This document shows, piece by piece, positions 1 to 64,000 of a DNA stretch of 64,000 nucleotides. The translations under genes and the position numbers were made by a program. Below the pieces are notes generated by a model. That model saw nothing but the letters and a program-made list of their open reading frames with translations. It was not told where the DNA came from and did not search any database. The first letter of the stretch is position 1. Each line of letters opens with the position of its first letter. Origin of the DNA: Rhodoferax sp. (GTDB taxonomy: Bacteria > Pseudomonadota > Gammaproteobacteria > Burkholderiales > Burkholderiaceae_C); the NCBI GenBank assembly GCA_030645355.1, contig JAUSNJ010000133.1, forward strand, positions 1 to 64,000. Reading direction: 5' to 3'.

Positions 1-732
1 GAAAAAGTGACTCTGGCTGACCTCGGCTCTGCCAAGCGCATCGAAGTGGGCAAAGAAAACACCATCATCATCGACGGTGCTGGCGCTGCTGCTGACATCG
101 AAGCCCGCGTGAAACAAGTTCGCGTGCAGATCGAAGAAGCCACTTCTGACTACGACCGTGAAAAACTGCAAGAGCGCGTGGCCAAGCTGGCTGGCGGTGT
201 TGCCGTGATCAAGGTTGGCGCTGCCACCGAAGTCGAAATGAAAGAAAAGAAAGCCCGTGTGGAAGACGCACTGCACGCTACCCGTGCTGCTGTGGAAGAA
301 GGCATTGTGGCTGGCGGCGGCGTTGCACTGTTGCGCGCCAAGCAAACCGCTGGTGTGGTCAAGGGTTCCAACTCTGACCAGGACCACGGCATTGCTTTGG
401 TCATGAAAGCCATCGAAGCGCCTCTGCGCGAGATCGTGTACAACGCTGGCGGCGAAGCGTCGGTCGTGGTGAATGCAGTGTTGGCCGGCAAGGGCAACTA
501 CGGTTTCAACGCAGCCAACGACACCTACGGCGACATGATCGAAATGGGTATTCTGGACCCCACCAAGGTGACACGCACTGCACTGCAAAACGCAGCGTCC
601 GTCGCTTCCCTGATGCTGACCACCGAATGCATGGTGGCCGAGACTCCAAAGTCTGACGCCGGCGGCGGCATGGGCGGTGGCGACATGGGTGGCATGGGCG
701 GCATGGGTGGTATGGGCGGCATGGGCATGTAA
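1..732 (+). CDS. groL: GroEL chaperonin, C-terminal part (5' end outside window)
   Basis: Reading frame 1 is open from the first base, so this is the last 243 residues of the 60-kDa chaperonin, which folds proteins in a double ring with GroES in the cytoplasm. The visible part covers the end of the apical domain, the return through the intermediate domain ([14 protein letters not shown]) and the C-terminal equatorial domain ([21 protein letters not shown], shortened here to its recognisable core). It ends in the Gly-Gly-Met repeat tail ([14 protein letters not shown]) characteristic of bacterial GroEL. A clear terminator follows. Identification is secure; only the start is missing. Confidence 0.98.
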
Positions 733-780
733 TGCGCCGGCTGCGTCGAGTGGCCTGACGGTCCTCGACCACCAAAAACA

Positions 781-815
781 AAACCCGCTGGGCTTGCGCC
801 CCGCGGGTTTTTTTG
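781..815 (+). terminator. Rho-independent terminator of groL
   Basis: The stem AACCCGC...GCGGGTT around a GC-rich loop is followed directly by a run of seven T, 50 bases after the groL stop codon. It separates groL from the convergent HAD phosphatase gene. Confidence 0.9.
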
Positions 816-823
816 TTGTGCAG

Positions 824-880
824 ATTGCTACTATTCTTGCAGCTACTAGTGTAATGTTAGCGAGGGCTAGGCGATGTTTT
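824..880 (+). repeat. Dispersed repeat copy 1 (GCTAC...GAGGGCTA family)
   Basis: GCTACTATT...AGCTACTAGTG...GCGAGGGCTAGGCGAT matches the copy at 15141 almost throughout. It overlaps the 3' end of the HAD gene and supplies that gene's last codons and stop codon on the minus strand. Confidence 0.7.
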
Positions 881-1502
881 TATAGACGCCAATTGCCTCC
901 AGCCGGGTCCGCAACTGCTGCGTCGACTCGAATTGAATACCGTGCCAGCCCAAGGCATTGGCGGCATTCACATTGGCATGCAGGTCATCGATGAATACGG
1001 TCTGCTCGGGCGCCAGCGCGTAGCGGGTCTGCAGGAGCTGGTAGATGGCCGGGTCGGGTTTGGTGATCCGCACATCGCCCGAGAAAACGCCGCCATCAAA
1101 CCATTGCAAGAAGCCGTGGCGCTGTTCCAGCACGCGGGCATAGGGCTCGGGCATGTTGGACAGGTAGTACAGGCGCAGATCAGGCCGCTGCGCGCGCTGG
1201 GCATGCAGTTGCGCCAACAGGGCCACGGTGTCGGCCATAGGCTGCAGCCGTTCACCAATCTGTGCGACCAGTTCGGCCAGCACTGTGGCATCCAGCGCCA
1301 GGCGCTCGGCGGTGCGTGCCACCACATCGTCTGGCGCCAGCGTGCCACGGTCAAAGTTGTGCCAGTCCGGGTGGCCGAACACGGCACGCGCCAGACTGTC
1401 CGCCGCCCTGGGCTCGCCTGCCTGCTCAGGGAACGCGGCAGCCAAAATGTCGGCCGGCTTCCACGTGAATAGCACGGCCCCGAAATCAAAGACCAGGTTC
1501 AT
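867..1502 (-). CDS. HAD-superfamily hydrolase (YihX-like phosphatase)
   Basis: 211 residues. The N-terminus VFDFGAVLFTW is HAD motif I in the form D-x-G used by YihX-type sugar-phosphate phosphatases; motif II is YYLSNMPE, motif III the KPDPAIYQ lysine, and motif IV VFIDDLHANV. Such enzymes hydrolyse small phosphorylated metabolites through a phospho-aspartate. Its ATG overlaps the pgi stop codon (ATGA, 1499-1502), so it is translationally coupled as the last gene of a tal-pgi-HAD operon; a role on sugar phosphates is therefore plausible but inferred. The final residues KNIA and the stop are supplied by a dispersed repeat. Confidence 0.85.
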   Translation of the reverse strand: MNLVFDFGAVLFTWKPADILAAAFPEQAGEPRAADSLARAVFGHPDWHNFDRGTLAPDDVVARTAERLALDATVLAELVAQIGERLQPMADTVALLAQLHAQRAQRPDLRLYYLSNMPEPYARVLEQRHGFLQWFDGGVFSGDVRITKPDPAIYQLLQTRYALAPEQTVFIDDLHANVNAANALGWHGIQFESTQQLRTRLEAIGVYKNIA

Positions 1503-3061
1503 GAACGCAGACGCGCCAGCAGGCCCGCCGTGGAGCCATCCAGACCCGTGACGTCACCACTGGCCAGCCGGGTTGCCACGTCCATGGCCAGCACTTTGCC
1601 CAGCTCCACACCCCACTGGTCAAAACTATTGATGCCCCACAGCGAGCCGCTGACAAACACCCGGTGCTCCTGCAGCGCGATCAGCGCGCCCAGGCTGGCG
1701 GGCGTTAGTTCATCCAGCAGCAAGAAGGTGCTGGGCCGATTGCCGGGGAAATGCTTATGCCCGCCAGCATCCGATTTGCCCACCATCAGGGCCTGCGCCT
1801 GCGCCAACACATTGGCCAGCAGCAGCGTCTGGTGTCCCGCCAAGGCATGGCGCTCCTTCTTCACCGCGACAAACTCCACTGGAACCACCTCCGTGCCCTG
1901 GTGCAGCATCTGGAAATAGGCGTGCTGACCATTGGTACCCGGCTCGCCCCACAGCACCGGCGAGGTGCTGAACGGCAGGGCCTCGCCGGCCGCATCCACG
2001 CGCTTGCCGTTGCTCTCCATCTCCAACTGCTGCAGGTAGGCCGGCCAGCGTTTGAGCGCGCTGTGGTAGGGCGCAATACTGCGGCTGCCAAAGCCGTGGA
2101 AGTTGCGGTACCACACGTCCAGCAGCCCCAGGCGCACCGGCAGGTTGGCAGCCAGTGGTGCGGTGCGGAAGTGTTCGTCCATGGCATGCGCGCCGGCCAG
2201 AAAGTCCCGAAAACCCTGCGGCCCGATGGCGATGGCCAGTGGCAGGCCGATGGCCGACCACAGCGAATAGCGCCCGCCCACCCAGTCCCAGAAGCCAAAG
2301 GTGGTGCTGATGCCAAAGGCCTGCGCCGCTTCCACATTGGTGGTCAGTGCCGCAAAGTGGCGAGCAATGTCGGTGCCGCCCTGCGCCGCAAACCACGCCT
2401 TGGCCGAGCGGGCATTGGTCATGGTCTCGATCGTGGTGAAGGTCTTGCTGGCGATCAGAAACAGCGTGCTCTCGGGCTTGAGCCGCGTGAGCGTGGACGC
2501 CAACTCGTGCCCATCTACATTGGAGACAAAATGAAACCGCTTGCCCGGAATGGCAAAGGCGTCCAGTGCCAGCACCGCCATCTGCGGCCCCAGGTCCGAG
2601 CCGCCAATGCCGATGTTGACGATGTCGGTAATGGCGGCGTCCGAACGCACGGTGTCCGCATAGGCCAGCATCGCGTCCAGCGTCTGGTGCACCTGCTGCA
2701 ATTCTGCCGCTACGTTATTAATAGCAGAATGCTCAGTATTTGCGAGGGCTACAGCCGGATAACGCAATAGCCAATGCATCACGGCGCGCTGCTCGGTGGT
2801 GTTGATCGCGGTGCCAGCAAACATCGCATCGCGTTGCGCCTCCAGACCGCATTCGCGTGCCAGGTCCAGCAGTAGCCCCTCGGTGGGCGCGTCCAGCAGG
2901 TTCTTCGACAGGTCCGCAAACACGTGCGGGGCTTGCTGGCTAAAGTGCGCAAAGCGGTCGGGGTTTTGCGCAAACGCCGTGCGCAGGTCAAGTGCGCGGG
3001 CGTCGGTGTCAAAGCGGGTTTGCAGCGCAGCCCAGGCGGCGGTGCAGTCACAACGAGTCAT
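1499..3061 (-). CDS. pgi: Glucose-6-phosphate isomerase
   Basis: 520 residues, interconverting glucose-6-phosphate and fructose-6-phosphate in the cytoplasm. Both family signatures are present: DWVGGRYSLWSAIG and GSLWGINSFDQWGVELGK, plus the phosphate-binding VNIGIGGSDLGP. I chose the start MTRCDCTAAW at 3061 because it has a strong AGGGGGA ribosome site and the longer reading frame would run into tal. It lies 52 bases after tal and overlaps the downstream HAD gene by 4 bases. A dispersed repeat lies inside the gene near residues 102-118 (protein ANTEHSAINN), making that stretch about eight residues longer than I expect from E. coli Pgi. Confidence 0.96.
   Translation of the reverse strand: MTRCDCTAAWAALQTRFDTDARALDLRTAFAQNPDRFAHFSQQAPHVFADLSKNLLDAPTEGLLLDLARECGLEAQRDAMFAGTAINTTEQRAVMHWLLRYPAVALANTEHSAINNVAAELQQVHQTLDAMLAYADTVRSDAAITDIVNIGIGGSDLGPQMAVLALDAFAIPGKRFHFVSNVDGHELASTLTRLKPESTLFLIASKTFTTIETMTNARSAKAWFAAQGGTDIARHFAALTTNVEAAQAFGISTTFGFWDWVGGRYSLWSAIGLPLAIAIGPQGFRDFLAGAHAMDEHFRTAPLAANLPVRLGLLDVWYRNFHGFGSRSIAPYHSALKRWPAYLQQLEMESNGKRVDAAGEALPFSTSPVLWGEPGTNGQHAYFQMLHQGTEVVPVEFVAVKKERHALAGHQTLLLANVLAQAQALMVGKSDAGGHKHFPGNRPSTFLLLDELTPASLGALIALQEHRVFVSGSLWGINSFDQWGVELGKVLAMDVATRLASGDVTGLDGSTAGLLARLRS
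2709..2757 (+). repeat. Dispersed repeat copy 2, inside pgi
   Basis: GCTACGTTATTAATAGCAG...TTGCGAGGGCTACAGCC fits the repeat pattern GCTA(C/T)...TAGC...GAGGGCTA. It is in antisense orientation to pgi and keeps the pgi frame open. Confidence 0.7.
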
Positions 3062-3113
3062 GGGGTCCCCCTGGTCAGTCGAGGACAGAGTTGAAGATCT
3101 GTCCCGCAAGTTC

Positions 3114-4061
3114 TCACAAATCCAGCAACAGTTGGTCGAGCTTGACAGCATCGGCGCAGAAGGCGCGAATCCCCTCCGCCAGCTTTTCGGTGGCCATGGC
3201 GTCTTCGTTGAGGGCCAGCCGAAAGCCGTTTTCGTCGAAGTGCACTGGCTGCTGATCCGACTGCAGTGCAGCCGCCGGGTCCAGCGCCCGCATGAGGGGT
3301 GCGTCCGTCGCCGCCAGCGTGGCCAGCAAATCGGGGCTGATGGTCAGCAGATCGCAGCCGGCCAGCGCGGTGATCTGGCCCACGTTGCGAAAGCTGGCGC
3401 CCATCACTTCGGTGGCAATGCCAAATTTCTTGTAGTAGTTGTAGATCTGGGTGACCGATTGCACACCGGGGTCGTTGGCGCCTGCACGGTCGGCTTCAAC
3501 CCACGCCGAACCGGCGGACTTTTTGTACCAGTCGTAGATGCGGCCCACGAACGGCGAAATCAGCTGCACCTTGGCCTGCCCGCAGGCCACCGCCTGGCAA
3601 AACGAAAACAGCAGCGTCAGGTTGGTGTGTATGCCCTTGCGCTCCAACTGCTCGGCCGCCGCAATGCCTTCCCAAGTGGCGGCCACCTTGATCAAGACCC
3701 GGTCGCTGGCAATGCCCTGCGACTGGTACAAGGCGATCAGCCGCTCACCCCGGGCCACGCTGGCGGGGGTATCGAAGCTCAGGCGGGCATCCACCTCGGT
3801 GGACACACGACCAGGGATGATGGACAAAATCTCGCAGCCAAAGCGCACCAGCAAACGGTCCATGACCTCGTCGAGCGGGCGGCCCCGGTGTTGCGCCACG
3901 GTATCGGCCAGCAAGGGTGCGTAATCGGGCTTTTGCACCGCCTTCAGTATCAGCGATGGATTGGTGGTGGCATCGGTCGGCCGGAAGGCGCCCATTTGCT
4001 TGAAATCGCCGGTGTCCGCGACCACGGTGGTGAATTGTTTGAGTGCGTCGAGTTGATTCAT
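3114..4061 (-). CDS. tal: Transaldolase
   Basis: 315 residues, TalB-type length. It transfers a dihydroxyacetone unit between sugar phosphates in the non-oxidative pentose phosphate pathway. The family signature DATTNPSLI is near residue 30 and the Schiff-base lysine lies in [11 protein letters not shown] (about Lys125). It is the first gene of the tal-pgi-HAD operon and is transcribed divergently from zwf; the 62-base gap holds an inverted repeat proposed below as a HexR operator. Start at 4061 gives the expected N-terminus [10 protein letters not shown]. Confidence 0.96.
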
Positions 4062-4082
4062 GCTTGAATTATCGGTGAAACA

Positions 4083-4116
4083 AAGTTACATTACGACGTC
4101 TTCTTTCATGTAACTT
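4083..4116. promoter_or_regulatory. Inverted repeat between tal and zwf, candidate HexR operator
   Basis: AAGTTACAT (4083-4091) and ATGTAACTT (4108-4116) are perfect 9-base inverted arms separated by 16 bases. Each arm resembles the TGTAA-TT half-site described for HexR, and a HexR-type gene follows zwf. The right arm ends only seven bases before the zwf ATG, and zwf has no evident Shine-Dalgarno sequence. Assignment to HexR is inference. Confidence 0.5.
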
Positions 4117-4123
4117 CCAAATT

Positions 4124-5590
4124 ATGAGCTTTGATCTTGTCTTGTTCGGTGGCACTGGTGATCTGGCCTGGCGCAAACTCATGCCAGCCCTGTTTCAGGC
4201 GTTTCGCCACGGCACGCTGCCCGAGGGCGGACGCATCATCGGCGTCGGCCGGGACGATCTCAGCAGTGAGCAATACCGCACCCTGATGCAGTCGCGGTTT
4301 GACAAGGTCGACCTGTCCAAACGCCCCAGCGCCGAAGAATTCGCGCGCTTTGCCGCGCTGCTGGAATTTGTCCGCATGGACCTGTCCAAGCCCGACGACT
4401 ACGCGCACCTGGCCAGTACCCTGCAGGCGCGCAATGCCAACACCGTGGTCATGTACCTTGCCACCGCACCCAACCTGTTCACCACCGTGTGCGAGCAATT
4501 AGGCGCGGCGGGCCTGAACACCCCGCGCACCCGGATCGTGTTGGAAAAACCCTTGGGCCACGACCTGGCATCCAACCGTGCCATCAACCACACGGTGCGC
4601 CAGTTCTTCGAAGAAAAACAGGTCTTTCGCATCGACCACTACTTGGGAAAACCAGCGGTGCAAAACCTGTTTGCACTGCGTTTTGGCAACGCACTGTTCG
4701 AACCCCTGTGGCGGCGGGAGCACATTGCCAACATCCAGATCACAATTGCCGAAGACCTGGGTGTCGAGAAACGTGGCGCGTTTTACGAGACCACCGGCGC
4801 CCTGCGCGACATGGTACAAAACCACGCGCTGCAACTGCTGTGCGCGATTGGCATGGAACCACCCATCAACTCGCACGCCGACGCGATCCGCGACGAAAAG
4901 CTCAAAGTGCTGCGTTCACTCAAACCCTGGACCCAGGAGTCGCTGTCGCAGGACGTGGTGCGCGGCCAGTACGCCAGCGGCAGCATCGACGGCACCAAGG
5001 TACCAGGCTACCGCGAAGAGCTGGGCGTCAACCCGCAGAGCAATACCGAAACCTTTGTCGCCCTGCGCACCGAGATTTCCAACTGGCGTTGGGCCGGGGT
5101 GCCGTTCTATATCCGCACCGGCAAACGCCTGGCCGGGCGCGATGCCCGCATCGTCGTCAACTTCCGGCCCACACCCCACGCGATTTTCAATTCGCAAATC
5201 GGGGTAGCCAATCGCCTGGTCATCAACCTGCAACCCAAGGACGGACTGGAGCTGCACCTGCTGGCACAGGGGCAAGCCAGCCGCCAGAGCAAACCCGGCG
5301 CCGCCCAGGCCCTGGTACCCGTGCAACTGGACCTGGACTTTGACAAACGCTTCGGCTCGGAGCGGGTCGGTGCCTATGAACGCTTGCTGCTGGACGTCAT
5401 TGACGACCGCCTGAACCTGTTTGTGCGCAGTGACGAGCAGGAAGAGGCCTGGCGCTGGGTCGAGCCCATGCTGGACTTCTGGGCCAACGACGCGCAGGGC
5501 CTGCGTCCCTATGCGGCGGGAACCTGGGGACCGAGTGCGTCGAGCGCTATGATTGCGCGAGACGGCCATTGTTGGTCCGAAGAAAGCTAG
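4124..5590 (+). CDS. zwf: Glucose-6-phosphate 1-dehydrogenase
   Basis: 488 residues, the usual length. It oxidises glucose-6-phosphate to 6-phosphogluconolactone with NADP, the first step of the oxidative pentose phosphate and Entner-Doudoroff routes. The nucleotide-binding motif FGGTGDLA is at residues 8-15 and the active-site signature RIDHYLGK at about 169-176. Start MSFDLVLFGG is the only sensible one, though it lacks a clear ribosome site. It is followed two bases later by the RpiR-family regulator gene, so the two are co-transcribed. Confidence 0.97.
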   Translation: MSFDLVLFGGTGDLAWRKLMPALFQAFRHGTLPEGGRIIGVGRDDLSSEQYRTLMQSRFDKVDLSKRPSAEEFARFAALLEFVRMDLSKPDDYAHLASTLQARNANTVVMYLATAPNLFTTVCEQLGAAGLNTPRTRIVLEKPLGHDLASNRAINHTVRQFFEEKQVFRIDHYLGKPAVQNLFALRFGNALFEPLWRREHIANIQITIAEDLGVEKRGAFYETTGALRDMVQNHALQLLCAIGMEPPINSHADAIRDEKLKVLRSLKPWTQESLSQDVVRGQYASGSIDGTKVPGYREELGVNPQSNTETFVALRTEISNWRWAGVPFYIRTGKRLAGRDARIVVNFRPTPHAIFNSQIGVANRLVINLQPKDGLELHLLAQGQASRQSKPGAAQALVPVQLDLDFDKRFGSERVGAYERLLLDVIDDRLNLFVRSDEQEEAWRWVEPMLDFWANDAQGLRPYAAGTWGPSASSAMIARDGHCWSEES

Positions 5591-5592
5591 AC

Positions 5593-6441
5593 ATGCTTGA
5601 CCGTATCCAGGCCGCCTTGCCATCACTGGCCCCTGCTGAGCAGCGTGTGGGCAAGCTGTGCCTGGCGGACCCGCGTACGTTTGCCAAGCTCCCGGTCAGC
5701 ATCCTGGCCGACCGTTCGCACGTCAGTAAACCCACCGTCGTGCGTTTCTGTCGCAGCGTGGGTTACGACGGCCTGGCAGACTTCAAACGCAAACTGGCCG
5801 GCACGGTCAACGAAGGTGTGCCCTTCATCCACCGCAGCGTGGACACCGACGACAAGACGTCGGACGTCATGGTCAAGGTGGTTGACAACACCGTGGCGGC
5901 ATTTTTGAAATACCGCAACGAGGCCAGCACGATAGCACTGGAAAAAGCCATTGCCGCATTGCTGGCGGCCTACCAGGGCAAGCACCGCATCCTGTTTTTC
6001 GGCGTCGGCAACTCCGGTGTCGTGGCCCAGGACGCACACCACAAGTTCTTCCGGCTCGGTGTCAACACCGTCTCCTACAGCGACGGCCATATGCAGGTCA
6101 TGAGTGCATCCGCTTTGGAGCCCGGTGACTGCGTGGTCGTCATCAGCAATTCGGGCCGCACGCGCGACCTGATGGATGCCTGCGACATCGCGCGCAAGAA
6201 CGGTGCGACCACCATCGTGATTACCGCCAGCGGCTCGCCGTTGGCCAGCGCAGGGCACATCCATCTCAGCGCCGACCACCCGGAAAGCTTCGACAAGTAC
6301 AGCCCCATGGTGTCGCGCCTGCTGCACCTGATGATTATCGACATCCTGGCCACCTGCATGGCGCTGCGCATTGGCGGAGACACGCTGCAGCCCTTGCTGC
6401 GCGAGATGAAAAGCAATTTGCGCAGCAAGCGGTATACCTAA
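5593..6441 (+). CDS. hexR: RpiR/HexR-family transcriptional regulator
   Basis: 282 residues. An N-terminal helix-turn-helix of the HTH_6 type (about residues 1-77, with ADRSHVSKPTVVRFCRSVGYDG) is followed by a SIS sugar-phosphate-binding domain (about 125-250, with FGVGNSGVVAQDA and VVVISNSGRTRDL). HexR proteins sense 2-keto-3-deoxy-6-phosphogluconate and repress zwf and Entner-Doudoroff genes. I chose MLDRIQAALP at 5593, two bases after the zwf stop with an AGAAAG site, over an overlapping TTG at 5569. The linkage to zwf, tal and pgi supports the HexR call; an RpiR relative with another ligand remains possible. Confidence 0.85.
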   Translation: MLDRIQAALPSLAPAEQRVGKLCLADPRTFAKLPVSILADRSHVSKPTVVRFCRSVGYDGLADFKRKLAGTVNEGVPFIHRSVDTDDKTSDVMVKVVDNTVAAFLKYRNEASTIALEKAIAALLAAYQGKHRILFFGVGNSGVVAQDAHHKFFRLGVNTVSYSDGHMQVMSASALEPGDCVVVISNSGRTRDLMDACDIARKNGATTIVITASGSPLASAGHIHLSADHPESFDKYSPMVSRLLHLMIIDILATCMALRIGGDTLQPLLREMKSNLRSKRYT

Positions 6442-6456
6442 AATTCCCCGTCCATG

Positions 6457-6493
6457 AAAAAACCCCGCTACGTTGCCGTAGCGGGGTTTTTTG
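6457..6493. terminator. Bidirectional terminator between hexR and porin
   Basis: A perfect stem CCCCGCTACG / CGTAGCGGGG with a TTGC loop is flanked by AAAAAA on the left and TTTTTT on the right, so it can stop both the zwf-hexR transcript and the convergent porin transcript. Confidence 0.92.
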
Positions 6494-6530
6494 ACTTTAA
6501 ACCGTCAGCTGGCGCAAGGCCAGCGTCAGA

Positions 6531-7484
6531 TCAGAAGTTCATGCGAACGCCAACGCCATACAGGTCAGCATCAACCGCGGACTTGCCGCCAACCTTGCCA
6601 GACTTGCCGTCACGACGGTAGTTAGCATAGGCAGTTGTACGCTTGCTCAGGCTGTAACCTGCGTACAGCAGGTAGTCGGTGTCGTCAAAGCCAGTGTCTT
6701 GAGCGACGTCAACTGTGAACTTCCATGGGCCCATGGGAACGGAAGCACCCAGGCTGTAACCAGTGGAGGTGCCAGCAGCGTCTTGGAAGCTGCCTGCAAC
6801 GATGAACGAACCGAAGTTGTAGCTAGCGCCCAAAGCGTAGTTACCGTCGGTGGATTTACCTGCAGCAACCTTGTCATCTTTCCAGTAGGACAGGCCAACA
6901 GCCAATGGGCCAGCAGCGTAGATGGCGTTCATGTCGAACTTGCTACCCAAGCCGCCGTTTTCGATGCCGTCCAACTCGGTCACATAGCCCAAAGATGCGG
7001 AGAAGCCACCCATGTTAGGTGTGGTGTAGCTGAATTCGCGGCTGTTACGCGAACCGCCACCAGCCCAACCGAATTGGTTACCCACTGCGGTGAAGTTGGC
7101 AGCGCCAGTCAGTTCCCAGGTAGCAACGCCAAAGAACGATGGGGACAGCGTACGGCCAGCCTTGATACGGCCGATGCCTGTGTCCAGAGCCAAGTATGCG
7201 TAACGAGCGCTGGTCGTATCAGTAGCGCCAGTGGAGTAGTCGATGTTTTGTTCGAACTGGGCAGTAGCCTTCATGCCACCACCGAGGTCTTCCACGACCT
7301 TGATGCCCCAACGGCTGTTGCCGTCGTTAGAGAAGTCATTGGTTTTCATGCTCAGGTCGCTCTTGACGCCTGGAACGTTACCGATTGCGCCGAGGGAGAC
7401 GTCAGCGACGCCGTACAAAGTCACTTGCGCCATGGAGGCGGTCGAAGCGGCCAAAACAGCCAAAGCGATGAGGGTTTTTTTCAT
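6531..7484 (-). CDS. Gram-negative outer-membrane porin (OmpC-like, beta type)
   Basis: 317 residues with a classical signal peptide (MKKTLIALAVLAASTASMA, cleavage before QVTLYG). The mature start QVTLYGVADVSLG is typical of the 16-stranded trimeric porins of Burkholderiales, and the protein ends in phenylalanine (RMNF), the C-terminal recognition signal for barrel assembly. Codon use is unusually uniform and the third positions less GC-rich than neighbours, as expected of a highly expressed gene. It has its own promoter region (7485-7736) and shares the terminator at 6457. Confidence 0.95.
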   Translation of the reverse strand: MKKTLIALAVLAASTASMAQVTLYGVADVSLGAIGNVPGVKSDLSMKTNDFSNDGNSRWGIKVVEDLGGGMKATAQFEQNIDYSTGATDTTSARYAYLALDTGIGRIKAGRTLSPSFFGVATWELTGAANFTAVGNQFGWAGGGSRNSREFSYTTPNMGGFSASLGYVTELDGIENGGLGSKFDMNAIYAAGPLAVGLSYWKDDKVAAGKSTDGNYALGASYNFGSFIVAGSFQDAAGTSTGYSLGASVPMGPWKFTVDVAQDTGFDDTDYLLYAGYSLSKRTTAYANYRRDGKSGKVGGKSAVDADLYGVGVRMNF

Positions 7485-7736
7485 TTCGGGTTTCTCAAAA
7501 AGGTTAAACAGCGGGCTCAGGTCCTACGGGATCAGAACCCCGGGCCAACCTCCTAGTTCAGGAAGTTGGGTCTATTGCACCAGACCAATGCCCGTTTGGC
7601 AAAGCATTGACCCCAAAAAGGCCTGAAAAACCCTAAATCCAACACCTTCCGTTGCAGGGTTGCAACAATTTGTTTCCCTCCTTTGGCTATCCATTCGCGC
7701 TAGACTCATGGACCGATCTTTTTACGGAGTTTGACC

Positions 7737-8354
7737 ATGGATTCGCTGCTAAATGCCGCTGACTCCGCCCTGCGCACGCTGTTTGCGCGCCCCCACGCTG
7801 CGCTAGCTTGCCCCACAGTGGCCGGCCAGGTAACCCGCCTCGACGCCGCCGAAAGCCGCTCCTCCGCAGGCCTGATGCGGGTTAACCATGTGGGAGAAGT
7901 TTGTGCCCAGGCGTTATATACGGCACAGGCGCTAACCACGCGCAACCCGGTGCTGCGCGAGCAATTCACCCGGGCCTGCGTGGAGGAAACCGACCATTTG
8001 GCCTGGACGGCTCAGCGTTTGTCCGCATTGCACTCCCGTCCATCCCTGTTAAACCCGCTGTGGTACGCCGGAGCCTTCGGCTTGGGGCTGCTGGCGGGGC
8101 GTCTGGGAGACAAAGTCAGCCTGGGATTTGTAGTGGAAACCGAAATTCAAGTGGGCGCACACTTGCAAAGTCATCTCGACCGGTTGCCAACCAGTGATCA
8201 CGACTCACGGGCCATCGTGGCGCAGATGCGGGACGATGAACTGCGCCACGCCCAGGACGCCCAAGACGCCGGAGCCATGGAACTGCCACGGCCCGTCAAA
8301 GACCTGATGCGCGCTGCCGCCAAGGTGATGACCACCGTGGCGCAACGCGTTTGA
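7737..8354 (+). CDS. coq7: 5-demethoxyubiquinol hydroxylase (Coq7/UbiF-type)
   Basis: 205 residues. Coq7 is a carboxylate-bridged di-iron monooxygenase that adds the last ring hydroxyl in ubiquinone synthesis at the membrane. The ligands are visible: the Glu of NHVGEV, EETDH, the Glu of [10 protein letters not shown] and DDELRH, giving the E...ExxH pair. The N-terminal ATG at 7737 is preceded by GGAG at a seven-base spacing; an in-frame TTG six bases earlier is less likely. Stand-alone gene between the porin and osmC. Confidence 0.92.
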
Positions 8355-8384
8355 GCCCAGCCAGGCAATGTCGGGCTGAGCCGC

Positions 8385-8834
8385 CTACGCCTCGATCAGC
8401 TCAAAACTGGTCGTAATTTCGGCCGTCTTTGCCAGCATGATGCTGGCGGAGCAATACTTTTCGTGGCTCATGGCGATGGCGCGCTCCACTGCGGTAGCTG
8501 GAATGCCCTTGCCGGTCACGGTGAAATGCATCAGGATTTTGGTGAACACCTTGGGATCGGCGTCTGCCCGTTCAGCGGTCAACTTGACGGTGCAACCAGT
8601 AACGGCGTGGCGACCGCGCTTCAAGATCAGAACCACGTCGTAGGCAGTGCAACCGCCAGTCCCTGCCAATACCGTTTCCAGCGGACGGGGTGCCAGATTG
8701 CGCCCACCATTTTCTGGCTTGGCGTCATCCGGGGCGCCATCCATGACCAGGGTGTGCCCGCTACCGGTCTCGGCCACAAAACCCATGCCAGAGCGGGTAT
8801 TCAATCCCCCGGTCCAGCTGACTGTGCATTCCAT
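8385..8834 (-). CDS. OsmC/Ohr-family protein
   Basis: 149 residues. OsmC/Ohr proteins are thiol peroxidases that reduce organic hydroperoxides, using two cysteines. Here the first is in GTGGCTAYDV and the second in SHEKYCSASIML, both conserved positions, with the preceding NLAPRPLETVLAGT helix typical of YhfA-type OsmC proteins. Start MECTVSW at 8834 has a GGAG site; the longer frame lacks one. It is divergent from ilvA with 81 bases between them. Confidence 0.88.
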   Translation of the reverse strand: MECTVSWTGGLNTRSGMGFVAETGSGHTLVMDGAPDDAKPENGGRNLAPRPLETVLAGTGGCTAYDVVLILKRGRHAVTGCTVKLTAERADADPKVFTKILMHFTVTGKGIPATAVERAIAMSHEKYCSASIMLAKTAEITTSFELIEA

Positions 8835-8915
8835 GTTCTCACTCCTTGGCATTCGTCGCAAACCGCATCGGCGGCAAGGTGGCGATTATCATGCGGACAC
8901 AATTACCCGCGCTCC

Positions 8916-10520
8916 ATGACGACCAAACAGCCCAAACCCCTCTCCCCTGCCGATTACCTGAAAAAGATCCTGACGGCGCGCGTCTACGATGTCGCCACGG
9001 AGTCGGCGCTGGAGCCTGCCAAACAGTTGGGCAAGCGCCTGCACAACACCGTGCTACTCAAGCGCGAAGACCAGCAGCCGGTGCGCAGCTTCAAATTGCG
9101 TGGCGCATATAACAAGATGGCGCAACTCAGCGCAGAGCAACTGGCCAAGGGGGTCATTTGTGCCTCCGCTGGCAACCATGCCCAGGGCGTAGCCCTGAGC
9201 GCACACCGGCTGGGCACGCGTGCGGTCATCGTGATGCCCACCACCACGCCACAGGTCAAGGTCGACGCAGTCCGTGGCTTTGGTGGTGAAGTGGTGCTGT
9301 TTGGTGACAGCTATTCCGACGCCTACGGCCATTCACTCACACTGCAAAAGAAGCAGGGGCTGACCTTCGTGCACCCGTTTGACGACCCCGACGTCATAGC
9401 CGGCCAGGGCACGATCGCCATGGAAATGCTGCGCCAGGTGCAGACACTGCATACCCGTAGCAACCCCGCAGGGCAGGCCTTGTCTACCCGCCCCGTGCTG
9501 GATGCGGTATTCGTCGCCATTGGCGGCGGGGGTCTCGTGTCAGGTGTCGCCAACTACATCAAGGCGGTCGATCCGCGCATCAAGGTCATTGGCGTGCAGA
9601 TGAATGATTCGGACGCGATGATCCAATCGGTCACTGCCAAAAAACGCGTCACGCTCGCGGACGTGGGGCTGTTCTCCGACGGCACCGCGGTGAAGCTGGT
9701 GGGCGAGGAAACCTTCCGCATCGCCAGTGGTCTGGTGGATGAGTTCATGACCGTGGATACCGATTCGGTCTGTGCGGCCATCAAAGACATCTTTGTCGAT
9801 ACGCGCAGCATTGTGGAACCCGCCGGAGCCCTGGCGGTCGCCGCCATCAAACAGTATGTCGCCCACAACAAAACCAAAGGCGAGACCTACGCCGCCATTT
9901 TGTGCGGCGCCAACATGAACTTTGACCGGCTGCGCTTCGTGGCCGAGCGTGCCGAGGTGGGTGAGGAGCGCGAGGCATTGTTCGCGGTCACCATTCCCGA
10001 AGAGCGCGGCAGCTTCAAGCGCTTTTGTGAGCTGATCGGCGAGCTGCCGGGTGGGCCGCGCAACGTGACCGAGTTCAACTACCGCATCAGCGACTCGGCC
10101 CAGGCGCATGTGTTTGTCGGCATCACCACGCAGGGCAAGGGCGAGTCGTTGAAGATCGCCACCAACTTCACCAAGCACAAATTCGCCACGCTGGATCTCA
10201 CGCACGACGAGCTGGCCAAGGAGCACGTGCGCCACATGGTGGGCGGTCACTCCGCACTGGCGGACAACGAACGCCTGCTGCGCTTTGTCTTTCCTGAGCG
10301 GCCCGGCGCCCTGATGAAGTTCCTGAGCCTGATGCGCCCGGGCTGGAATATCAGCCTGTTCCACTACCGCAACCAGGGCGCGGACTACGGTCGCATTCTG
10401 GTCGGCCTGCAGGTGCCCAAGGCCGACGACAAGGCATTTGCCAAGTTCTTGCAAACCCTGGACTACCCCTATGTGGAAGAAACCGCCAACCCGGTGTACC
10501 GCATGTTTTTGCGCTCGTGA
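8916..10520 (+). CDS. ilvA: Threonine dehydratase, biosynthetic (two regulatory ACT-like domains)
   Basis: 534 residues. It converts threonine to 2-oxobutanoate, the first committed step to isoleucine. The PLP lysine is in RSFKLRGAYNK (about Lys60), the phosphate loop is AIGGGGLVSG, and two C-terminal regulatory domains follow (about 345-425, EREALFAVTIPEERGSF, and 440-530, ERLLRFVFPERPGALM), which mark the allosteric long form. The start MTTKQPKPLS was chosen because the open frame extends far upstream through antisense osmC sequence, which is not plausible protein. No leader attenuator was seen. Confidence 0.96.
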   Translation: MTTKQPKPLSPADYLKKILTARVYDVATESALEPAKQLGKRLHNTVLLKREDQQPVRSFKLRGAYNKMAQLSAEQLAKGVICASAGNHAQGVALSAHRLGTRAVIVMPTTTPQVKVDAVRGFGGEVVLFGDSYSDAYGHSLTLQKKQGLTFVHPFDDPDVIAGQGTIAMEMLRQVQTLHTRSNPAGQALSTRPVLDAVFVAIGGGGLVSGVANYIKAVDPRIKVIGVQMNDSDAMIQSVTAKKRVTLADVGLFSDGTAVKLVGEETFRIASGLVDEFMTVDTDSVCAAIKDIFVDTRSIVEPAGALAVAAIKQYVAHNKTKGETYAAILCGANMNFDRLRFVAERAEVGEEREALFAVTIPEERGSFKRFCELIGELPGGPRNVTEFNYRISDSAQAHVFVGITTQGKGESLKIATNFTKHKFATLDLTHDELAKEHVRHMVGGHSALADNERLLRFVFPERPGALMKFLSLMRPGWNISLFHYRNQGADYGRILVGLQVPKADDKAFAKFLQTLDYPYVEETANPVYRMFLRS

Positions 10521-10580
10521 TACCTTGCGGGACAGCCCGAAGCTGTAGCGTAGCTCTGTCCTCAACTGATTGGAATTTTC

Positions 10581-11474
10581 ATGGCAATGACACTTGACGG
10601 CAAGCTGGTGGTCGCCATTTCCAGCCGCGCCCTGTTTGATTTTGAAGAAGAAAACCAGGTTTTCGAGCAGACGGACGACACCGCCTATATGGGCCTTCAA
10701 CTGGAGCGGCTGGAAATTCCGGCCAAGCCCGGCGTCGCGTTCTCTCTGGTGCAGAAACTGCTCGCTTTCAACGAGGAACTGTCGCAAAAGGTCGAGGTCG
10801 TCATCCTGTCACGCAATGACCCTGTCAGTGGTCTGCGGGTCATGAAGTCGGCCGCACACTACGCGCTGCCCATCATCCGTTGCGCGTTCACCCGCGGTGA
10901 ACCGCCCTGGCGTTACCTCAAGCCCCTGCATGCCAACCTGTTTTTGAGCACCCATTTGAGCGATGTGCGGGCGGCCTTGGCTGCAGAGGTGCCTGCGGCA
11001 CAGGTGTACCCGCAATCAGCCCACGCCAGTGATGCGCACCCGAATGAAGTGCGCATTGCGTTTGACGGCGACGCCGTGCTGTTCAGCGACGAGGCCGAGC
11101 GGATCTACCAGTCCCACGGATTGAACGCGTTTCAGCAGCACGAGACCGACAAGGTGTCGCTGCCCTTGCCCGACGGCCCCTTCAAACCCCTGCTGGTCGC
11201 GCTGCACCGCTTGCAGCAGGCGGCCACGCCGCGCATGCGCATACGCACGGCACTGGTCACGGCCCGCAGCGCGCCGGCCCATGAACGTGCCGTGCGCACG
11301 CTGATGAACTGGAACATTGCCGTCGATGAAGCAATGTTCCTGGGCGGCCTGGACAAGGGCGAGTTTTTGCGAGAGTTCGAACCGGATTTTTTCTTTGACG
11401 ACCAGACCGGCCACATCGAATCGGCTGCCCGTCACGTGCCATCCGGCCATGTGGCCAGCGGCATCCGCAACTGA
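10581..11474 (+). CDS. Cytosolic 5'-nucleotidase family protein
   Basis: 297 residues of the 5-nucleotidase family that I recognise from its pattern: VVAISSRALFDFEEEN at the N-terminus (a HAD-like motif with Asp at FDFE), VEVVILSRNDPVSGLR, IRCAFTRGEPPWRYLKP, VRIAFDGDAVLFSDEAE and DFFFDDQTGHIESA. It should dephosphorylate nucleoside monophosphates in the cytoplasm. It ends one base before the convergent queC stop, so the two genes abut tail to tail. The exact substrate cannot be read from sequence. Confidence 0.85.
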   Translation: MAMTLDGKLVVAISSRALFDFEEENQVFEQTDDTAYMGLQLERLEIPAKPGVAFSLVQKLLAFNEELSQKVEVVILSRNDPVSGLRVMKSAAHYALPIIRCAFTRGEPPWRYLKPLHANLFLSTHLSDVRAALAAEVPAAQVYPQSAHASDAHPNEVRIAFDGDAVLFSDEAERIYQSHGLNAFQQHETDKVSLPLPDGPFKPLLVALHRLQQAATPRMRIRTALVTARSAPAHERAVRTLMNWNIAVDEAMFLGGLDKGEFLREFEPDFFFDDQTGHIESAARHVPSGHVASGIRN

Positions 11475-12179
11475 TTAGCCCACGGTGGGTGCCAGATAGC
11501 CCGCAAAGCCCTTGGCCCGCAGCAGACAGGCGGGGCATTCGCCGCACCCGTATCCCCAGGCATGGCGGTGGACTCGGTCACCCAGATAGCAAGTGTGGGT
11601 GTGCTCCACGACCAGGTCCACCAACGGCTGCCCCCCCAGGTCATGCGCCATGGCCCAGGTAGCGGCTTTGTCGATCCACATCAGCGGGGTTTCAATCAGA
11701 AAGCGCTTGTCCATGCCCAATGAGAGCGCCAGTTGCATGGCTTTCATGGTGTCATCGCGGCAATCCGGGTAACCGGAAAAATCGGTTTCGCACACGCCGG
11801 TGACAATCACCTGCAAATCGCGACGGTAGGCCACCGCCGCCGCCAACGTCAGAAACAGCAGGTTGCGACCGGGCACAAAGGTGTTGGGCAGGCCCGTACT
11901 TTCCATGCGAAAGGCGGTTTCGCGGGTGAGCGAGGTCTCGCTGACCGAGCCGAGCACGGCCAGATCCAGCAGATGGTCCTGTCCCAGCTTCGGCGCCCAC
12001 TGCGGGAACTGCGCGCGGATCTCACGCAAAACCACCAGCCTGGCGTCCAACTCGACGCTGTGGCGCTGCCGGTAGTCAAAGGCAATGGTTTCCACACGCT
12101 CGTAGCGTTGCAAAGCGTGGGCCAGACAGGTGGTGGAGTCCTGTCCACCGGAGAAGAGTACGAGGGCGCTGGTATGCAT
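11475..12179 (-). CDS. queC: 7-cyano-7-deazaguanine synthase
   Basis: 234 residues. QueC uses ATP and ammonia to turn 7-carboxy-7-deazaguanine into preQ0 on the queuosine pathway. The PP-loop [10 protein letters not shown] is at residues 7-16, the [12 protein letters not shown] motif is intact, and a C-terminal zinc site is formed by the cysteines of [11 protein letters not shown]-type sequence ([16 protein letters not shown]). No other queuosine genes are adjacent. The start at 12179 gives a normal N-terminus [12 protein letters not shown]. Confidence 0.96.
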
Positions 12180-12194
12180 AGCCCCAATGGTAGA

Positions 12195-12692
12195 TCAGAG
12201 GCGTTCGTTTTTCTTGATCGTCGGGTGGTCGTAGACCAGCACTTGCTTGGCCAGGTCACCTGGCACTTCGGAAGGTACAACCGCCGTGGGCGGATTCAAC
12301 TGGTTGCTCACTTGCTCCAGCTGAACTGCGCTGGCGCTTGCGGTCCACATGCGGCTCAGGTGCTCCATCAGCACTTGGTACATGGGTTTGGGCGGCGGAT
12401 CCTCCACCTTTTCAGGAGCCGGCCGGTGGATGGTCCAGTCGCGTGGCGCCGTCGCAGCCTCTGACCCGTGTCTGCCAGGGTCCGAGACGCTGGTGTAAAC
12501 CGGCTCGCCTTCGTTGGTCTTCAATGCGGGATTCACCATGTCCACCACACTGGGGACGGGCTGAATGCTGGGATGTGCACTCACCGATGGATTGACCGGA
12601 GCAACCGGAATGACCCTGTTTGCCCCAGACGAAACCACGTCTGCGCCGCTTGGCCGCAGATTAGGTGTTCGATCAATGGTAGGCAATTGCAT
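12195..12692 (-). CDS. Proline-rich hypothetical protein
   Basis: 165 residues from the ATG at 12692 (MQLPTIDRTPNLRPSG). No signal peptide, membrane segment or known domain is visible. The N-terminal half is rich in Pro, Val and Ser and looks disordered; residues about 105-135 (KPMYQVLMEHLSRMWTASASAVQLEQV) could form an amphipathic helix. It lies 15 bases upstream of queC on the same strand and so may share its transcript. A longer frame to 12827 would add basic residues but crosses the AT-rich promoter-like region. Function unknown. Confidence 0.6.
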   Translation of the reverse strand: MQLPTIDRTPNLRPSGADVVSSGANRVIPVAPVNPSVSAHPSIQPVPSVVDMVNPALKTNEGEPVYTSVSDPGRHGSEAATAPRDWTIHRPAPEKVEDPPPKPMYQVLMEHLSRMWTASASAVQLEQVSNQLNPPTAVVPSEVPGDLAKQVLVYDHPTIKKNERL

Positions 12693-12777
12693 TTTGTTTG
12701 GGCTCTGGGCCCCTCCACTTACTTTTCTTCGTAGACGTATGTTTCTTAACGGCAGATTTAGAGGGTTATTTAGGGCT

Positions 12778-12800
12778 ATTTTCAAAAATATTTTGAAAAT
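12778..12800. promoter_or_regulatory. Perfect AT-rich palindrome in a divergent promoter region
   Basis: ATTTTCAAAA and TTTTGAAAAT are exact 10-base inverted arms with a three-base spacer. They lie in the AT-rich 236-base gap between the proline-rich hypothetical gene and the HD-GYP gene, placing them where an operator would act on either. No regulator is assigned. Confidence 0.45.
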
Positions 12801-12928
12801 CCACCGGAAATACTTGCCACCAGTCAATTTGCACCAACGTGGTGCGTTTTTTCGATCCAGGGCAACCGATTCACTGTAGCCGTTTTATGGGGTACGCTCG
12901 GTCACCTGCCCCTTTGACAAGGCCACCC

Positions 12929-15127
12929 ATGCCGTTGCACGAAGAAACGACCGCACAGCCGGACGTGTCCAGTTTGCCTATTTTGGTCGCTGCCGGTACG
13001 TCCGGCGAAACCGCGGAGTTGGCGGGGTTACTTCGGTCGCTTGGCTACTCGGGTGTCACCGCGGTCAACGGCCCGGCTCCGGTACCGCCCGTAGAGGTGG
13101 GCGCCTCCTATCGTCTGGTCGTCCTGGGCCTCACAAACCCTTTGGGCACGGGTCTGGACACCATCGCACTCATCCGCAACCGCCTTCCCGCTGCGGCATT
13201 GCCCATACTGGTGGTGTCACAAGCATTGGACGGACCCGCCAAAAGAAGTGCCTTGCGGGCCGGCGCCAACGACTTCCTCACTATGCCGATGGATGGTGAC
13301 GAATGGTCGCTGCGAACCCGAAACCTTCTACTGATGTCGGACCAGTACCACGCAGCATTGAACGACAAGGAGCAGCTGCGTGTGGAGCTGCAAACGCGCT
13401 CCTCCCGGCTACGTATGCTGATCGAAAACGGGCTCCTGATGGCCAGGACCCATGATCGCACCAGCTTGCTGCGCCACACCCTGTTTGAAGGGCAACGGCT
13501 GATCGCCTGCGACGCAGCATCCGTGTATCTGGTGACCCCACAGAACACCCTGCGATTTGCCATGCGCACCCGCGACGATGCACTGGCACAGGAAGAAATT
13601 CCGCTGTACGACCCGGACTCCGGTGCGCCAGATGCGCACTACGTCTCTACCTGGTGCGCGCTGCACCAACAGTCCATTCTGGTCGATGATGTGGCGAGCG
13701 AAACCCGCTTTGACCTCAGCGGCACGCGCCGATTTGATGCCCACAGCGGCTACCGTACCGTGTCTTTGCTGACGGTGCCCATGGCTGCGCGCAAGGGCGA
13801 GGTGTTGGGTGTACTGCAGTTCATCAACAAGCTTGACCCGGCCACAGGCCGGGTCATCCCGTTCCCATCCGAGTTGGTTCCATTGGTCGAGGCGCTGGCG
13901 GCCCAGGCCGCCGTCGCGCTGGAAAATCTGGGTCTGCTGGACGAACGCAGGGCCTCCATGGAAAGCCTGATACGCACCATTGCCACAGCCATCGACGCCA
14001 AGAGCCCGTACACCGCGCGGCACTCCGAACGCGTCCCGGAACTGGCGCTGATGCTGGCAGAAGCGGCCCATGCCGAGGCCCATGGACCACTCGCCACCTT
14101 CGGCTTTCACACCGACGACGAATGGCATGAGTTCCGGGTGGGCGCGTGGCTGCATGACTGCGGAAAAATCACCACGCCTGAGCACGTCATCGACAAGGCC
14201 ACCAAACTGGAAACCATCTACAACCGCATTCACGAGATTCGCACCCGGTTTGAAGTGCTGTGGCGGGATGCCGAGATCGAACGCCTGCAGGCACTTGCCG
14301 CGGGCGACGATGTCACGGCGGTCGAAACCCGATGCGCCGCGCAAAAGGCGCGGTTGCAGGATGACTTTGCTTTCATCGCCCAATGCAATCTGGGTAGCGA
14401 AAACCTGAGCCAGGCGCACCGTGATCGCATCCAGCAGATTGGTGCCACCGCATGGCTGCGCCATTTTGACGACCGTCTGGGCCTGGCCGAGGAGGAACTC
14501 GCGCGCCGGGAGCGGGAACCATTGCGCACCTTGCCAGCAACCGAGTTCCTGTTGGCCGATCAACCCCACCATGTGATCGTCCGCGGACTTGCGGACTTGC
14601 CCGATGCCGGCATGGGCTTCCAGCTCGACATGCCAGACCACGCCTACAACCACGGCGAGATCTACAACCTGTCTATCCTGCGGGGAACGCTGACACCGGA
14701 GGACCGTTACAAGATCAATGAGCATATGACCCACGGCATCACGATGCTGGAACGCATGCCCTTCCCCAAGTCACTGCGCCGCGTGCCCGAATATGCGGGC
14801 ACGCACCACGAGACCCTCAAGGGCACGGGCTACCCCCGCAAGCTCGGGGCCGCCGACCTGTCGGTGCCGGCCCGCATCATGATGATTGCGGACATCTTCG
14901 AGGCCCTGACGGCGACGGATCGTCCGTACAAAAAACCCAAGCCGCTGTCCGAGGCACTCCACATCCTGCACACGCTGAAGCGCAAGGGCCACATTGATGC
15001 CGATGTCTTTGATCTCTTCCTGACTTCCGGGGTGTACCTGCGCTATGCCAGCAAGTACCTCGCGGCCTCGCAAATCGATGCCATAGATATCCAGCGCTAT
15101 TTGGGACCGGTGCCTGTCCCACAGTAG
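12929..15127 (+). CDS. GAF/HD-GYP cyclic-di-GMP phosphodiesterase-like protein
   Basis: 732 residues from MPLHEETTAQ. Order: a receiver-like domain (about 15-130, weakly conserved: LPILVAAGTS, LVVLGLTNPLG, ILVVSQALDG), a helical linker, a GAF domain (about 165-325), then HD-GYP. The metal site is visible as HSERV, HDCGK (about 408-412) and HHETLKGTGYP (about 625-635), followed by IMMIADIFEALTATDRPYKK. HD-GYP enzymes hydrolyse cyclic di-GMP. The spacing between HDCGK and HHE is about 217 residues, much longer than the roughly 60 of compact HD-GYP domains, so an insertion splits the catalytic domain. Start chosen downstream of the first ATG because it gives a compact N-terminus. Confidence 0.88.
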   Translation: MPLHEETTAQPDVSSLPILVAAGTSGETAELAGLLRSLGYSGVTAVNGPAPVPPVEVGASYRLVVLGLTNPLGTGLDTIALIRNRLPAAALPILVVSQALDGPAKRSALRAGANDFLTMPMDGDEWSLRTRNLLLMSDQYHAALNDKEQLRVELQTRSSRLRMLIENGLLMARTHDRTSLLRHTLFEGQRLIACDAASVYLVTPQNTLRFAMRTRDDALAQEEIPLYDPDSGAPDAHYVSTWCALHQQSILVDDVASETRFDLSGTRRFDAHSGYRTVSLLTVPMAARKGEVLGVLQFINKLDPATGRVIPFPSELVPLVEALAAQAAVALENLGLLDERRASMESLIRTIATAIDAKSPYTARHSERVPELALMLAEAAHAEAHGPLATFGFHTDDEWHEFRVGAWLHDCGKITTPEHVIDKATKLETIYNRIHEIRTRFEVLWRDAEIERLQALAAGDDVTAVETRCAAQKARLQDDFAFIAQCNLGSENLSQAHRDRIQQIGATAWLRHFDDRLGLAEEELARREREPLRTLPATEFLLADQPHHVIVRGLADLPDAGMGFQLDMPDHAYNHGEIYNLSILRGTLTPEDRYKINEHMTHGITMLERMPFPKSLRRVPEYAGTHHETLKGTGYPRKLGAADLSVPARIMMIADIFEALTATDRPYKKPKPLSEALHILHTLKRKGHIDADVFDLFLTSGVYLRYASKYLAASQIDAIDIQRYLGPVPVPQ

Positions 15128-15140
15128 CCCGGACCGACAT

Positions 15141-15198
15141 TTGCTATTTTTTTAGTAGCTATAGCTCTATATTTTACGAGGGCTATAGGCGATTTTCC
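15141..15198 (+). repeat. Dispersed repeat copy 3, intergenic
   Basis: TTGCTATTTTTTTAGTAGCT...TTTTACGAGGGCTATAGGCGATTTT lies in the 104-base gap between the HD-GYP and FAD oxidoreductase genes. It is one of the two copies outside coding sequence. Confidence 0.75.
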
Positions 15199-15231
15199 CA
15201 GAAACGTTTTCCTTGAAACAAGCATGCAACG

Positions 15232-16482
15232 ATGACGCAACGCATCGCAATCATTGGCAGTGGCATGGCTGGGCTGGCGGCGGCGTGGTTCCTGGGTGAT
15301 GCGCACCACATCACGCTGTTTGAGCGCCAACCGCGCCTGGGCATTGGCGCGCACAGTGTGCAAGCGCCGGGCGGCGTGGTCGACGTGCCCTTGCGGGTCA
15401 TCTACCCGGGCTACTACCCCGAGTTGTTTGCGTTGCTGGCCGAAGCCGGCGTGGCGGTCGAGGCGCTGGACGCATCGCTGGGCTTCAGCGACCTGGGCGG
15501 TGCCAGCTACTTCCGATACCGCAACCTGCATGCCCTCGGCAAGACCCTGCCCTGGGTCACGCCGGCCACCTGGTTGCGCCGTGAACCGCAGCAAGTCCTG
15601 TTCGATCTGGCCCGCTTTCTGTGGCAGGCGCCACAGGCCCTGGCGACCGGCGCGCTGGCGGACCGCACGATCGGTGACTACCTGGACCGCCAAAGCTATT
15701 CCAGCGCCTTCACCGACCGCTTCCTGATCCCCGCCTTTGCCGGTATCAACACCGTGAGCTGCCAGGCGGTGCGCGAGTATCCTGCCGAGTTGATCGCGCA
15801 GTATTTCAACCGCGGCTTCGTGGTCTCCAGCGTCTACCGCGCAGTGGGGGGTGCACACGCCATTGCACAGGCGCTTTCGGCGCGCGTAGCGCAGCTACGG
15901 CTAAACGCCCGTATACGCAGCGTGCACCGGCAGGCCCGTGGCGTTGCCATCACCATGGAGGACGGCAGTGTCGAGACATTCGACGCCGTAGTCTTTGCCA
16001 CGCAAGCCAACCAGGTGAGGGCCATGCTGGACGACGCCAGCCCCGCCGAACGCGTCGTGCTGGAGGCCGTGCGCTACGACGCGGTACGGGTGGTGATGCA
16101 CCACGACGCGCGCCTGATGCCAGCGGCCCGTGCGGACTGGGGTCCTGTCAACTACATGCTGTCACCGCAGTTTGATCGGCCCATGGTCAGCATCTGGGTC
16201 AACCGCCTGCTGCCGGCCTACCAAGACCCACGACCCTTGTTCCAAACCATCAATCCGATGTTGGAACCCGCTGCGGAGTGGGTGTTGCAAGACTGTCGCT
16301 TGCAGCGCCCCATCGTGGACCTGGCCACGCAGGCCAATCTGCAGAAGCTTGACGCACTGCACGCACAGCCGCAGCGGCGCGTGTTCTTCTGCGGTGCCTA
16401 TGCCGCGCAAGGCATTCCCTTGCTGGAAAGCGCGGTGGCCTCGGCCCACCGCCTGCTCGCAGCCGCCAGCAAGGTACATTGA
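15232..16482 (+). CDS. FAD-dependent oxidoreductase (amine-oxidase fold, NAD/FAD-binding)
   Basis: 416 residues. The N-terminal dinucleotide fold IAIIGSGMAGLAAAWFL with an acidic residue ending the second strand (LFERQP) and the C-terminal FCGAYAAQGIPLLESAVASA mark the flavin amine oxidase / predicted NAD-FAD-binding group. Substrate is unknown; the closest family memory is COG2907, often linked to fatty-acid cyclopropanation genes, but none are here. The next gene starts five bases after its stop, so a three-gene run (oxidoreductase, methyltransferase, NADH-dehydrogenase-like) is likely one transcript. Confidence 0.82.
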   Translation: MTQRIAIIGSGMAGLAAAWFLGDAHHITLFERQPRLGIGAHSVQAPGGVVDVPLRVIYPGYYPELFALLAEAGVAVEALDASLGFSDLGGASYFRYRNLHALGKTLPWVTPATWLRREPQQVLFDLARFLWQAPQALATGALADRTIGDYLDRQSYSSAFTDRFLIPAFAGINTVSCQAVREYPAELIAQYFNRGFVVSSVYRAVGGAHAIAQALSARVAQLRLNARIRSVHRQARGVAITMEDGSVETFDAVVFATQANQVRAMLDDASPAERVVLEAVRYDAVRVVMHHDARLMPAARADWGPVNYMLSPQFDRPMVSIWVNRLLPAYQDPRPLFQTINPMLEPAAEWVLQDCRLQRPIVDLATQANLQKLDALHAQPQRRVFFCGAYAAQGIPLLESAVASAHRLLAAASKVH

Positions 16483-16487
16483 CACCC

Positions 16488-17435
16488 ATGCAAGCCTTGT
16501 TAGACACCATCGCGCAGATGGAACTCCCCCTTGACGCCCAGCGCGTCTTTCATGGCCGTGGCGGCCTGTACCCAGGCTGCGAACAGTGGGCGCTGGATGC
16601 CTTCCCGCCGGTTTGGCTGTTGACCAGCTTTCAGCCGGCGACGGACGCCGAGCTGGTCAGCGTGGATGCGGCACTGCGGGCAAGACTGCACCAGCTTGCC
16701 CCGGAGCAGCCGCTGAACTGGGTCTACCAATGCCGCCACAAGGGCCAGACCGAGACACGTCTGATGGCGGGCGCGGTGCCCACCCCGCATATCGTCACCG
16801 AAGACGGGGCGCGCTATCTGGTGCATTTACTCAAGGGCCAAAACCATGGTTTCTTTCCCGATATGGCACAAGGCCGGCGCTGGGTGCGCGAGTACGTGGC
16901 ACAGCGCCCCGGCATCAAGGTACTCAACCTGTTTGCCTACACCGGTGCGTTTTCGGTCGTGGCACTGCAGGCCGGTGCCAGGCAGGTGGTCAACGTCGAC
17001 ATGAGCCATGGCGCCATGGCCCTGGGGCAGCAGAACCACCAGCTCAATGGTCTGCTGGCCGGAGCGAGTTTCTGGGCGCATGACATTTTCTCGACCTGGG
17101 GCAAGATCCAGCGGGCTGGCCCGTACGACCTCATCATCGTCGACCCGCCCAGCTTCCAGAAGGGAAGCTTTGTGGCCACCAAAGACTACGCGCGGCTGGT
17201 GCGCCGCCTGCCCGAACTGTGGGCTCCTGGCGGGCACGTGTTGCTGTGCCTGAACGCGCCCGAATTGGACACCGCATTTTTACAGGCACTCATGGCCGAG
17301 CTGGCCCCGGAGTTCATATATGTTGAGCGTGTGGACAATCCACCAGCCTTTGCAGATGCGTCGCCACAGCGCGCCCTCAAGGTCCTGGTCTACAGGGCCC
17401 CTGCGTCCTATGCTTGCGCGGCTACTGATCACTGA
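16488..17435 (+). CDS. Class I SAM-dependent methyltransferase (RlmI/RlmK-like)
   Basis: 315 residues. The Rossmann motif VLNLFAYTGAFSVVALQAGA binds S-adenosylmethionine, and IIVDPPSFQKGSF is the DPPSF catalytic-type motif of the rRNA methyltransferase group COG1092. A PUA domain at the N-terminus, usual in RlmI, is not obvious. ATG at 16488 preferred over an overlapping TTG at 16479. It sits between two flavin-type oxidoreductase genes at 5- and 15-base spacing. An rRNA guanine or cytosine target is inferred from the family only. Confidence 0.82.
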   Translation: MQALLDTIAQMELPLDAQRVFHGRGGLYPGCEQWALDAFPPVWLLTSFQPATDAELVSVDAALRARLHQLAPEQPLNWVYQCRHKGQTETRLMAGAVPTPHIVTEDGARYLVHLLKGQNHGFFPDMAQGRRWVREYVAQRPGIKVLNLFAYTGAFSVVALQAGARQVVNVDMSHGAMALGQQNHQLNGLLAGASFWAHDIFSTWGKIQRAGPYDLIIVDPPSFQKGSFVATKDYARLVRRLPELWAPGGHVLLCLNAPELDTAFLQALMAELAPEFIYVERVDNPPAFADASPQRALKVLVYRAPASYACAATDH

Positions 17436-17450
17436 CCCGAGACCCAACCA

Positions 17451-18680
17451 ATGACCCCAAAACCCAAGAAAATTCTCATCGTTGGCGCCAATTTTGCCGG
17501 TCTGACCGCGGCTATCCAATTGCCCAAAACGTGTGACGTGACCGTGGTCGACCCCTCACCGGACTTTGAGTGGATTCCGGGCATCCACGAAATTCTCTCC
17601 GGCGTCAAAACCCCGCAAGGCCTGCGACTCAATCGCTCCCAGATCGTCGCCCGCGCGGGGCACCGCTTTGTGCAGGACCAGGTTACCCACATCGACACCC
17701 GCCGGCGCCGCGCCACCACGGCGGGTGGCGACATCCTGCCTTTTGACGGAGCAATAGTCGCCGTGGGCGGCATCAGCAACAACTACCACATACCCGGCGT
17801 GGACCAGCACACCTGGCCGTTTCGAACCGTTGCAGACAGCCTGGCCATTGAAAAGCGAATGGAAGAATTGCAGCACAAACCGGCACCCCTGCACGTGGTG
17901 GTGGTAGGTGGCGGCCTGTCAGGCGTCGAGGCGTTGGGCGAACTCCTGCGACGCTACCGCCACCGCCCCGAGATTTCCTTTGCCATGGTTGAGGCCAGCG
18001 CCCAACTGATGCCCGGCTTCCCAAAAGCGCTGGACGCCGACCTGCGACGGATGTGCCAGGAACACCGCGTGTCGTTTCACACCGGGGAATCGGTTGCCCG
18101 CGTGACGCCCCAAGGCGTCTGGCTGGCGTCCGGCAAGCGGTTACCCTCAGCCCTGACCATATGGACCGCCGGCCTGGCACCACCGCCCCTGCTACGCGAC
18201 GCCAAGCTGATTCGACCGCCCCACACCTGGGCAGCCGTGCACCAGACCTTGCAGAGTCGCTACGCCTCCAGCATTTTTGTGATCGGCGATGCAGCGGCCT
18301 TGCCCAAGCCCGCCAGCAAGCAAGCCTTCAACGCCATCGACATGGGTGCCTTGGCAGCGCAGAACGTGACCCGCTGGCTGGCGGACGAAAGCCTGAAAGA
18401 TTTCAAGGCGCCGGCCACGCCGATCCTGTTGGCCTTTGGCGACCTGCAGACCTACCTGGTGGCCGGCAAAACCGTGCTGGCCAGCAAAACCCTGGCGGGT
18501 GCCAAGGAGGGGGTCTACCAGCTCTTTATGGCGCAAACCGCACCACAGCCTGGATTACAGGGTGTGCCTGGCGCATTGCGCCGGCTGCGCAAGAGCTGGA
18601 AAGAGCTGGTGGTGCCCGGCCTACTGTCCATCAAGGACTTCCGTGCAACGCCCGATTGCCGCCCGTTGAAACTGCTGTGA
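17451..18680 (+). CDS. NADH dehydrogenase-like FAD/NAD(P)H oxidoreductase
   Basis: 409 residues with two dinucleotide-binding folds: ILIVGANFAGLTAAIQL near residue 7 for FAD and VVVVGGGLSGVEALGEL near residue 145 for NAD(P)H, then the second FAD motif SIFVIGDAAALP near 278. This order is that of pyridine nucleotide-disulfide oxidoreductases of the type II NADH dehydrogenase group. There is no clear membrane anchor. Such proteins pass electrons from NADH to quinones; membership of NDH-2 proper is uncertain, and a sulfide:quinone-like or ferredoxin-reductase-like activity cannot be excluded. Confidence 0.82.
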   Translation: MTPKPKKILIVGANFAGLTAAIQLPKTCDVTVVDPSPDFEWIPGIHEILSGVKTPQGLRLNRSQIVARAGHRFVQDQVTHIDTRRRRATTAGGDILPFDGAIVAVGGISNNYHIPGVDQHTWPFRTVADSLAIEKRMEELQHKPAPLHVVVVGGGLSGVEALGELLRRYRHRPEISFAMVEASAQLMPGFPKALDADLRRMCQEHRVSFHTGESVARVTPQGVWLASGKRLPSALTIWTAGLAPPPLLRDAKLIRPPHTWAAVHQTLQSRYASSIFVIGDAAALPKPASKQAFNAIDMGALAAQNVTRWLADESLKDFKAPATPILLAFGDLQTYLVAGKTVLASKTLAGAKEGVYQLFMAQTAPQPGLQGVPGALRRLRKSWKELVVPGLLSIKDFRATPDCRPLKLL

Positions 18681-18738
18681 AACAGGACGCGCCGCAGGCC
18701 ACGGTGGCGCGTGACCCAATGCCCGGCCCACGGCGCAA

Positions 18739-20280
18739 TCAGAACTTGCGCTCGAACGCCGTCAGCGCTCCTTCCAGCTGCCATTGCAGGCGCGCCTTGG
18801 GACTTTGCTCCAGATAGGCCTGGCATCGCGCGGTGGTCTTGGTGGCGCCGGGCCGGTTGCCCGCGCAGGCGGGTGCGGGGTTGAGACGGCCCACGTCTTT
18901 CCACAGCGGGGAGCCTTCTACAAACGCGTAGTGCAGGCTGTTGCGCGCCATGGTTTTCAGTTGCCGGTAGCTGACGTTCTGCTCTTGCACCGCCTTCACG
19001 TACTCGTGGGTCATCTCCGAGCGCGACACGCCCTCGTCATCCGTCGCCAGCGCAGTCGGAACACCGTACTTCAGGTAGGCCGACAGCGGGTGCTGGGCGC
19101 CGCTCACACCCAGGATGCCGGTGTTGCTGGTCAGGCAGATTTCCACCATGATCTTGTTGCGCGCCATGCTTTTCAGCAGGCCCACCGCGTCGTCTTCCTG
19201 CATGATGGCCACACCATGGCCGATGCGCGTGGCGTGGCCCTTTTCAATCGACTCGCGGATGTGAAAGCGCAGCCCCTCGGGCGGCACCAGGCCGGGCACC
19301 AGCTCCCCCGCGTGCAGCGTGACCTGCACCTTGGGGTAGACGCTGTGCAGGTAGTCCAGCAGGCGCATGTGCAGCGAAAAGTCGCGCATGGGCACCAACG
19401 CATCCTCTGGCATGACCAGGTTCAGCCCGACCACTTCGGTGTCCGCGCGACTTGCCAGCTCAAACCCGGCCAGCATCTGCGCAAAGACAATCTCCTTGGG
19501 CAGGCCGCGCAGCACTTGGTAGAGATATCGTACGGTCACCGCGCAGCCGGACGCAGCCTGGGCGGTGCCGCAGCGCAGAATCTCGGCCTTGCGCGCGTTG
19601 GCACGGCTCAACTCATCGGCGGCGGTCTGAGCAGCCTCGGGCATGCCGCTCTCCAGCATGGCCGCGCGCATCTTGCCAAAGTCGTCATTCCACTGTGCCT
19701 TGGCGGCCACTCTGCCGACGCCAGAGCCGCCGGGGGTCAGCATCAACTCCAGATAGCTGACCTGCCCTGCGCTGGCTCGCGCGGCCACTTCGGCCAGCAT
19801 GTCACCGGTGCGGTTCTTGTTGGACAGGCCAAACTTGCCAAAGCTGTCAAAGAACTGGTCGTGGCCGCTCAGGCCGGAGGTGGCGGCGTTGCGCATCGAC
19901 CAGGCATCGATCAGGCGGCGGTACAGCACACCGTCCAGCTGCGCGTCCTTGGCCGCCACCTGGCCCAGCGCAAGGTCGCAGGGCGGCTTCACCACGGTCA
20001 GCGTTTTGGGGTCCACGCACAGGCCGTCTTCCACCGCCCAGCCCACCATCGATTCGGCATAAATGGCGCCCGACAAATGGCTGTGCAGGTCGCCGCCTTT
20101 GGGCATGTCTTTGAGAAAGGCCCACAGCTCGGGCGGCTGCGCGCGGATGGTCCGAAAATGCGCTTCTGTGCGTTGCTGTGGGTTGGTGGCGGGTTTGGAT
20201 TGACCGAATACCGGGAGGGTCATGCATGCAGTCACTGCCAGGCTCATGCAAAGTGTCTTCAGTGTGATGTTGGTGATCAT
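18739..20280 (-). CDS. Secreted adenosine deaminase-like hydrolase
   Basis: 513 residues with a signal peptide (MITNITLKTLCMSLAVTACMTLPVFG). Metal and catalytic motifs of the adenosine/AMP deaminase family are all recognisable: DLHSHLSG (HxH zinc ligands), TLHAGEL (His and catalytic Glu), RIGHGVAI, EICLTSNTGILGV and ALATDDEGVS (Asp-Asp). Export and the large size (cytosolic bacterial Add is about 340 residues) resemble the secreted ADGF group, suggesting deamination of nucleosides in the periplasm. LysR gene lies 42 bases upstream on the same strand and may be co-transcribed. Confidence 0.85.
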   Translation of the reverse strand: MITNITLKTLCMSLAVTACMTLPVFGQSKPATNPQQRTEAHFRTIRAQPPELWAFLKDMPKGGDLHSHLSGAIYAESMVGWAVEDGLCVDPKTLTVVKPPCDLALGQVAAKDAQLDGVLYRRLIDAWSMRNAATSGLSGHDQFFDSFGKFGLSNKNRTGDMLAEVAARASAGQVSYLELMLTPGGSGVGRVAAKAQWNDDFGKMRAAMLESGMPEAAQTAADELSRANARKAEILRCGTAQAASGCAVTVRYLYQVLRGLPKEIVFAQMLAGFELASRADTEVVGLNLVMPEDALVPMRDFSLHMRLLDYLHSVYPKVQVTLHAGELVPGLVPPEGLRFHIRESIEKGHATRIGHGVAIMQEDDAVGLLKSMARNKIMVEICLTSNTGILGVSGAQHPLSAYLKYGVPTALATDDEGVSRSEMTHEYVKAVQEQNVSYRQLKTMARNSLHYAFVEGSPLWKDVGRLNPAPACAGNRPGATKTTARCQAYLEQSPKARLQWQLEGALTAFERKF

Positions 20281-20322
20281 TTTTCTCTTTCCCTCGGGTA
20301 CTGATGCGCCATATTACGATGA

Positions 20323-21243
20323 TCAGCGTAGGTTCTTGTAGGGCGCCAACTCTGCCAATACCAATGCATACACCTCGTCCAACACCGGATTGGGCGCGCG
20401 CTGGGTGCGCTGAACCCAGGCCACTTGCGAATCCAGCCCCGTCGTCGGAAACGGCAGCTGCACCAGGGCATCGCACGCCAACAATTCCCGGGCGCTGGCC
20501 AGCATGCCCGCGTACACCGCGTCGCTTTGGCTCACCACCTCCAGCAAGCTTGCAACGTCCTCGCAGCGCAGCGATACGAACGAGGCCGGATGGGCCTGCG
20601 GCCCAAAGCGGTCGACCAGCTTGTGCGCCAGCGAGTCACTGACCTCGGTGCTGGCAATCGGGTACTGCAGCACATCTTCCATGTTGACCGTCTGTTTTCG
20701 GGTCAGCGGATGGCCGTTGCGGCACATCAGCCCAATAGCGAACTCGCCTACTTTCTCCACTTGCAGGTCACCGCTGTCATGGGGCACTGAGCGCAGATCC
20801 ACGACCAGCGCATCCAGACGCCGCTCCCGCAATGCGCTCACCTGCTGCTCCATCGGTCCCAGTGAAACGGTGATGCGCATGCCACCCGCGTGCTGGGCAG
20901 CAAACCGCAACAGGGGTCGAGTGAGCAGGGCATTGGGAGTCGGGCTCAGGCCGATGCGCACATGCCCGGCGTTACCGCTGGCATGGTGCTGCACCACTTG
21001 CAGCAGTTCATCGGTTTGCGCTACCACCTGGCGGGCATGGGCCAGCACCGTGCGGCCAATGGGCGTGAGGGCGTTGCGGTGCCCCACCCGATCCACCAAC
21101 GTCACCCCCAGGTTGCTCTCCAACACCGCAATACTGCGGCTGAACGCCGCTTGCGAGCGGCGGTTCTGGTCTGCGGCGCGGGTAAACGAGCCGCTATCAG
21201 CCAGCGCCAGGAAGTTGCGAAGTTGGGCAATGGAAGCGTTCAT
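20323..21243 (-). CDS. LysR-family transcriptional regulator
   Basis: 306 residues from MNASIAQLRNF. The N-terminal winged helix-turn-helix (LRNFLALADSGSFTRAADQNRRSQAAFSRS, shown in part) is typical, followed by a periplasmic-binding-like effector domain starting near residue 92 (HVRIGLSPTPNALL). The open frame extends far upstream but through the divergent promoter region. It is divergent from the M20 peptidase gene across a 133-base gap, the usual layout for a LysR protein and its target, and precedes the deaminase gene on the same strand; either could be regulated. Confidence 0.9.
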   Translation of the reverse strand: MNASIAQLRNFLALADSGSFTRAADQNRRSQAAFSRSIAVLESNLGVTLVDRVGHRNALTPIGRTVLAHARQVVAQTDELLQVVQHHASGNAGHVRIGLSPTPNALLTRPLLRFAAQHAGGMRITVSLGPMEQQVSALRERRLDALVVDLRSVPHDSGDLQVEKVGEFAIGLMCRNGHPLTRKQTVNMEDVLQYPIASTEVSDSLAHKLVDRFGPQAHPASFVSLRCEDVASLLEVVSQSDAVYAGMLASARELLACDALVQLPFPTTGLDSQVAWVQRTQRAPNPVLDEVYALVLAELAPYKNLR

Positions 21244-21376
21244 GGAATGCAGAAATGCGATTGAATCAACGCAAATTATGCAATTGACACAAACCAACGC
21301 GGCTTCTAGTATCCCTCCACCCAGCGCCATCCACGGCCTGCAACGGTCTGACCGACACCATCGAAAGTGAATCCGC

Positions 21377-22870
21377 GTGATCAAAAAAGTAGTTCTCTCC
21401 GTAGGCGCCGTTTTACTGCTGCTCGTTGCCGCAGTGGGCATCAACACCGCCCGCAAGGGCTCACAGCAAATGGCGGTTGCGCCGCTTGCGCCCATCGCAG
21501 TGGACGAGGCTGGGGCCGCCACCCGGCTGGGTGAGGCGGTGCGCCTGAAGACGATTTCGTCACGCGACGATGCCAAGCTCAATGCCGACCAGTTTCTGGC
21601 GTTTCATGCGCTGCTGCAGGCCAAGTTTCCCAAAGTGCACGCCGCCCTGAAGCGCGAGATCGTGGCCGACCTGAGCCTGCTCTACACCTGGGAGGGTACC
21701 GATCCCAAGGCCAAACCCATCATGTTGCTGGCGCACCAGGACGTCGTGACCGTGGCCCCCGGCACCGAAGGCGACTGGCAGGTAGACCCGTTTTCTGGCG
21801 TCGTGAAGGACGGGTTTGTGTGGGGCCGTGGTTCCTGGGACGACAAGGGCAATTTGATGTCGCAACTGGAAGCCGTGGAAATGTTGCTCGCATCGGGTTA
21901 CATGCCCGCGCGCACGGTCTACCTGGCCTATGGCGCAGATGAAGAGGTGGCTGGTGCCCGCGGCGCCGCCAAGATTGCCGCGCTGCTGAAGGAACGCAAG
22001 GTGCAACTGGACTTTGTCATCGACGAAGGCCTGTTGGTGCTCGACGGCGTGTTGCCTGGCCTCAAGCAACCGGCCGCCCTGATAGGCGTGGCAGAGAAAG
22101 GCTATATGTCCGTGGTGCTGAAGATGTCGGCCACGCCCGGCCACTCGTCCATGCCGCCCAAGCAGGGCACCAGCGCCATTGCCATGATGAGCGCGGCCCT
22201 GAAGCGCCTGGATGACGATCAACTGCCTGCCGGCATTCGCGGCGTCGCCAGTGAAATGTTTGACATCCTGGCACCTGAAATGGGTGGCTTCTCAAGGGTA
22301 GCCTTGTCCAACCTGTGGTTGTTTGGCCCACTGGTGCAAAAGCAATTCGAATCCGCTGGCAGCACCAACGCCATGATACGCACCACGACTGCGTTGACGA
22401 TTGTGAATGCGGGTAACAAGGAGAACGTGTTACCCGGCCGTGCCGAGGCGACGGTGAACTTTCGCATCCTGCCCGGAGAGACCACTGAGCAAGTGATGGA
22501 GCACGTGCGCTCCAGGGTCAGCGCGGTGGTGCCTGCGGAGAAGTTTGAGTTGTTTGCGCTGCCAGGCGCAGTGGCCGCGTCCAAAGTTGCCCCCACGAAC
22601 TCCGCGCAGTACAAGGTGCTGAGCAAGACGATCCGTGAAATCTTCCCGGACGCGCTGGTCGCGCCCGGCCTGATGGTGGCAGGGACGGACTCGATTCACT
22701 ATGGCGACATCAGCGACCACATTTTCAAATTCTCACCCGTGCGCGCCAACCCTGAAGATCTGAAACGCTTTCACGGCACGAACGAGCGCCTGAGCACCGG
22801 CAACTATGCCGATGCCATTCGCTTCTACCACCGCCTGATCACTGAGACCGTGGCTGCCCAGGCAAAATGA
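21377..22870 (+). CDS. M20-family metallopeptidase (PM20D1/carboxypeptidase-like), membrane-anchored or exported
   Basis: 497 residues with a GTG start. The N-terminal hydrophobic stretch VVLSVGAVLLLLVAAVGIN is an uncleaved anchor or signal. Zinc ligands are clear: LLAHQDVV, WGRGSWDDKGN and YGADEEVAGARGA (Glu-Glu), with a later dimerisation domain. The arrangement matches the Gly-X carboxypeptidase/PM20D1 branch, which hydrolyses or forms N-acyl amino acids or cleaves dipeptides. It faces outward in the periplasm by inference and is divergent from the LysR gene, its likely regulator. Confidence 0.87.
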   Translation: MIKKVVLSVGAVLLLLVAAVGINTARKGSQQMAVAPLAPIAVDEAGAATRLGEAVRLKTISSRDDAKLNADQFLAFHALLQAKFPKVHAALKREIVADLSLLYTWEGTDPKAKPIMLLAHQDVVTVAPGTEGDWQVDPFSGVVKDGFVWGRGSWDDKGNLMSQLEAVEMLLASGYMPARTVYLAYGADEEVAGARGAAKIAALLKERKVQLDFVIDEGLLVLDGVLPGLKQPAALIGVAEKGYMSVVLKMSATPGHSSMPPKQGTSAIAMMSAALKRLDDDQLPAGIRGVASEMFDILAPEMGGFSRVALSNLWLFGPLVQKQFESAGSTNAMIRTTTALTIVNAGNKENVLPGRAEATVNFRILPGETTEQVMEHVRSRVSAVVPAEKFELFALPGAVAASKVAPTNSAQYKVLSKTIREIFPDALVAPGLMVAGTDSIHYGDISDHIFKFSPVRANPEDLKRFHGTNERLSTGNYADAIRFYHRLITETVAAQAK

Positions 22871-22938
22871 GGCATCGGCATGGCGCCAGCTAGCCTGTGG
22901 CGCACCTAGCGCGCCGGTCGTTGTATGCCAAATGACCC

Positions 22939-22986
22939 GCTAGCCCTCGTCAATACTGTATGTATCACTATATTATTGATAGCAAC
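22939..22986 (-). repeat. Dispersed repeat copy 4, intergenic
   Basis: On the minus strand this reads GTTGCTATCAATAATATAG...TTGACGAGGGCTAGC, closely matching the copy at 46461. It occupies the gap between the M20 peptidase stop and the convergent glmS stop. Confidence 0.75.
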
Positions 22987-23012
22987 TCGCAACATATTTC
23001 CCGATTTTTCGC

Positions 23013-24929
23013 CTATTCGACCGTGACTGATTTGGCCAAATTACGTGGCTTGTCGACGTCAGTCCCCCGCGCACAGGCGGCGTGGTAGGCCAGCAGCTGC
23101 AAGGGCACCACATGCAGCAGTGGTGACAACTCGCCATAGTGCTCGGGCATGCGGATCACGTGCATGCCTTCGCCGCTCTCGATGCGCGTGTCGGCATCGG
23201 CCAGCACATACAGCACGCCACCCCGGGCACGCACCTCGTGCAGGTTGCTCTTGAGTTTTTCCAGCAGCGCGTCATTGGGAGCCACGGTGACCACCGGCAT
23301 CTCGCTGGTGACCAGCGCCAGCGGGCCGTGCTTGAGTTCTCCGGCCGCATACGCTTCGGCGTGGATGTAGGTGATCTCCTTGAGCTTCAAGGCACCTTCC
23401 ATGGCAATGGGGTAGTGCAGGCCGCGGCCCAGGAACAGCGCGTTCTCCTTCTTGGCAAAGTCTTCGGACCAGCTGATGATTTGCGGCTCCAGCGCCAGCA
23501 CGGCCTGCAGCGCGGCGGGCAGGTGGCGCATGGCCTTGATGTGGCGTTGCTCTTCATCTTCCGACAAACGTCCCTTGGCCTGGGCCAGTGCCAGCGTCAG
23601 CAAAAACAGCCCGGCCAATTGGGTCGTGAAGGCCTTGGTGGATGCCACGCCAATCTCCACGCCTGCGCGCGTTACATACGCCAGGCTGCACTCGCGCACC
23701 ATGGCGCTGGTGGCCACATTGCAAATGGTCAGTGTGTGGTGCATGCCCAGGCTTTTGGCATGGCGCAGTGCGGCCAGTGTGTCGGCGGTTTCGCCCGATT
23801 GGGTGATGGTGACGACCAGCGTCTTGGGGTTGGGCACCGAATCACGGTAGCGGTATTCACTGGCAACCTCTACTTGCGTGGGCACTTTGGCAATGCTCTC
23901 CAGCCAGTACTTGGCGGTACACCCGCTGTAGTAACTGGTGCCGCAGGCCAGGATCAGCACCGAATCGATCTCGGCAAACACGCGGGCCGCATTGGCACCC
24001 GGTGCGTGGTTCATCTGCTGGTCAAACAGTTCGGGGACGATACCTTCCACACCATCCAGCGTGTCGGCGATGGCGCGCGGCTGCTCAAAAATTTCTTTCT
24101 GCATGTAGTGGCGATACGGCCCCAACTCGGCCGCACCGCTGTGCGCCAACACGGTTTTGACGGGGCGCTGTGCGGGTGCGACCGGCTTGCGGGCCTTGTC
24201 AATCAACCAGTATTTGCCCAGTTGCACGTCGACCATGTCGCCTTCGTCCAGATAGACGATCTGGTCCGTGACACCGGCCAGTGCCATCGCGTCGCTGGCC
24301 AGAAAATGCTCTTGCCCATCCTTGCCCACCCCCAGAATCAACGGCGAACCGGCACGTGCGCCAACCAGTCGGTGGGGCTCGTCCTTGCAAAACACTGCAA
24401 TGGCATAGGCACCGTGCAACTGGCTGACGGCCGCCTGCACGGCTTCAAACAAATCGCCGTCATAGAGGCTGTCCACCAGGTGGGCGATGACTTCGGTATC
24501 GGTCTGGCTGACGAACACGTAGCCTTTGGCCTTGAGCGCGGCGCGCAGCTCGTCGTGGTTTTCAATGATGCCGTTGTGCACCAGCGCAATGCGTCCCGGC
24601 CGCTGGTGGGCGTCGGCCCCCGGGCCATGGCTGAAGTGGGGGTGGGCATTGCTGACCGAAGGCGCTCCATGGGTGGCCCAGCGCGTGTGGGCAATGCCCA
24701 AATGACCAGTCAAACCACCCGTCTCAGAACCCGGCGCCACCTGCGCCGCCAACTCTGCCACCCGGGAAGTGCTGCGGGCTCGGCGCAATCCGCTGTGGGT
24801 GGCATCTGTACCCTGCGCATACACCGCTACACCGCAGGAGTCATAGCCCCGGTATTCCAGCCGCTCCAGCCCTTGCACCAGCACCGGAACAATATTGCGG
24901 TTGGACACCGCGCCGACGATTCCACACAT
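23013..24929 (-). CDS. glmS: Glutamine--fructose-6-phosphate aminotransferase
   Basis: 638 residues. GlmS makes glucosamine-6-phosphate from fructose-6-phosphate and glutamine, opening the route to UDP-GlcNAc. The start MCGIVGAV at 24929 is fixed by the need for Cys as residue 2 (the N-terminal glutaminase nucleophile) and by a GGGGAG site. Glutaminase domain about 1-240, then two SIS isomerase domains ([45 protein letters not shown] in part) and the conserved end [10 protein letters not shown]. No ribozyme is expected or seen upstream. The pathway partner glmU is at 33935. Confidence 0.97.
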
Positions 24930-25042
24930 AACCGTACTCCCCATCGTTACCAAAGATGGGCGAATGGTAAAGGCCTATCCGAATAATTGTTATTAAATAT
25001 GCATAACATATATGGAAGATAATTTCATAAAAATTCAGTATT

Positions 25043-25055
25043 GGCATTAAATGCC
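25043..25055. promoter_or_regulatory. Short inverted repeat in the glmS / Lrp divergent promoter region
   Basis: GGCAT-TAA-ATGCC is a perfect short palindrome 16 bases before the Lrp-family ATG, within the strongly AT-rich 141-base gap 24930-25070, which also holds TATGCATA. It is placed as an autoregulatory site would be; no binding evidence. Confidence 0.3.
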
Positions 25056-25070
25056 GAATTTTGTTGAAAA

Positions 25071-25553
25071 ATGAAACAAATAACGCTAGACAAAACGGAT
25101 CTGGAGCTGCTGGCGCAACTCCAGAGGGACGCCAGTTTGAGCAATCAGGCTCTGGCCGAGCACGTCCACACATCAGCGCCCACCTGCCTGCGCCGCGTCA
25201 AGCGCCTGCGGGATGCCGGCCTGATTGAGCGCCAGATCGCCATCCTCAACCCTGAAAAGCTCTCCGCCACTCTTGGATTTGGTCTGACGGCGATTGTGGA
25301 AATCACGCTGGACCGGCAAGACGCGCAGGCGCTTGACCACTTTGAGGCCCGTGTGGCCCATGACCCTGCGGTGCAGCAGTGCTATCGGGTTTCGCCCGGG
25401 CCAGACTTTGTGCTGGTGGTGCATGCACTGAATATGCCGGACTACCAGGCGGCCACGCAGCGCCTGTTCACCAGCGACGCCAATGTGCGCAACGTCAAGG
25501 CGTTCTTCAGTATCAAGCGCAGCAAGTTTGGGGGGGAGTTGCCACTGGCTTGA
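25071..25553 (+). CDS. Lrp/AsnC-family transcriptional regulator
   Basis: 160 residues. The N-terminal helix-turn-helix (LDKTDLELLAQLQRDASLSN, then LAEHVHTSAPTCLRRVKRL) is the AsnC form, and the rest is an AsnC_trans_reg ligand-binding domain (AIVEITLDRQ, QCYRVSPGPDFVLVVHALNM, VRNVKAFFSIKRSKF). Such proteins form octamers and respond to amino acids. It is divergent from glmS and 47 bases before the TPR-glycosyltransferase gene, so it might regulate either; neither is a known Lrp target. Confidence 0.92.
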   Translation: MKQITLDKTDLELLAQLQRDASLSNQALAEHVHTSAPTCLRRVKRLRDAGLIERQIAILNPEKLSATLGFGLTAIVEITLDRQDAQALDHFEARVAHDPAVQQCYRVSPGPDFVLVVHALNMPDYQAATQRLFTSDANVRNVKAFFSIKRSKFGGELPLA

Positions 25554-25600
25554 CCCATTACACTGGCGCGTGGTTACCGATCCATCGTGAACAATCCCGA

Positions 25601-28600
25601 ATGAAAGACGCCGAACGAAGCCCTGAGGCAGCACCTGCCAATCTCGCGGACGCTTGGGCGCTTTTCGACAAAGGCCGTCTGGATGCGGCCATCGCTTTGG
25701 CACGCCAAGTGATCGAGCAATCACCCGCCGGTCAGCCCCACGCTGACGCCGCCCTGGGCTGGTTCCTGCTCTCGGCAGGGTCTGTGGACGAAGCGGAAGC
25801 GACGCTCACTTCATCCCTCGGACTACACCCCGGATTTGCCCCACTGCACTGGTACTTGGGTCTGGTCTATGTTCGTCAGGGTCGCCGTGAGGAAGCCTGT
25901 CAGGCCCTGGCAACCAGTGTCACCATCGACCCGGAACTCGATGAAGCGGCGGTCACGCTGGCATGGGTCTTGGGTGATCTGGGCCGATTTGCGGAGGCGA
26001 CCCTCTTCTCCAGGGCGGCATTGGCAAAGAAAACGCAGCTGGACCGCATGGCCCAACTGGGATGGCTTCTGGTGTGCCAGGAGCAATGGGAAGAGGCCGT
26101 TTCTCAGCTTTCGCAGGTACTGTCGCTTGAGCCCGCGAGACTGGATGCACGCAGCCATCTGGCGACCGCGCTGCAGCGGCTGGGGCGAAGCGATGAGGCG
26201 CTTCAGGTTCTCGCGGACGGGCTGGCTCTGTCGCCCGATGTCGCCAGTCTCTTGCTCCAGCGCATTCACCTGCTGCTGGAACTGCACCGCCCAAAGGAAG
26301 CGCGCGATGCATGCCGTCGTCTGCTTGCGTTGCAACCGCGAGAAGGGACGAGCTGGTTTTTGCTGGCGCTTACTCTGGTGCAACGCAAGCGTCCGGGCGT
26401 AGCGGCGCGCGCTCTCGCACGCGCCCGACGTCTGGCACCAGTGCAACCGGAGGTGTGGACTCAAACCGCCTGGCTGGCGCTGGAGGCGGGTGATTTGCAT
26501 GCCGCGCGAGAAGCCGTTGAGCGTGTGCTGGCGCTCGCTCCCGAAGATTCGGCGCACCAGGTTTTGGCCGCCGCAGTGATGGAGGCCAGTGGCAATCTGC
26601 CCGCCGCCTCAGAGCATGCGGAAGAAGCGGTAGCCCGCGCCCAGGGGTCCGCAGCGGCCTGGCGCGCTCTGGCTCAGGTACGGTCCAGCCAAGGCCGCTT
26701 GCCTGAAGCGGAAGTGGCACTTCAAACCGCTCTGGCACTCGATCCACGGGACGCCAACGACACGTACAGACAGCTGGGATGGCTCTGCCTGGCTTCCCAA
26801 CGCCCTGCAGAGGCGATCTCCGCGTTTTCCAATGCGACAGGCAACAACCCGCTCGATGCCGAGTCGTTGTGCGGGCTCGCCGAAGCGTATCGCGCCGACG
26901 GAAAGTTGCCAGAAGCCATGCAGGCCATCCGTAAGGCGCTCTTGCTGCGTAACGACTGGCCGACCGCACGCACGGTACTCAGCCACGTCCTGATCGACAG
27001 CGGGCCAGCCTCGTGGGATGAGGCCGTCCGGGAACTCACAAAGGCGCTCGCGCAAAGGCCTGCGCACGGAGAAACGCGCCGCCTCTTGGCAGACGTGTTG
27101 CATCGATTGGGAAGAAGTGATGATGCCCTCAATGTGTTGGTGGACGGGTTGGCACTCACGCCTGCGATCACCGACCTTTGGCATCAGGAAATCCGCCTCC
27201 TGCTCGCTTTGCGACGCACCAAGGATGCGCGTGCAGCCTGCCACAGCTTGCTTCGACAACAGCCACGGGAGAGCGTGAACTGGTACTTGCTGGCACTGGT
27301 GCTGGAGCAACACAAACAGCCTGGTATCGCTGCGCGCGCGCTCCACCGCGCCTTGCGCTGGACACCGGAGTCGCATGAAGTGTGCCGCCAAATTGGCTGG
27401 TTGTCGCTGAAGATCGACAGTCTGCCCACTGCGCGGCAGGCAGTCGATCACTTGCTCGCGCTGGCACCCGCCGATACGGCAAACCAAATCCTGGCAGCAT
27501 TTGTAATGGATGCCAGCGGAAACCATGCGGCCGCATCGCAACATGCTGAAAATGCCGTCGCCCACGCCCCTCACTCCGCCCCTGCCTGGCGCACACTGGC
27601 ACAGGTTCGAGCGCGGCAAGGCCGCAACGACGAAGCGAGAAAAGCCCTGCGCACCGCACTCGCAATGGACCCCGTCGCCACCAGCGATAGCTATCGGCAA
27701 CTGGGATGGATTTGCCGCGACGAACGCCGCTATGGCGAAGCCATTGCTGCATTCCGGGCTGCTGTCGCCAACAACCCGAAGGACGCCTCATCCTGGTATG
27801 GCCTTGCAGACGCCTACCGCGCCGATGGCAAGTTCGTGGAAGCACTGCAAGCCATCAAGCCCACATTGACTCTGCGGGAAGAGTGGAATGACCGCCAGCT
27901 GCGTGGCCAGATCATTCACGAGCAGGTCTATGGCTTGCTGAAGAAAAAGTGGAACGACCTGGGTGGCCCTCCACAACCTCTTCTCGCACCACCCGCAATG
28001 GGTCCATTGGAGGTTGAACCCGCAACGGCGAAGAAGTACGACTACGTGGTGTGCAGCTTGAGCACCAAGAGCCACGTACCCTTGATGAATACGCTGGCGA
28101 ATTCGGTTCGCAGGCACTTCTCCGGGCGGATTTACCTGCTGGTTGTGGACTCGGACGATTCCAGTCTGATTCCCGAGGGCACGACGCTGGTGCGGCTCAG
28201 CGATGTGATCGACCCATCGGTCTGGCAAGACATGGTCGAACGCTACAACATACTGGAGTTGTGCTGCGCACTGAAATCATTCTTGATGCGTTTCTTGGCC
28301 AGAACCGTGGGTTGTCCCATCATTTACATGGATGCAGACACCTATATGCTGGGGCCGATGGATGCATTGCTCCCTGAACGCCCTGATTTTTCAGTATTCC
28401 TGACACCGCACCTGCTCTACCCGTTTTCCGGCGAGCTGCATGCCGAAGAAATTGGCATGTTGTGCGTCGGTGTCTACAACGGGGGAATGATAGGGGTCGG
28501 GATGGGCAACGACGGCATCCGTTTTCTGGATTGGTGGCTGGATCGGGTTACGCGATATGCCTACGACAGCCGCGAGCAAGGCGTTTTCACCGATCAGAAG

Positions 28601-28885
28601 TGGCTGGACCTGGTCCCCTGTTTTTTCAAGGACGTGCAGATCAGTCGCGCGCCCGGACTCAATCTTGGCCACTGGAGGGTTTGCTCGGAGCGGGACTTTG
28701 CGCTGGACCCGGCGGGCAAGCTGACTTTCTGCGGTGCACCCATTACCGTGATGCACATGAGTGGTTTCAAATCCAATCGACCGGACCTGCTCGCCCAGCA
28801 CCTCAGACCACCCGTGATTCACGACACACCGCTTGGCAACTTCTTGCAGGAATATGCCCAGGAAGTCATTCAAAACAGGCACTGA
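25601..28885 (+). CDS. TPR-repeat protein fused to a C-terminal glycosyltransferase-like domain
   Basis: 1094 residues from MKDAERSPEA; the frame is open further upstream but only through the Lrp gene in another frame. Residues about 15-800 are TPR-like helical repeats and contain a large tandem duplication with a 309-residue period (LGRSDEALQVLADGL at 194 and LGRSDDALNVLVDGL at 503; LLLRNDW at 447 and LTLREEW at 756). Residues about 811-1094 (YDYVVCSLSTKSHVPLMNTL onward) resemble a nucleotide-sugar transferase with a DxD motif in IYMDADTYML near 911. TPR-plus-transferase architecture suggests glycosylation of a protein or polymer in the cytoplasm. It begins the cluster running to 33165. Exact family not identified. 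Confidence 0.75.
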   Translation: MKDAERSPEAAPANLADAWALFDKGRLDAAIALARQVIEQSPAGQPHADAALGWFLLSAGSVDEAEATLTSSLGLHPGFAPLHWYLGLVYVRQGRREEACQALATSVTIDPELDEAAVTLAWVLGDLGRFAEATLFSRAALAKKTQLDRMAQLGWLLVCQEQWEEAVSQLSQVLSLEPARLDARSHLATALQRLGRSDEALQVLADGLALSPDVASLLLQRIHLLLELHRPKEARDACRRLLALQPREGTSWFLLALTLVQRKRPGVAARALARARRLAPVQPEVWTQTAWLALEAGDLHAAREAVERVLALAPEDSAHQVLAAAVMEASGNLPAASEHAEEAVARAQGSAAAWRALAQVRSSQGRLPEAEVALQTALALDPRDANDTYRQLGWLCLASQRPAEAISAFSNATGNNPLDAESLCGLAEAYRADGKLPEAMQAIRKALLLRNDWPTARTVLSHVLIDSGPASWDEAVRELTKALAQRPAHGETRRLLADVLHRLGRSDDALNVLVDGLALTPAITDLWHQEIRLLLALRRTKDARAACHSLLRQQPRESVNWYLLALVLEQHKQPGIAARALHRALRWTPESHEVCRQIGWLSLKIDSLPTARQAVDHLLALAPADTANQILAAFVMDASGNHAAASQHAENAVAHAPHSAPAWRTLAQVRARQGRNDEARKALRTALAMDPVATSDSYRQLGWICRDERRYGEAIAAFRAAVANNPKDASSWYGLADAYRADGKFVEALQAIKPTLTLREEWNDRQLRGQIIHEQVYGLLKKKWNDLGGPPQPLLAPPAMGPLEVEPATAKKYDYVVCSLSTKSHVPLMNTLANSVRRHFSGRIYLLVVDSDDSSLIPEGTTLVRLSDVIDPSVWQDMVERYNILELCCALKSFLMRFLARTVGCPIIYMDADTYMLGPMDALLPERPDFSVFLTPHLLYPFSGELHAEEIGMLCVGVYNGGMIGVGMGNDGIRFLDWWLDRVTRYAYDSREQGVFTDQKWLDLVPCFFKDVQISRAPGLNLGHWRVCSERDFALDPAGKLTFCGAPITVMHMSGFKSNRPDLLAQHLRPPVIHDTPLGNFLQEYAQEVIQNRH

Positions 28886-28898
28886 GCATGCCCAGAAC

Positions 28899-29792
28899 AT
28901 GAAAAAAATCTATATCTCAGGCTGCGGCGGCATGTTGGGGGAGGCTTTTTACGAAGTCTTTCGGGCCGGTTCTGTGTTGAAGTGCACGGACATTGACGTC
29001 AATGCGCCGTGGCTCTCTTACCTGGACATACGCGACCTGGACGCCTACCGCAAGGACGTGACCGCCTTCCGCCCCGACTACCTGTTCCATCTGGGAGCGT
29101 GCACCGACATGGAAGACTGCGAGCGCAATCCCGGAAATGCCTGGCTGACCAACACCACGGCCGTCGAAAACGCCGCCTACATCGCCAACGAACTCGGCAT
29201 TCCCCTGCTCTACATCGGTACGGCAGGGATTTTCGATGGCCACAAGCCGTTGTTTGACGACTGGGACACGCCCAACCCCATCAGCTGCTATGCGCGCTCC
29301 AAATATGCCGGAGAGGTCTTCGTGCGCGAACACGTGGCGCGGCACTTGGTGTGCCGCGCCGGATGGATGATGGGCGGGGGGCCAGCCAAGGACAAGAAAT
29401 TTGTTCAGAAAATCATGCACCAGCTAAGCCGTGGCGCGACCGAACTGCAAATCGTCAACGACAAGTTTGGCTCTCCCACGTACACGCGGGACTTTGCCCA
29501 CAACGTCCGCAGCCTGTTGGAAAAGGAATACTGGGGCGTTTACAACATGGCCTGCGATGGCTTGACCAACCGCCTGGAGATCGCGCGGGCCATACTGGAA
29601 TTGCGGGGGTTGCAGGACCAGGTGCGGATTGCTGAAGTGCCGTCGAGCCATTTCAGCGCGGAATACTTTGCCCAACGACCACCGTCCGAATGCCTGATTA
29701 ACGCCAAGCTGAGTCTGCGCCAACTCAACCAGATGCGCCATTGGAAATTGGCGTTGAAGGCCTGCCTGGACGACTATTACGGAGCGTGCTGA
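28899..29792 (+). CDS. RmlD-like NAD(P)-dependent sugar reductase/epimerase
   Basis: 297 residues. The N-terminal fold KKIYISGCGGMLGEAFYEVF is the Rossmann start of dTDP-4-dehydrorhamnose reductases, with GTAGIFDGHKPLFDDWDTPNP and the catalytic Tyr-x-x-x-Lys in SCYARSKYAGE, and FGSPTYTRDFA near 188 as in RmlD. It would make an activated deoxysugar for the neighbouring glycosyltransferases; the substrate may not be rhamnose because no rmlABC genes are nearby. Start at 28899 lies 13 bases after the previous stop. Confidence 0.82.
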   Translation: MKKIYISGCGGMLGEAFYEVFRAGSVLKCTDIDVNAPWLSYLDIRDLDAYRKDVTAFRPDYLFHLGACTDMEDCERNPGNAWLTNTTAVENAAYIANELGIPLLYIGTAGIFDGHKPLFDDWDTPNPISCYARSKYAGEVFVREHVARHLVCRAGWMMGGGPAKDKKFVQKIMHQLSRGATELQIVNDKFGSPTYTRDFAHNVRSLLEKEYWGVYNMACDGLTNRLEIARAILELRGLQDQVRIAEVPSSHFSAEYFAQRPPSECLINAKLSLRQLNQMRHWKLALKACLDDYYGAC

Positions 29793-29872
29793 CACAGAGT
29801 ACTGGACAATTCAGCCGCATCGGGAGCAAACTCTCCGACAATGTGGCGGTAATCCTTTCCGGGATCAAGACA

Positions 29873-31249
29873 ATGATTGAAAAAAACACCCCCGTTTCTG
29901 CCGGGCGCCAGGCGCTGCTGGCCCTTTGTCTCTCCGCAGTGGCGATTCCCGCATGGGCTCAGAATGCAGCGCCCCCAACTCAGCCGGAAGTCGAACAGGC
30001 GTTCCGTGAGGTCATCGCCAACGCGGCATCCGTTGAGGCGCGCAGCAAATACGCAACACTGTTGGTCCGCGCGGGAAACTTCGAAGGGGGTATCGCGGCG
30101 CTGGAGGGTCTGCTGGTTTCCCCTGACGCACCCGCCAGCATCCGGGTTGAGTTGGGCGTCCTGTACTTTCGACTGGGGTCTTACGCCATCGCAGAAAGCT
30201 ATCTGCGTACCGCGATCGACGATCCGCGTCTGGAGCCAGCCCTCAGGTCGCAGGCGGAGTCCCTGTTACGCGACGTCGTGCAACGCAACAAAACATCCCA
30301 GCTTTCGGGCAGTCTGATGATCGGCGTGCGGGGGCAGAGTAACCCCACCAGCGCAACCGACAACAGCCAGGTTTATTACCTGGGTGTGCCGGTAGCGCGC
30401 GGTAATGACGCTGGCCCGAAGTCGGATATGGACACCCATTTCTGGGGCAAACTCGACCACGTTCTGGACCTCGACAAGCAAAATGAGGCGGCTGTGGTGA
30501 CATCCCTGGTCGCCTATGCCAACCACTACAACTCGGTGGACAGCTACACCAAGCAAGTGGGCTACTCCAAGCCCTTTGATCTGGCGATTCTGGCCGGCAG
30601 CACCGGCATCCGCTTCAAGCCCATGGCTGCCACCGAGCTGACGATTCGGCCCCACCTGATTTTTGGTGGTGCGATGGCCAACGGCAGCGCCTATTTCACC
30701 AACACGGGTTTTGGAATCGATGGCGACTACCGGGCGTCGGATGCCATGGCCTGGGGCGGCGCCTACGAGAACACCAAACTGTCCTTCTCGTCCAGAGAAG
30801 ACATGACCAATTCTTCATTGCTGGGTGGCACGCGCCAGGCGATTCGCGTGAACGCCTCCTTTGAAGCAGCGCCCGGACGATTCCTGCTGGCCGAGTTGGG
30901 CTACGCCGACCAGGACGGCAATGCCGCTTACACCGGTTACCGTGGCCCCCAGTTCCGGGTGTCCTACCTGTTGAGCTATGGGCCCCCTTTCGGTTCGATG
31001 GGAATACCCTGGACCACCACACTGTCGGCCGGCACGCTGCGCCGGGACTACCGCGGTGCAGACCCCTCTGTCGATGCACTGACCGTGCGCAACGACACGG
31101 AGTGGCGGACATCCCTGCTGAACTATATGCCTCTGACACGTGACCTTGCACTGCAATTCCAGCTGGAATACAGCAACACGTCATCCAATATTTCGAACTA
31201 CAGCAACACCAACACATCCGGCTCACTGGGCGTGATCTGGAAATACTGA
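29873..31249 (+). CDS. TPR plus beta-barrel outer-membrane protein (Slam/DUF560-like architecture)
   Basis: 458 residues with a signal peptide ending at AIPAWA-QNAAPP. Residues about 25-135 are TPR-like (YATLLVRAGNFEGGIAALEGLL, LGVLYFRLGSYAIAESYLRTAI). From about 145 to the end, alternating aromatic-hydrophobic strands (LSGSLMIGVRG, FWGKLDHVLDL, RFLLAELGYADQDGNAAYTG, FRVSYLLSYG) and a terminal tyrosine after SLGVIW indicate a transmembrane barrel. This is the layout of surface lipoprotein assembly modifiers and related exporters, but I cannot confirm the family. Next gene, the FecR-domain protein, starts 19 bases later. Confidence 0.7.
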   Translation: MIEKNTPVSAGRQALLALCLSAVAIPAWAQNAAPPTQPEVEQAFREVIANAASVEARSKYATLLVRAGNFEGGIAALEGLLVSPDAPASIRVELGVLYFRLGSYAIAESYLRTAIDDPRLEPALRSQAESLLRDVVQRNKTSQLSGSLMIGVRGQSNPTSATDNSQVYYLGVPVARGNDAGPKSDMDTHFWGKLDHVLDLDKQNEAAVVTSLVAYANHYNSVDSYTKQVGYSKPFDLAILAGSTGIRFKPMAATELTIRPHLIFGGAMANGSAYFTNTGFGIDGDYRASDAMAWGGAYENTKLSFSSREDMTNSSLLGGTRQAIRVNASFEAAPGRFLLAELGYADQDGNAAYTGYRGPQFRVSYLLSYGPPFGSMGIPWTTTLSAGTLRRDYRGADPSVDALTVRNDTEWRTSLLNYMPLTRDLALQFQLEYSNTSSNISNYSNTNTSGSLGVIWKY

Positions 31250-31268
31250 GCACTGGCAGGAGAACCAC

Positions 31269-32117
31269 ATGCCCCCTATGGACATCAATGATTGGTGGTT
31301 GGCCGCTGCGGCCGCAGCCGCAACCGGTTTCGTGGCACCCACCGCGACCGCCGCAACGGAAGTTGGCGCGCAAGTGGGTGTCGTGACCTCCGTGCGCTCG
31401 GGGGTCGTCTCGGCGGCCAACGAACGGGTGGTCTACATCGGCAATGCGGTGGCATTCGGCGAGCGCTTCAGAACCGATAGCACCGGCATCATCCACATCC
31501 TGTTCATGGACCAGTCGTCCATGACCCTGGGACCCAACTCAGAACTGGTCATCGACGAATTTGCCTTTCACCCCAAAGAGCAGCGTGGCAATATTGCGGT
31601 CAACCTGATCAAGGGCTCGCTGCGCGTCGTTGGCGGATTCATCAGCAAACTGACCAGCCCCAAAGGCGCCAACTCGGCCCTGGTGCGCACGGCCACGGCC
31701 ACCATTGGCATTCGCGGTGGCATTTCGATTGTGGACACCCAGCCCGATCAGACGCGGGGCACATTTTTGTTCGGCGAGCACATGGATGTCATGTCCCCTG
31801 ATGGCCAAACCGGGCAGCAGGTCACGCGCCCCGGGTTTTCTGTCATTGCCAACCGAAGCGGCATCGGTTCCCCATTCAGGTTCTCTCCCGCCGACATGGC
31901 AGGTCTGGTCTCCCAGTTCGAAAATCGACAGGCCAACCGTTCATCCGGCACTGGCAGCCTGATCAGCACGAATGACCGACCAGGCGGACTGAACGCTCCG
32001 GGCACATCACTTGCGCCCAATCGGGTCCAGCATGTCTCCACGGAGATCAAGACCCAAACACCCGGCGGGTCTCTACGTAGCGTTTTGGTAAACGGTGCAG
32101 CACAAGTCCAGTCCTGA
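31269..32117 (+). CDS. Exported FecR-domain protein
   Basis: 282 residues with an AGGAG site. The N-terminal stretch WWLAAAAAAATGFVAPTATA looks like a signal peptide rather than an anti-sigma factor transmembrane segment. Residues about 40-190 form a FecR-type domain (VTSVRSGVVSAANERVVYIG, FGERFRTDSTGIIHILFMDQ, SSMTLGPNSELVIDEF, GSLRVVGGFIS, ATATIGIRGG). FecR domains of this exported kind accompany outer-membrane and adhesin loci. The C-terminus (FENRQANRSSGTG onward) is Ser/Gly/Asn-rich and probably disordered. Placed between a barrel protein and a glycosyltransferase; a surface role is inferred. Confidence 0.75.
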   Translation: MPPMDINDWWLAAAAAAATGFVAPTATAATEVGAQVGVVTSVRSGVVSAANERVVYIGNAVAFGERFRTDSTGIIHILFMDQSSMTLGPNSELVIDEFAFHPKEQRGNIAVNLIKGSLRVVGGFISKLTSPKGANSALVRTATATIGIRGGISIVDTQPDQTRGTFLFGEHMDVMSPDGQTGQQVTRPGFSVIANRSGIGSPFRFSPADMAGLVSQFENRQANRSSGTGSLISTNDRPGGLNAPGTSLAPNRVQHVSTEIKTQTPGGSLRSVLVNGAAQVQS

Positions 32118-32127
32118 TTCCGGGTCC

Positions 32128-33165
32128 ATGCGGGTTCTTTTTGCGTCGGTCTACCCGCACCTCCCTGAGGTGATTGGGGGGCTGCAAACCACGACCGACG
32201 ATCTCTGCACGGCATTGGTCGGTGTCGGCGTACAGGCCGCCGTGCTGTGTGGCCTGAAAGAGCACGCCAATGCACTGTCGGACCGCGCCTCGCGCAGGGA
32301 TGACCAACTGGGCTACCCGGTATTCCGCGTGGCGGACCCGATCCATGATCTAGCCTTGCTGGCCGCCAGCTGGGAGCCCTCGGTCATTGTGGTGCAAAGC
32401 GGCACCACGCTTATCCCTATGGTGGTCGCCGCCCTGGGTACCGGCCGGCCCACGGCGGTTTATCTGCACAACGTCGAAACGCACCAGTTGGGCGGCACAC
32501 TGGTGCCCGACCCGGCCATTCTCTACTTATCGAACTCCGAATTCACGGCCCAGCGCTGGCGCGCACTGTGCGGGATAGACAGCACCGTCATCCCCCCCCT
32601 GGTGTTGCCCGAGCGCTACTTTGTCAGTGGCCGTGGGGACCGCGTGCTGTTCGTAAACCCGACGCCCATCAAGGGTGTGGAAATCATGTTTGCGTTGGCC
32701 GATGCGTGCCCCGACATTCCCTTTCTCGTATCGGAGAGCTGGGGGCTGGACCCCCAATGGCGGGCCTACTGCCTGGAACGTGCGGCCCTTTTGCCCAATA
32801 TCGAGTGGTCACCCCCGACCCGGGACATGCGACCCGTGTATGCACGGTCCCGCACCCTGCTGATGCCCAGCCTGTGGGAAGAATCCTATGGCCGCACCGT
32901 GGTCGAGGCGCAAATCAATGCCATACCCGTCGTCGCCAGCAACCGGGGTGCGCTGCCGGACGTGGTGGGGGCCGGTGGCATTCTGGTCGACGCCCACGCG
33001 CCCATTGCCGACTGGGAGCGGGCGCTGCGCCAAGCCTACACGCCATCACCGCGCTTTGATCAATTGTCCGAACTCGCACGCCACCAGGCGTTTCAGACGG
33101 CGGCGGCGCCCGTCATGCTCGGACGATTCCTGTCCGCGCTGGCAAGCCATGCCGGTGAGCTGTGA
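32128..33165 (+). CDS. GT4-family glycosyltransferase
   Basis: 345 residues from MRVLFASVYPHLPEVIGGLQ. The N-terminal fold with GGLQTTTDDL is the acceptor-side motif of GT-B enzymes, and the C-terminal donor site is LMPSLWEESYGRTVVEAQ with the E-x7-E pattern of GT4, then IPVVASNRGALPDVVG. It transfers a nucleotide-activated sugar in the cytoplasm. It starts 10 bases after the FecR-domain gene, completing the five-gene run on this strand, and ends convergent to the histidine kinase gene. Confidence 0.87.
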   Translation: MRVLFASVYPHLPEVIGGLQTTTDDLCTALVGVGVQAAVLCGLKEHANALSDRASRRDDQLGYPVFRVADPIHDLALLAASWEPSVIVVQSGTTLIPMVVAALGTGRPTAVYLHNVETHQLGGTLVPDPAILYLSNSEFTAQRWRALCGIDSTVIPPLVLPERYFVSGRGDRVLFVNPTPIKGVEIMFALADACPDIPFLVSESWGLDPQWRAYCLERAALLPNIEWSPPTRDMRPVYARSRTLLMPSLWEESYGRTVVEAQINAIPVVASNRGALPDVVGAGGILVDAHAPIADWERALRQAYTPSPRFDQLSELARHQAFQTAAAPVMLGRFLSALASHAGEL

Positions 33166-33179
33166 ACCGCGCTTGAGTT

Positions 33180-33920
33180 TCAGGCGCGCTTGAGCTGCAG
33201 TTCCACGCAGCAGCCCGCATCCAGCACCCCCTGGGCAGATACAGAGCCACCCATGCGCACCAGGATTTTGCGCGTGAGCACCAGACCTATGCCAATACCC
33301 TCAAACTGCTTGGTGCTGTGCAGCCGGCCAAAGACCCGAAACAAGCGGGCTTGCTGGGCCGGGTTGTAGCCCACGCCGTTGTCACGCACCTGCAGCGTCA
33401 CATACTCCGGCGCTGCGCCCGGCACGGTGCGGATGTCGATATGGGCTATCGCCCGCGGCGCAGTGAACTTGAGGGCATTGCCCAGCACATGGGTCAAGGC
33501 CTGGCGCAGCAGCGCGGCGTCTGCCAGCACGGCCGGCAAATCATCGGCAACCTGCCATTCGACCGACCGCTGGGGGTTCTTTGCCGTCAGATCCGCACGC
33601 ACCGCCTGCACCAGCTCCTGCAGCGAAACAGCGCCAAGCTCCAGTGGCGTCAGGCCGATGCGGGACAAAGTGGTCAACCCATCCAGCAAGACACCCATGT
33701 GGCGCGCCGAATCGCTGATGGTGGCCAGGAAATCCATCACCTCGGGCTCCAACTGCGGCCCGGCATCTTCTAGCACCAACTGCACGTACGACACGATATG
33801 GCGCAGCGGCGCCCGCAGGTCATGCGAGACCGTGGCCGTGAAATCCTGCATCTCGGCGCGCACCGCGGCCAGCTCTGCCTCGAGCGCCGCGATGCGAGAT
33901 TCGGGTGATGCATCCATCAT
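33180..33920 (-). CDS. Sensorless histidine kinase
   Basis: 246 residues. A short coiled coil (SRIAALEAELAAVRAEMQDF) leads into a HisKA dimerisation domain with the phospho-acceptor in TVSHDLRAPLRHI, then an HATPase_c domain (GNALKF N-box, VRDNGVGYNPA, GIGIGLVLTRKI). There is no transmembrane or sensor domain, so it is soluble and must take its input from a partner. No response regulator is adjacent. I chose ATG 33920, 14 bases after glmU, rather than a TTG that overlaps glmU. Confidence 0.88.
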   Translation of the reverse strand: MMDASPESRIAALEAELAAVRAEMQDFTATVSHDLRAPLRHIVSYVQLVLEDAGPQLEPEVMDFLATISDSARHMGVLLDGLTTLSRIGLTPLELGAVSLQELVQAVRADLTAKNPQRSVEWQVADDLPAVLADAALLRQALTHVLGNALKFTAPRAIAHIDIRTVPGAAPEYVTLQVRDNGVGYNPAQQARLFRVFGRLHSTKQFEGIGIGLVLTRKILVRMGGSVSAQGVLDAGCCVELQLKRA

Positions 33921-33934
33921 GCGGACGCCCGCAG

Positions 33935-35395
33935 TCAAGGCTTGGGGGCCTTTTTAGGGCGACTCCACCCGGCAACGCTGGCCTGTTTGCCACGCGCAAT
34001 GCTCAAGGCGCCCGCAGGCGTATCTTTGGTCAGCGTTGAGCCTCCGCCCACCGTGCCACCAGCCCCCAGCGTGATGGGCGCGACCAGCACACAGTTGCTG
34101 CCCACATGCACATCGTCCTCGATCACCGTGCGGTGCTTGTTGGCCCCGTCGTAATTGGCGGTGATGCTGCCCGCACCAAAGTTCACCCGTGCGCCGACCG
34201 TGGCGTCGCCCAGGTAGGCCAGGTGGTTGGCCTTGGCACCCTGGGCCAGTGTCGAATTCTTGACCTCGACAAAATTGCCAATGTGCACCTCGGCCCCCAG
34301 ACGCGCACCGGGGCGCAGGCGGGCAAAGGGACCAATCAGGGCCCCGGGGCCGACCGTCACACCGAGCTCTTCGCCATCGATGTGGGTAAACGGGTGGATG
34401 ACGGCGCCCGCCTCGATGATGGCGTTGGCGATGACGCAGTTGGCGCCTATGGAAACCCCTTCGCCCAGATTCACCTGCCCCTCAAACACGCAGTTCACGT
34501 CGATGCTGACATCGCGAGCGCACAGCAGGTCGCCGCGCACATCGAAGCGCGCCGGGTCCGCCAGGCGCACGCCCTCTTCCATCAGCCGGTGGGCCTGCTG
34601 CAGTTGGTAGGCCCGCTCCAGCTGGGCGAGTTGCACCGGGCTGTTGACGCCGGCCACCTGCACGGCGTCATCGATTTTGTGGGCCACCACAGGCACGCCA
34701 TCGGCCACGGCAAATTTCACGATGTCGGTCAGGTAGTACTCACCCTGGGCATTCTGGTTGTCCAGCCGCGCCAGCCAGCGCTTGAGCGCCACTGCCGGCA
34801 CCGCCATGATGCCGCTGTAAATCTCGGTGATCGCCAACTCCGCCGGCGCAGCGTCCTTTTGCTCCACGATGGCCTGTACCGCACCATCGGCCCGGCCACC
34901 GCTGCGCACAATGCGCCCATAGCCGGTCGGGTTGTCCATCTCCAGGGTCAACAGGGCCAGCTTGTCGCCGGCGCAGGCCGTGATCAGGTGGAACAGCGTC
35001 GCCGCCCGGGTCAGCGGGACGTCCCCTGAGAGCACCACCACCACGCCGTCATCGGCCAGCACCGGCACCGCCTGCTGCACGGCGTGGCCGGTACCCAACT
35101 GCGGCTCCTGGCGCACAAAGCGTATGACAAATGGGTCTGTAGCCCCCGTATCCATTGCACAGGCTGCTTCTACTTCCATAGCACCATGACCGGTGATGAC
35201 CACCGCTTGCCGGGCCTGCAGGGCCCGTGCGGTGTCCAGCACGTGGCGCAACAGGGGCCGCCCTGCCAGGGGGTGCAACACCTTGGGCAGCATGCTCTTC
35301 ATGCGGGTACCTTTGCCCGCCGCCATAATGATCACATCCACGCTCTGATGCTCCTGCACCGTGTATTGAACCTGTAATTCGGAAGTCACCTGCAT
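33935..35395 (-). CDS. glmU: Bifunctional N-acetylglucosamine-1-phosphate uridyltransferase / glucosamine-1-phosphate acetyltransferase
   Basis: 486 residues. It makes UDP-GlcNAc, downstream of GlmS. The pyrophosphorylase domain opens with IIMAAGKGTRMKSMLPKVLH, and the left-handed beta-helix acetyltransferase has hexapeptide repeats through FARLRPGARLGAEVHIGNFV to the C-terminus. Start MQVTSELQ at 35395 shares the CATG tetranucleotide with the start of the divergent lipoprotein gene. A dispersed repeat copy at 35135-35184 encodes AMEVEAACAMDTGATDP, a stretch longer than I expect for the loop before LGTGHAV. Confidence 0.95.
   Translation of the reverse strand: MQVTSELQVQYTVQEHQSVDVIIMAAGKGTRMKSMLPKVLHPLAGRPLLRHVLDTARALQARQAVVITGHGAMEVEAACAMDTGATDPFVIRFVRQEPQLGTGHAVQQAVPVLADDGVVVVLSGDVPLTRAATLFHLITACAGDKLALLTLEMDNPTGYGRIVRSGGRADGAVQAIVEQKDAAPAELAITEIYSGIMAVPAVALKRWLARLDNQNAQGEYYLTDIVKFAVADGVPVVAHKIDDAVQVAGVNSPVQLAQLERAYQLQQAHRLMEEGVRLADPARFDVRGDLLCARDVSIDVNCVFEGQVNLGEGVSIGANCVIANAIIEAGAVIHPFTHIDGEELGVTVGPGALIGPFARLRPGARLGAEVHIGNFVEVKNSTLAQGAKANHLAYLGDATVGARVNFGAGSITANYDGANKHRTVIEDDVHVGSNCVLVAPITLGAGGTVGGGSTLTKDTPAGALSIARGKQASVAGWSRPKKAPKP
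35135..35184 (-). repeat. Dispersed repeat copy 5, inside glmU
   Basis: On the minus strand it reads GTGCTATGGAAGTAGAAGC...GATACGGGGGCTACAGACC, in sense with glmU and without breaking its frame. It is more diverged from the others (GGGGGCTA instead of GAGGGCTA). Confidence 0.55.
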
Positions 35396-36329
35396 GTCCC
35401 TTTCAATGCCTTCAATAGTGCGCTGGCTTGCGCTGTCACCGTGCATTATCGGTGCGCTGCTGGCCACGCTGATCCTGGGCGGATGCAGCGCCGTGCGTCT
35501 GGGCTACAACAGCAGCCCGACCCTGGCCTACTGGTGGCTGGACAGCTACTTCGATTTTGATGACCAACAAAGCCTGCGCGTGCGCAACGACCTGCAGGCC
35601 GTGCAGGACTGGCACCGCAAGGAAGAGCTGCCTCTGCTGGTGCAGACACTCCAGGACCTGCAAGCCATGGCGCCCAAACCCGTCACCACGGCGCAGGTGT
35701 GCCAACTGGTGAGTGGCCTGCAAACCCGCGTGCAGGCCACGCTGGACCGCGTCACGCCGACCATTGCGGCCATCGCACCCACGCTGCAGGCCGCACAACT
35801 GGAACACATCTCGCGCGAGTTCGAACAACGCAACCGCAAATGGCGCGAGGAGTGGATAGTCGGCACGCTGGCCGAGCGCACCGACCGGCGCGTCAAGCAG
35901 ATTGTGGAACGTGCTGAATCCTTCTACGGCACGCTGGAGCCGGCTCAGCTGGCCATCGTCCGCAGGCATGTGGAGACGTCCAGCTTCAACGGCCCGCGCC
36001 AGTACAAGGAGAAGCAACGGCGCCACCAGGACGCCATGCAGGTGCTGAAAGAACTGGGCGCCATCCGGTTTCCCGCAAACCAGGCCACCGCCGCCATTCG
36101 CGGCCTGCTGGAGCGCAGCCTGAATGCCCCGGACCCGGCATACCGACAGTACATTGACCGTCTGACCAACGAGAGTTGCGCCGCCATGGCAGCCTTGCAC
36201 AACAGCAGCAGCGCGGATCAGCGTAATTTCCTGGTGCAAAACCTGCGCGGCTACGAGGCCGACGCCCGCGCCCTGGCCAGCCAAAGTACGGACGCCCCGG
36301 CACCCGAACCATCCCCCACCCCGTTTTGA
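35394..36329 (+). CDS. Putative lipoprotein (DUF6279-like)
   Basis: 311 residues. The N-terminus LSPCIIGALLATLILGGCSA is a lipoprotein signal with lipobox LGGC (Cys31). The mature part begins VRLGYNSSPTLAYWWLDSYFDFDDQQ and is otherwise helical and charged. I recall this pattern from the DUF6279 lipoproteins, function unknown. The first ATG at 35394 overlaps the glmU start codon; the next in-frame ATG at 35406 is equally possible. It leads a three-gene run with the TfoX-domain and CHAP-like genes at 6- and 4-base gaps. Confidence 0.78.
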   Translation: MSLSMPSIVRWLALSPCIIGALLATLILGGCSAVRLGYNSSPTLAYWWLDSYFDFDDQQSLRVRNDLQAVQDWHRKEELPLLVQTLQDLQAMAPKPVTTAQVCQLVSGLQTRVQATLDRVTPTIAAIAPTLQAAQLEHISREFEQRNRKWREEWIVGTLAERTDRRVKQIVERAESFYGTLEPAQLAIVRRHVETSSFNGPRQYKEKQRRHQDAMQVLKELGAIRFPANQATAAIRGLLERSLNAPDPAYRQYIDRLTNESCAAMAALHNSSSADQRNFLVQNLRGYEADARALASQSTDAPAPEPSPTPF

Positions 36330-36335
36330 TCCACC

Positions 36336-36776
36336 ATGGCACCTGCACACTCTGAATTTGCCCACTACTGCTGCGAACTGTTGGCCAGCACCGGTCCCTG
36401 CACCGCCAAACGCATGTTTGGCGGCTGGGGCATCAGCACCGACGGGCTGACTATCGCCATCATTGCCGACTTGGGTCGTGGCGAAAAGCTGTGGCTCAAG
36501 GCCAGTGACGACAGCCGAGCCCAATGGGAGGCCGCCGGCTGTGAGCGTTTTTCCTACGCGTCCACCAAGGACGGCGAGACCGTGTCGCGCGGCATGAACT
36601 ACTACAGCGCCCCGGAAGAAGCCATGGACTCCGCACATGCCATGGCGCCATGGGCGCGCCTGGCTCTGCAAGCGGCCCTGAGCGCCAAGGCGGCCAAGCC
36701 GGTTCGTTCCACGAAGCCCCGCAAAGCCGAAGCCAAACCCCGGTCCCTCAAAACCGGAAAGTTGAAGCCCCGGTAG
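36336..36776 (+). CDS. TfoX N-terminal domain protein
   Basis: 146 residues. Residues about 1-105 match the TfoX_N fold (KRMFGGWGISTDGLTIAIIA, GEKLWLKASDDSRAQWEAAG, SRGMNYYSAPEEAMD), and the C-terminus is a Lys/Ala/Pro-rich basic tail (KAAKPVRSTKPRKAEAKPRS). Full TfoX/Sxy activates competence genes, but stand-alone TfoX_N proteins have no established role. It lies six bases after the lipoprotein gene and four before the next gene, so is probably co-transcribed. Confidence 0.85.
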   Translation: MAPAHSEFAHYCCELLASTGPCTAKRMFGGWGISTDGLTIAIIADLGRGEKLWLKASDDSRAQWEAAGCERFSYASTKDGETVSRGMNYYSAPEEAMDSAHAMAPWARLALQAALSAKAAKPVRSTKPRKAEAKPRSLKTGKLKPR

Positions 36777-36780
36777 CGCC

Positions 36781-37224
36781 ATGCCCAGTCCCGCGCATCC
36801 CGCCCCCTGGATGGACGCCGCCTTTGCCGAGATCGGCGTCAGCACCTACCCGCCGGGCAACAGCAACCCGCGGATCACGCAATACCACGCCCACACCAAC
36901 ATCGCCGGATACGACGACAAGGCGTCGTGGTGTTCGTCATTTGTCAACTGGTCGCTGGCCCAGGCGGGCATTGTTGGCACCGGCTCCGCGCTGGCGCGGT
37001 CGTGGCTGGACTGGGGCGACGTCCTCGACGCACCGCGGGTGGGCTGCATTGTGGTCCTGTCACGCGACGACCCAATGGGCTGGAAAGGCCACGTGGGATT
37101 CTTTCTCCGCGCGGACGAAGAGAACCTTCATCTGCTGGGGGGCAACCAGCTGGAACAGGTGCGCGCGCACTTCTATCCCCGGGCGAACCTGCTGGGCTAT
37201 CGATGGCCAGTGCAGATGGGGTGA
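36781..37224 (+). CDS. CHAP/NlpC-P60-like protein (TIGR02594 type)
   Basis: 147 residues. The pattern SWCSSFVNWSLAQAG (catalytic Cys), GCIVVLSRDDP, KGHVGFFLRADEENLHLLGGNQ (catalytic His and the GGNQ turn) is that of the TIGR02594 group of cysteine peptidase-like domains that are often linked to peptidoglycan or phage functions. No signal peptide is visible, so if it cleaves cell wall it needs another exit route. It abuts the convergent LysR gene (one base between stops). Confidence 0.8.
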   Translation: MPSPAHPAPWMDAAFAEIGVSTYPPGNSNPRITQYHAHTNIAGYDDKASWCSSFVNWSLAQAGIVGTGSALARSWLDWGDVLDAPRVGCIVVLSRDDPMGWKGHVGFFLRADEENLHLLGGNQLEQVRAHFYPRANLLGYRWPVQMG

Positions 37225-37225
37225 T

Positions 37226-38116
37226 TTACCAGGGCAGCTTGGCGAACCGCTCCACCAGAAAGTCCAGCAAGGCCCGCACCGCGGGCGACAAATGCTTGCG
37301 TGAGGGATACAGCGCATAGATCGCCATATCAGGCGGCTTCCACTCGGGCAGCACCATTTGCAAACTGCCATCCAGCAGATACGGGTTTGCCAGGTAGGTG
37401 GGCTGCAGCGCGATGCCGCCGCCCGCCAGTGCGGCGCGCAGCAAGGCAGTGGCCTCGTTGGCGCTGAAGTGGCTGGCCACGCTGACCTGGGTTTGCTCAT
37501 CACCCCGATTCAGCTTCCACACACTCTTGCCAAAGTTGGCATAGCTCAAACAGCGGTGCGTGGTCAGGTCTGCCGGGACCTGCGGCGCCCCGTGATCGGC
37601 CAGGTAAGCCGGTGAGGCTACCAGCACCGAGGCGCAGGGTGCCAGTACCCGCCCGATCAGCATGGGGTCCGGCTCGGCGCTGATGCGAATCGCCAGGTCA
37701 ATGCGTGCCTCCACCAGATTCAACGCGCCTTCGCTGGCGTTCAGATCGACCTTGAGTTGCGGGTGCAACTTTAAAAAGTCAACCACCGCCGCCGCCATCT
37801 GCGCATAGGCCAGGGACATGCTGCAGGTGATGCGCAACTGCCCGCGTAACGCATCGCTGCGGCTGGCGGTTTCTTCCTCGACGTTCTCCATCAGCGCCAG
37901 CATCTGCTGGCTGCGGCGCAAGCAGCTCTCACCCGCGTCGGTCAGCGTCACGCTGCGGGTGGTGCGCTGCAACAGGCGTGCGCCCAGCCACTGCTCCAGT
38001 TCACCCACGTAGCGCGTCACCATGGCACGCGACATGTCCAGCTTGTCAGCCGTGGCGCTGAAGCTGGCGCTGTGGGCCACCTCCACAAACACCTGCATCG
38101 CGGTCAATCTGTCCAT
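37226..38116 (-). CDS. LysR-family transcriptional regulator
   Basis: 296 residues with the N-terminal helix-turn-helix AMQVFVEVAHSASFSATADK and TRSVTLTDAG wing, then an effector domain starting at RGQLRITCSM. The DRLTAMQVFVEV opening is typical of the large CrgA/PecT-like subgroup. It is divergent from the MBL-fold gene over 123 AT-richer bases (38117-38239), which makes the MBL/DsbA pair its likely target. Confidence 0.92.
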   Translation of the reverse strand: MDRLTAMQVFVEVAHSASFSATADKLDMSRAMVTRYVGELEQWLGARLLQRTTRSVTLTDAGESCLRRSQQMLALMENVEEETASRSDALRGQLRITCSMSLAYAQMAAAVVDFLKLHPQLKVDLNASEGALNLVEARIDLAIRISAEPDPMLIGRVLAPCASVLVASPAYLADHGAPQVPADLTTHRCLSYANFGKSVWKLNRGDEQTQVSVASHFSANEATALLRAALAGGGIALQPTYLANPYLLDGSLQMVLPEWKPPDMAIYALYPSRKHLSPAVRALLDFLVERFAKLPW

Positions 38117-38239
38117 GATTTGCTCATTTTATGAAACAGTAATGCGCGAATTATCGGGTTTATCTGTTCGGATATTGAAACTAAAGTTCACCACATCGCT
38201 AACGAGCGTCCTCTTAAACAAACCCACAGGAGCTTTCCC

Positions 38240-39103
38240 ATGATCCGCACCACCGTTATCGCCGCCTCCCTGGCCATTGCCTTCACCGCCCAAGCCGCCC
38301 AGCCGCTGACCGTCAAGGTCTACAACGCGGGTGCCGCCAGCTTCAACGTCAACTCCACGCTGGTCTACGGCGAGAAAGAAGCCATGGTGATCGATGCGGG
38401 CTTTACCCGTGCCGATGCCCTGCGCATTGCCGCCAATGTGCTCGACAGTGGAAAGCAGCTCACCACCATCTACGTGAGCCAGGCCGACCCCGACTACTAC
38501 TTTGGCGTCGAGACTCTGAAAGAGGTCTTCCCCCAGGCCGACGTGGTCACCACGCCCGCCGTGCTGGAAAAACTTCAGACCAAGCTGGCAGGCAAGGTGG
38601 CGTTCTGGGGCCCCAAGATGGGTGCCAACGCACCGCGCAAACCGGTGGTGCCCCGTGCGCTGGAAGGCAACACCCTGACGCTCGAAGGCCAGACGATTGA
38701 GATCCGTGGCACCCAAGGCCCACTGGCACACCGCCCCTATGCCTGGATTCCGTCCATTAGGACCATCGCCGGCAACATCGGCGTGTTTGGCAACATGCAC
38801 GTGTGGACGGCGGACACGCAAACCCCGGCCCTGCGCGCCGCCTGGGTGGCGCAGCTGGACGAGATGGCTGCACTCCAGCCCGCCCTGGTGGTGCCCAGCC
38901 ATATGTCGGCAGGCACGGCACTGGATGCCAGCGCGATCCGCTTCACCAAGGACTATCTGCAATCCTTCGAGAAGAACCTGGCCGCCAACAAAACCAGCGC
39001 CACGTTGATCGGCGCCATGAAGCAGTCCTACCCCCAGGTGACCGATGGCGCGATGTCGCTGGATATCGGTGCCAAGGTCAATACGGGCGAAATGAAGTGG
39101 TAA
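38240..39103 (+). CDS. Exported MBL-fold protein lacking the canonical metal motif
   Basis: 287 residues with a signal peptide (MIRTTVIAASLAIAFTAQAA). The fold follows the metallo-beta-lactamase pattern (NSTLVYGEKEAMVIDAGFTR, then the strand TIYVSQADPDYYFGVETLKE), but where HxHxDH should stand it reads S-Q-A-D-P-D, and the later His of the metal site is seen only as VVPSHM. It is therefore unlikely to bind two zinc ions in the usual way. A DsbA-like gene follows 26 bases later; LysR is divergent. Confidence 0.78.
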   Translation: MIRTTVIAASLAIAFTAQAAQPLTVKVYNAGAASFNVNSTLVYGEKEAMVIDAGFTRADALRIAANVLDSGKQLTTIYVSQADPDYYFGVETLKEVFPQADVVTTPAVLEKLQTKLAGKVAFWGPKMGANAPRKPVVPRALEGNTLTLEGQTIEIRGTQGPLAHRPYAWIPSIRTIAGNIGVFGNMHVWTADTQTPALRAAWVAQLDEMAALQPALVVPSHMSAGTALDASAIRFTKDYLQSFEKNLAANKTSATLIGAMKQSYPQVTDGAMSLDIGAKVNTGEMKW

Positions 39104-39129
39104 GGATGAATCGGGAAGAAGGCAGCACC

Positions 39130-39768
39130 ATGCGCAGCACCGTTACGTATCTCTTCGACCCCTTGTGCGGCTGGTGCTACGGTGCGTCACCCGTGATCCA
39201 GCAACTGGGGCAGCAAGCCAACATTCAATTGGAACTGGCCCCCTCCGGTTTGTTTGCGGGCGGTGGGCGCACCATGGATGCCGCGTTTGCGGACTATGCC
39301 TGGTCCAACGACGTGCGCATTGCCAAGCTGACTGGCCAGCGCTTCACCGAGGCCTACCGCAGCAACGTGCTGGGCCGCCTCGACAACCGCTTTGACTCGG
39401 CCGCCATGACGCTGGCGCTCACCGCCGTGTCCTTGTCAGACCCGCAGCGCGAGCTGGAAACGCTGAAGACATTGCAGGAGGCGCGCTACGTGCAGGGGCT
39501 GGACACCTGCAGCGGTTCGGTGGTCGAAACGCTGCTGCGCGACCTGGGTCTGGCCGCTGCTGCCGACCGCCTGGCAACTGCCGATGCAGTACTAATGGCT
39601 ACCAACGCGGCGCGCATCCAAAATGCGCGGGGCCTGATGCAGACCTTTGGTGCGCAAGGTGTACCCGCCCTGGTGGTCAGCGACGGCAAGGGCAGTCGGC
39701 TGTTGAGCGGCAATGCACTGTATGGCAACTTCGACAACCTGCTCGGTCTGATTGCTGTTGCGGCCTGA
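39130..39768 (+). CDS. DsbA-family thioredoxin-fold protein
   Basis: 212 residues. FDPLCGWCYGASP holds a CGWC redox motif at the N-terminus of the fold, and VPALVVSDGKG supplies the cis-proline; the intervening helical domain is of the FrnE/2-hydroxychromene-isomerase type. No signal peptide, so it acts in the cytoplasm. Start at 39130 has GAAGAAGG nine bases upstream; an in-frame ATG at 39106 is possible. It probably forms a unit with the MBL-fold gene. Confidence 0.85.
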   Translation: MRSTVTYLFDPLCGWCYGASPVIQQLGQQANIQLELAPSGLFAGGGRTMDAAFADYAWSNDVRIAKLTGQRFTEAYRSNVLGRLDNRFDSAAMTLALTAVSLSDPQRELETLKTLQEARYVQGLDTCSGSVVETLLRDLGLAAAADRLATADAVLMATNAARIQNARGLMQTFGAQGVPALVVSDGKGSRLLSGNALYGNFDNLLGLIAVAA

Positions 39769-39812
39769 ACATCGCTGTGGAACCTGTAGCACACGAACAG
39801 AAGGAGCTTGCC

Positions 39813-40064
39813 ATGACCATGCTTCGCCAAGTCCTGGTGCATCTGCGCGCGGGGCGCTGGACCCAGGCGCACAACCTGGTGCAGAGCGACGACTCGCTCT
39901 TGGGCGCATGGTTGCACGGCATCGTGCACATCCAGGAGGGCGATCTGGAAGATGCCGAGTACTGGTACGACAAGGCCAACCGGCACTTCCGCAGCCGTGG
40001 CAGCTTGGACGAAGAGCTGGAGCGCTTCGAAGCCGCGTTGCAGCTGGGCGATGACCCGACCTAG
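39813..40064 (+). CDS. Small hypothetical helical protein
   Basis: 83 residues with a strong AAGGAG site at a six-base spacing. MLRQVLVHLRAGRWTQAHNL and HIQEGDLEDAEYWYDKANRH look like two helix-turn-helix pairs of TPR/Sel1 type. It has no signal or membrane segment. It follows the DsbA-family gene by 44 bases and overlaps the convergent hydrolase stop by four bases. Function unknown. Confidence 0.75.
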   Translation: MTMLRQVLVHLRAGRWTQAHNLVQSDDSLLGAWLHGIVHIQEGDLEDAEYWYDKANRHFRSRGSLDEELERFEAALQLGDDPT

Positions 40065-40828
40065 CTGACGTGGTGCCTTGACTCTGGCAAGGTCGTTACA
40101 TTTGCGCTGTGCGACGCAATGCCCAGGATGGCATCTGCGAGCTCCTGCGACCGTGAGAAATAGGCCGAGTGGCTCGCATCGATGGTGGAAACCGTCTGAC
40201 ACGGAGAGTTTGCAACCATGGCGCGCTGGAGTGCTATGGACACCGCCCGGTCTTGCGTGAGCTCGATGTAGTGGCGCGGCACGCTGCCATACCGGGCATC
40301 CGTGAGCCGCAAACGCGTCATTGCGGGCAACGAGGGCTCCGGTGTCAGAAGGCTGCGTGCAAGCTCTACATCGGCATGGCTACAGTCCGCGTACAGGGCC
40401 GACCGGTAGGCCTCTTCTGCCAGGCTGTCCGTCAGCGCCATCTTGTTGACGCGGATGTTCGGCCGCACCAGAGAGTCTGTATCTTTCTTGAAGTAGTCGG
40501 CAACCCGCTCGTTATTGCGCAGCATATAGGCGGCAAGGTAAGCCGTACCGTACAGTGCGTGCGGACGCATCTCCGCAAAGGTGGATGCAACGATGCCGCC
40601 GCGGCTGTGCGCGACCATCAGCGCGGGATCCTCCAACCCGTCCAGAATCGCGCACACATGCGAGGCCATGGTGCTCAGCCGGGTGCGGCCCCGCGCAACG
40701 CGCCAGTTGCGTCCGTGAGCCGGAAGATCGGGAACGTGGACGCGGTGGCCCGATGCCAGCAGATGCGGCGCCACCTTGTGCCAGCACCAGGCGCCGTGCC
40801 AGCTACCGTGGAGAAGAATGATGTTCAT
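40061..40828 (-). CDS. Alpha/beta-hydrolase (methylesterase-like)
   Basis: 255 residues from MNIILLHGSWHGAWCWHKV. The oxyanion HGSWHG, nucleophile elbow VAHSRGG and C-terminal histidine DASHSAYF fit the small esterase/hydroxynitrile-lyase branch of alpha/beta hydrolases. It is cytoplasmic. ATG 40828 preferred over a GTG 15 bases upstream because LLHGSWHG is normally near the start. The substrate is not predictable. It is divergent from the cytochrome c gene with a 241-base gap. Confidence 0.85.
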   Translation of the reverse strand: MNIILLHGSWHGAWCWHKVAPHLLASGHRVHVPDLPAHGRNWRVARGRTRLSTMASHVCAILDGLEDPALMVAHSRGGIVASTFAEMRPHALYGTAYLAAYMLRNNERVADYFKKDTDSLVRPNIRVNKMALTDSLAEEAYRSALYADCSHADVELARSLLTPEPSLPAMTRLRLTDARYGSVPRHYIELTQDRAVSIALQRAMVANSPCQTVSTIDASHSAYFSRSQELADAILGIASHSANVTTLPESRHHVS

Positions 40829-40979
40829 GGGAATGCGCCTCACGTTTGTTCAAATGCTGTACCAAAGCGGTATGCACTGGAGCGTACGAGAGGCTCACCG
40901 GAAAGTCTGGCCACATTCGGACCTGTGATTGCAGCAGATGCGTTCTATTGCCGGGTTGGGCGACAAACCACCCAAAAAA

Positions 40980-40993
40980 CTGATTTGCGTCAA
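40980..40993 (+). promoter_or_regulatory. Candidate FNR/CRP-type box upstream of cytochrome c gene
   Basis: CTGAT-TTGC-GTCAA differs from the FNR consensus TTGAT-N4-ATCAA at two outer positions and keeps the TGA-N6-TCA core. Its centre is about 83 bases before the cytochrome start, leaving room for a class II promoter. Sequence similarity only. Confidence 0.4.
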
Positions 40994-41069
40994 GACCGCT
41001 GCCCTTGCCAATGTCCACAATGGGCTGTACAAGGTGGAATCGTCCGACAAAACGCAGAGAGGCAAAACC

Positions 41070-41576
41070 ATGAAGAATCTCAAAACCCATGCACTGCATC
41101 GGTGGAGCGTGCTGTGCGGCAGTGCGCTGGTATCGGCCCTGCTGCTGCCCGGCTGCAGCGTGGAGGTGCAAAACCTACAACCTGCCCAGGAACTCAAACA
41201 CCAGGCACAACCGGCCGGTTCGGTCTACACCGGTTGGCGTGTGTTTCAGGACAAATGCGCCAGTTGCCACGGACCCGCGGCGGTTGGCACGACGGGCGGC
41301 CCCGACCTGCTGCCCCGCGTGCGGGAGATGGGTTCCCGCCAGTTTGTGGACCTGGTCCTCAAACGCTATGACTGGAATTTGGGGCCCGCGCAACCCGGCA
41401 AGAACACGGCCGCATGGGATGCCCTGGTCGACGACGTGGTGCAGCGCAAGGCCTATATGCTGAGCATGCCAGCCTGGCAGGGCGAACCCCAGGTGAATGC
41501 CCATATCGCCGATCTCTACGCCTATCTGTCGGCGCGCGCGCAAGGGCTGCAGGGCCCGGACCGGCCGGCGCAATAG
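41070..41576 (+). CDS. c-type cytochrome lipoprotein
   Basis: 168 residues. The signal ends at a lipobox (LLLPGCS, Cys near 28), so the protein should be lipid-anchored in the periplasm. One haem site CASCHGP is near residue 67 in the mature domain (FQDKCASCHGPAAVGTTGGP), with a possible axial Met in YMLSMPAW. It has an AGAGAGG ribosome site. The frame extends upstream to 40929 but without signal-like sequence. A candidate FNR box suggests oxygen control. Confidence 0.85.
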   Translation: MKNLKTHALHRWSVLCGSALVSALLLPGCSVEVQNLQPAQELKHQAQPAGSVYTGWRVFQDKCASCHGPAAVGTTGGPDLLPRVREMGSRQFVDLVLKRYDWNLGPAQPGKNTAAWDALVDDVVQRKAYMLSMPAWQGEPQVNAHIADLYAYLSARAQGLQGPDRPAQ

Positions 41577-41587
41577 CCTGCAAGAGA

Positions 41588-42760
41588 CTACAGCAGCGCG
41601 TTCGGGTTCTCGCCGCGCTCGTACACCACGTGGGCGCGCCCCACGATCAACGGGTCGAGCTTGCCGATGTGGGCCAGGTCCTTGTTGGCATACGGCAGCT
41701 TGTGCAGCACGTAGCGCATGGCGTTGAGCCGCGCGCGCTTTTTGCAGTCGCTTTTGATCACCGTCCAGGGTGAATCGGCCGTGTCGGTTTCAAAGAACAT
41801 GCCCTCCTTGGCGCGCGTGTAGTCCTCCCACTTGTCCAGCGATGCCAAGTCCACCGGGCTGAGCTTCCACTGCTTGAGCGGGTGGTTCTCGCGCTCCTTG
41901 AAGCGCCGGCGCTGCTCTTTGCGGCTGACACTGAACCAGAACTTGATCAGATGTACGCCGCTGCGCACCAGATGGCGCTCAAACTCGGGCGTCTGGCGCA
42001 TGAACTCGTTGTACTCGTCGTTGGAGCAAAAGCCCATGACCCGCTCCACGCCAGCGCGGTTGTACCAGCTGCGGTCCAGCAGCACGATTTCGCCACGCGT
42101 GGGCAGGTGCTGCACATAGCGCTGAAAGTACCACTGACCGCGTTCGATCTCGCTGGGCTTTTCCAGCGCCACCACGCGGGCGCCGCGGGGGTTGAGGTGC
42201 TCCATGAAGCGCTTGATGGTGCCGCCCTTGCCGGCCGCATCGCGCCCTTCAAACAGGATCACCACCCGCTGGCCGGTCTCCTTGACCCAGGCCTGCAGTT
42301 TGAGCAACTCCACCTGCAATTGAAATTTTTGCTGCTCGTAGCTGGAGCGGCGCATCAGGTTGCGATACGGGTAGCCGCCATCGCGCCAGTCCGGTGCCAG
42401 TTCGTCGTCCGGGTTAACGCCCTTTTTGCCGGTCTCGCCCTTGATCCGGCCCATCAGTGCTTCGCGCAGGACCCGGGCATCGTCGGTGGAGGCCCCTTCG
42501 AGCATGGCGCGCAGGCCTTTAGCCCGCTCGCTGGCCGTGCCACTGGCATCTGGCCGCACCAACTCCAGCGCGGCGGCTATCGCCTTGCCCTGCGCGGCAT
42601 CAGCAGCTTGCGCCGCGACAAACTTGCCTATTGCCCGCGCCTTGGTCGATGGGGCAATGTCGCCTTGAACGGCCTTACGTGCGCGCGCGGGACTCGTCTT
42701 TTTTTTTGCCGCTACGGTTTTGGGCGTTGTGGTGGTTGTCGCCAAAGGCTTCTCTGCCAT
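41588..42760 (-). CDS. ppk2: Polyphosphate kinase 2
   Basis: 390 residues. PPK2 phosphorylates nucleotides with polyphosphate, or the reverse. Walker A VILFEGRDAAGKGGT and Walker B LLDRSWYNRAGVERVMGF are intact, with the lid KEQRRRFKERENHPLKQWK. The first about 115 residues are an extension rich in Lys, Ala, Thr and Pro (TVAAKKKTSPARARKAV), unlike the compact catalytic core, and resemble histone H1-like tails. It forms a leftward pair with the 5-FCL gene upstream (42-base gap). Confidence 0.93.
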   Translation of the reverse strand: MAEKPLATTTTTPKTVAAKKKTSPARARKAVQGDIAPSTKARAIGKFVAAQAADAAQGKAIAAALELVRPDASGTASERAKGLRAMLEGASTDDARVLREALMGRIKGETGKKGVNPDDELAPDWRDGGYPYRNLMRRSSYEQQKFQLQVELLKLQAWVKETGQRVVILFEGRDAAGKGGTIKRFMEHLNPRGARVVALEKPSEIERGQWYFQRYVQHLPTRGEIVLLDRSWYNRAGVERVMGFCSNDEYNEFMRQTPEFERHLVRSGVHLIKFWFSVSRKEQRRRFKERENHPLKQWKLSPVDLASLDKWEDYTRAKEGMFFETDTADSPWTVIKSDCKKRARLNAMRYVLHKLPYANKDLAHIGKLDPLIVGRAHVVYERGENPNALL

Positions 42761-42802
42761 CGTGCATTTCTCCTGTGTAAAGTCGTGTCGCCATCGCCAC
42801 CA

Positions 42803-43402
42803 TTACACGGGCCAGACGACTCCATGGTTGTTGAGGATGGCATCCAGCGGCAAGTCATGCGGCTCGGGCTCAAAGTCCTCGACAAAGCCCACGCCAAAGC
42901 CCAGCCCTACGGTGAAGGGCTTGGGTTGCAGTGATGCCATCATGCGGTCATAAAAACCGCCGCCGTAACCCAGCCGGTAGCCGCCGGGACCATAGCCCAC
43001 GCAGGGTGCAAACAGCAGGGTCGGCACGATCACCTCGGTGTCCTTGGGTTTGGGAATGCCGTAGGCATCCTCTTCCATCGGGCAGCCCGGGTACCAGGCG
43101 TGGAAGGTCATGGTCTTGTGCTCTTTGTTGACCACCGGCAGGCCAATGCGGCGCAACTGCGGCTGGTCCAGCAGTTCGCCGTCTTCCTTCCAGCGGTGCA
43201 GGGCCGGCAAGGGGTCAAACTCGCCCTTGATGGGCCAGTGGGCGCCGATGATGGTGTCGGGCCGGCCCACCAGCCAAATGCGCATGACCTGCTGCAGCAG
43301 GTCGGCCTGCTGTAGCCGATCGGGCAGGTTCAGGCGTTGTTCCAGCAGCCTCTTGCGCAGGGCTTTCTTGGCCGCTGCTTTTGAATCTTCTGAGTTGTCC
43401 AT
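42803..43402 (-). CDS. 5-formyltetrahydrofolate cyclo-ligase
   Basis: 199 residues. It converts 5-formyl-THF to 5,10-methenyl-THF with ATP. The signature GYGPGGYRLGYGGGFYDRMM near residue 142 and the N-terminal KKALRKRLLEQR helix are characteristic. ATG 43402 has GGAG five bases before it. Only nine bases separate it from the start of the divergent slt gene, so each gene's promoter must lie inside the other or be shared on opposite strands. Confidence 0.93.
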   Translation of the reverse strand: MDNSEDSKAAAKKALRKRLLEQRLNLPDRLQQADLLQQVMRIWLVGRPDTIIGAHWPIKGEFDPLPALHRWKEDGELLDQPQLRRIGLPVVNKEHKTMTFHAWYPGCPMEEDAYGIPKPKDTEVIVPTLLFAPCVGYGPGGYRLGYGGGFYDRMMASLQPKPFTVGLGFGVGFVEDFEPEPHDLPLDAILNNHGVVWPV

Positions 43403-43411
43403 AATCTCCAC

Positions 43412-45412
43412 ATGCAGTTTTCAGCCATTCTGACATCGATAGCGCTTATTGGCGCTTACATCGTGTCCATTCCAGCCCCCGCCAACGCCCAAACCCGCGA
43501 GTCGTCGCGCGCCGACAGCACCATTCTGGAGATGGCCCAGCTCTACAAACAGCGTGACCGCCGACGCCTGAGCGCCCTGTTGCCCCAGGTCCGCGGCCAC
43601 GCGCTGGAGCCCTGGGCAGCCTACTGGGACCTGTCGGCCCGGCTGGATGAGGCCGGTCCGACGGAAATCCAGGAGTTTTTCACCCGCTTCAACGGCAGCT
43701 ACCAGGAAGACCGCCTGCGCGCAGAGCTGCTACTAAAAATGGGGCGTGACCGGGACTGGGTCGGCTTCAACCGCGAATACCCGCTGTACCGCATGAATGA
43801 CGACAAGTCGGTGCGCTGCTACGCCCTGCTGGCCGAGCATCTGGCCAGCGGCATCGACAACACCGCCCAGGTCAAGGACGTCTGGCTGGGCGTGAAGGAA
43901 GCCGACGAAGGCTGCGCCAGCGCCGCCGAACAGCTGCTCAAGGACCACACTACGTCCAGCGCCATGGTCTGGCAGCGGGCCCGCCTGGGGATGGAGAACG
44001 ACCGGCTGCGCGTGGTGACCCAGGCGGTGGGCATTGTTAGCCCGCGCTCGGTGCAGACGGTCAACAACATCTACCTGAATCCCGGCAAGTACCTCAACGA
44101 CAAGCTCACCGCCATCCAGCCCCGGACGCGCGAACTGGTGTCGCTGGCGCTGATCCGCCAGGCCTACCTGGACCCGGCCGAGGCGGCGCAGGAGATCGAC
44201 AAGCTGCGCTGGCGCGCCCAGCTGACCCAGGAGGAACGCAGCTGGATCTGGGGTGTGATCGGCAAGCGTGCCGCGCAAAAGCTCTCCAGTGACGCGCCGG
44301 ACTATTTTGCCCGCGGCCAGGCCCCAGCCATGCACGAAGACCACCTGGCCTGGCAGGTCCGCGCGGCCCTGCGCGCCGGGCGCTGGTCCCAGGTGCTGAG
44401 CGCCACCGGTGCCATGGCCGAACCCCAGCGCAGCGACCCGGCCTGGACCTACTGGCGCGCCCGCGCCCTGCTGGCCCAAGGGACCAACGAGAGCACGCGC
44501 GCACAGGCACTGCAGCTGCTGGAGGGCATCGCCAGCGGGCGCGGCTTTTATGAACAGCTGGCACTGGAAGAGCTGGGCCAACGCATCACGGCAGCGGAAA
44601 AACCGGCGCCCCTGACACCGGAAGAAAAGGAAGCCGCCCGCCTGAACCCCGGCCTGAACCGCGCGCTGTACGCCATCAACCTGGGGCTGCGTGCCGAGGG
44701 CGTGCGCGAGTGGAACTACACCACCAACCTGCATGTGCGCGGCGGCATGGACGACCGCGCGCTGCTGGCTGCCGCCGACATGGCCTGCCGCCACGAGGTC
44801 TGGGACCGTTGCATCAACACCAGCGAACGCACCAAGGCTGTGGTGGATGCCGAGCAGCGCTTCCCCATGCCGTTCAAGGCCGCAGTGGTGGTGCGCGCCA
44901 GCCAGATTGGCCTGGACCCGGCCTATGTGTACGGCCTGATCCGCCAGGAGAGCCGCTTCATCATGGACGCCAAATCGGGCGTGGGCGCATCGGGCCTGAT
45001 GCAGGTCATGCCTGCCACAGCCAAATGGACGGCCAAGAAGATAGGCCTGACCAACTTCCAGCCGCACCAGATCACCGACCGCGACACCAACATCGCCATC
45101 GGCACCGGCTACCTCAAACTGGTGCTCGACAGCTTTGACGGCTCCATGCCGCTGGCCGCGGCCGCCTACAACGCCGGACCTGGGCGTCCGCGCAACTGGC
45201 GGGGCCAGTCGGGTGGCCCGGTGTTGGAGGCCGCCATCTGGGCCGAGAATGTACCGTTCAACGAGACCCGCGACTACGTCAAAAAGGTGCTGGCCAACAC
45301 CACCAACTACGCCGCCCTCATCACCGGCCAGCCGCAATCCCTGAAGGCCCGACTGGGCAGCATTGGCCCCAAGGACGCCACCACGCCGGAGACCGGGCTG
45401 GACCTGCCCTGA
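43412..45412 (+). CDS. slt: Soluble lytic murein transglycosylase
   Basis: 666 residues with a signal peptide (to PANAQ). The N-terminal two-thirds is the helical superhelix of Slt70, and the C-terminal SLT domain carries the catalytic Glu in LIRQESRFIMDAKSGVGASG, then LMQVMPATAKWTA and AAAYNAGPGRP. It cleaves peptidoglycan glycan strands with 1,6-anhydro ends in the periplasm. No ribosome site is visible because the start is nine bases from the 5-FCL start. GST and cca follow on the same strand. Confidence 0.95.
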   Translation: MQFSAILTSIALIGAYIVSIPAPANAQTRESSRADSTILEMAQLYKQRDRRRLSALLPQVRGHALEPWAAYWDLSARLDEAGPTEIQEFFTRFNGSYQEDRLRAELLLKMGRDRDWVGFNREYPLYRMNDDKSVRCYALLAEHLASGIDNTAQVKDVWLGVKEADEGCASAAEQLLKDHTTSSAMVWQRARLGMENDRLRVVTQAVGIVSPRSVQTVNNIYLNPGKYLNDKLTAIQPRTRELVSLALIRQAYLDPAEAAQEIDKLRWRAQLTQEERSWIWGVIGKRAAQKLSSDAPDYFARGQAPAMHEDHLAWQVRAALRAGRWSQVLSATGAMAEPQRSDPAWTYWRARALLAQGTNESTRAQALQLLEGIASGRGFYEQLALEELGQRITAAEKPAPLTPEEKEAARLNPGLNRALYAINLGLRAEGVREWNYTTNLHVRGGMDDRALLAAADMACRHEVWDRCINTSERTKAVVDAEQRFPMPFKAAVVVRASQIGLDPAYVYGLIRQESRFIMDAKSGVGASGLMQVMPATAKWTAKKIGLTNFQPHQITDRDTNIAIGTGYLKLVLDSFDGSMPLAAAAYNAGPGRPRNWRGQSGGPVLEAAIWAENVPFNETRDYVKKVLANTTNYAALITGQPQSLKARLGSIGPKDATTPETGLDLP

Positions 45413-45492
45413 GCATCAATTCGGCGAGCATCCATCATCAATCGGTCGAACATTGCGCCCTACCATCACAGTCTCAACATCAAGGTGATCCC

Positions 45493-46179
45493 ATGCTGAA
45501 ACTCTACATCGGTAACAAAAACTACTCGTCCTGGTCGATGCGGCCCTGGGTACTGCTCAAGCAGGCGGGCATTGCATTTGAGGAAGTGATGGTGCGGTTT
45601 GACTCCTTCGACGCCGACTCCACCTTCAAAAAGACCCTGCAGGATGCCACACCCACCGGCAAGGTGCCGCTGCTGGTGGACGGCGAACTGGCCGTGTGGG
45701 ACACGCTGGCGATGGCAGAATACGTGGCCGAGCAGTTCCCCGAACGCCAGCTGTGGCCGACCGACACCGCCGCGCGGGCCCGCGCCCGCAGCATCTGCGC
45801 GGAGATGCACAGCGGCTTTGCCGCGCTGCGCAGCAATTGCCCGATGAACATTGAGGCCAACCTGGCGGACGCCGGCGCCCTGATCTGGCGCGACAAACCC
45901 GCCGTGCGCGCCGACGTGCAGCGCCTGGTGGACATGTGGGGCGCGCTGTTGCAACAGCACGGTGGACCGCTGCTGTTTGGCAGCTTCACGGTGGCAGACG
46001 CCTACTTTGCCCCGGTGTGCATGCGCCTCAGGACGTACGCCCTGCCCGTGCCACCGGCAATAGCCGCCTATGTGGAGCGCGTCTGCGCCCTGCCCGGCGT
46101 GCGAGCCTGGATTGACGAGGCGAAGGCAGAACGCGACTTCCTGGACTTTGAAGAGCCTTACCGCATCAAGCCAGCCTGA
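45493..46179 (+). CDS. Glutathione S-transferase family protein
   Basis: 228 residues. N-terminal thioredoxin-like domain (KLYIGNKNYSSWSMRPWVLL with the Ser/Tyr activation site, TGKVPLLVDGELAVWDTLAM with cis-Pro and the glutathione Ser/Thr contact) and an all-helical C-terminal domain. Substrate unknown. It precedes cca by four bases and is likely in one transcript with slt and cca. Confidence 0.9.
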   Translation: MLKLYIGNKNYSSWSMRPWVLLKQAGIAFEEVMVRFDSFDADSTFKKTLQDATPTGKVPLLVDGELAVWDTLAMAEYVAEQFPERQLWPTDTAARARARSICAEMHSGFAALRSNCPMNIEANLADAGALIWRDKPAVRADVQRLVDMWGALLQQHGGPLLFGSFTVADAYFAPVCMRLRTYALPVPPAIAAYVERVCALPGVRAWIDEAKAERDFLDFEEPYRIKPA

Positions 46180-46183
46180 CCCC

Positions 46184-47449
46184 ATGGAAACCTACCTGGT
46201 CGGCGGTGCCGTGCGCGATGCCCTGATGGGCTTGCCGGTGCAGGACCACGACTGGGTGGTTGTGGGCGCCACGCCACAGGAACTGCTGGACCAGGGCTAC
46301 CTGCCCGTGGGGCGTGACTTCCCGGTATTTCTGCACCCGGTGTCCAAAGAGGAATATGCGCTGGCCCGCACCGAGCGCAACACGGCGCCGGGCTACCGGG
46401 GCTTTTCCGTCCACGCGGCGCCCGACGTGACACTGGAAGAAGATCTGGCCCGGCGCGATCTTACTATCAATTCAATAGCGATACATGTAGATTCCACGAG
46501 GGCTACAGGCCAGTTTTCCTTAAACGATCTGGTGGACCCGTACAAAGGCCGCCAGGATATTGTCGACAAGGTGCTGCGCCACGTGACGCCCGCCTTTCGC
46601 GAAGACCCGGTGCGCATCCTGCGCCTGGCCCGTTTTGCCGCGCGCTTCACCGACTTCACCGTCGCCCCCGAGACCCAGGCTCTGATGCGCCAGATGGTGG
46701 ACGACGGCGAGGTCGACCACCTGGTGGCCGAGCGTGTGTGGCAGGAACTCGCCCGCGGGCTGATGGAGGCACAGCCCTCGCGGATGTTCGCCGTGCTGCG
46801 CGACTGCGGTGCCCTGGCGCACCTGCTGCCCGAACTGGACTGCCTGTGGGGCGTGCCGCAAAGCGTGGAGCACCACCCCGAGGTGGACACCGGCGTGCAC
46901 GTGATGCTGGTGCTGGACCTGGCAGCCCGCCTGCAGGTCAGCCTGCCGGTGCGCTTTGCCTGCCTGACCCACGACCTGGGCAAGGGCACCACACCTGCCG
47001 ATGTGCTTCCCCGCCACATTGCCCACGAGGAACGCAGCGTGAAGCTGCTCAAGGCAGTGTGCGCGCGCCTGCGCATTCCGGTGGAGTGCAAGGAACTGGC
47101 CGAGGTGGTGGCGCGGGAACACGGCAACATCCACCGCAGCGCGGCACTGAACGCCGCGGCCATCGTGCGTCTGCTGGAGCGCTGCGATGCCATCCGCAAA
47201 CCGGCGCGCTTTGCCGATATTCTGCTGGCCTGTGAGTGCGATGCACGCGGACGCCTGGGCCTGCACGACACGCCCTACCCGCAAGCCGCGCGGCTGGCGG
47301 CGGCGCTCACCCATGCGCAGTCGGTTGCTACGGATGTGGTAGCAACAAACGCCCAGTTGGCGGGGGCTAGTGGTCCAAAAATCGGTGAGTGGATTCACAG
47401 GGCGCGGGTCCAGGCGGTGGCATCTGGCCTGGACGGCGCGGCACGCTAG
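46184..47449 (+). CDS. cca: CCA-adding tRNA nucleotidyltransferase with HD domain
   Basis: 421 residues from METYLVGGAVRDALMG, the class II nucleotidyltransferase opening, with DHDWVVVG carrying catalytic Asp residues and EDPVRILRLARFAARF in the neck. A C-terminal HD domain (CLTHDLGKGT) gives the phosphohydrolase activity of the long form. Two dispersed repeats lie in frame: one near residues 93-112 (AIHVDSTRATGQFSLN), between RRDLTIN and LVDPYKG, about nine residues longer than E. coli Cca; and one near 380-398. The stop overlaps the convergent solute-binding gene stop. Confidence 0.95.
   Translation: METYLVGGAVRDALMGLPVQDHDWVVVGATPQELLDQGYLPVGRDFPVFLHPVSKEEYALARTERNTAPGYRGFSVHAAPDVTLEEDLARRDLTINSIAIHVDSTRATGQFSLNDLVDPYKGRQDIVDKVLRHVTPAFREDPVRILRLARFAARFTDFTVAPETQALMRQMVDDGEVDHLVAERVWQELARGLMEAQPSRMFAVLRDCGALAHLLPELDCLWGVPQSVEHHPEVDTGVHVMLVLDLAARLQVSLPVRFACLTHDLGKGTTPADVLPRHIAHEERSVKLLKAVCARLRIPVECKELAEVVAREHGNIHRSAALNAAAIVRLLERCDAIRKPARFADILLACECDARGRLGLHDTPYPQAARLAAALTHAQSVATDVVATNAQLAGASGPKIGEWIHRARVQAVASGLDGAAR
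46461..46519 (+). repeat. Dispersed repeat copy 6, inside the catalytic domain of cca
   Basis: TTACTATCAATTCAATAGCG...TTCCACGAGGGCTACAGGCCAGTTTTCC is the cleanest copy and nearly identical in pattern to the minus-strand copy at 22939. It is translated in the cca frame. Confidence 0.8.
47325..47378 (+). repeat. Dispersed repeat copy 7, C-terminal part of cca
   Basis: TTGCTACGGATGTGGTAGCAA...GGCGGGGGCTAGTGGTCC keeps the GCTAC...TAGCA...GGGGGCTA skeleton, diverged at the GAGGG position. Translated in frame as SVATDVVATNAQLAGASG. Confidence 0.55.
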
Positions 47450-48234
47450 CGCAAATACTCCGCCACAATTTTTGCCAGCTGCCCGTTGCGCTTCATGGCC
47501 TCCAGCGCAGCGTCCATCCTGGCGATGAAATCGGCCCGGTACGCCGGTCGATTCTTGGCGCTGTAGCCGATGAAGGTGTCTTCCCCCGACAGCTCCACCG
47601 CTTCCTGCAACTTGAAACCACTGCTGGCAAAGTAGGACTCCAGCTGCCGCGCGGCATAGCGGGCGGCGGCCCGGTCACTGGCAAAACAGTCGATGCGGCG
47701 GCCCGCCAGCTTTTTCAGATTGGCGTCGTTATTCTTGGCCGACTCCAGCTTGACAGTACCGAGCTTGGCCGCTTGCATCAACCGGTCGGACAGCAGAAAG
47801 CCCAGGTTGACGCCCACCGTCAAACCGGCAAAGTCGTCGGGAAAGGTTTTGCGCGGCACGGCCATCACCGCATCGTTGCAGAACACCACCACGGTTTCGC
47901 GGTAGATGGCCACCGAGTAGCGGTCGATGTAGGTGCGCTCGCGTTTGAGCCCGGGCGGGAACAGCGCAAAGGCGCTGCCAAATTCCAGGTCGGCCAGACC
48001 CCGCTTCCAGGGCACCGGCAGCAGCGTGATGTCATAGGCCGGCTTGAGGCGCTGCGCGGCCGCATTCAGAATGTCGACGTACATGCCCTTGAAACGGCCG
48101 CCCTCGACGTAGCTATACGGCGCGTAGTTTTCGTCGCCATACAGGGTGATTTTTTCCCCCGCCATAACCGTTGACGCGAAACCCGCAACTGCAACGCAGA
48201 CACAAACGGTGTGGCGCAAGACTCCAATGGACAT
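47446..48234 (-). CDS. Periplasmic solute-binding protein, family 3 (amino-acid type)
   Basis: 262 residues with a signal peptide (MSIGVLRHTVCVCVAVAGFASTVMA). ITLYGDENYAPYSYVEGGRFKGMYVDIL (quoted in part: DENYAPYSYVEGG) and the second-lobe pattern LAGLTVGVN-type (FAGLTVGVNLGFL), then RIDCFASDRAA, fit SBP_bac_3. No permease or ATPase gene is adjacent, so it may be an orphan receptor component. Its stop codon overlaps that of cca (convergent). Confidence 0.87.
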   Translation of the reverse strand: MSIGVLRHTVCVCVAVAGFASTVMAGEKITLYGDENYAPYSYVEGGRFKGMYVDILNAAAQRLKPAYDITLLPVPWKRGLADLEFGSAFALFPPGLKRERTYIDRYSVAIYRETVVVFCNDAVMAVPRKTFPDDFAGLTVGVNLGFLLSDRLMQAAKLGTVKLESAKNNDANLKKLAGRRIDCFASDRAAARYAARQLESYFASSGFKLQEAVELSGEDTFIGYSAKNRPAYRADFIARMDAALEAMKRNGQLAKIVAEYLR

Positions 48235-48249
48235 GGAGCAGTTTAGCGC

Positions 48250-48690
48250 CTACGCCGGCAGATGCGAACGTGTCCAGCGCACGATGTCGGCCGCACCCAT
48301 GGCGCCGGCCTGGCGTGCCACCTCACGCCCGCCAACAAACAACGCCAGCGTGGGGATGCTGCGGATGTTGAAGCGCGCACCCAGTGCCTGCACGGCTTCG
48401 GTGTCGACCTTGGCCACGCGGATGTGGGGCTCCAACTGGGCCGTGGCCTGCTCCAGACCGGGCGCCATCTGGCGGCACGGACCGCACCAGGGTGCCCAGA
48501 AGTCCACCAGCACCGGGATCTGGTTGCGCGCGACGTGCTTGTCAAACGCAGCCTCGTCCAGCGCCGTGGTGTGGGCTGTGAAAAGCGGCCGGTGGCAACT
48601 GCCACAGTCGGGCGCCTTGACCTGGTCAACGGTTTTGACGCGGTTGGTGGTGTGGCAGTGCGGACAAACGATATGCAGTGATTCAGTCAT
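48250..48690 (-). CDS. trxC: Thioredoxin 2 (zinc-binding N-terminus)
   Basis: 146 residues. The N-terminal zinc site is Cys9/Cys12 and Cys29/Cys32 (CPHC, CGSC) and the redox site WCGPC is at 68-72, with the cis-Pro in IPTLALF. This domain order defines TrxC, a cytoplasmic reductant often induced by oxidative stress. It lies 15 bases upstream of the solute-binding gene on the same strand. Confidence 0.93.
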   Translation of the reverse strand: MTESLHIVCPHCHTTNRVKTVDQVKAPDCGSCHRPLFTAHTTALDEAAFDKHVARNQIPVLVDFWAPWCGPCRQMAPGLEQATAQLEPHIRVAKVDTEAVQALGARFNIRSIPTLALFVGGREVARQAGAMGAADIVRWTRSHLPA

Positions 48691-48771
48691 ATTCAGTCTT
48701 TAAGTGGCCTCTGTGTCAGATCACCTTGGGGCGAAGGCGTGCGGATTCAAGGGTGTGGCAAACTCCAGCCC

Positions 48772-49176
48772 GTGCAACCAACCCGCCCCACCGTCGATTT
48801 GCAGCGCCCCCCCGGAACCCGGGTGGTATGGGCCAGCCTGCTGGTGCTGGCGCTGCTGTGGACGCAGAGCATGGGCTTGTGGCACCGCCTGGTGCACAGC
48901 AGCACGACCCACCCCGCCCTGCAGTGGATCGTGCAGGCCAGTGCGGGCGACGCCGGCCAGACGCCAACCGGTTCCGGCCGGCCTTTCTCCAACCACCTCG
49001 CCGACACCGACTGCCAGCTCTTTGACCAGCTGAGCCACGCCGACGGGGTCGCCGCCAAGGCTGTCGTGGCTTTGGCGCAGGCCTTGCAACCTCACGTCCT
49101 GCGGTCCAGCCACGCGCTGGCTGTTGCCCGCTGGCACGCGCTCTTCCAGGCGCGCGGCCCTCCTTCCGTCCGCTGA
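48772..49176 (+). CDS. Small membrane-anchored protein (DUF2946-like) upstream of TonB receptor
   Basis: 134 residues from the GTG at 48772; another GTG at 48739 would add 11 residues and the choice is uncertain. One hydrophobic segment (VVWASLLVLALLWTQSMGLW) is followed by a histidine- and threonine-containing periplasmic-type region (HRLVHSSTTHPALQW, DTDCQLFDQLSHAD). Proteins of this shape commonly precede TonB-dependent receptors and metal genes in betaproteobacteria; family membership is from memory. A terminator-like hairpin separates it from the receptor gene. Confidence 0.6.
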   Translation: MQPTRPTVDLQRPPGTRVVWASLLVLALLWTQSMGLWHRLVHSSTTHPALQWIVQASAGDAGQTPTGSGRPFSNHLADTDCQLFDQLSHADGVAAKAVVALAQALQPHVLRSSHALAVARWHALFQARGPPSVR

Positions 49177-49192
49177 ATCCCCGCCTTCCTGA

Positions 49193-49228
49193 CCTCCCGC
49201 TGCCTGAATGGCCCGCGGGAGCGTTTTT
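49193..49228 (+). terminator. Hairpin plus T-run between DUF2946-like gene and TonB receptor
   Basis: CTCCCGC (49194-49200) pairs with GCGGGAG (49215-49221) and is followed by CGTTTTTGC. It lies 27 bases before the receptor ATG, so it may end the small upstream gene's transcript or act as an attenuator for the receptor. Confidence 0.65.
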
Positions 49229-49254
49229 GCTTTTTCTGATTCAACGGACTTCTC

Positions 49255-51393
49255 ATGACAACCATTTTTTGCACAGCCGCCGCGCGCGCCCGCGCCTTTC
49301 CACACCACCCGCTGGCCCTGGCCATCGTCACCCTGGCAAGCCTGGGCGGCGCCAACGGCTTGGCGCAATCCACTCCCAAAGCAGACGCCGCACTGCCACC
49401 AGTCACCATCACCGGCAATCCGCTGGGCGCTACTGATTTAATAGCGCCAACCGACAGCTACTCGGGGGCTAGCCTGCTACTGCGCTCCAAGAGTACGCTG
49501 GGCGAGACACTGGACGGCACAGCCGGCGTCAGCAGCAGCTACTTTGGCCCCAACGCCAGCCGCCCCATCATCCGCGGGCTGGACGGCGACCGTGTGCGCA
49601 TCCTGCAAAACAGCGGCGCCAGCGTCGATGCCTCGGGTTCGAGCAACGACCATGCCGTGCCCACGGACCCCATTTCCATGGAACGCATCGAAGTGCTGCG
49701 CGGCCCCGGCGCGCTGATGTACGGCGGCAGTGCCGTGGGTGGCGTGGTCAACGTGATCGACAACCGCATCCCGCAGGAGCGCCAGTTTGACGCCAGGGGC
49801 GGGGTCTCGGGCAAGCTGAACCTGGAAGCTGCCAGCGGCAACGCCGAGCGTTCCACCGCCGCGCTGCTGGAGACCGGTACCGACCGCTTTACCTTGCATG
49901 CCGACGCCTTCAGCCGCCGATCCGGCGACGTGGGAGTGCCCATTGCCCTGGCCTGCGAAAAGCCCGGCACACCTGCGGTCGCCAACGCCATCTGCAACTC
50001 CAGCGCACAAACACAAGGCGGTGCATTGGGCGGCAGCCTGTTCTTCGGCAACAACCGGCTCGGCGCCTCGTTCAGCCGCTACGCGTCGGACTACGGCACC
50101 GTGGCCGAAGACGCGGTGACCATTGGCATGCACTCGAACCGCTTGGCGCTGGAGTGGGACGTAGAGCAGTTGCCCGGGTGGATCCACAGCGTCAAAGTGC
50201 GCGCCAGCCAGACCGACTACCAGCACACCGAGTACGAGGGTGGCGAGGCTGGCACCGTGTTCAAGAACACCGGTAACGATTTGCGTGTGACGGCACGGCA
50301 CGCCAAGTTGGGCGCGTGGGAGGGCGTACTGGGTTTGCACAGCGAAGCCGGGCGCTTTTCCGCCGACGGCACCGAGGCCTTTGCTCCCTACAGCCGCACG
50401 GTGCAACACGCGGTGTTTGCGTTTGAAGAGCTGCCGCTGGACTGGGGCCGCTTCAGCCTGGGCGCGCGCCTGGAATCGGTGCACGTGGAATCCAGCGGCA
50501 ACCCCTTGGTCGCCCGCTTCTTTCCGGCCAGCCGCAGCTTCCAGCCGCGCAGTCTGGCAATGGGTGCGCTGTGGAACGCGGCGCCCGGCTGGCAGCTGAG
50601 CTCCAACCTGGCCTACAGCGAACGCGCACCCAAGGACTATGAGTTGTTTGCCGACGGCCCGCATATCGCCACCCACGCCTATGAGGTGGGAAACAACCAG
50701 GCAACGCTGGAGCAGTCCAGCAACTTGGACATCGCCGCGCAGTGGAAACGCGGCGCTCACGCCTTCAAGCTCAGCGCCTTTGTCAACCAGTTCAACCGTT
50801 ACCTGGCGCAACAGGCGACCGGCGTGCTGCGCGATACCGAGGGCAATGGCGCGGCCGGGGTGGGGGTCACCGACAATGGCAACGGCCAGTCGCTGGAGTC
50901 CGGTGGCACGGCGGACATCCTGCCGGAGTATGTCTACACGCAGGTTCCGGCACGTTTCACCGGAATCGAGGCCAACGGCAAACTGCGCCTGCTGGACGCG
51001 GGTCAGACACTGGACCTGGAACTGCGTGGTGACTGGGTGCGTGCCGTCAACAGCACAACCGGCGAGTGGCTGCCCCGCATTGCTCCGGTGCGCGTGGGCG
51101 CGTCCCTGGTCTGGGCGCAAGGCGCGTGGAGCGCGCGACTGGATGCCAACCACAGCCGCGCCCAGACCGACGGACCGGCCGGGCAACTGGCCAGCCAGCC
51201 CTACACGCTGGTCAACGCCGCGCTGAGCTACCGCCAGCCCATGGGCTCCACCACGGCGCTGTGGTTTGCACGGCTGGACAATGCGGGTGACGTGCTGGCC
51301 TACCCGGCCACGTCCATCCTCACCCAGAGCGCGCCGGGCAAGGCACCGCTGCCCGGTCGCAGCCTGAAGCTGGGGCTACAGCTGGTTTTCTGA
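49255..51393 (+). CDS. TonB-dependent outer-membrane receptor (ZnuD-like)
   Basis: 712 residues with a signal peptide ending near GGANGLA. The plug domain carries STLGETLDGTAGVSSSYFGP, SRPIIRGLDGDRVRILQN and IEVLRGPGALMYGGSAVGGVVNVIDN; the barrel ends LGLQLVF with terminal Phe. The plug sequence and length match the ZnuD group that imports zinc or haem. No clear Zur box was seen. A dispersed repeat copy lies in frame just before the plug (GATDLIAPTDSYSGAS). Confidence 0.88.
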   Translation: MTTIFCTAAARARAFPHHPLALAIVTLASLGGANGLAQSTPKADAALPPVTITGNPLGATDLIAPTDSYSGASLLLRSKSTLGETLDGTAGVSSSYFGPNASRPIIRGLDGDRVRILQNSGASVDASGSSNDHAVPTDPISMERIEVLRGPGALMYGGSAVGGVVNVIDNRIPQERQFDARGGVSGKLNLEAASGNAERSTAALLETGTDRFTLHADAFSRRSGDVGVPIALACEKPGTPAVANAICNSSAQTQGGALGGSLFFGNNRLGASFSRYASDYGTVAEDAVTIGMHSNRLALEWDVEQLPGWIHSVKVRASQTDYQHTEYEGGEAGTVFKNTGNDLRVTARHAKLGAWEGVLGLHSEAGRFSADGTEAFAPYSRTVQHAVFAFEELPLDWGRFSLGARLESVHVESSGNPLVARFFPASRSFQPRSLAMGALWNAAPGWQLSSNLAYSERAPKDYELFADGPHIATHAYEVGNNQATLEQSSNLDIAAQWKRGAHAFKLSAFVNQFNRYLAQQATGVLRDTEGNGAAGVGVTDNGNGQSLESGGTADILPEYVYTQVPARFTGIEANGKLRLLDAGQTLDLELRGDWVRAVNSTTGEWLPRIAPVRVGASLVWAQGAWSARLDANHSRAQTDGPAGQLASQPYTLVNAALSYRQPMGSTTALWFARLDNAGDVLAYPATSILTQSAPGKAPLPGRSLKLGLQLVF
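49429..49477 (+). repeat. Dispersed repeat copy 8, N-terminal region of TonB receptor
   Basis: GCTACTGATTTAATAGCGCC...CTACTCGGGGGCTAGCCTG fits the repeat skeleton and is translated in the linker between the signal region and the plug domain. Confidence 0.6.
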
Positions 51394-51482
51394 AACTGGA
51401 GAGGCCGCGCTTGATCGTCATCAAAGAAAAGAGCGCCCTCTTTGTCCATTGTTGATAGGCCATCCACTACAGAAGGCCCATC

Positions 51483-51860
51483 ATGAAAACCTCCAGAATA
51501 TTGCTCTACGTCGGTGCAGCGTTGTGTCTGCTCGGTTACTCTGGGGCGCTGGTAGCGCAGCCCCAGGTGCGCGACGGCGTGCTCACGGACGAGGCGGGCA
51601 TGAGCCTCTATATCTGGGACAACGACGTGGCGAATTCTGGCCAAAGCCTGTGCGTAGGAGGGTGCAGCCTCAGTTGGCCACCCTACGCCGCCAAAGAAGA
51701 TGTCAAGCCGACGGGCGACTACGCCGTCATCGTTCGCGAAGACGGCAAGAGACAGTGGACCTACAAGGGAAAACCGCTGTACCTGTGGTTTGACGACAAG
51801 AAGCCCGGTGACCGTCAAGGCGATGGGTTCCGTGGAGTGCGGCACCTGGCCAGACCCTGA
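51483..51860 (+). CDS. Secreted repeat protein of unknown function (COG4315 type)
   Basis: 125 residues with a signal peptide (to ALVAQ). Two copies of the motif of the Lipoprotein_15/COG4315 family are visible: LTDEAGMSLYIWDND with CVGGCSLSWPPY, and WTYKGKPLYLWFDDKKPGDRQGDGFRG. Short periplasmic proteins of this kind are widespread and uncharacterised. It stands alone between the TonB receptor and the convergent MidA-type gene. Confidence 0.85.
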   Translation: MKTSRILLYVGAALCLLGYSGALVAQPQVRDGVLTDEAGMSLYIWDNDVANSGQSLCVGGCSLSWPPYAAKEDVKPTGDYAVIVREDGKRQWTYKGKPLYLWFDDKKPGDRQGDGFRGVRHLARP

Positions 51861-51881
51861 CGGCACGGACCACGCCTGCCG

Positions 51882-53054
51882 CTACAGGCGGTGCGTGCGG
51901 TCGCCGCGGGCAAAGCCCATGGCCTCCCAGTAGGCGCCAGTGGTCAGGCCTATGACCTTGAAGAACTCGCCCATCTCGTGCTCCAGGATGAGCTTTTGCG
52001 CCGCCACGCGGTCCGCCATGGAGGCGGCCTGCATGGCATCGACCAGCCCACAGTTCATCAGGAAATGCGCCTGGCTGGTATAGCCCAGAACCTCCAGCCC
52101 GGCCTGCTGCGCGGCCACCGCAATGCCGGTGAAATTCACGTGGGCCGTGATGTCCTTGCTGCCCACCAGCACCAGGGGATTGCCGTCGGCCTGGTGGGCA
52201 TGGTGGCACATCACGGTGCCCATGTGGCGCTGCGCGTGGTAGTACTCGCTCTCCGGAAAACCATAGTCCAGCAGGAACACGGCCCCGGCCTGCAAACGGT
52301 CGGCCAGCGTGCGCACAAAAGCCTCGCCCTGCAGGTGAATTTCGGTCACGTAGTCGTGCGCACCCGGCACGTCTTCCGGTGGCAGCAGATCGGTGGGCCG
52401 GTCTAGCCAGGCCAGCGGCGCGGCGGTGTCGCCGCTCCACACCACGCCCCGTTCATGCCACACGCCATCCACACGGGCCAGCAGCTTGACCGGCATGGCG
52501 TCCAGCACCTCGTTGCCAACCACCACGCCCCGCATCGCGTCGGGCAGCGCCTCTGCCCACTGCACCCGGTCGGCATGGGCGTGCAGCGTGGCCTGCTGGC
52601 GTGCTTTCAGGGGTTGGGACAAATCGACAATGGTGTAGCGGCGCACGGTCACATCCAGGGCATCGAGTGCGTCCAGAATCTGCAGCGCCAGGGCACCGGT
52701 GCCGGCGCCGAACTCCCAGATCTCGTCCGTGCCCGTGGCCTGCAGGGCTTGCGCGATCTGGCGGGCCAGCGCCTGGCCAAACAGTGGCGTCATCTCGGGC
52801 GCGGTCACGAAATCGCTGCCCGCACCTTTGAGCCCACCACCGGCCTCGCGCAAGCCTTGCGGCATCGCGCCAAACACGGTGGAGCCCCGGCTGTAATAGC
52901 CCAGACCGGGGGCATACAGGGCCTGTGCCATGAAGGTGTCAAAACCGATCCAGCCGCCATGGGTGGTTATGGTGTGTTGCAAATGCGTGAGCATGGCATC
53001 TGGCGTGGGCTCAGACGCACCGGGCACGGGGTTGGTGTAGGTGGGTATCGTCAT
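51882..53054 (-). CDS. MidA/NDUFAF7-family SAM-dependent methyltransferase
   Basis: 390 residues. IGFDTFMAQALYAPGLGYYSRG, SDFVTAPEMTPLFGQALARQ (in part), IWEFGAGTGALALQIL (SAM loop) and VVGNEVLDAMPVKLL are the family hallmarks; the mitochondrial relative methylates an arginine of a complex I subunit. A bacterial target is not established. It is divergent from the NTF2-like gene with 42 bases between them. Confidence 0.9.
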   Translation of the reverse strand: MTIPTYTNPVPGASEPTPDAMLTHLQHTITTHGGWIGFDTFMAQALYAPGLGYYSRGSTVFGAMPQGLREAGGGLKGAGSDFVTAPEMTPLFGQALARQIAQALQATGTDEIWEFGAGTGALALQILDALDALDVTVRRYTIVDLSQPLKARQQATLHAHADRVQWAEALPDAMRGVVVGNEVLDAMPVKLLARVDGVWHERGVVWSGDTAAPLAWLDRPTDLLPPEDVPGAHDYVTEIHLQGEAFVRTLADRLQAGAVFLLDYGFPESEYYHAQRHMGTVMCHHAHQADGNPLVLVGSKDITAHVNFTGIAVAAQQAGLEVLGYTSQAHFLMNCGLVDAMQAASMADRVAAQKLILEHEMGEFFKVIGLTTGAYWEAMGFARGDRTHRL

Positions 53055-53096
53055 GTCAGGCAGGATTGTCTCCCAAGCATCACTTCACCCGGTCCT

Positions 53097-53639
53097 ATGA
53101 TGAACACCATGACCTCTGAACGCCCCGTGCAACACCAGTTGGACGCCTACAACGCCCGTGACCTACAGGTGTTTCGTCCACCCGCCACGCAGCCGGCCCT
53201 GTCCGGCAAGGCAGCATTGGCGGAACACTATGCGACCCACCGATTCAACCTCCCGGGCCTGCATGCAGAACTGGTGAACCGCATAGTCCTGGGCAACAAG
53301 GTCATCGACCATGAGCGCATTGTCGGAGTTGGAGAGGGCACGATGGAGGCCGCCGCAGTCTATGAGATCCGCGACGGTCTGATCAGCACGGTGTGGTTCT
53401 TCAACGCAGGGTCACCAACCAGTCGCGTATTCCGTGTTGCATGCGGAACACATCGCCCCTTGGCATGCATTGACAGCGGCGGGGCAGTTCCGCACAATCA
53501 CCCCTCGCGACGCACCCAGCCTCGCTGCAAACGTTCTCAACCCACCGCGAAGGAGTGCTTCCATGATTGTTCATACACCCACTCCCTTGTCGCTGGCCGC
53601 CTGAGAGCTGAGTTTGCCAACCCGCGCACGTTGAATTAA
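53097..53639 (+). CDS. NTF2/SnoaL-like protein, possibly degenerate
   Basis: 180 residues as the frame reads. The first about 105 residues look like a SnoaL/steroid-isomerase-type cone fold (HQLDAYNARDL, LSGKAALAEHYATHRF, AAAVYEIRDGLISTVWFFN). Two things are odd: between YNARDL and QVFRPPAT about ten residues normally present in this fold seem missing, and after VWFFN, where such proteins usually end, the frame continues for some 75 Arg/Cys/His-rich residues of unlikely protein character. It may be a decaying gene. The stretch 53420-53796 holds no other gene I can support. Confidence 0.5.
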   Translation: MMNTMTSERPVQHQLDAYNARDLQVFRPPATQPALSGKAALAEHYATHRFNLPGLHAELVNRIVLGNKVIDHERIVGVGEGTMEAAAVYEIRDGLISTVWFFNAGSPTSRVFRVACGTHRPLACIDSGGAVPHNHPSRRTQPRCKRSQPTAKECFHDCSYTHSLVAGRLRAEFANPRTLN

Positions 53640-53796
53640 GCCGGGTCTTCGCCCTGTTGCACAGGGCTCGTGTCTTCTCTGTCTTTGTCGGGCCGCCCGC
53701 TGGCCCCGCCCATTCCATTTTGTGGCTCTTGCGCCTGGTGGCGTGCCGTCTGTGCACGCCCTGGCCAAGAGTCCTAGCAAGACATTGACAGACACC

Positions 53797-54903
53797 ATGA
53801 TCGATTTTTCTTTTGAGACACTGCGCCGCCTGGGACTGACCCCCGCCATGGCGCAAACCCTGGCCACCGTTGAGGTGGCCACCACTACGCCAACTGATGG
53901 CATATCGCACCATTGGATGCGCGCCACGGCCGTGCACCGCGAAACGGTGGACGTGCACGACGGCACCGACCAGAACGGCGCCCGCTGCACGACCCGCCTG
54001 ACCCGAGCGCTGGCGGACCAGGGCAGCGCACTGGCCGTCGGCGACTGGGTGCTGTGCTGCGTGGACGAACACCAGCAGCGCTGGGTGACGGAGCGCGCAC
54101 CACCACTGAGCCAGATCGTGCGCCGCGATGCCGACGGCAGCCGCCACACCATCGTCAGCAACGTGGACACCGCGCTGCTGGTCATGGGGCTGGACCTGGA
54201 CTTCAACCTGCAACGGCTGGAGCGCTACCTGGCCCTGGTGGGCAGCAGTGGCGTGCTGCCGGTCGTCGTGCTGACCAAAGCGGACGTCGCGCAGCACACC
54301 GCGCCCAATGCCGTGGAGCAGCGCCTGCAGCAGGTGCGTGCGCGGGTGGGCCAGCACGTGGATGTGGTGGCCGTGGACGCCCGCAGCGACGCGGCCGCGC
54401 AGGCGTTGCGCCCGTATCTCGGCATGGGCCAAACCCTGGTGCTGCTGGGCTCATCAGGAGCCGGCAAAAGCACACTGACCAACAGCCTGCTGGGCAGCAG
54501 CACGCAGGACACCGGCTCGGTACGCGAACACGACAGCCGTGGCAAGCACACCACCACCGCACGCTCGCTGCACCTGCTACCGCAGGGCGCCTGTGTCATC
54601 GACACGCCGGGCGTGCGCACGCTGCGTCCGGACGTGGACGCCCACACCCTTGGACAGTTGTTTGAGGACATCAGCAGCCTGGCCAATCAATGCCGGTTTC
54701 GTAACTGCAGCCACCAGGACGAACCCGGCTGCGCCGTGCGCGAGAACGTCGACCCGCTGCGCCTGAAGAACTACCACAAGCTGCTGCGCGAAACCCGCCG
54801 CGACAGCATGGGGGCGCTGGAGCGGCAAAGCCAGTTGGCGCAGTGGAAGTCGCGCACCAAGGCGGGCCGGCAGCGGCTCGAAATGAAGCGGGAAGGACGT
54901 TGA
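53797..54903 (+). CDS. rsgA: Ribosome small-subunit GTPase A
   Basis: 368 residues from MIDFSFETLRRLG. The GTPase motifs are in circularly permuted order: VVLTKAD (G4) near 158, LLGSSGAGKSTLTNSLLG (G1) near 218, and DTPGVRTL (G3) near 268, followed by the zinc knuckle CRFRNCSHQDEPGC. RsgA helps finish 30S subunits. The OB domain at the N-terminus is less clear. Three bases after its stop begins the left 23-bp direct repeat that is a copy of the mrcA 3' end. Confidence 0.92.
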   Translation: MIDFSFETLRRLGLTPAMAQTLATVEVATTTPTDGISHHWMRATAVHRETVDVHDGTDQNGARCTTRLTRALADQGSALAVGDWVLCCVDEHQQRWVTERAPPLSQIVRRDADGSRHTIVSNVDTALLVMGLDLDFNLQRLERYLALVGSSGVLPVVVLTKADVAQHTAPNAVEQRLQQVRARVGQHVDVVAVDARSDAAAQALRPYLGMGQTLVLLGSSGAGKSTLTNSLLGSSTQDTGSVREHDSRGKHTTTARSLHLLPQGACVIDTPGVRTLRPDVDAHTLGQLFEDISSLANQCRFRNCSHQDEPGCAVRENVDPLRLKNYHKLLRETRRDSMGALERQSQLAQWKSRTKAGRQRLEMKREGR

Positions 54904-54906
54904 CGC

Positions 54907-54929
54907 TAGTCCGCCGTCGCGTCATCCAG
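54907..54929. repeat. Left 23-bp direct repeat flanking a two-gene islet
   Basis: TAGTCCGCCGTCGCGTCATC plus CAG is identical to 55982-56004. Read on the minus strand it encodes LDDATAD and a stop, the C-terminus of PBP1a, out of context here. It marks the left junction of inserted DNA. Confidence 0.9.
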
Positions 54930-55010
54930 ACGAAATCGTCGACCAACTGATACGGCGGTGCCCAGCTGTTACTGGTATTCTTTCTGGCTATAGACAGTGA
55001 GTTGACGCGC

Positions 55011-55454
55011 ATGCAAATAACACTCCGCACCGCCGTGCCTGAAGACTATGAATTTTCCTTTGAGGCAAAGCGTCAGGCTCTGGGTCCGCACATCGCCGTT
55101 CGATGGGATTGGAATGAAGACTTCCAAGACGAAATGCACCGCAAGAGATGGAGCGAGCGGCCCTGGTCAATCATTCAAAATGAAGAGCAATCAATCGGCA
55201 CGCTGTCCGTGGAGGAAAAAGAAGATCACATTCGCTTTGGTGAGTTCTACCTCTTTCCTGAGCACCAACGCCAAGGCATCGGCTCAAGGGTTCTGCGGTT
55301 AGTGCTCGACAAAGCAGATACTCTGCGCTTGCCGGTGAGACTGGAGTACTTGAAGTGGAACCCCGTCGCCACTCTGTATCTGCGCAACGGGTTCGGGGTC
55401 GTGTCGCAAAACGACATACATTTTTTCTTGACGCGCGAGCCAAATGCATCCTGA
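55011..55454 (+). CDS. GNAT-family N-acetyltransferase (islet gene 1)
   Basis: 147 residues. The acetyl-CoA loop is in FYLFPEHQRQGIGSRVLRLV (QxxGxG/A form), and ATLYLRNGFGVVSQND is the usual motif B end. Substrate unknown. ATG at 55011 preferred over a TTG nine bases upstream. Base composition is visibly lower in GC than rsgA (53% in the 60 bases from 55081 against 75% in the 60 from 54361), and the gene lies between 23-bp direct repeats with the deaminase gene, so it looks imported. Confidence 0.85.
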   Translation: MQITLRTAVPEDYEFSFEAKRQALGPHIAVRWDWNEDFQDEMHRKRWSERPWSIIQNEEQSIGTLSVEEKEDHIRFGEFYLFPEHQRQGIGSRVLRLVLDKADTLRLPVRLEYLKWNPVATLYLRNGFGVVSQNDIHFFLTREPNAS

Positions 55455-55501
55455 CTTCCACGTCGGGCTGCGTGCAAAGGATTTCTGCTGATAGGCCGCC
55501 T

Positions 55502-55984
55502 ATGGACACAACACCTTCACACCCACACCGCGAACACATGCTCGCCGCGCTGTCACAAGCCAGGTTGGCACTCGACGCCGGAAACATGCCGATTGGCGCA
55601 GTCATTGTTCACAACGGCACCATCATCGCGGTGGGGCGCAATGCCATTGACTACCCCGCCAACGATACACACCACGCAGAGCTGTCGGCCATCCAAAGCG
55701 TGGCGTCGTTTTTGGCCACGCACAAGCGACAGTGCACGATTTACACAACCCTTGAACCCTGCATGATGTGCCTTGGGGCGATCATCAACGTGGGCATCCA
55801 ATCCATCGTTACCGGTGCGGCAGACCCTCTTGTGGGTGCGATCGACTTGCTTGCTTTCAGTGACTACTACCGACACAAGGGGAACGCGCTCCAGTTGGTG
55901 TCTGGATTCATGGCCGAAGAAAGCCAGGCACTGCTGAACGCGTATGTGCGCAAAACGGGGCTTCGCGCGCACCTCGCCACTTAG
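55502..55984 (+). CDS. Nucleoside/nucleobase deaminase, CDA superfamily (islet gene 2)
   Basis: 160 residues from MDTTPSHPHREHM. Zinc-deaminase motifs are complete: His58-Ala59-Glu60 (THHAELSAI) and Cys87/Cys90 in LEPCMMCLGAI, with MPIGAVIVHNGTIIAVGRNA upstream, as in TadA, guanine and cytosine deaminases. Which base it acts on cannot be read. It follows the GNAT gene by 47 bases. Its stop codon TAG lies inside the right 23-bp direct repeat, and its tail overlaps the convergent mrcA stop. Confidence 0.87.
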   Translation: MDTTPSHPHREHMLAALSQARLALDAGNMPIGAVIVHNGTIIAVGRNAIDYPANDTHHAELSAIQSVASFLATHKRQCTIYTTLEPCMMCLGAIINVGIQSIVTGAADPLVGAIDLLAFSDYYRHKGNALQLVSGFMAEESQALLNAYVRKTGLRAHLAT

Positions 55985-58272
55985 TCCGCCGTCGCGTCAT
56001 CCAGCCCCAGGGTCTTCACGCCGGCATCGCTGTCAAATTCGCTGAAGTTCCAGCGGCCGTCGACAAAATAAATCTGGTCCGGCACGACGCGCTCCGCCGC
56101 CACGGTGCCCACCAGCGCCTGGCGCATGGCGTCGATCCAGATGGGCAAGGCCAGCGTGGCGCCAAATTCGCGCGTGCCCAACGAGCGCGGTTCGTCGTAG
56201 CCCATCCACGCGACCGACACGATGTTGTTGGCGTAGCCGGCAAACCAGCCGTCCACGGCGTCACTGGTGGTGCCGGTTTTGCCGGCCAGGTCATGGCGCT
56301 CCAGCTTCACGCTGGCCTGGGCGCCAGTGCCCGACCGGGTGACTTCGCGCAGCATGCTGTCGGTGACAAAGGCGTTGCGCGCATCAATGGCGCGCGCGTC
56401 TTCGGGCGGCGTGTCTGGCTTGTCGGATTCAAACAGAACCTTGCCCTTGGCATCAACGACGCGCTGGATCAGCCAGGGGCTCACGCGGTAGCCGCCGTTG
56501 GCGAACACCCCATAGGCGCTGGCCAGCTGCACCGGCGTGACCGAGCCGGTGCCCAGCGCCATGGTCAGGTTGGAGGGATGCTTGTCGGCGTCAAACCCAA
56601 AACGGGACAGATAGTCGCGCGCATACTCCACGCCAATGGCCTTGAGGATGCGCACCGACACCACGTTTTTGGACTGCGCCAACGCGTCCTGCATGCGGAT
56701 GGGGCCGTCATATTTGTTGTCGTCGTTGCGCGGGTCCCACTTCAGGCTCTCGGTGGTGGTGGCCGACAGTTGCACATCGTTGATCAGCGTGGCCGGAGCG
56801 AAGCCCCGTTCCAGCGCCGCCGAGTAGACGAAGGGCTTGATGCTTGACCCCGGTTGGCGCCAGGCACTGGTGGCATGGTTGAAGTTCTTGCGGCGGAAAT
56901 CAAAGCCACCTACGAGCGCGCGGTAGGCGCCACTCTGGGCATTGAGCGAGACATAGGCGGCGTCCACCTCGGGCAATTGGGAGATGGCCCACTTCATGTT
57001 GCGGGTCTGCACGACGCGGATCAGCGCGCCGGGACGGATGCGCACCGCCTTGGCGGCATTGGGTTGCAACGCTGCAGCGGCAAAGCCCAGGCCCTCGGCC
57101 GTGACCTGGATGGATTCCCCCGAGGCCAGGTCGGCTTTGAGGGTCTTGCCCGCCACCACGGTCACCACGGCGGGCAACAGGCCGTCGCTGGCCGGGTGTT
57201 TTTGCAGCAACGCGTCGATGGCGTCGTCGCGGGCATCCTCGTCGGCTGGCAGTTCGATAATGGCTTCCGGGCCGCGGTAGCCATGGCGCTGGTCGTAGGC
57301 CAGCACATTGCGCCGCACCGACTCATACGCCGCCAGTTGCTCGGCCTGGCTGATGGTGGTCACCACCTTGAGGCCCATGGTGTAGGCCGCGTCCTGGTAC
57401 TGCGTGACCATGCTCTGGCGCACCATCTCGGCCACATAGGCGCCGTGGGATTCGACGTTGGGGCTGGTGTTGACGCGAATCGGCTCGGTGCTGGCCTGGT
57501 CGAACTGCACCTGCGTGATGTGGCCGTTGCGCAGCATGCTCCTGAGCACCTGCAGCTGGCGCTGTTTGGCGCGCTCCAGATTCACCGCCGGGTTGTGCCG
57601 GACCGGGTTCTTCGGCACGCCGGCGAGCATGGCCGCCTGGGCGATGCTCAATTCAGACAACGACTTTCCGAAGTAGGTGCGCGCTGCACTGGAAAAGCCG
57701 TAGCTGCGCTGGCCCAGGTAGATCTGGTTCATATACAGCTCCAGAATCTGGTCTTTGGTCAGCGCGCTTTCAATGCGGTAAGTGAGGATGGCCTCCTTGA
57801 GCTTGCGCGTCAGCGTGCGCTCCTGCGTCAGGTAGAAGTTGCGTGCCACCTGCATGGTGATGGTGGAAGCCCCCTCCTGCAGGCCGCCACTCAGAGCGCG
57901 TGCCAGACCAATGAAGTCCACCCCGCTGTGCGTGTAAAAACGCGCGTCTTCGATGGACAGCAGGGCGTTCTTCATCAGGTCGGGGATGTCCGCAATGGCC
58001 ACAAAGTCGCGGTGCTCCTGGCCAAATTCGCCAATCAGCACGTTGTCGGCCGTGTAGACGCGCAGTGGAAGCTTGGGCCGGTAGTCGGTCACCGCATCCA
58101 GCGTGGGCAGGCTGGGGATCAGCACCAGCACCACATAGGAGGCCAGCAGTACGCCCGCCAGGGACAGCACGGCGGCCAGCCCTGAAATCCATTTCACAAC
58201 AGACGGGCGATTGGCAAAAAAGGAGTGGGCTTGCACTGGGACGTTCAAAGCGAATAGGTTGGGGGCTGGCAT
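55981..58272 (-). CDS. mrcA: Penicillin-binding protein 1A
   Basis: 763 residues. A class A bifunctional cell-wall enzyme: an N-terminal membrane anchor (SGLAAVLSLAGVLLASYVVL), a GT51 glycosyltransferase (SIEDARFYTHSGVD, GASTITMQVARNFYL, QIYLGQRSYGFSSAARTYFG) and a transpeptidase with the active serine in RQPGSSIKPFVY and the KTGTTSDAVDGWFAGY box. It acts at the periplasmic face of the inner membrane. Its last 23 bases were duplicated when the adjacent islet inserted, and the stop codon TAA now includes one islet base. Confidence 0.95.
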   Translation of the reverse strand: MPAPNLFALNVPVQAHSFFANRPSVVKWISGLAAVLSLAGVLLASYVVLVLIPSLPTLDAVTDYRPKLPLRVYTADNVLIGEFGQEHRDFVAIADIPDLMKNALLSIEDARFYTHSGVDFIGLARALSGGLQEGASTITMQVARNFYLTQERTLTRKLKEAILTYRIESALTKDQILELYMNQIYLGQRSYGFSSAARTYFGKSLSELSIAQAAMLAGVPKNPVRHNPAVNLERAKQRQLQVLRSMLRNGHITQVQFDQASTEPIRVNTSPNVESHGAYVAEMVRQSMVTQYQDAAYTMGLKVVTTISQAEQLAAYESVRRNVLAYDQRHGYRGPEAIIELPADEDARDDAIDALLQKHPASDGLLPAVVTVVAGKTLKADLASGESIQVTAEGLGFAAAALQPNAAKAVRIRPGALIRVVQTRNMKWAISQLPEVDAAYVSLNAQSGAYRALVGGFDFRRKNFNHATSAWRQPGSSIKPFVYSAALERGFAPATLINDVQLSATTTESLKWDPRNDDNKYDGPIRMQDALAQSKNVVSVRILKAIGVEYARDYLSRFGFDADKHPSNLTMALGTGSVTPVQLASAYGVFANGGYRVSPWLIQRVVDAKGKVLFESDKPDTPPEDARAIDARNAFVTDSMLREVTRSGTGAQASVKLERHDLAGKTGTTSDAVDGWFAGYANNIVSVAWMGYDEPRSLGTREFGATLALPIWIDAMRQALVGTVAAERVVPDQIYFVDGRWNFSEFDSDAGVKTLGLDDATAD
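55982..56004. repeat. Right 23-bp direct repeat flanking a two-gene islet
   Basis: Exact copy of 54907-54929. Here it is the genuine 3' end of mrcA (LDDATAD) and also provides the deaminase stop codon on the other strand. Confidence 0.9.
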
Positions 58273-58356
58273 GCCAAGGCGGCGCGCGTATTGTGGCCGA
58301 GGATGGGCGGGTCGGTAAAATCACCGGCTTAACACCCCACACCGGATTTCTGCTCC

Positions 58357-59211
58357 ATGCCCCTTACCCCCCCTCCTGGCGTCGCCGTGCCCACCGTTCT
58401 GGTGACGGGTGCAGCCCGGCGTCTGGGCCGCGAAATTGCCCTGGCACTGGCGCAAGCAGGCTGGCGGGTGGCGGTGCATTACCGGAGCTCGCTTGACGAC
58501 GCTACAAAAACAGTAGCGGATTGTGACCAATTGACGAGGGGTGCAGCCGCATTTTATGCAAACCTCGACGACGAGATGGCGGTCCGGGGCTTGTTGCCCA
58601 CGGTGGTACAGGCCATGGGCCATGTGGACGCCGTGGTCAACAGCGCCTCCACCTTTGAGCACGACACCAACGCCAGCTTCAGCTTCGCGGCGATGGAAAA
58701 GCACATGCGCAGCAATGCCGGGGCGGCCATCGTGCTGGCGCAGGCGCTACACACGCATATCACGGCGCGCGGCGAATTGCCCGCCGGGCCGCCCCAAGGG
58801 CAATTAGCCCCCTCGGGGCGCAGCGACCCGCGCAGCGGCGGAGCGTGGGGGCGTGGAGTTGTGGTCAACCTGCTGGACCAGAAGCTGTGGAACCAGAACC
58901 CCGATTTTTTCAGCTATACGTTGTCCAAGGCCGCGCTGGAAGCCGCCAACACCATGCTGGCGCTGGCCCTGAGCCCGCTGGTGCGGGTGGTGGGCGTGGC
59001 GCCGGGGCTCACACTGACCAGCCATTTGCTGAGCGACGCCAAATTCGAGGCCCTGCATAAGTTGTCACCGTTGGGCCGTTCGTCCACAGCACAAGACGTG
59101 GCCTCCACTGTGCTGTTTGCGCTGCAAAACCAGTCCATCACCGGCACCACGCTGCTGGTGGACGGTGGCCAGCACCTGATGCGCTTTGAGCGCGATTTCT
59201 CCCTGATGTGA
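58357..59211 (+). CDS. SDR-family pteridine reductase-like protein (FolM-like)
   Basis: 284 residues. VTGAARRLGREIA has the TGxxxRxG form used by pteridine reductases, SAST is the catalytic serine region and YTLSKAALE the Tyr-x-x-x-Lys pair. Linked to folB, it probably reduces a dihydropterin such as dihydromonapterin or dihydrofolate. The gene carries two in-frame inserts: a dispersed repeat copy (about residues 49-67, TKTVADCDQLTRGAAAFYAN) and a GC-rich segment (about 144-166, PPQGQLAPSGRSDPRSGGAW), making it longer than the usual roughly 250 residues. Confidence 0.87.
   Translation: MPLTPPPGVAVPTVLVTGAARRLGREIALALAQAGWRVAVHYRSSLDDATKTVADCDQLTRGAAAFYANLDDEMAVRGLLPTVVQAMGHVDAVVNSASTFEHDTNASFSFAAMEKHMRSNAGAAIVLAQALHTHITARGELPAGPPQGQLAPSGRSDPRSGGAWGRGVVVNLLDQKLWNQNPDFFSYTLSKAALEAANTMLALALSPLVRVVGVAPGLTLTSHLLSDAKFEALHKLSPLGRSSTAQDVASTVLFALQNQSITGTTLLVDGGQHLMRFERDFSLM
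58501..58556 (+). repeat. Dispersed repeat copy 9, inside the SDR gene
   Basis: GCTACAAAAACAGTAGCGG...TTGACGAGGGGTGCAGCCGCATTTT keeps most of the skeleton with GAGGGGTGC in place of GAGGGCTAC. Translated in frame. Confidence 0.6.
58787..58854 (+). repeat. GC-rich inserted segment inside the SDR gene, second repeat family
   Basis: GGCCGCCCCAAGGGCAATTA, then GCCCCCTCGGGGCGCAGCG and a GGCGGAGCGTGGGGGCG end. It is translated without a stop and separates LPAG from RGVVVNLLDQ, which are adjacent in homologues as I remember them. I recall similar segments between Comamonadaceae genes; only one copy is in this window. Confidence 0.5.
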
Positions 59212-59224
59212 GTCCAAAAATTCT

Positions 59225-59596
59225 ATGCAACACACCACGGGAAACCAGATCCTCACCCTCAACGGGCTGCGCTTTGACGCCAACCTGGGCATTCTGGAAT
59301 CTGAGAAGACTGCGCCACAGCCTATTCAGGTCGATGCCGAGCTGAGCCTGGGCGCCCAGCCCCTGCTGCCGCACGACGACGATATCCACCACGTGCTGGA
59401 CTACCGCAAGGTGCGCAGAATCATCATTGACGAGTGCACCGCCGAACATGTGAACCTGCTGGAAAGCCTGATCGGCAAGCTGGCGCACCGCCTGATGCAA
59501 CTGCCCGGCGTGCTGGGCGTGCGGGTGAAGATTGCCAAGCTGGAGATTTTTGACGACTGCGAAGTGGCGATTCGGGTCGAAGCAGGCCAATGGTGA
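59225..59596 (+). CDS. folB: Dihydroneopterin aldolase
   Basis: 123 residues. LTLNGLRFDANLGILESEK holds the conserved opening with the pterin-side residues, DIHHVLDYRKVRRII and EHVNLLESLIGKLAHRL the substrate Glu and helix, and VRVKIAKLEIF the end strand. It splits dihydroneopterin to 6-hydroxymethyldihydropterin on the folate pathway. It follows the pteridine-reductase-like gene by 13 bases. Confidence 0.92.
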   Translation: MQHTTGNQILTLNGLRFDANLGILESEKTAPQPIQVDAELSLGAQPLLPHDDDIHHVLDYRKVRRIIIDECTAEHVNLLESLIGKLAHRLMQLPGVLGVRVKIAKLEIFDDCEVAIRVEAGQW

Positions 59597-59603
59597 CGCG
59601 GGG

Positions 59604-59684
59604 AATTGGGGTCGGATCCCCATTCTGAACAGTCACTTTGTCGGAAAATGAAGCCTTGAACGGAATGGGACTCTGACCCCAGTT
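59604..59684. repeat. REP-like imperfect inverted repeat between folB and ttcA
   Basis: AATTGGGGTCGGATCCCCATTC (59604-59625, quoted arms shortened to 20 elsewhere) and its imperfect inverse at 59663-59684 match at 18 of 22 positions, with a 37-base loop. The core GGGGTCAGAGTCC resembles REP sequences linked to RAYT transposases. No transposase gene is nearby. Confidence 0.6.
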
Positions 59685-59712
59685 TCCACCGTATCCGGAG
59701 AGAATTGAAATT

Positions 59713-60639
59713 ATGAATGCCGTTTGGATAGACAACGAAGTGGTTCCCGCCGACAAGGCTGCAAAAATCGAGCGTGAAACCCACAAGCTCGAAAAGCGCC
59801 TGTGCCGCCAGGTGGGCCAGGCCATCATCGACTTCAACATGATTGAAGAAGGTGACCGCGTCATGGTCTGCATGTCGGGTGGCAAGGACAGCTACGGCAT
59901 GTTGGACATTTTGCTGAAGATGCAGCAGCGCGCACCCATCAAGTTCGAGATCGTGGCCGTGAATCTGGACCAGAAGCAGCCCGGCTTTCCCGACCACATC
60001 CTGCCCGAGTACCTGAAAAGCCTGGGCGTGGAATACCACATCGAGACGCAGGACACCTACTCCATCGTCAAGCGCAACATCCCCGAAGGCAAGACCATGT
60101 GCAGCCTGTGCAGCCGGCTGCGCCGTGGCATTCTGTACAGCGTCGCGCGCCGCCTGAAGTGCAACAAGCTGGCGCTGGGCCACCACCGCGACGACATGCT
60201 GCAGACCTTTTTCCTGAACATGTTCTTCGGTGGCAAGCTCAAAGGCATGCCACCCAAGCTGACCAGCGACAACGGCGAGTTCATCGTCATCCGGCCTCTG
60301 GCCTATGTGGCCGAGAAGGACCTGATCCGCTGGGCCGCGCACCGCGCCTACCCCATCATCCCGTGCTCGCTGTGCGGCAGCCAAACCAATCTGCAGCGCG
60401 TGCAGATCGGCAACATGCTGCGCGACTGGGAGAAGCAATACCCCGGGCGCGCCGAGACCATGTTCACCGCCTTGCAAAACGTGGTGCCGTCGCACCTGAT
60501 GGACCACAAGCGCCACGATTTCCGGGCCATCAAGGCCACCGGCATACCCGATGCGGAAGGCGACACGGCGTTTGACGCGGAAGAAATCACACCGCCCGCG
60601 TTGACCGGGCTACCCGGCCTGCAGGTGGTGATGGCGTAG
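59713..60639 (+). CDS. ttcA: tRNA 2-thiocytidine(32) synthetase
   Basis: 308 residues. The PP-loop [11 protein letters not shown] is at residues 53-63, and the two CxxC sites that hold the 4Fe-4S cluster appear as [10 protein letters not shown] near 131 and [12 protein letters not shown] near 218. TtcA thiolates cytidine 32 in tRNA. AGGAG-like CCGGAGAG precedes the ATG. The histidine phosphatase gene starts eight bases after its stop. Confidence 0.95.
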
Positions 60640-60647
60640 CCGCGGCC

Positions 60648-61298
60648 ATGGGCGCCACCCGCATCATTGCCATCCGCCACGGCGAGACCGCCTGGAACGT
60701 AGACACGCGCCTGCAGGGCCACCTGGACATAGGCCTGAACGAACGCGGCCAGTGGCAGGCCCGGCGTGCCGCGCAGGCCCTGGCCGACGAAGACATTGCG
60801 GCCATCTACACCAGCGACCTGTCGCGCGCCCGCGCCACGGCCCAGGCGATAGCCGACCACAACACCAACCTGGCCGCGCGTCAGGTGCATCCGCACACCG
60901 GCCTGCGCGAGCGGGGATTCGGAATTTTTGAAGGGCAAACCTATGCCCAGATCAACCTGGACTGGCCCGAAGAGTCGCGCCGCTGGCGCCAGCGCGATCC
61001 CCACTTTGCACCCCAGGGCGGCGAGACCCTGACCCAGCTGCGGGAACGCGTCACCGCCACGGTCAACGCCCTGGCCAGCCAGCACGTGGGTGAGCAAATC
61101 GTGCTGGTGGCCCATGGAGGCGTCATGGACGCGCTGTACCGGCTGGCCACCCATGTGGCCATTGACGCACCCCGGTCCTGGGACCTGGGCAACGCGGCCA
61201 TTAACCGCCTGCTGTGGACACCTGATGGGTTGACCCTGGTGGGCTGGTCCGACACACGGCACCTGGACGACGCCACGCTGGACGAAACCAGCGCCTGA
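60648..61298 (+). CDS. Histidine phosphatase (phosphoglycerate mutase family)
   Basis: 216 residues. The phospho-histidine motif IAIRHGETAWN (RHG) is at about residues 8-14, with RLQGHLDIGLNERG, LRERGFGIFEGQTYAQI (acid residue) and the second histidine VAHGGVMDALY. This is the GpmB/CobC-like branch, which dephosphorylates small metabolites rather than acting in main glycolysis. Target unknown. Likely co-transcribed with ttcA. Confidence 0.9.
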   Translation: MGATRIIAIRHGETAWNVDTRLQGHLDIGLNERGQWQARRAAQALADEDIAAIYTSDLSRARATAQAIADHNTNLAARQVHPHTGLRERGFGIFEGQTYAQINLDWPEESRRWRQRDPHFAPQGGETLTQLRERVTATVNALASQHVGEQIVLVAHGGVMDALYRLATHVAIDAPRSWDLGNAAINRLLWTPDGLTLVGWSDTRHLDDATLDETSA

Positions 61299-61361
61299 GT
61301 GCATGGGAGACGTGCTGGCGCGCGAGAGAACACTGAACTTGCCTGGATAGGGTGGAAAACA

Positions 61362-64000
61362 ATGAAACGTGCGGACTTCAAGACATGGATTACCCAAGGG
61401 ACCTACCCGCGCCTCTTTCTCCCCATCCTGTTGTTGATTGGCCTGGTCACCGTGGTGCGCTACCACTATCTGCTGGAGGCCGAAACGGCGGAGGCCAGCA
61501 ACATGGTGCAGGCGCAGTTGCAGCAGAGCCGGCGCAATGTGCTGGACCAGTTGGCCCACGTGGCACCCCCGGGGCCAGCGGATAGGGTCCGGGCGATGCT
61601 GGACGCCGAGTTGCAGGCCAATCCCGTTGTGGAATCCCTGCGTTGGGAAGCCGCTGGCGGCACAGCCGTGGAGGCAGTGCGGGCGACTCCGGTCGACGCC
61701 CCCGATGTACCCCAATGGTTTGCGGGCCTGGTCCACCTTCAGCGCCAGCAATTGCAGGTTACCCATGCGCTGGAGGACGGGTCCGTGGGGCGCCTGACTG
61801 TGGCCACTGCGCCGGGAGCTGGGTTGCGGCAGGTTTGGCACACCGTCTCCACACAGGCACGGATCTCGGCGCTGAACATCTTCACGATTCTGTTCCTGTT
61901 GACGCTGTTGCTGCGGGCCAATGGACGCATGCTCGATCGCCTGCACCGGGCGACCGAAGACTTCAAAGCCGGCCGCCTGGAGGCACGCATGCAGGTCACG
62001 GGTACGCTGGAAGCCAGGCAGATGGCCAAGACCTTCAACAGCATGGCCGAGCAAATTCAGTCGCTGGTGGATTCGCTGCACGCCACGCAGCGCCAGAAGG
62101 ACGAACAGCTTCACTTCACACGGCAGCTGGTGGATGCCCTGCCCTTGCCGGTCTTTGTGCGCGACACCCAGGGCGTGTGCATGGGCGTGAACCGCGCATG
62201 GGAGCAGTTATTCGATGCCCCGGCCGCCGATGTGGTGGGGCACGCGCTGATGAGTGACTTCATCGCCTTGTCGCACGAACGCCCGGGCGGCACACGCCCC
62301 GCCTCACCCCCCGCGGACAACGAAATCGTGGTCAAGGCGGCGGGCAACGAACTGCGTGAGATGTGCTACTTCAAGGCCCCCTTCACCAGCGTGGGCGGAC
62401 TGGAGGCCGGAACCATCAGCACCCTGGTCGATGTCACCGATCGCAAGCTGGCGCAGGCCGCGCTGCGGGCCGAAAAGGAGCGCGCCGAGGTGACGCTGGC
62501 GTCCATCGGTGACGGCGTCATCACCACGGACTTGGACGGCCACATTGAATCCCTGAATGAAGTGGCGCAATTCCTCACGGGCTATACCCTGGCACAAGCG
62601 CAAGGCTTGGCGTTGGCGGTGGTTTTCCGCTTGGTACAGGGCTCCGGCGCGCAAGCCAATGCACTCGACGTCAACAAGACCCACACCGTGGGCGTGGCAA
62701 CCCATGTGACCGACCAATTGCTGGTACACCGTTCGGGCGAACGCTACGCCATTGAGTACACGGCCGCCCCCATCCGGCGCAGCAACGGCGTGGTGACCGG
62801 GTGCGTGCTGGTGTTTCGCGACGTCACCGAAACCCGTGACCTCCTGCAAAAGATCTCCTGGCAGGCCCTGCACGACCCGCTGACCGGCCTGAGCAACCGC
62901 TCGGCATTGGCGGAATGCCTGACCCATGCCTTGTTCCAGAGCCGCCAGGCCAAGAAATTTCTGGCCGTGTGCCTGCTGGATCTGGACAACTTTCAGGCCA
63001 TCAACGAGCGCCATGGCAGCGCCATGGGAGACCGGCTGCTCAAGGAAGTGGCCATGCGCCTGCACGGCTTTGCGCTGGAAACCGATGTGGCGGCCCGCTT
63101 GGGGGGCGATGAATTCGTGGTGCTGCTGGGGGGCCAAGCCGATGGCGCAGCCATTCAGTCCCGCGTGCGCCAGTTGCTGCAACAGCTGGAAGCGGCCTAC
63201 GCGATCGACGACACGGAGATCCACATCACCGCCAGCGTCGGCGTGGCAGTCTTTCCGCAGGACGATGCCAGCCCCGATACCCTGCTGCGCCACGCGGACC
63301 AGGCCATGTGCCAGGCCAAGCAGACCGGTCGCAACCGCATGCATTTTTTTGACCCCCAGCTCGATCAGGAGGTGCAAACCAACCACTCACGCCGCACCCA
63401 GATCGTGAAGGCTTTGCGCCATGGCGAGTTGCGGGTCTATTACCAGCCCAAGGTCAATATGCGCCAGCGCCAGGTGGTGGGCATGGAGGCGCTGATTCGC
63501 TGGCAACACCCCGAGCAGGGACTATTGGGGCCGGGTCACTTTTTGCCGCTGGTTGAAAACACCGATGTGATCGTGGACCTTGGCGAGTGGGTGCTCCACC
63601 AGGCACTGGCGCAGATTGCGCAGTGGGTGGCGCAAGGACAACCCTGGACGGTCAGCGTCAATATCGCGGCCCGACACTTTCACCGTGAGGACTTTGTGTC
63701 ACGCCTGAAGGCCATTCTGGCGGTCTACCCCAGCGTAGCCCCCAGCCTGTTGGAGCTGGAAATCCTGGAGTCCGCCGCGCTGGAGGACGTGGAACACATG
63801 TGCCAGGTCATGCGGGCCTGCCAGGCGCTGGGGGTGTGCTTCGCGCTGGATGACTTTGGCACCGGCTTTTCGTCGCTGTCCTACCTCAAACGCCTGCCCG
63901 CCGAGACCATCAAGATTGACCAGATCTTTATCCGGGGCCTGCTCGACGACCACGACGACCTGACCCTGGTCGTCGCCATCGTCGGCCTGGCCAACGCCTT
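61362..64000 (+). CDS. Membrane-bound PAS-GGDEF-EAL cyclic-di-GMP enzyme, 3' end outside window
   Basis: The frame starts at MKRADFKTWITQG and stays open to the window edge (at least 879 residues). Order: transmembrane segment about 17-34, a periplasmic region, second transmembrane segment about 168-186 (ISALNIFTILFLLTLLLRA), HAMP-like linker, PAS about 257-370 (ALPLPVFVRDTQG), PAS about 375-490 (VTLASIGDGVITTDLDG), GGDEF from about 495 with intact motif near 580 (ARLGGDEFVVLL), and EAL from about 677 with intact EAL near 709 (GMEALIRWQHPEQ) and DDFGTGFSSLSYL. Both synthesis and hydrolysis of c-di-GMP are possible. The inhibitory RxxD site before GGDEF reads LETD, so product inhibition is probably absent. 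Confidence 0.9.
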   Translation, partial: MKRADFKTWITQGTYPRLFLPILLLIGLVTVVRYHYLLEAETAEASNMVQAQLQQSRRNVLDQLAHVAPPGPADRVRAMLDAELQANPVVESLRWEAAGGTAVEAVRATPVDAPDVPQWFAGLVHLQRQQLQVTHALEDGSVGRLTVATAPGAGLRQVWHTVSTQARISALNIFTILFLLTLLLRANGRMLDRLHRATEDFKAGRLEARMQVTGTLEARQMAKTFNSMAEQIQSLVDSLHATQRQKDEQLHFTRQLVDALPLPVFVRDTQGVCMGVNRAWEQLFDAPAADVVGHALMSDFIALSHERPGGTRPASPPADNEIVVKAAGNELREMCYFKAPFTSVGGLEAGTISTLVDVTDRKLAQAALRAEKERAEVTLASIGDGVITTDLDGHIESLNEVAQFLTGYTLAQAQGLALAVVFRLVQGSGAQANALDVNKTHTVGVATHVTDQLLVHRSGERYAIEYTAAPIRRSNGVVTGCVLVFRDVTETRDLLQKISWQALHDPLTGLSNRSALAECLTHALFQSRQAKKFLAVCLLDLDNFQAINERHGSAMGDRLLKEVAMRLHGFALETDVAARLGGDEFVVLLGGQADGAAIQSRVRQLLQQLEAAYAIDDTEIHITASVGVAVFPQDDASPDTLLRHADQAMCQAKQTGRNRMHFFDPQLDQEVQTNHSRRTQIVKALRHGELRVYYQPKVNMRQRQVVGMEALIRWQHPEQGLLGPGHFLPLVENTDVIVDLGEWVLHQALAQIAQWVAQGQPWTVSVNIAARHFHREDFVSRLKAILAVYPSVAPSLLELEILESAALEDVEHMCQVMRACQALGVCFALDDFGTGFSSLSYLKRLPAETIKIDQIFIRGLLDDHDDLTLVVAIVGLANA

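Follow-up and report, generated by a model that had tools for sequence, protein, structure and literature searches.

A two-gene islet between copies of the mrcA 3′ end at the rsgA/mrcA junction of Rhodoferax sp., possibly made by one-sided homologous recombination

Results

Genes and repeats at the junction

The window is the whole 64-kb stretch of Rhodoferax sp. DNA that was analysed, and its genome is referred to as G000. The left neighbour at the locus is rsgA (53797–54903, plus strand), which encodes ribosome small-subunit-dependent GTPase A (PF03193, E 7.6e-46; above the NCBIfam cut-off for TIGR00157). The right neighbour is mrcA (55981–58272, minus strand), which encodes a protein of the penicillin-binding protein 1A family (PF00912 and PF00905; above the cut-off for TIGR02074) and is the gene whose end is duplicated. 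Between them lie two plus-strand genes, one for a GNAT acetyltransferase of 146 aa (55014–55454; PF00583) and one for a TadA-like zinc deaminase of 160 aa (55502–55984; PF14437, E 1.7e-26, and PF00383). The pair is enclosed by an exact 23-bp direct repeat, TAGTCCGCCGTCGCGTCATCCAG, with copies at 54907–54929 and 55982–56004. The rsgA stop codon TGA occupies 54901–54903, and the left copy begins 3 bases later. The mrcA stop codon TAA (55981–55983) runs into the right copy, whose initial three bases also form the stop codon TAG of the deaminase gene (55982–55984). The original prediction was borne out in naming identical repeats at these positions and a GNAT and a zinc deaminase between them, and the stop codons agree with its claim that the right copy is the true mrcA end and the left copy a duplicate three bases past rsgA.

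The DNA between the copies (54930–55981, 1052 bp) has a GC content of 55.4% (52.6% in the GNAT gene and 58.2% in the deaminase gene) versus 67.8% for rsgA, 64.0% for mrcA and 62.6% for the window, which places it at the 0.2th percentile among 1075-bp stretches of the window. A lower GC content had been predicted from sampled 60-base lines (53% versus 75%); its direction held, but the gap is smaller (55.4% versus 62.6–67.8%). Besides the 23-bp pair, the window gave no direct repeat of 18 bp or more with its copies within 10 kb (repeat finder, seed 15). When the window was simulated 40 times with an order-5 Markov model, exact repeats reached at most 14–18 bp, in every case below 23 bp; a chance origin was rejected on these results. 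With up to 3 mismatches allowed, just these two copies of the 23-mer were found in the draft genome, which is 88% complete.

Origin of the two genes and mobility machinery

The closest relatives found for the GNAT protein were 53–57% identical and come from plasmids of alphaproteobacteria and from one genome belonging to another family of the order; relatives were also found on Vibrio replicons and, on a Leisingera plasmid, among small genes arranged in a row. The deaminase had its best sequence matches among solved structures in TadA enzymes, and its score of 82.8 bits is below the NCBIfam TadA equivalog cut-off of 150 bits. A deaminase orthologue sits at the same locus in the related genome G022. 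The idea of a fixed travelling pair was rejected on the stretches fetched, in which the deaminase was present without this GNAT in Deefgea, Chitinibacter and G022, and the GNAT stretches of Thioclava, Leisingera and G690 were without the deaminase. A deaminase-SBP order is common to G022 and Chitinibacter (22.5% identity over 71 aa, E 0.002) and is probably a coincidence. A phage origin of the cargo was also rejected: in 50,697 phage records there was no match to the GNAT, and the deaminase gave TadA-like matches only, all below 60% identity, while viral contigs were confirmed for neither protein. RNA structure was considered as well, and Rfam gave no match with E of 0.5 or less.

Only the GNAT and the deaminase were recognised between the repeats by Pfam and NCBIfam, with no integrase and no transposase domain. 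Among the genes scanned by Pfam in the G022, G023, G072, G003, G093 and G092 intervals, no recombinase was recognised. None of the 21 listed inverted-repeat pairs lies at the two islet ends, the 23-mer has no dyad symmetry (shuffle p 0.99), and no attC-like element was seen by eye; the Pfam results, the inverted-repeat list and the inspection agree with the earlier observation that recombinase, inverted terminal repeat and attC were not seen. In the search for an attP, all 12 viral contigs matching a 20-base version of the repeat were without rsgA, mrcA or the cargo genes nearby. Elsewhere, the G000 genome has 7 PF00589 matches, some of which are presumably XerC/XerD. Ku was not found in any of 6 genomes. 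ComEC was found in all 6 and also in 10 of 14 control genomes, so its presence shows little.

Empty junctions in relatives

Compact rsgA/mrcA junctions were found in G092, G048 and G043, each with one copy of the repeat region there, with the stops 4, 18 and 16 bp apart, respectively, and with the islet DNA absent. The empty junction in G092 reads TTGA-GCGC-TAGTCCGCC, and the left-copy junction of the window reads TTGA-CGC-TAGTCC versus TTGA-GCGC-TAGTCC in G092. In the rsgA and mrcA trees, these three genomes branch separately around G000/G022, and the simplest reading is therefore that the compact junction is ancestral. That the islet is an insertion is near certain. It can be taken as DNA gained by lateral transfer that landed 23 bp within the mrcA 3′ end, such that the left copy is the original mrcA end, detached as a stub and still in its ancestral place, and the right copy, which arrived with the insert, is the current, regenerated mrcA end. 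Regeneration of this end by an insertion had been predicted, together with empty sites in relatives; both are backed by the single-copy compact junctions, in which the stops are 4–18 bp apart where about three bases had been expected. The adjacency of rsgA and mrcA was rejected as an old family trait since it was not seen outside the genus: mrcA was not present within 5 kb or less downstream (less at contig ends) in any of the 40 rsgA loci fetched from the 76 that a search beyond the genus gave with E no higher than 1e-90.

Gene-end stubs at related loci

A detached gene-end copy was present in 4 of the 9 loci tested, with differing break points and two different genes. In addition to the exact 23-bp mrcA end in G000, G022 has a decayed mrcA end of 31 bp at 87%, within a longer alignment that spans 72 bp of this gene end; in G092, a 44-bp mrcA fragment at 88.6% lies upstream of rsgA, separately from the one copy at the junction; and in G023, an exact 52-bp repeat of the rsgA end surrounds a 2.8-kb islet. 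The candidate for a decayed stub on the left side in G022 scored no higher than shuffled sequence (p 0.14). What separates the mrcA fragment from mrcA in G092 is rsgA and its leader and not an element. In G093, the sister species of G092, rsgA was not found at all. In G000 and in G022 alike, the deaminase is adjacent to the end of mrcA, with 81.8% identity over 561 bp running into mrcA, so a carrier of the deaminase joined to the mrcA end existed in the clade. The crossover point is not fixed among the mrcA cases (23-bp stub, homology across 72 bp, 44-bp fragment), although old stubs may have eroded. Because break points and genes vary among the loci, an unspecific joint fits better than a fixed crossover. 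Compared in this way, the convergent rsgA/mrcA junction looks like a recurrent acquisition site in this clade.

Gene-end duplication was rejected as a general property of mrcA-like genes, as none of 20 loci taken from more distant parts of the genus showed it (44–62% identical; three with little or shorter flank). It was also rejected as a genome-wide habit on a repeat scan of four genomes for exact repeats of at least 20 bp, 150–9000 bp apart, in which one of the copies meets the 3′ end of an ORF. Among the matches listed (up to 25 or 12 per piece, which bears on L246, L247 and L315), the scan gave 1 case in 603,865 bp of G000 (the rsgA-mrcA islet itself), 0 in the G022 pieces (159,794 bp), 0 in the G023 pieces (189,111 bp, rsgA region left out), and one 20-bp motif at two ORF ends in G048 (400,000 bp). 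The G048 scan also gave a 5.7-kb duplication resembling rRNA and a repeat-rich ORF.

Age of the join

Fourfold-site divergence between G000 and G022 was 0.24–0.41 in neighbouring genes, with 62 of 198 sites differing in rsgA and 85 of 387 in mrcA; in the deaminase, 29 of 74 sites differ. Because the two copies in G000 are identical despite this divergence of the neighbours, the joining event is probably more recent than the deaminase that both genomes share. This age argument is weak: an unconstrained 23-mer as old as the G000/G022 split would be unchanged with P of about 0.01–0.10 (branch lengths 0.20–0.10). The deaminase diverges more than mrcA, which also allows two separate acquisitions. 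A mosaic signal was detected in mrcA of G092/G093 (158 sites, permutation p 0.011); this test is modest and bears on those genomes, not on the species of the window.

Discussion

The reading that we favour tentatively, with a probability of roughly 0.45, is that homologous recombination on one side and an illegitimate joint on the other (homology-facilitated illegitimate recombination, HFIR), with selection for intact genes, made the islet. The incoming fragment would have consisted of the GNAT-deaminase pair joined to a 3′ segment of mrcA, and its source may have been a conspecific or related strain in which genes were already present there. It would have recombined homologously within mrcA, and its other side would have been joined illegitimately 23 bp inside the recipient's own mrcA end, leaving the recipient's stub beside rsgA while the donor copy became the working mrcA end. 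Because the rsgA and mrcA stops are just 4–18 bp apart, selection would keep almost only those joins that spare rsgA and complete the mrcA end, and the selected joins would then resemble site-specific integration. The empty junctions, the ancestral left copy and the further gene-end duplicates that relatives have at these genes or close by support this model. The deaminase beside the mrcA end in G022, the probable youth of the join, the mosaic signal in G092/G093, and Ku not being found where ComEC was also count for it. There is no flanking homology at the left junction; the right side runs into mrcA, where the crossover could be located only with a donor. No deletion is visible versus the G092 junction, and microhomology is likewise to be judged only with a donor. 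No genome was found that has GNAT-deaminase-mrcA behind another left flank and could be the donor, which counts against the model. Since the signature was not seen again away from the locus, a general recombination route must invoke locus history or selection.

The identities of 23/23 and 52/52 are also expected from site-specific integration or target-site duplication. The original prediction had likened the insertion to site-specific integration into a gene end. In a form of this reading, a non-autonomous islet with an attP that carries the last 23 bp of mrcA would have entered an attB at the mrcA end, like SGI1-type islands at trmE. The clean 23-bp identity that stops at the gene end, the regenerated mrcA, the empty junctions, and G022, which is readable as tandem accretion at the same site, are in keeping with it, and a recombinase, for which the 7 PF00589 matches elsewhere in the genome could provide, may have acted in trans. 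Of the marks of an integrative element, however, the gene-end repeat and the single-copy empty junction are present and the internal integrase is not; no recombinase was recognised among the genes scanned in the six related intervals, the 12 matching viral contigs are without mrcA context, the 23-mer is without dyad symmetry, and the break points (23, across 72, 44 and 52 bp) affect two genes. This part of the prediction is therefore not supported, and we consider it unlikely. Still less probable is a staggered break in the mrcA end, filled in around the insert through an undescribed transposase or end joining. It would give the same anatomy with identical copies, but none of the inverted-repeat pairs listed lies at the islet ends, no transposase domain was recognised in the islet, the exact duplication length differs widely between loci (23 versus 52 bp), and Ku was not found in the 6 genomes.

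An identical final anatomy would also result from single-crossover entry of a circle carrying the islet and the gene end, formed between flanking copies in another strain as a recombinase-free translocatable unit. Homology of 52 bp, as in G023, would be sufficient for RecA-type recombination, but RecA-dependent exchange usually needs a minimum length that 23 bp barely reaches or misses. In an E. coli experiment with 60 clones, most were lacZ duplications and four were HFIR products (PMC3240628), and this lends the circle some credit; we nevertheless find it improbable, more so than the staggered break. The least probable reading is an early insertion that predates the split of G000 from G022, with the left copy well preserved in G000, and with the left copy and the GNAT later lost in G022. 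The deaminase is common to both at the locus and diverges at fourfold sites at least at the neighbours' level, but an unconstrained 23-mer would stay unchanged for that long with P of only about 0.01–0.10, and G022 has no significant left stub.

An undescribed route for small cargo without an encoded recombinase was also considered, with the rsgA/mrcA junction of this clade as its target. Islets would move attached to a copy of the 3′ end of the gene that they target, recombine into that gene and deposit a gene-end stub at every entry; in G092, rsgA might itself have come back beside mrcA by this route. We regard this as improbable, ranking it just below trans-acting site-specific integration and above the staggered break.

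Gene-end direct repeats are usually taken as the mark of an integrase, and here they occur at four related loci, where the break points vary and no integrase was seen. Should the one-sided recombination reading be right, many islets that have no integrase could be scars left by recombination and by selection for intact gene ends. The locus offers a natural series of three empty junctions, four filled ones and several stubs, and gene-end stubs at rsgA/mrcA are not described in the titles and abstract openings of the literature searched.

PMC3240628 describes HFIR in S. pneumoniae, A. baylyi, P. stutzeri and E. coli, with published products that generally include a deletion and mostly show 3–10 bp of microhomology; of the four HFIR clones among that study's 60, three were without homology at the joint. 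As in HFIR, the islet would combine an anchor in a homologous gene on one side with a joint without homology on the other, and it shares with HFIR about 1 kb of foreign DNA and no dedicated recombinase. Unlike HFIR products, which generally delete recipient DNA, the islet keeps a gene-end stub, and scars recur at one convergent junction. The islet resembles SGI1-type and other islands (trmE, yicC; PMC8409611) in its insertion at a gene 3′ end with flanking copies of that end, but it differs in being without int/xis or a mobilisation module, in its size (1 kb versus 43 kb) and in break points that are not fixed among relatives. With integron gene cassettes it shares small accessory genes, a likeness to which the GNAT relatives on Vibrio replicons and on the Leisingera plasmid also belong, but not, by eye, an attC-like element. 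We know of no integron cassette insertion that duplicates 23 bp of a core gene. Finally, like the chromosomal hotspots of horizontal gene transfer outlined in PMC5635113, the locus is a small part of the chromosome with repeated insertions and rapid gene turnover; unlike those hotspots, the ends of the flanking core genes are duplicated here, which leaves a visible scar.

Results

The exact 23-bp direct repeat described in the original prediction is present at positions 54907-54929 and 55982-56004, and no third copy was found in the draft genome. The left copy begins 3 bases past the rsgA stop codon, and the right copy forms the current end of mrcA, which lies on the minus strand. Between them are two plus-strand genes, encoding a GNAT protein of 146 aa and a zinc deaminase of 160 aa; the GC content of this insert is 55.4%, compared with 62.6% for the window. 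The first three bases of the right copy are the deaminase stop codon (TAG), which overlaps the mrcA stop codon. Because the deaminase ortholog in the related genome G022 is 3 residues longer, ending in HLATQAT rather than HLAT, the deaminase gene of the window takes its stop from the mrcA end.

Junctions for comparison were obtained by a DNA search of 103 genomes of the genus, including that of the window (G000), and from follow-up stretches. A close rsgA match (E up to 1e-60) was present in 11 of the 103 genomes. In seven genomes rsgA and mrcA face each other on one contig. As predicted for an empty site, three of these junctions are compact, with stop-to-stop distances of 4 bp (G092), 18 bp (G048) and 16 bp (G043); the other four are filled, by the GNAT-deaminase islet in G000 and by other arrangements in G022, G072 and G003. 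Most of the genomes are fragmented drafts (G000 has 197 contigs and is 88% complete). The junctions of G000, G022, G092 and the additional relative G023 are inside contigs and G048 is a single contig, but mrcA runs off the contig end in G043 and G003. None of 40 rsgA loci retrieved from the family's other genera had mrcA nearby.

In the rsgA and mrcA trees the three compact genomes branch separately around G000/G022, which makes an ancestral compact junction the simplest reading. The sequence is TTGA-GCGC-TAGTCCGCC at the G092 junction and TTGA-CGC-TAGTCCGCC on the left side of the window islet. The left copy is thus the former mrcA end, which has stayed where it was, and the right copy is an mrcA end that arrived with the insert. 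This comparison bears out the proposal of an insertion with a regenerated gene end, which we regard as near certain.

At nine loci the terminal 200 bp of mrcA, rsgA or both were compared with the sequence around them, and four of the loci contained a further direct gene-end copy. In G000 the mrcA end copy is 23/23 identical. In G022 the deaminase gene is followed by a copy of the mrcA end that has decayed (31 bp at 87%), part of a 561-bp alignment extending from the deaminase over 72 bp of the mrcA end; next come a solute-binding-protein gene (PF00497) and then the true mrcA end. The G092 junction is empty, yet an older mrcA-end fragment (44 bp at 88.6%; G092 stretch L254, reverse complement 1911-1954) is located upstream of rsgA, with a GDP-mannose dehydratase gene (PF16363) on one side of it and the rsgA leader on the other, suggesting that a mrcA end was the insertion site of rsgA itself. 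In G023 the rsgA end is repeated exactly over 52 bp on either side of a 2.8-kb islet after rsgA (stretch L250, 4813-7693) that carries mobile mystery proteins A/B (TIGR02612 above cut-off, TIGR02613 below) and a PemK-like toxin gene preceded by a small gene. No direct copy outside the genes was found at the other five loci (G048, G043, G003, G072 and G093), where G048, G043 and G003 gave only weaker or inverted matches, within the genes themselves or at E 0.04. A further 20 mrcA-like loci of the genus, more distantly related, likewise had no second gene-end copy, and an examination of 603,865 bp of the window's own genome gave no further case of the signature. That the rsgA/mrcA junction is a hotspot with repeated gene-end scars is well supported.

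The gene content of these loci varies. In G072 (L038) and G003 (L037) a lumazine-synthase gene (PF00885) separates rsgA from mrcA; the G003 interval additionally contains LysR, MerR, CMD, two aminotransferase and one AAA_26 genes and is probably a bio cluster, and G072 looks like a deletion derivative in which, judged by eye, the MerR and CMD parts are fused. In G093 (L045), where no rsgA was found at E 1e-60, the interval from a methyltransferase gene to mrcA contains a DnaJ gene (PF00226) and a small HNH gene (PF01844). G023 also has a CRISPR-like array (L315, 19014-19917; 30-bp repeat AATCCCTTTCAAATCAGGGCATTAGTTATT, spacing about 70 bp), and one contig of the window's own genome (C189, 2142-3562) has two phage-integrase domains close together.

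The cargo is likely to have a role in small-molecule modification, predicted as nucleoside or base deamination and acetylation. The deaminase is TadA-like, but its score of 82.8 bits is under the equivalog cut-off for TadA (150 bits). It matches a PADLOC dCTP deaminase model over a short stretch and scores 26 of 400 bits against an anti-phage deaminase family, and neither gene is clearly a defense gene. Within the genus, the only other genome found to have the deaminase was G022, in searches of which the one at protein level covered just a few of the genus genomes; outside the clade the closest relatives, among the best 80 loci, are from Deefgea (69%) and Chitinibacter (66%). In Chitinibacter (L077, 4872-6356) the gene after the deaminase is convergent with it and resembles the G022 solute-binding-protein gene (22.5% identity over 71 aa), an order also seen in G022. 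For GNAT, the closest relatives found (53-57% identity) come from plasmids of Leisingera and Thioclava and from a single genome in a different family of the order. On a Leisingera plasmid (L157, 3655-6694) a GNAT relative belongs to a cassette-like series of small genes, all in one direction, that includes another GNAT gene and a chloramphenicol phosphotransferase gene, with a tyrosine recombinase nearby. GNAT and deaminase were not found together elsewhere.

Discussion

We tentatively favor one-sided homologous recombination, which accounts for what the scarred loci have in common, as the route, with a probability of about 0.45. An incoming fragment already carrying cargo and a gene end would recombine homologously in that gene, and its other end could be joined anywhere. 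Because only 4-18 bp lie between the two stop codons, nearly all survivors would have their joint within the end of the anchored gene, leaving a stub of variable length. The main rival, a recombinase acting in trans, is unlikely, although each locus by itself is compatible with a single integrase and the identity of the copies is also consistent with integrase and target-site models. Across the series, break points vary and two different genes are affected, which a single integrase with one crossover point would not explain. Neither the DNA between the repeats nor the genes scanned from related intervals contained a recognized recombinase, the 23-mer lacks dyad symmetry, and no viral contig had the site in a mrcA context. 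The site-specific integration originally proposed is disfavored on these grounds. End joining of staggered breaks is weakened as an explanation, since Ku was not found in six genomes.

Fourfold-site differences between G000 and G022 are 29/74 in the deaminase, 62/198 in rsgA and 85/387 in mrcA, so that the deaminase they have in common is as diverged as its neighbors or more. The identity of both 23-bp copies would have a probability of approximately 1-10% if they were older than the G000/G022 split. Together these observations suggest a later recombination in the clade between one allele that was filled and one that was empty; no donor was seen. The higher deaminase divergence also allows separate acquisitions in G000 and G022. 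A mosaic signal in mrcA (158 sites, p 0.011) concerns G092/G093 and ignores site-rate differences.

One-sided recombination must also account for the rarity of the signature elsewhere, through locus history or selection. In terms of known systems, products of homology-facilitated illegitimate recombination, in which one side is homologous and the other is joined illegitimately, are reported generally to lose recipient DNA and mostly to show microhomology (PMC3240628), which speaks against the one-sided reading. In that E. coli study the majority of clones were duplications and not products of this process (PMC3240628).
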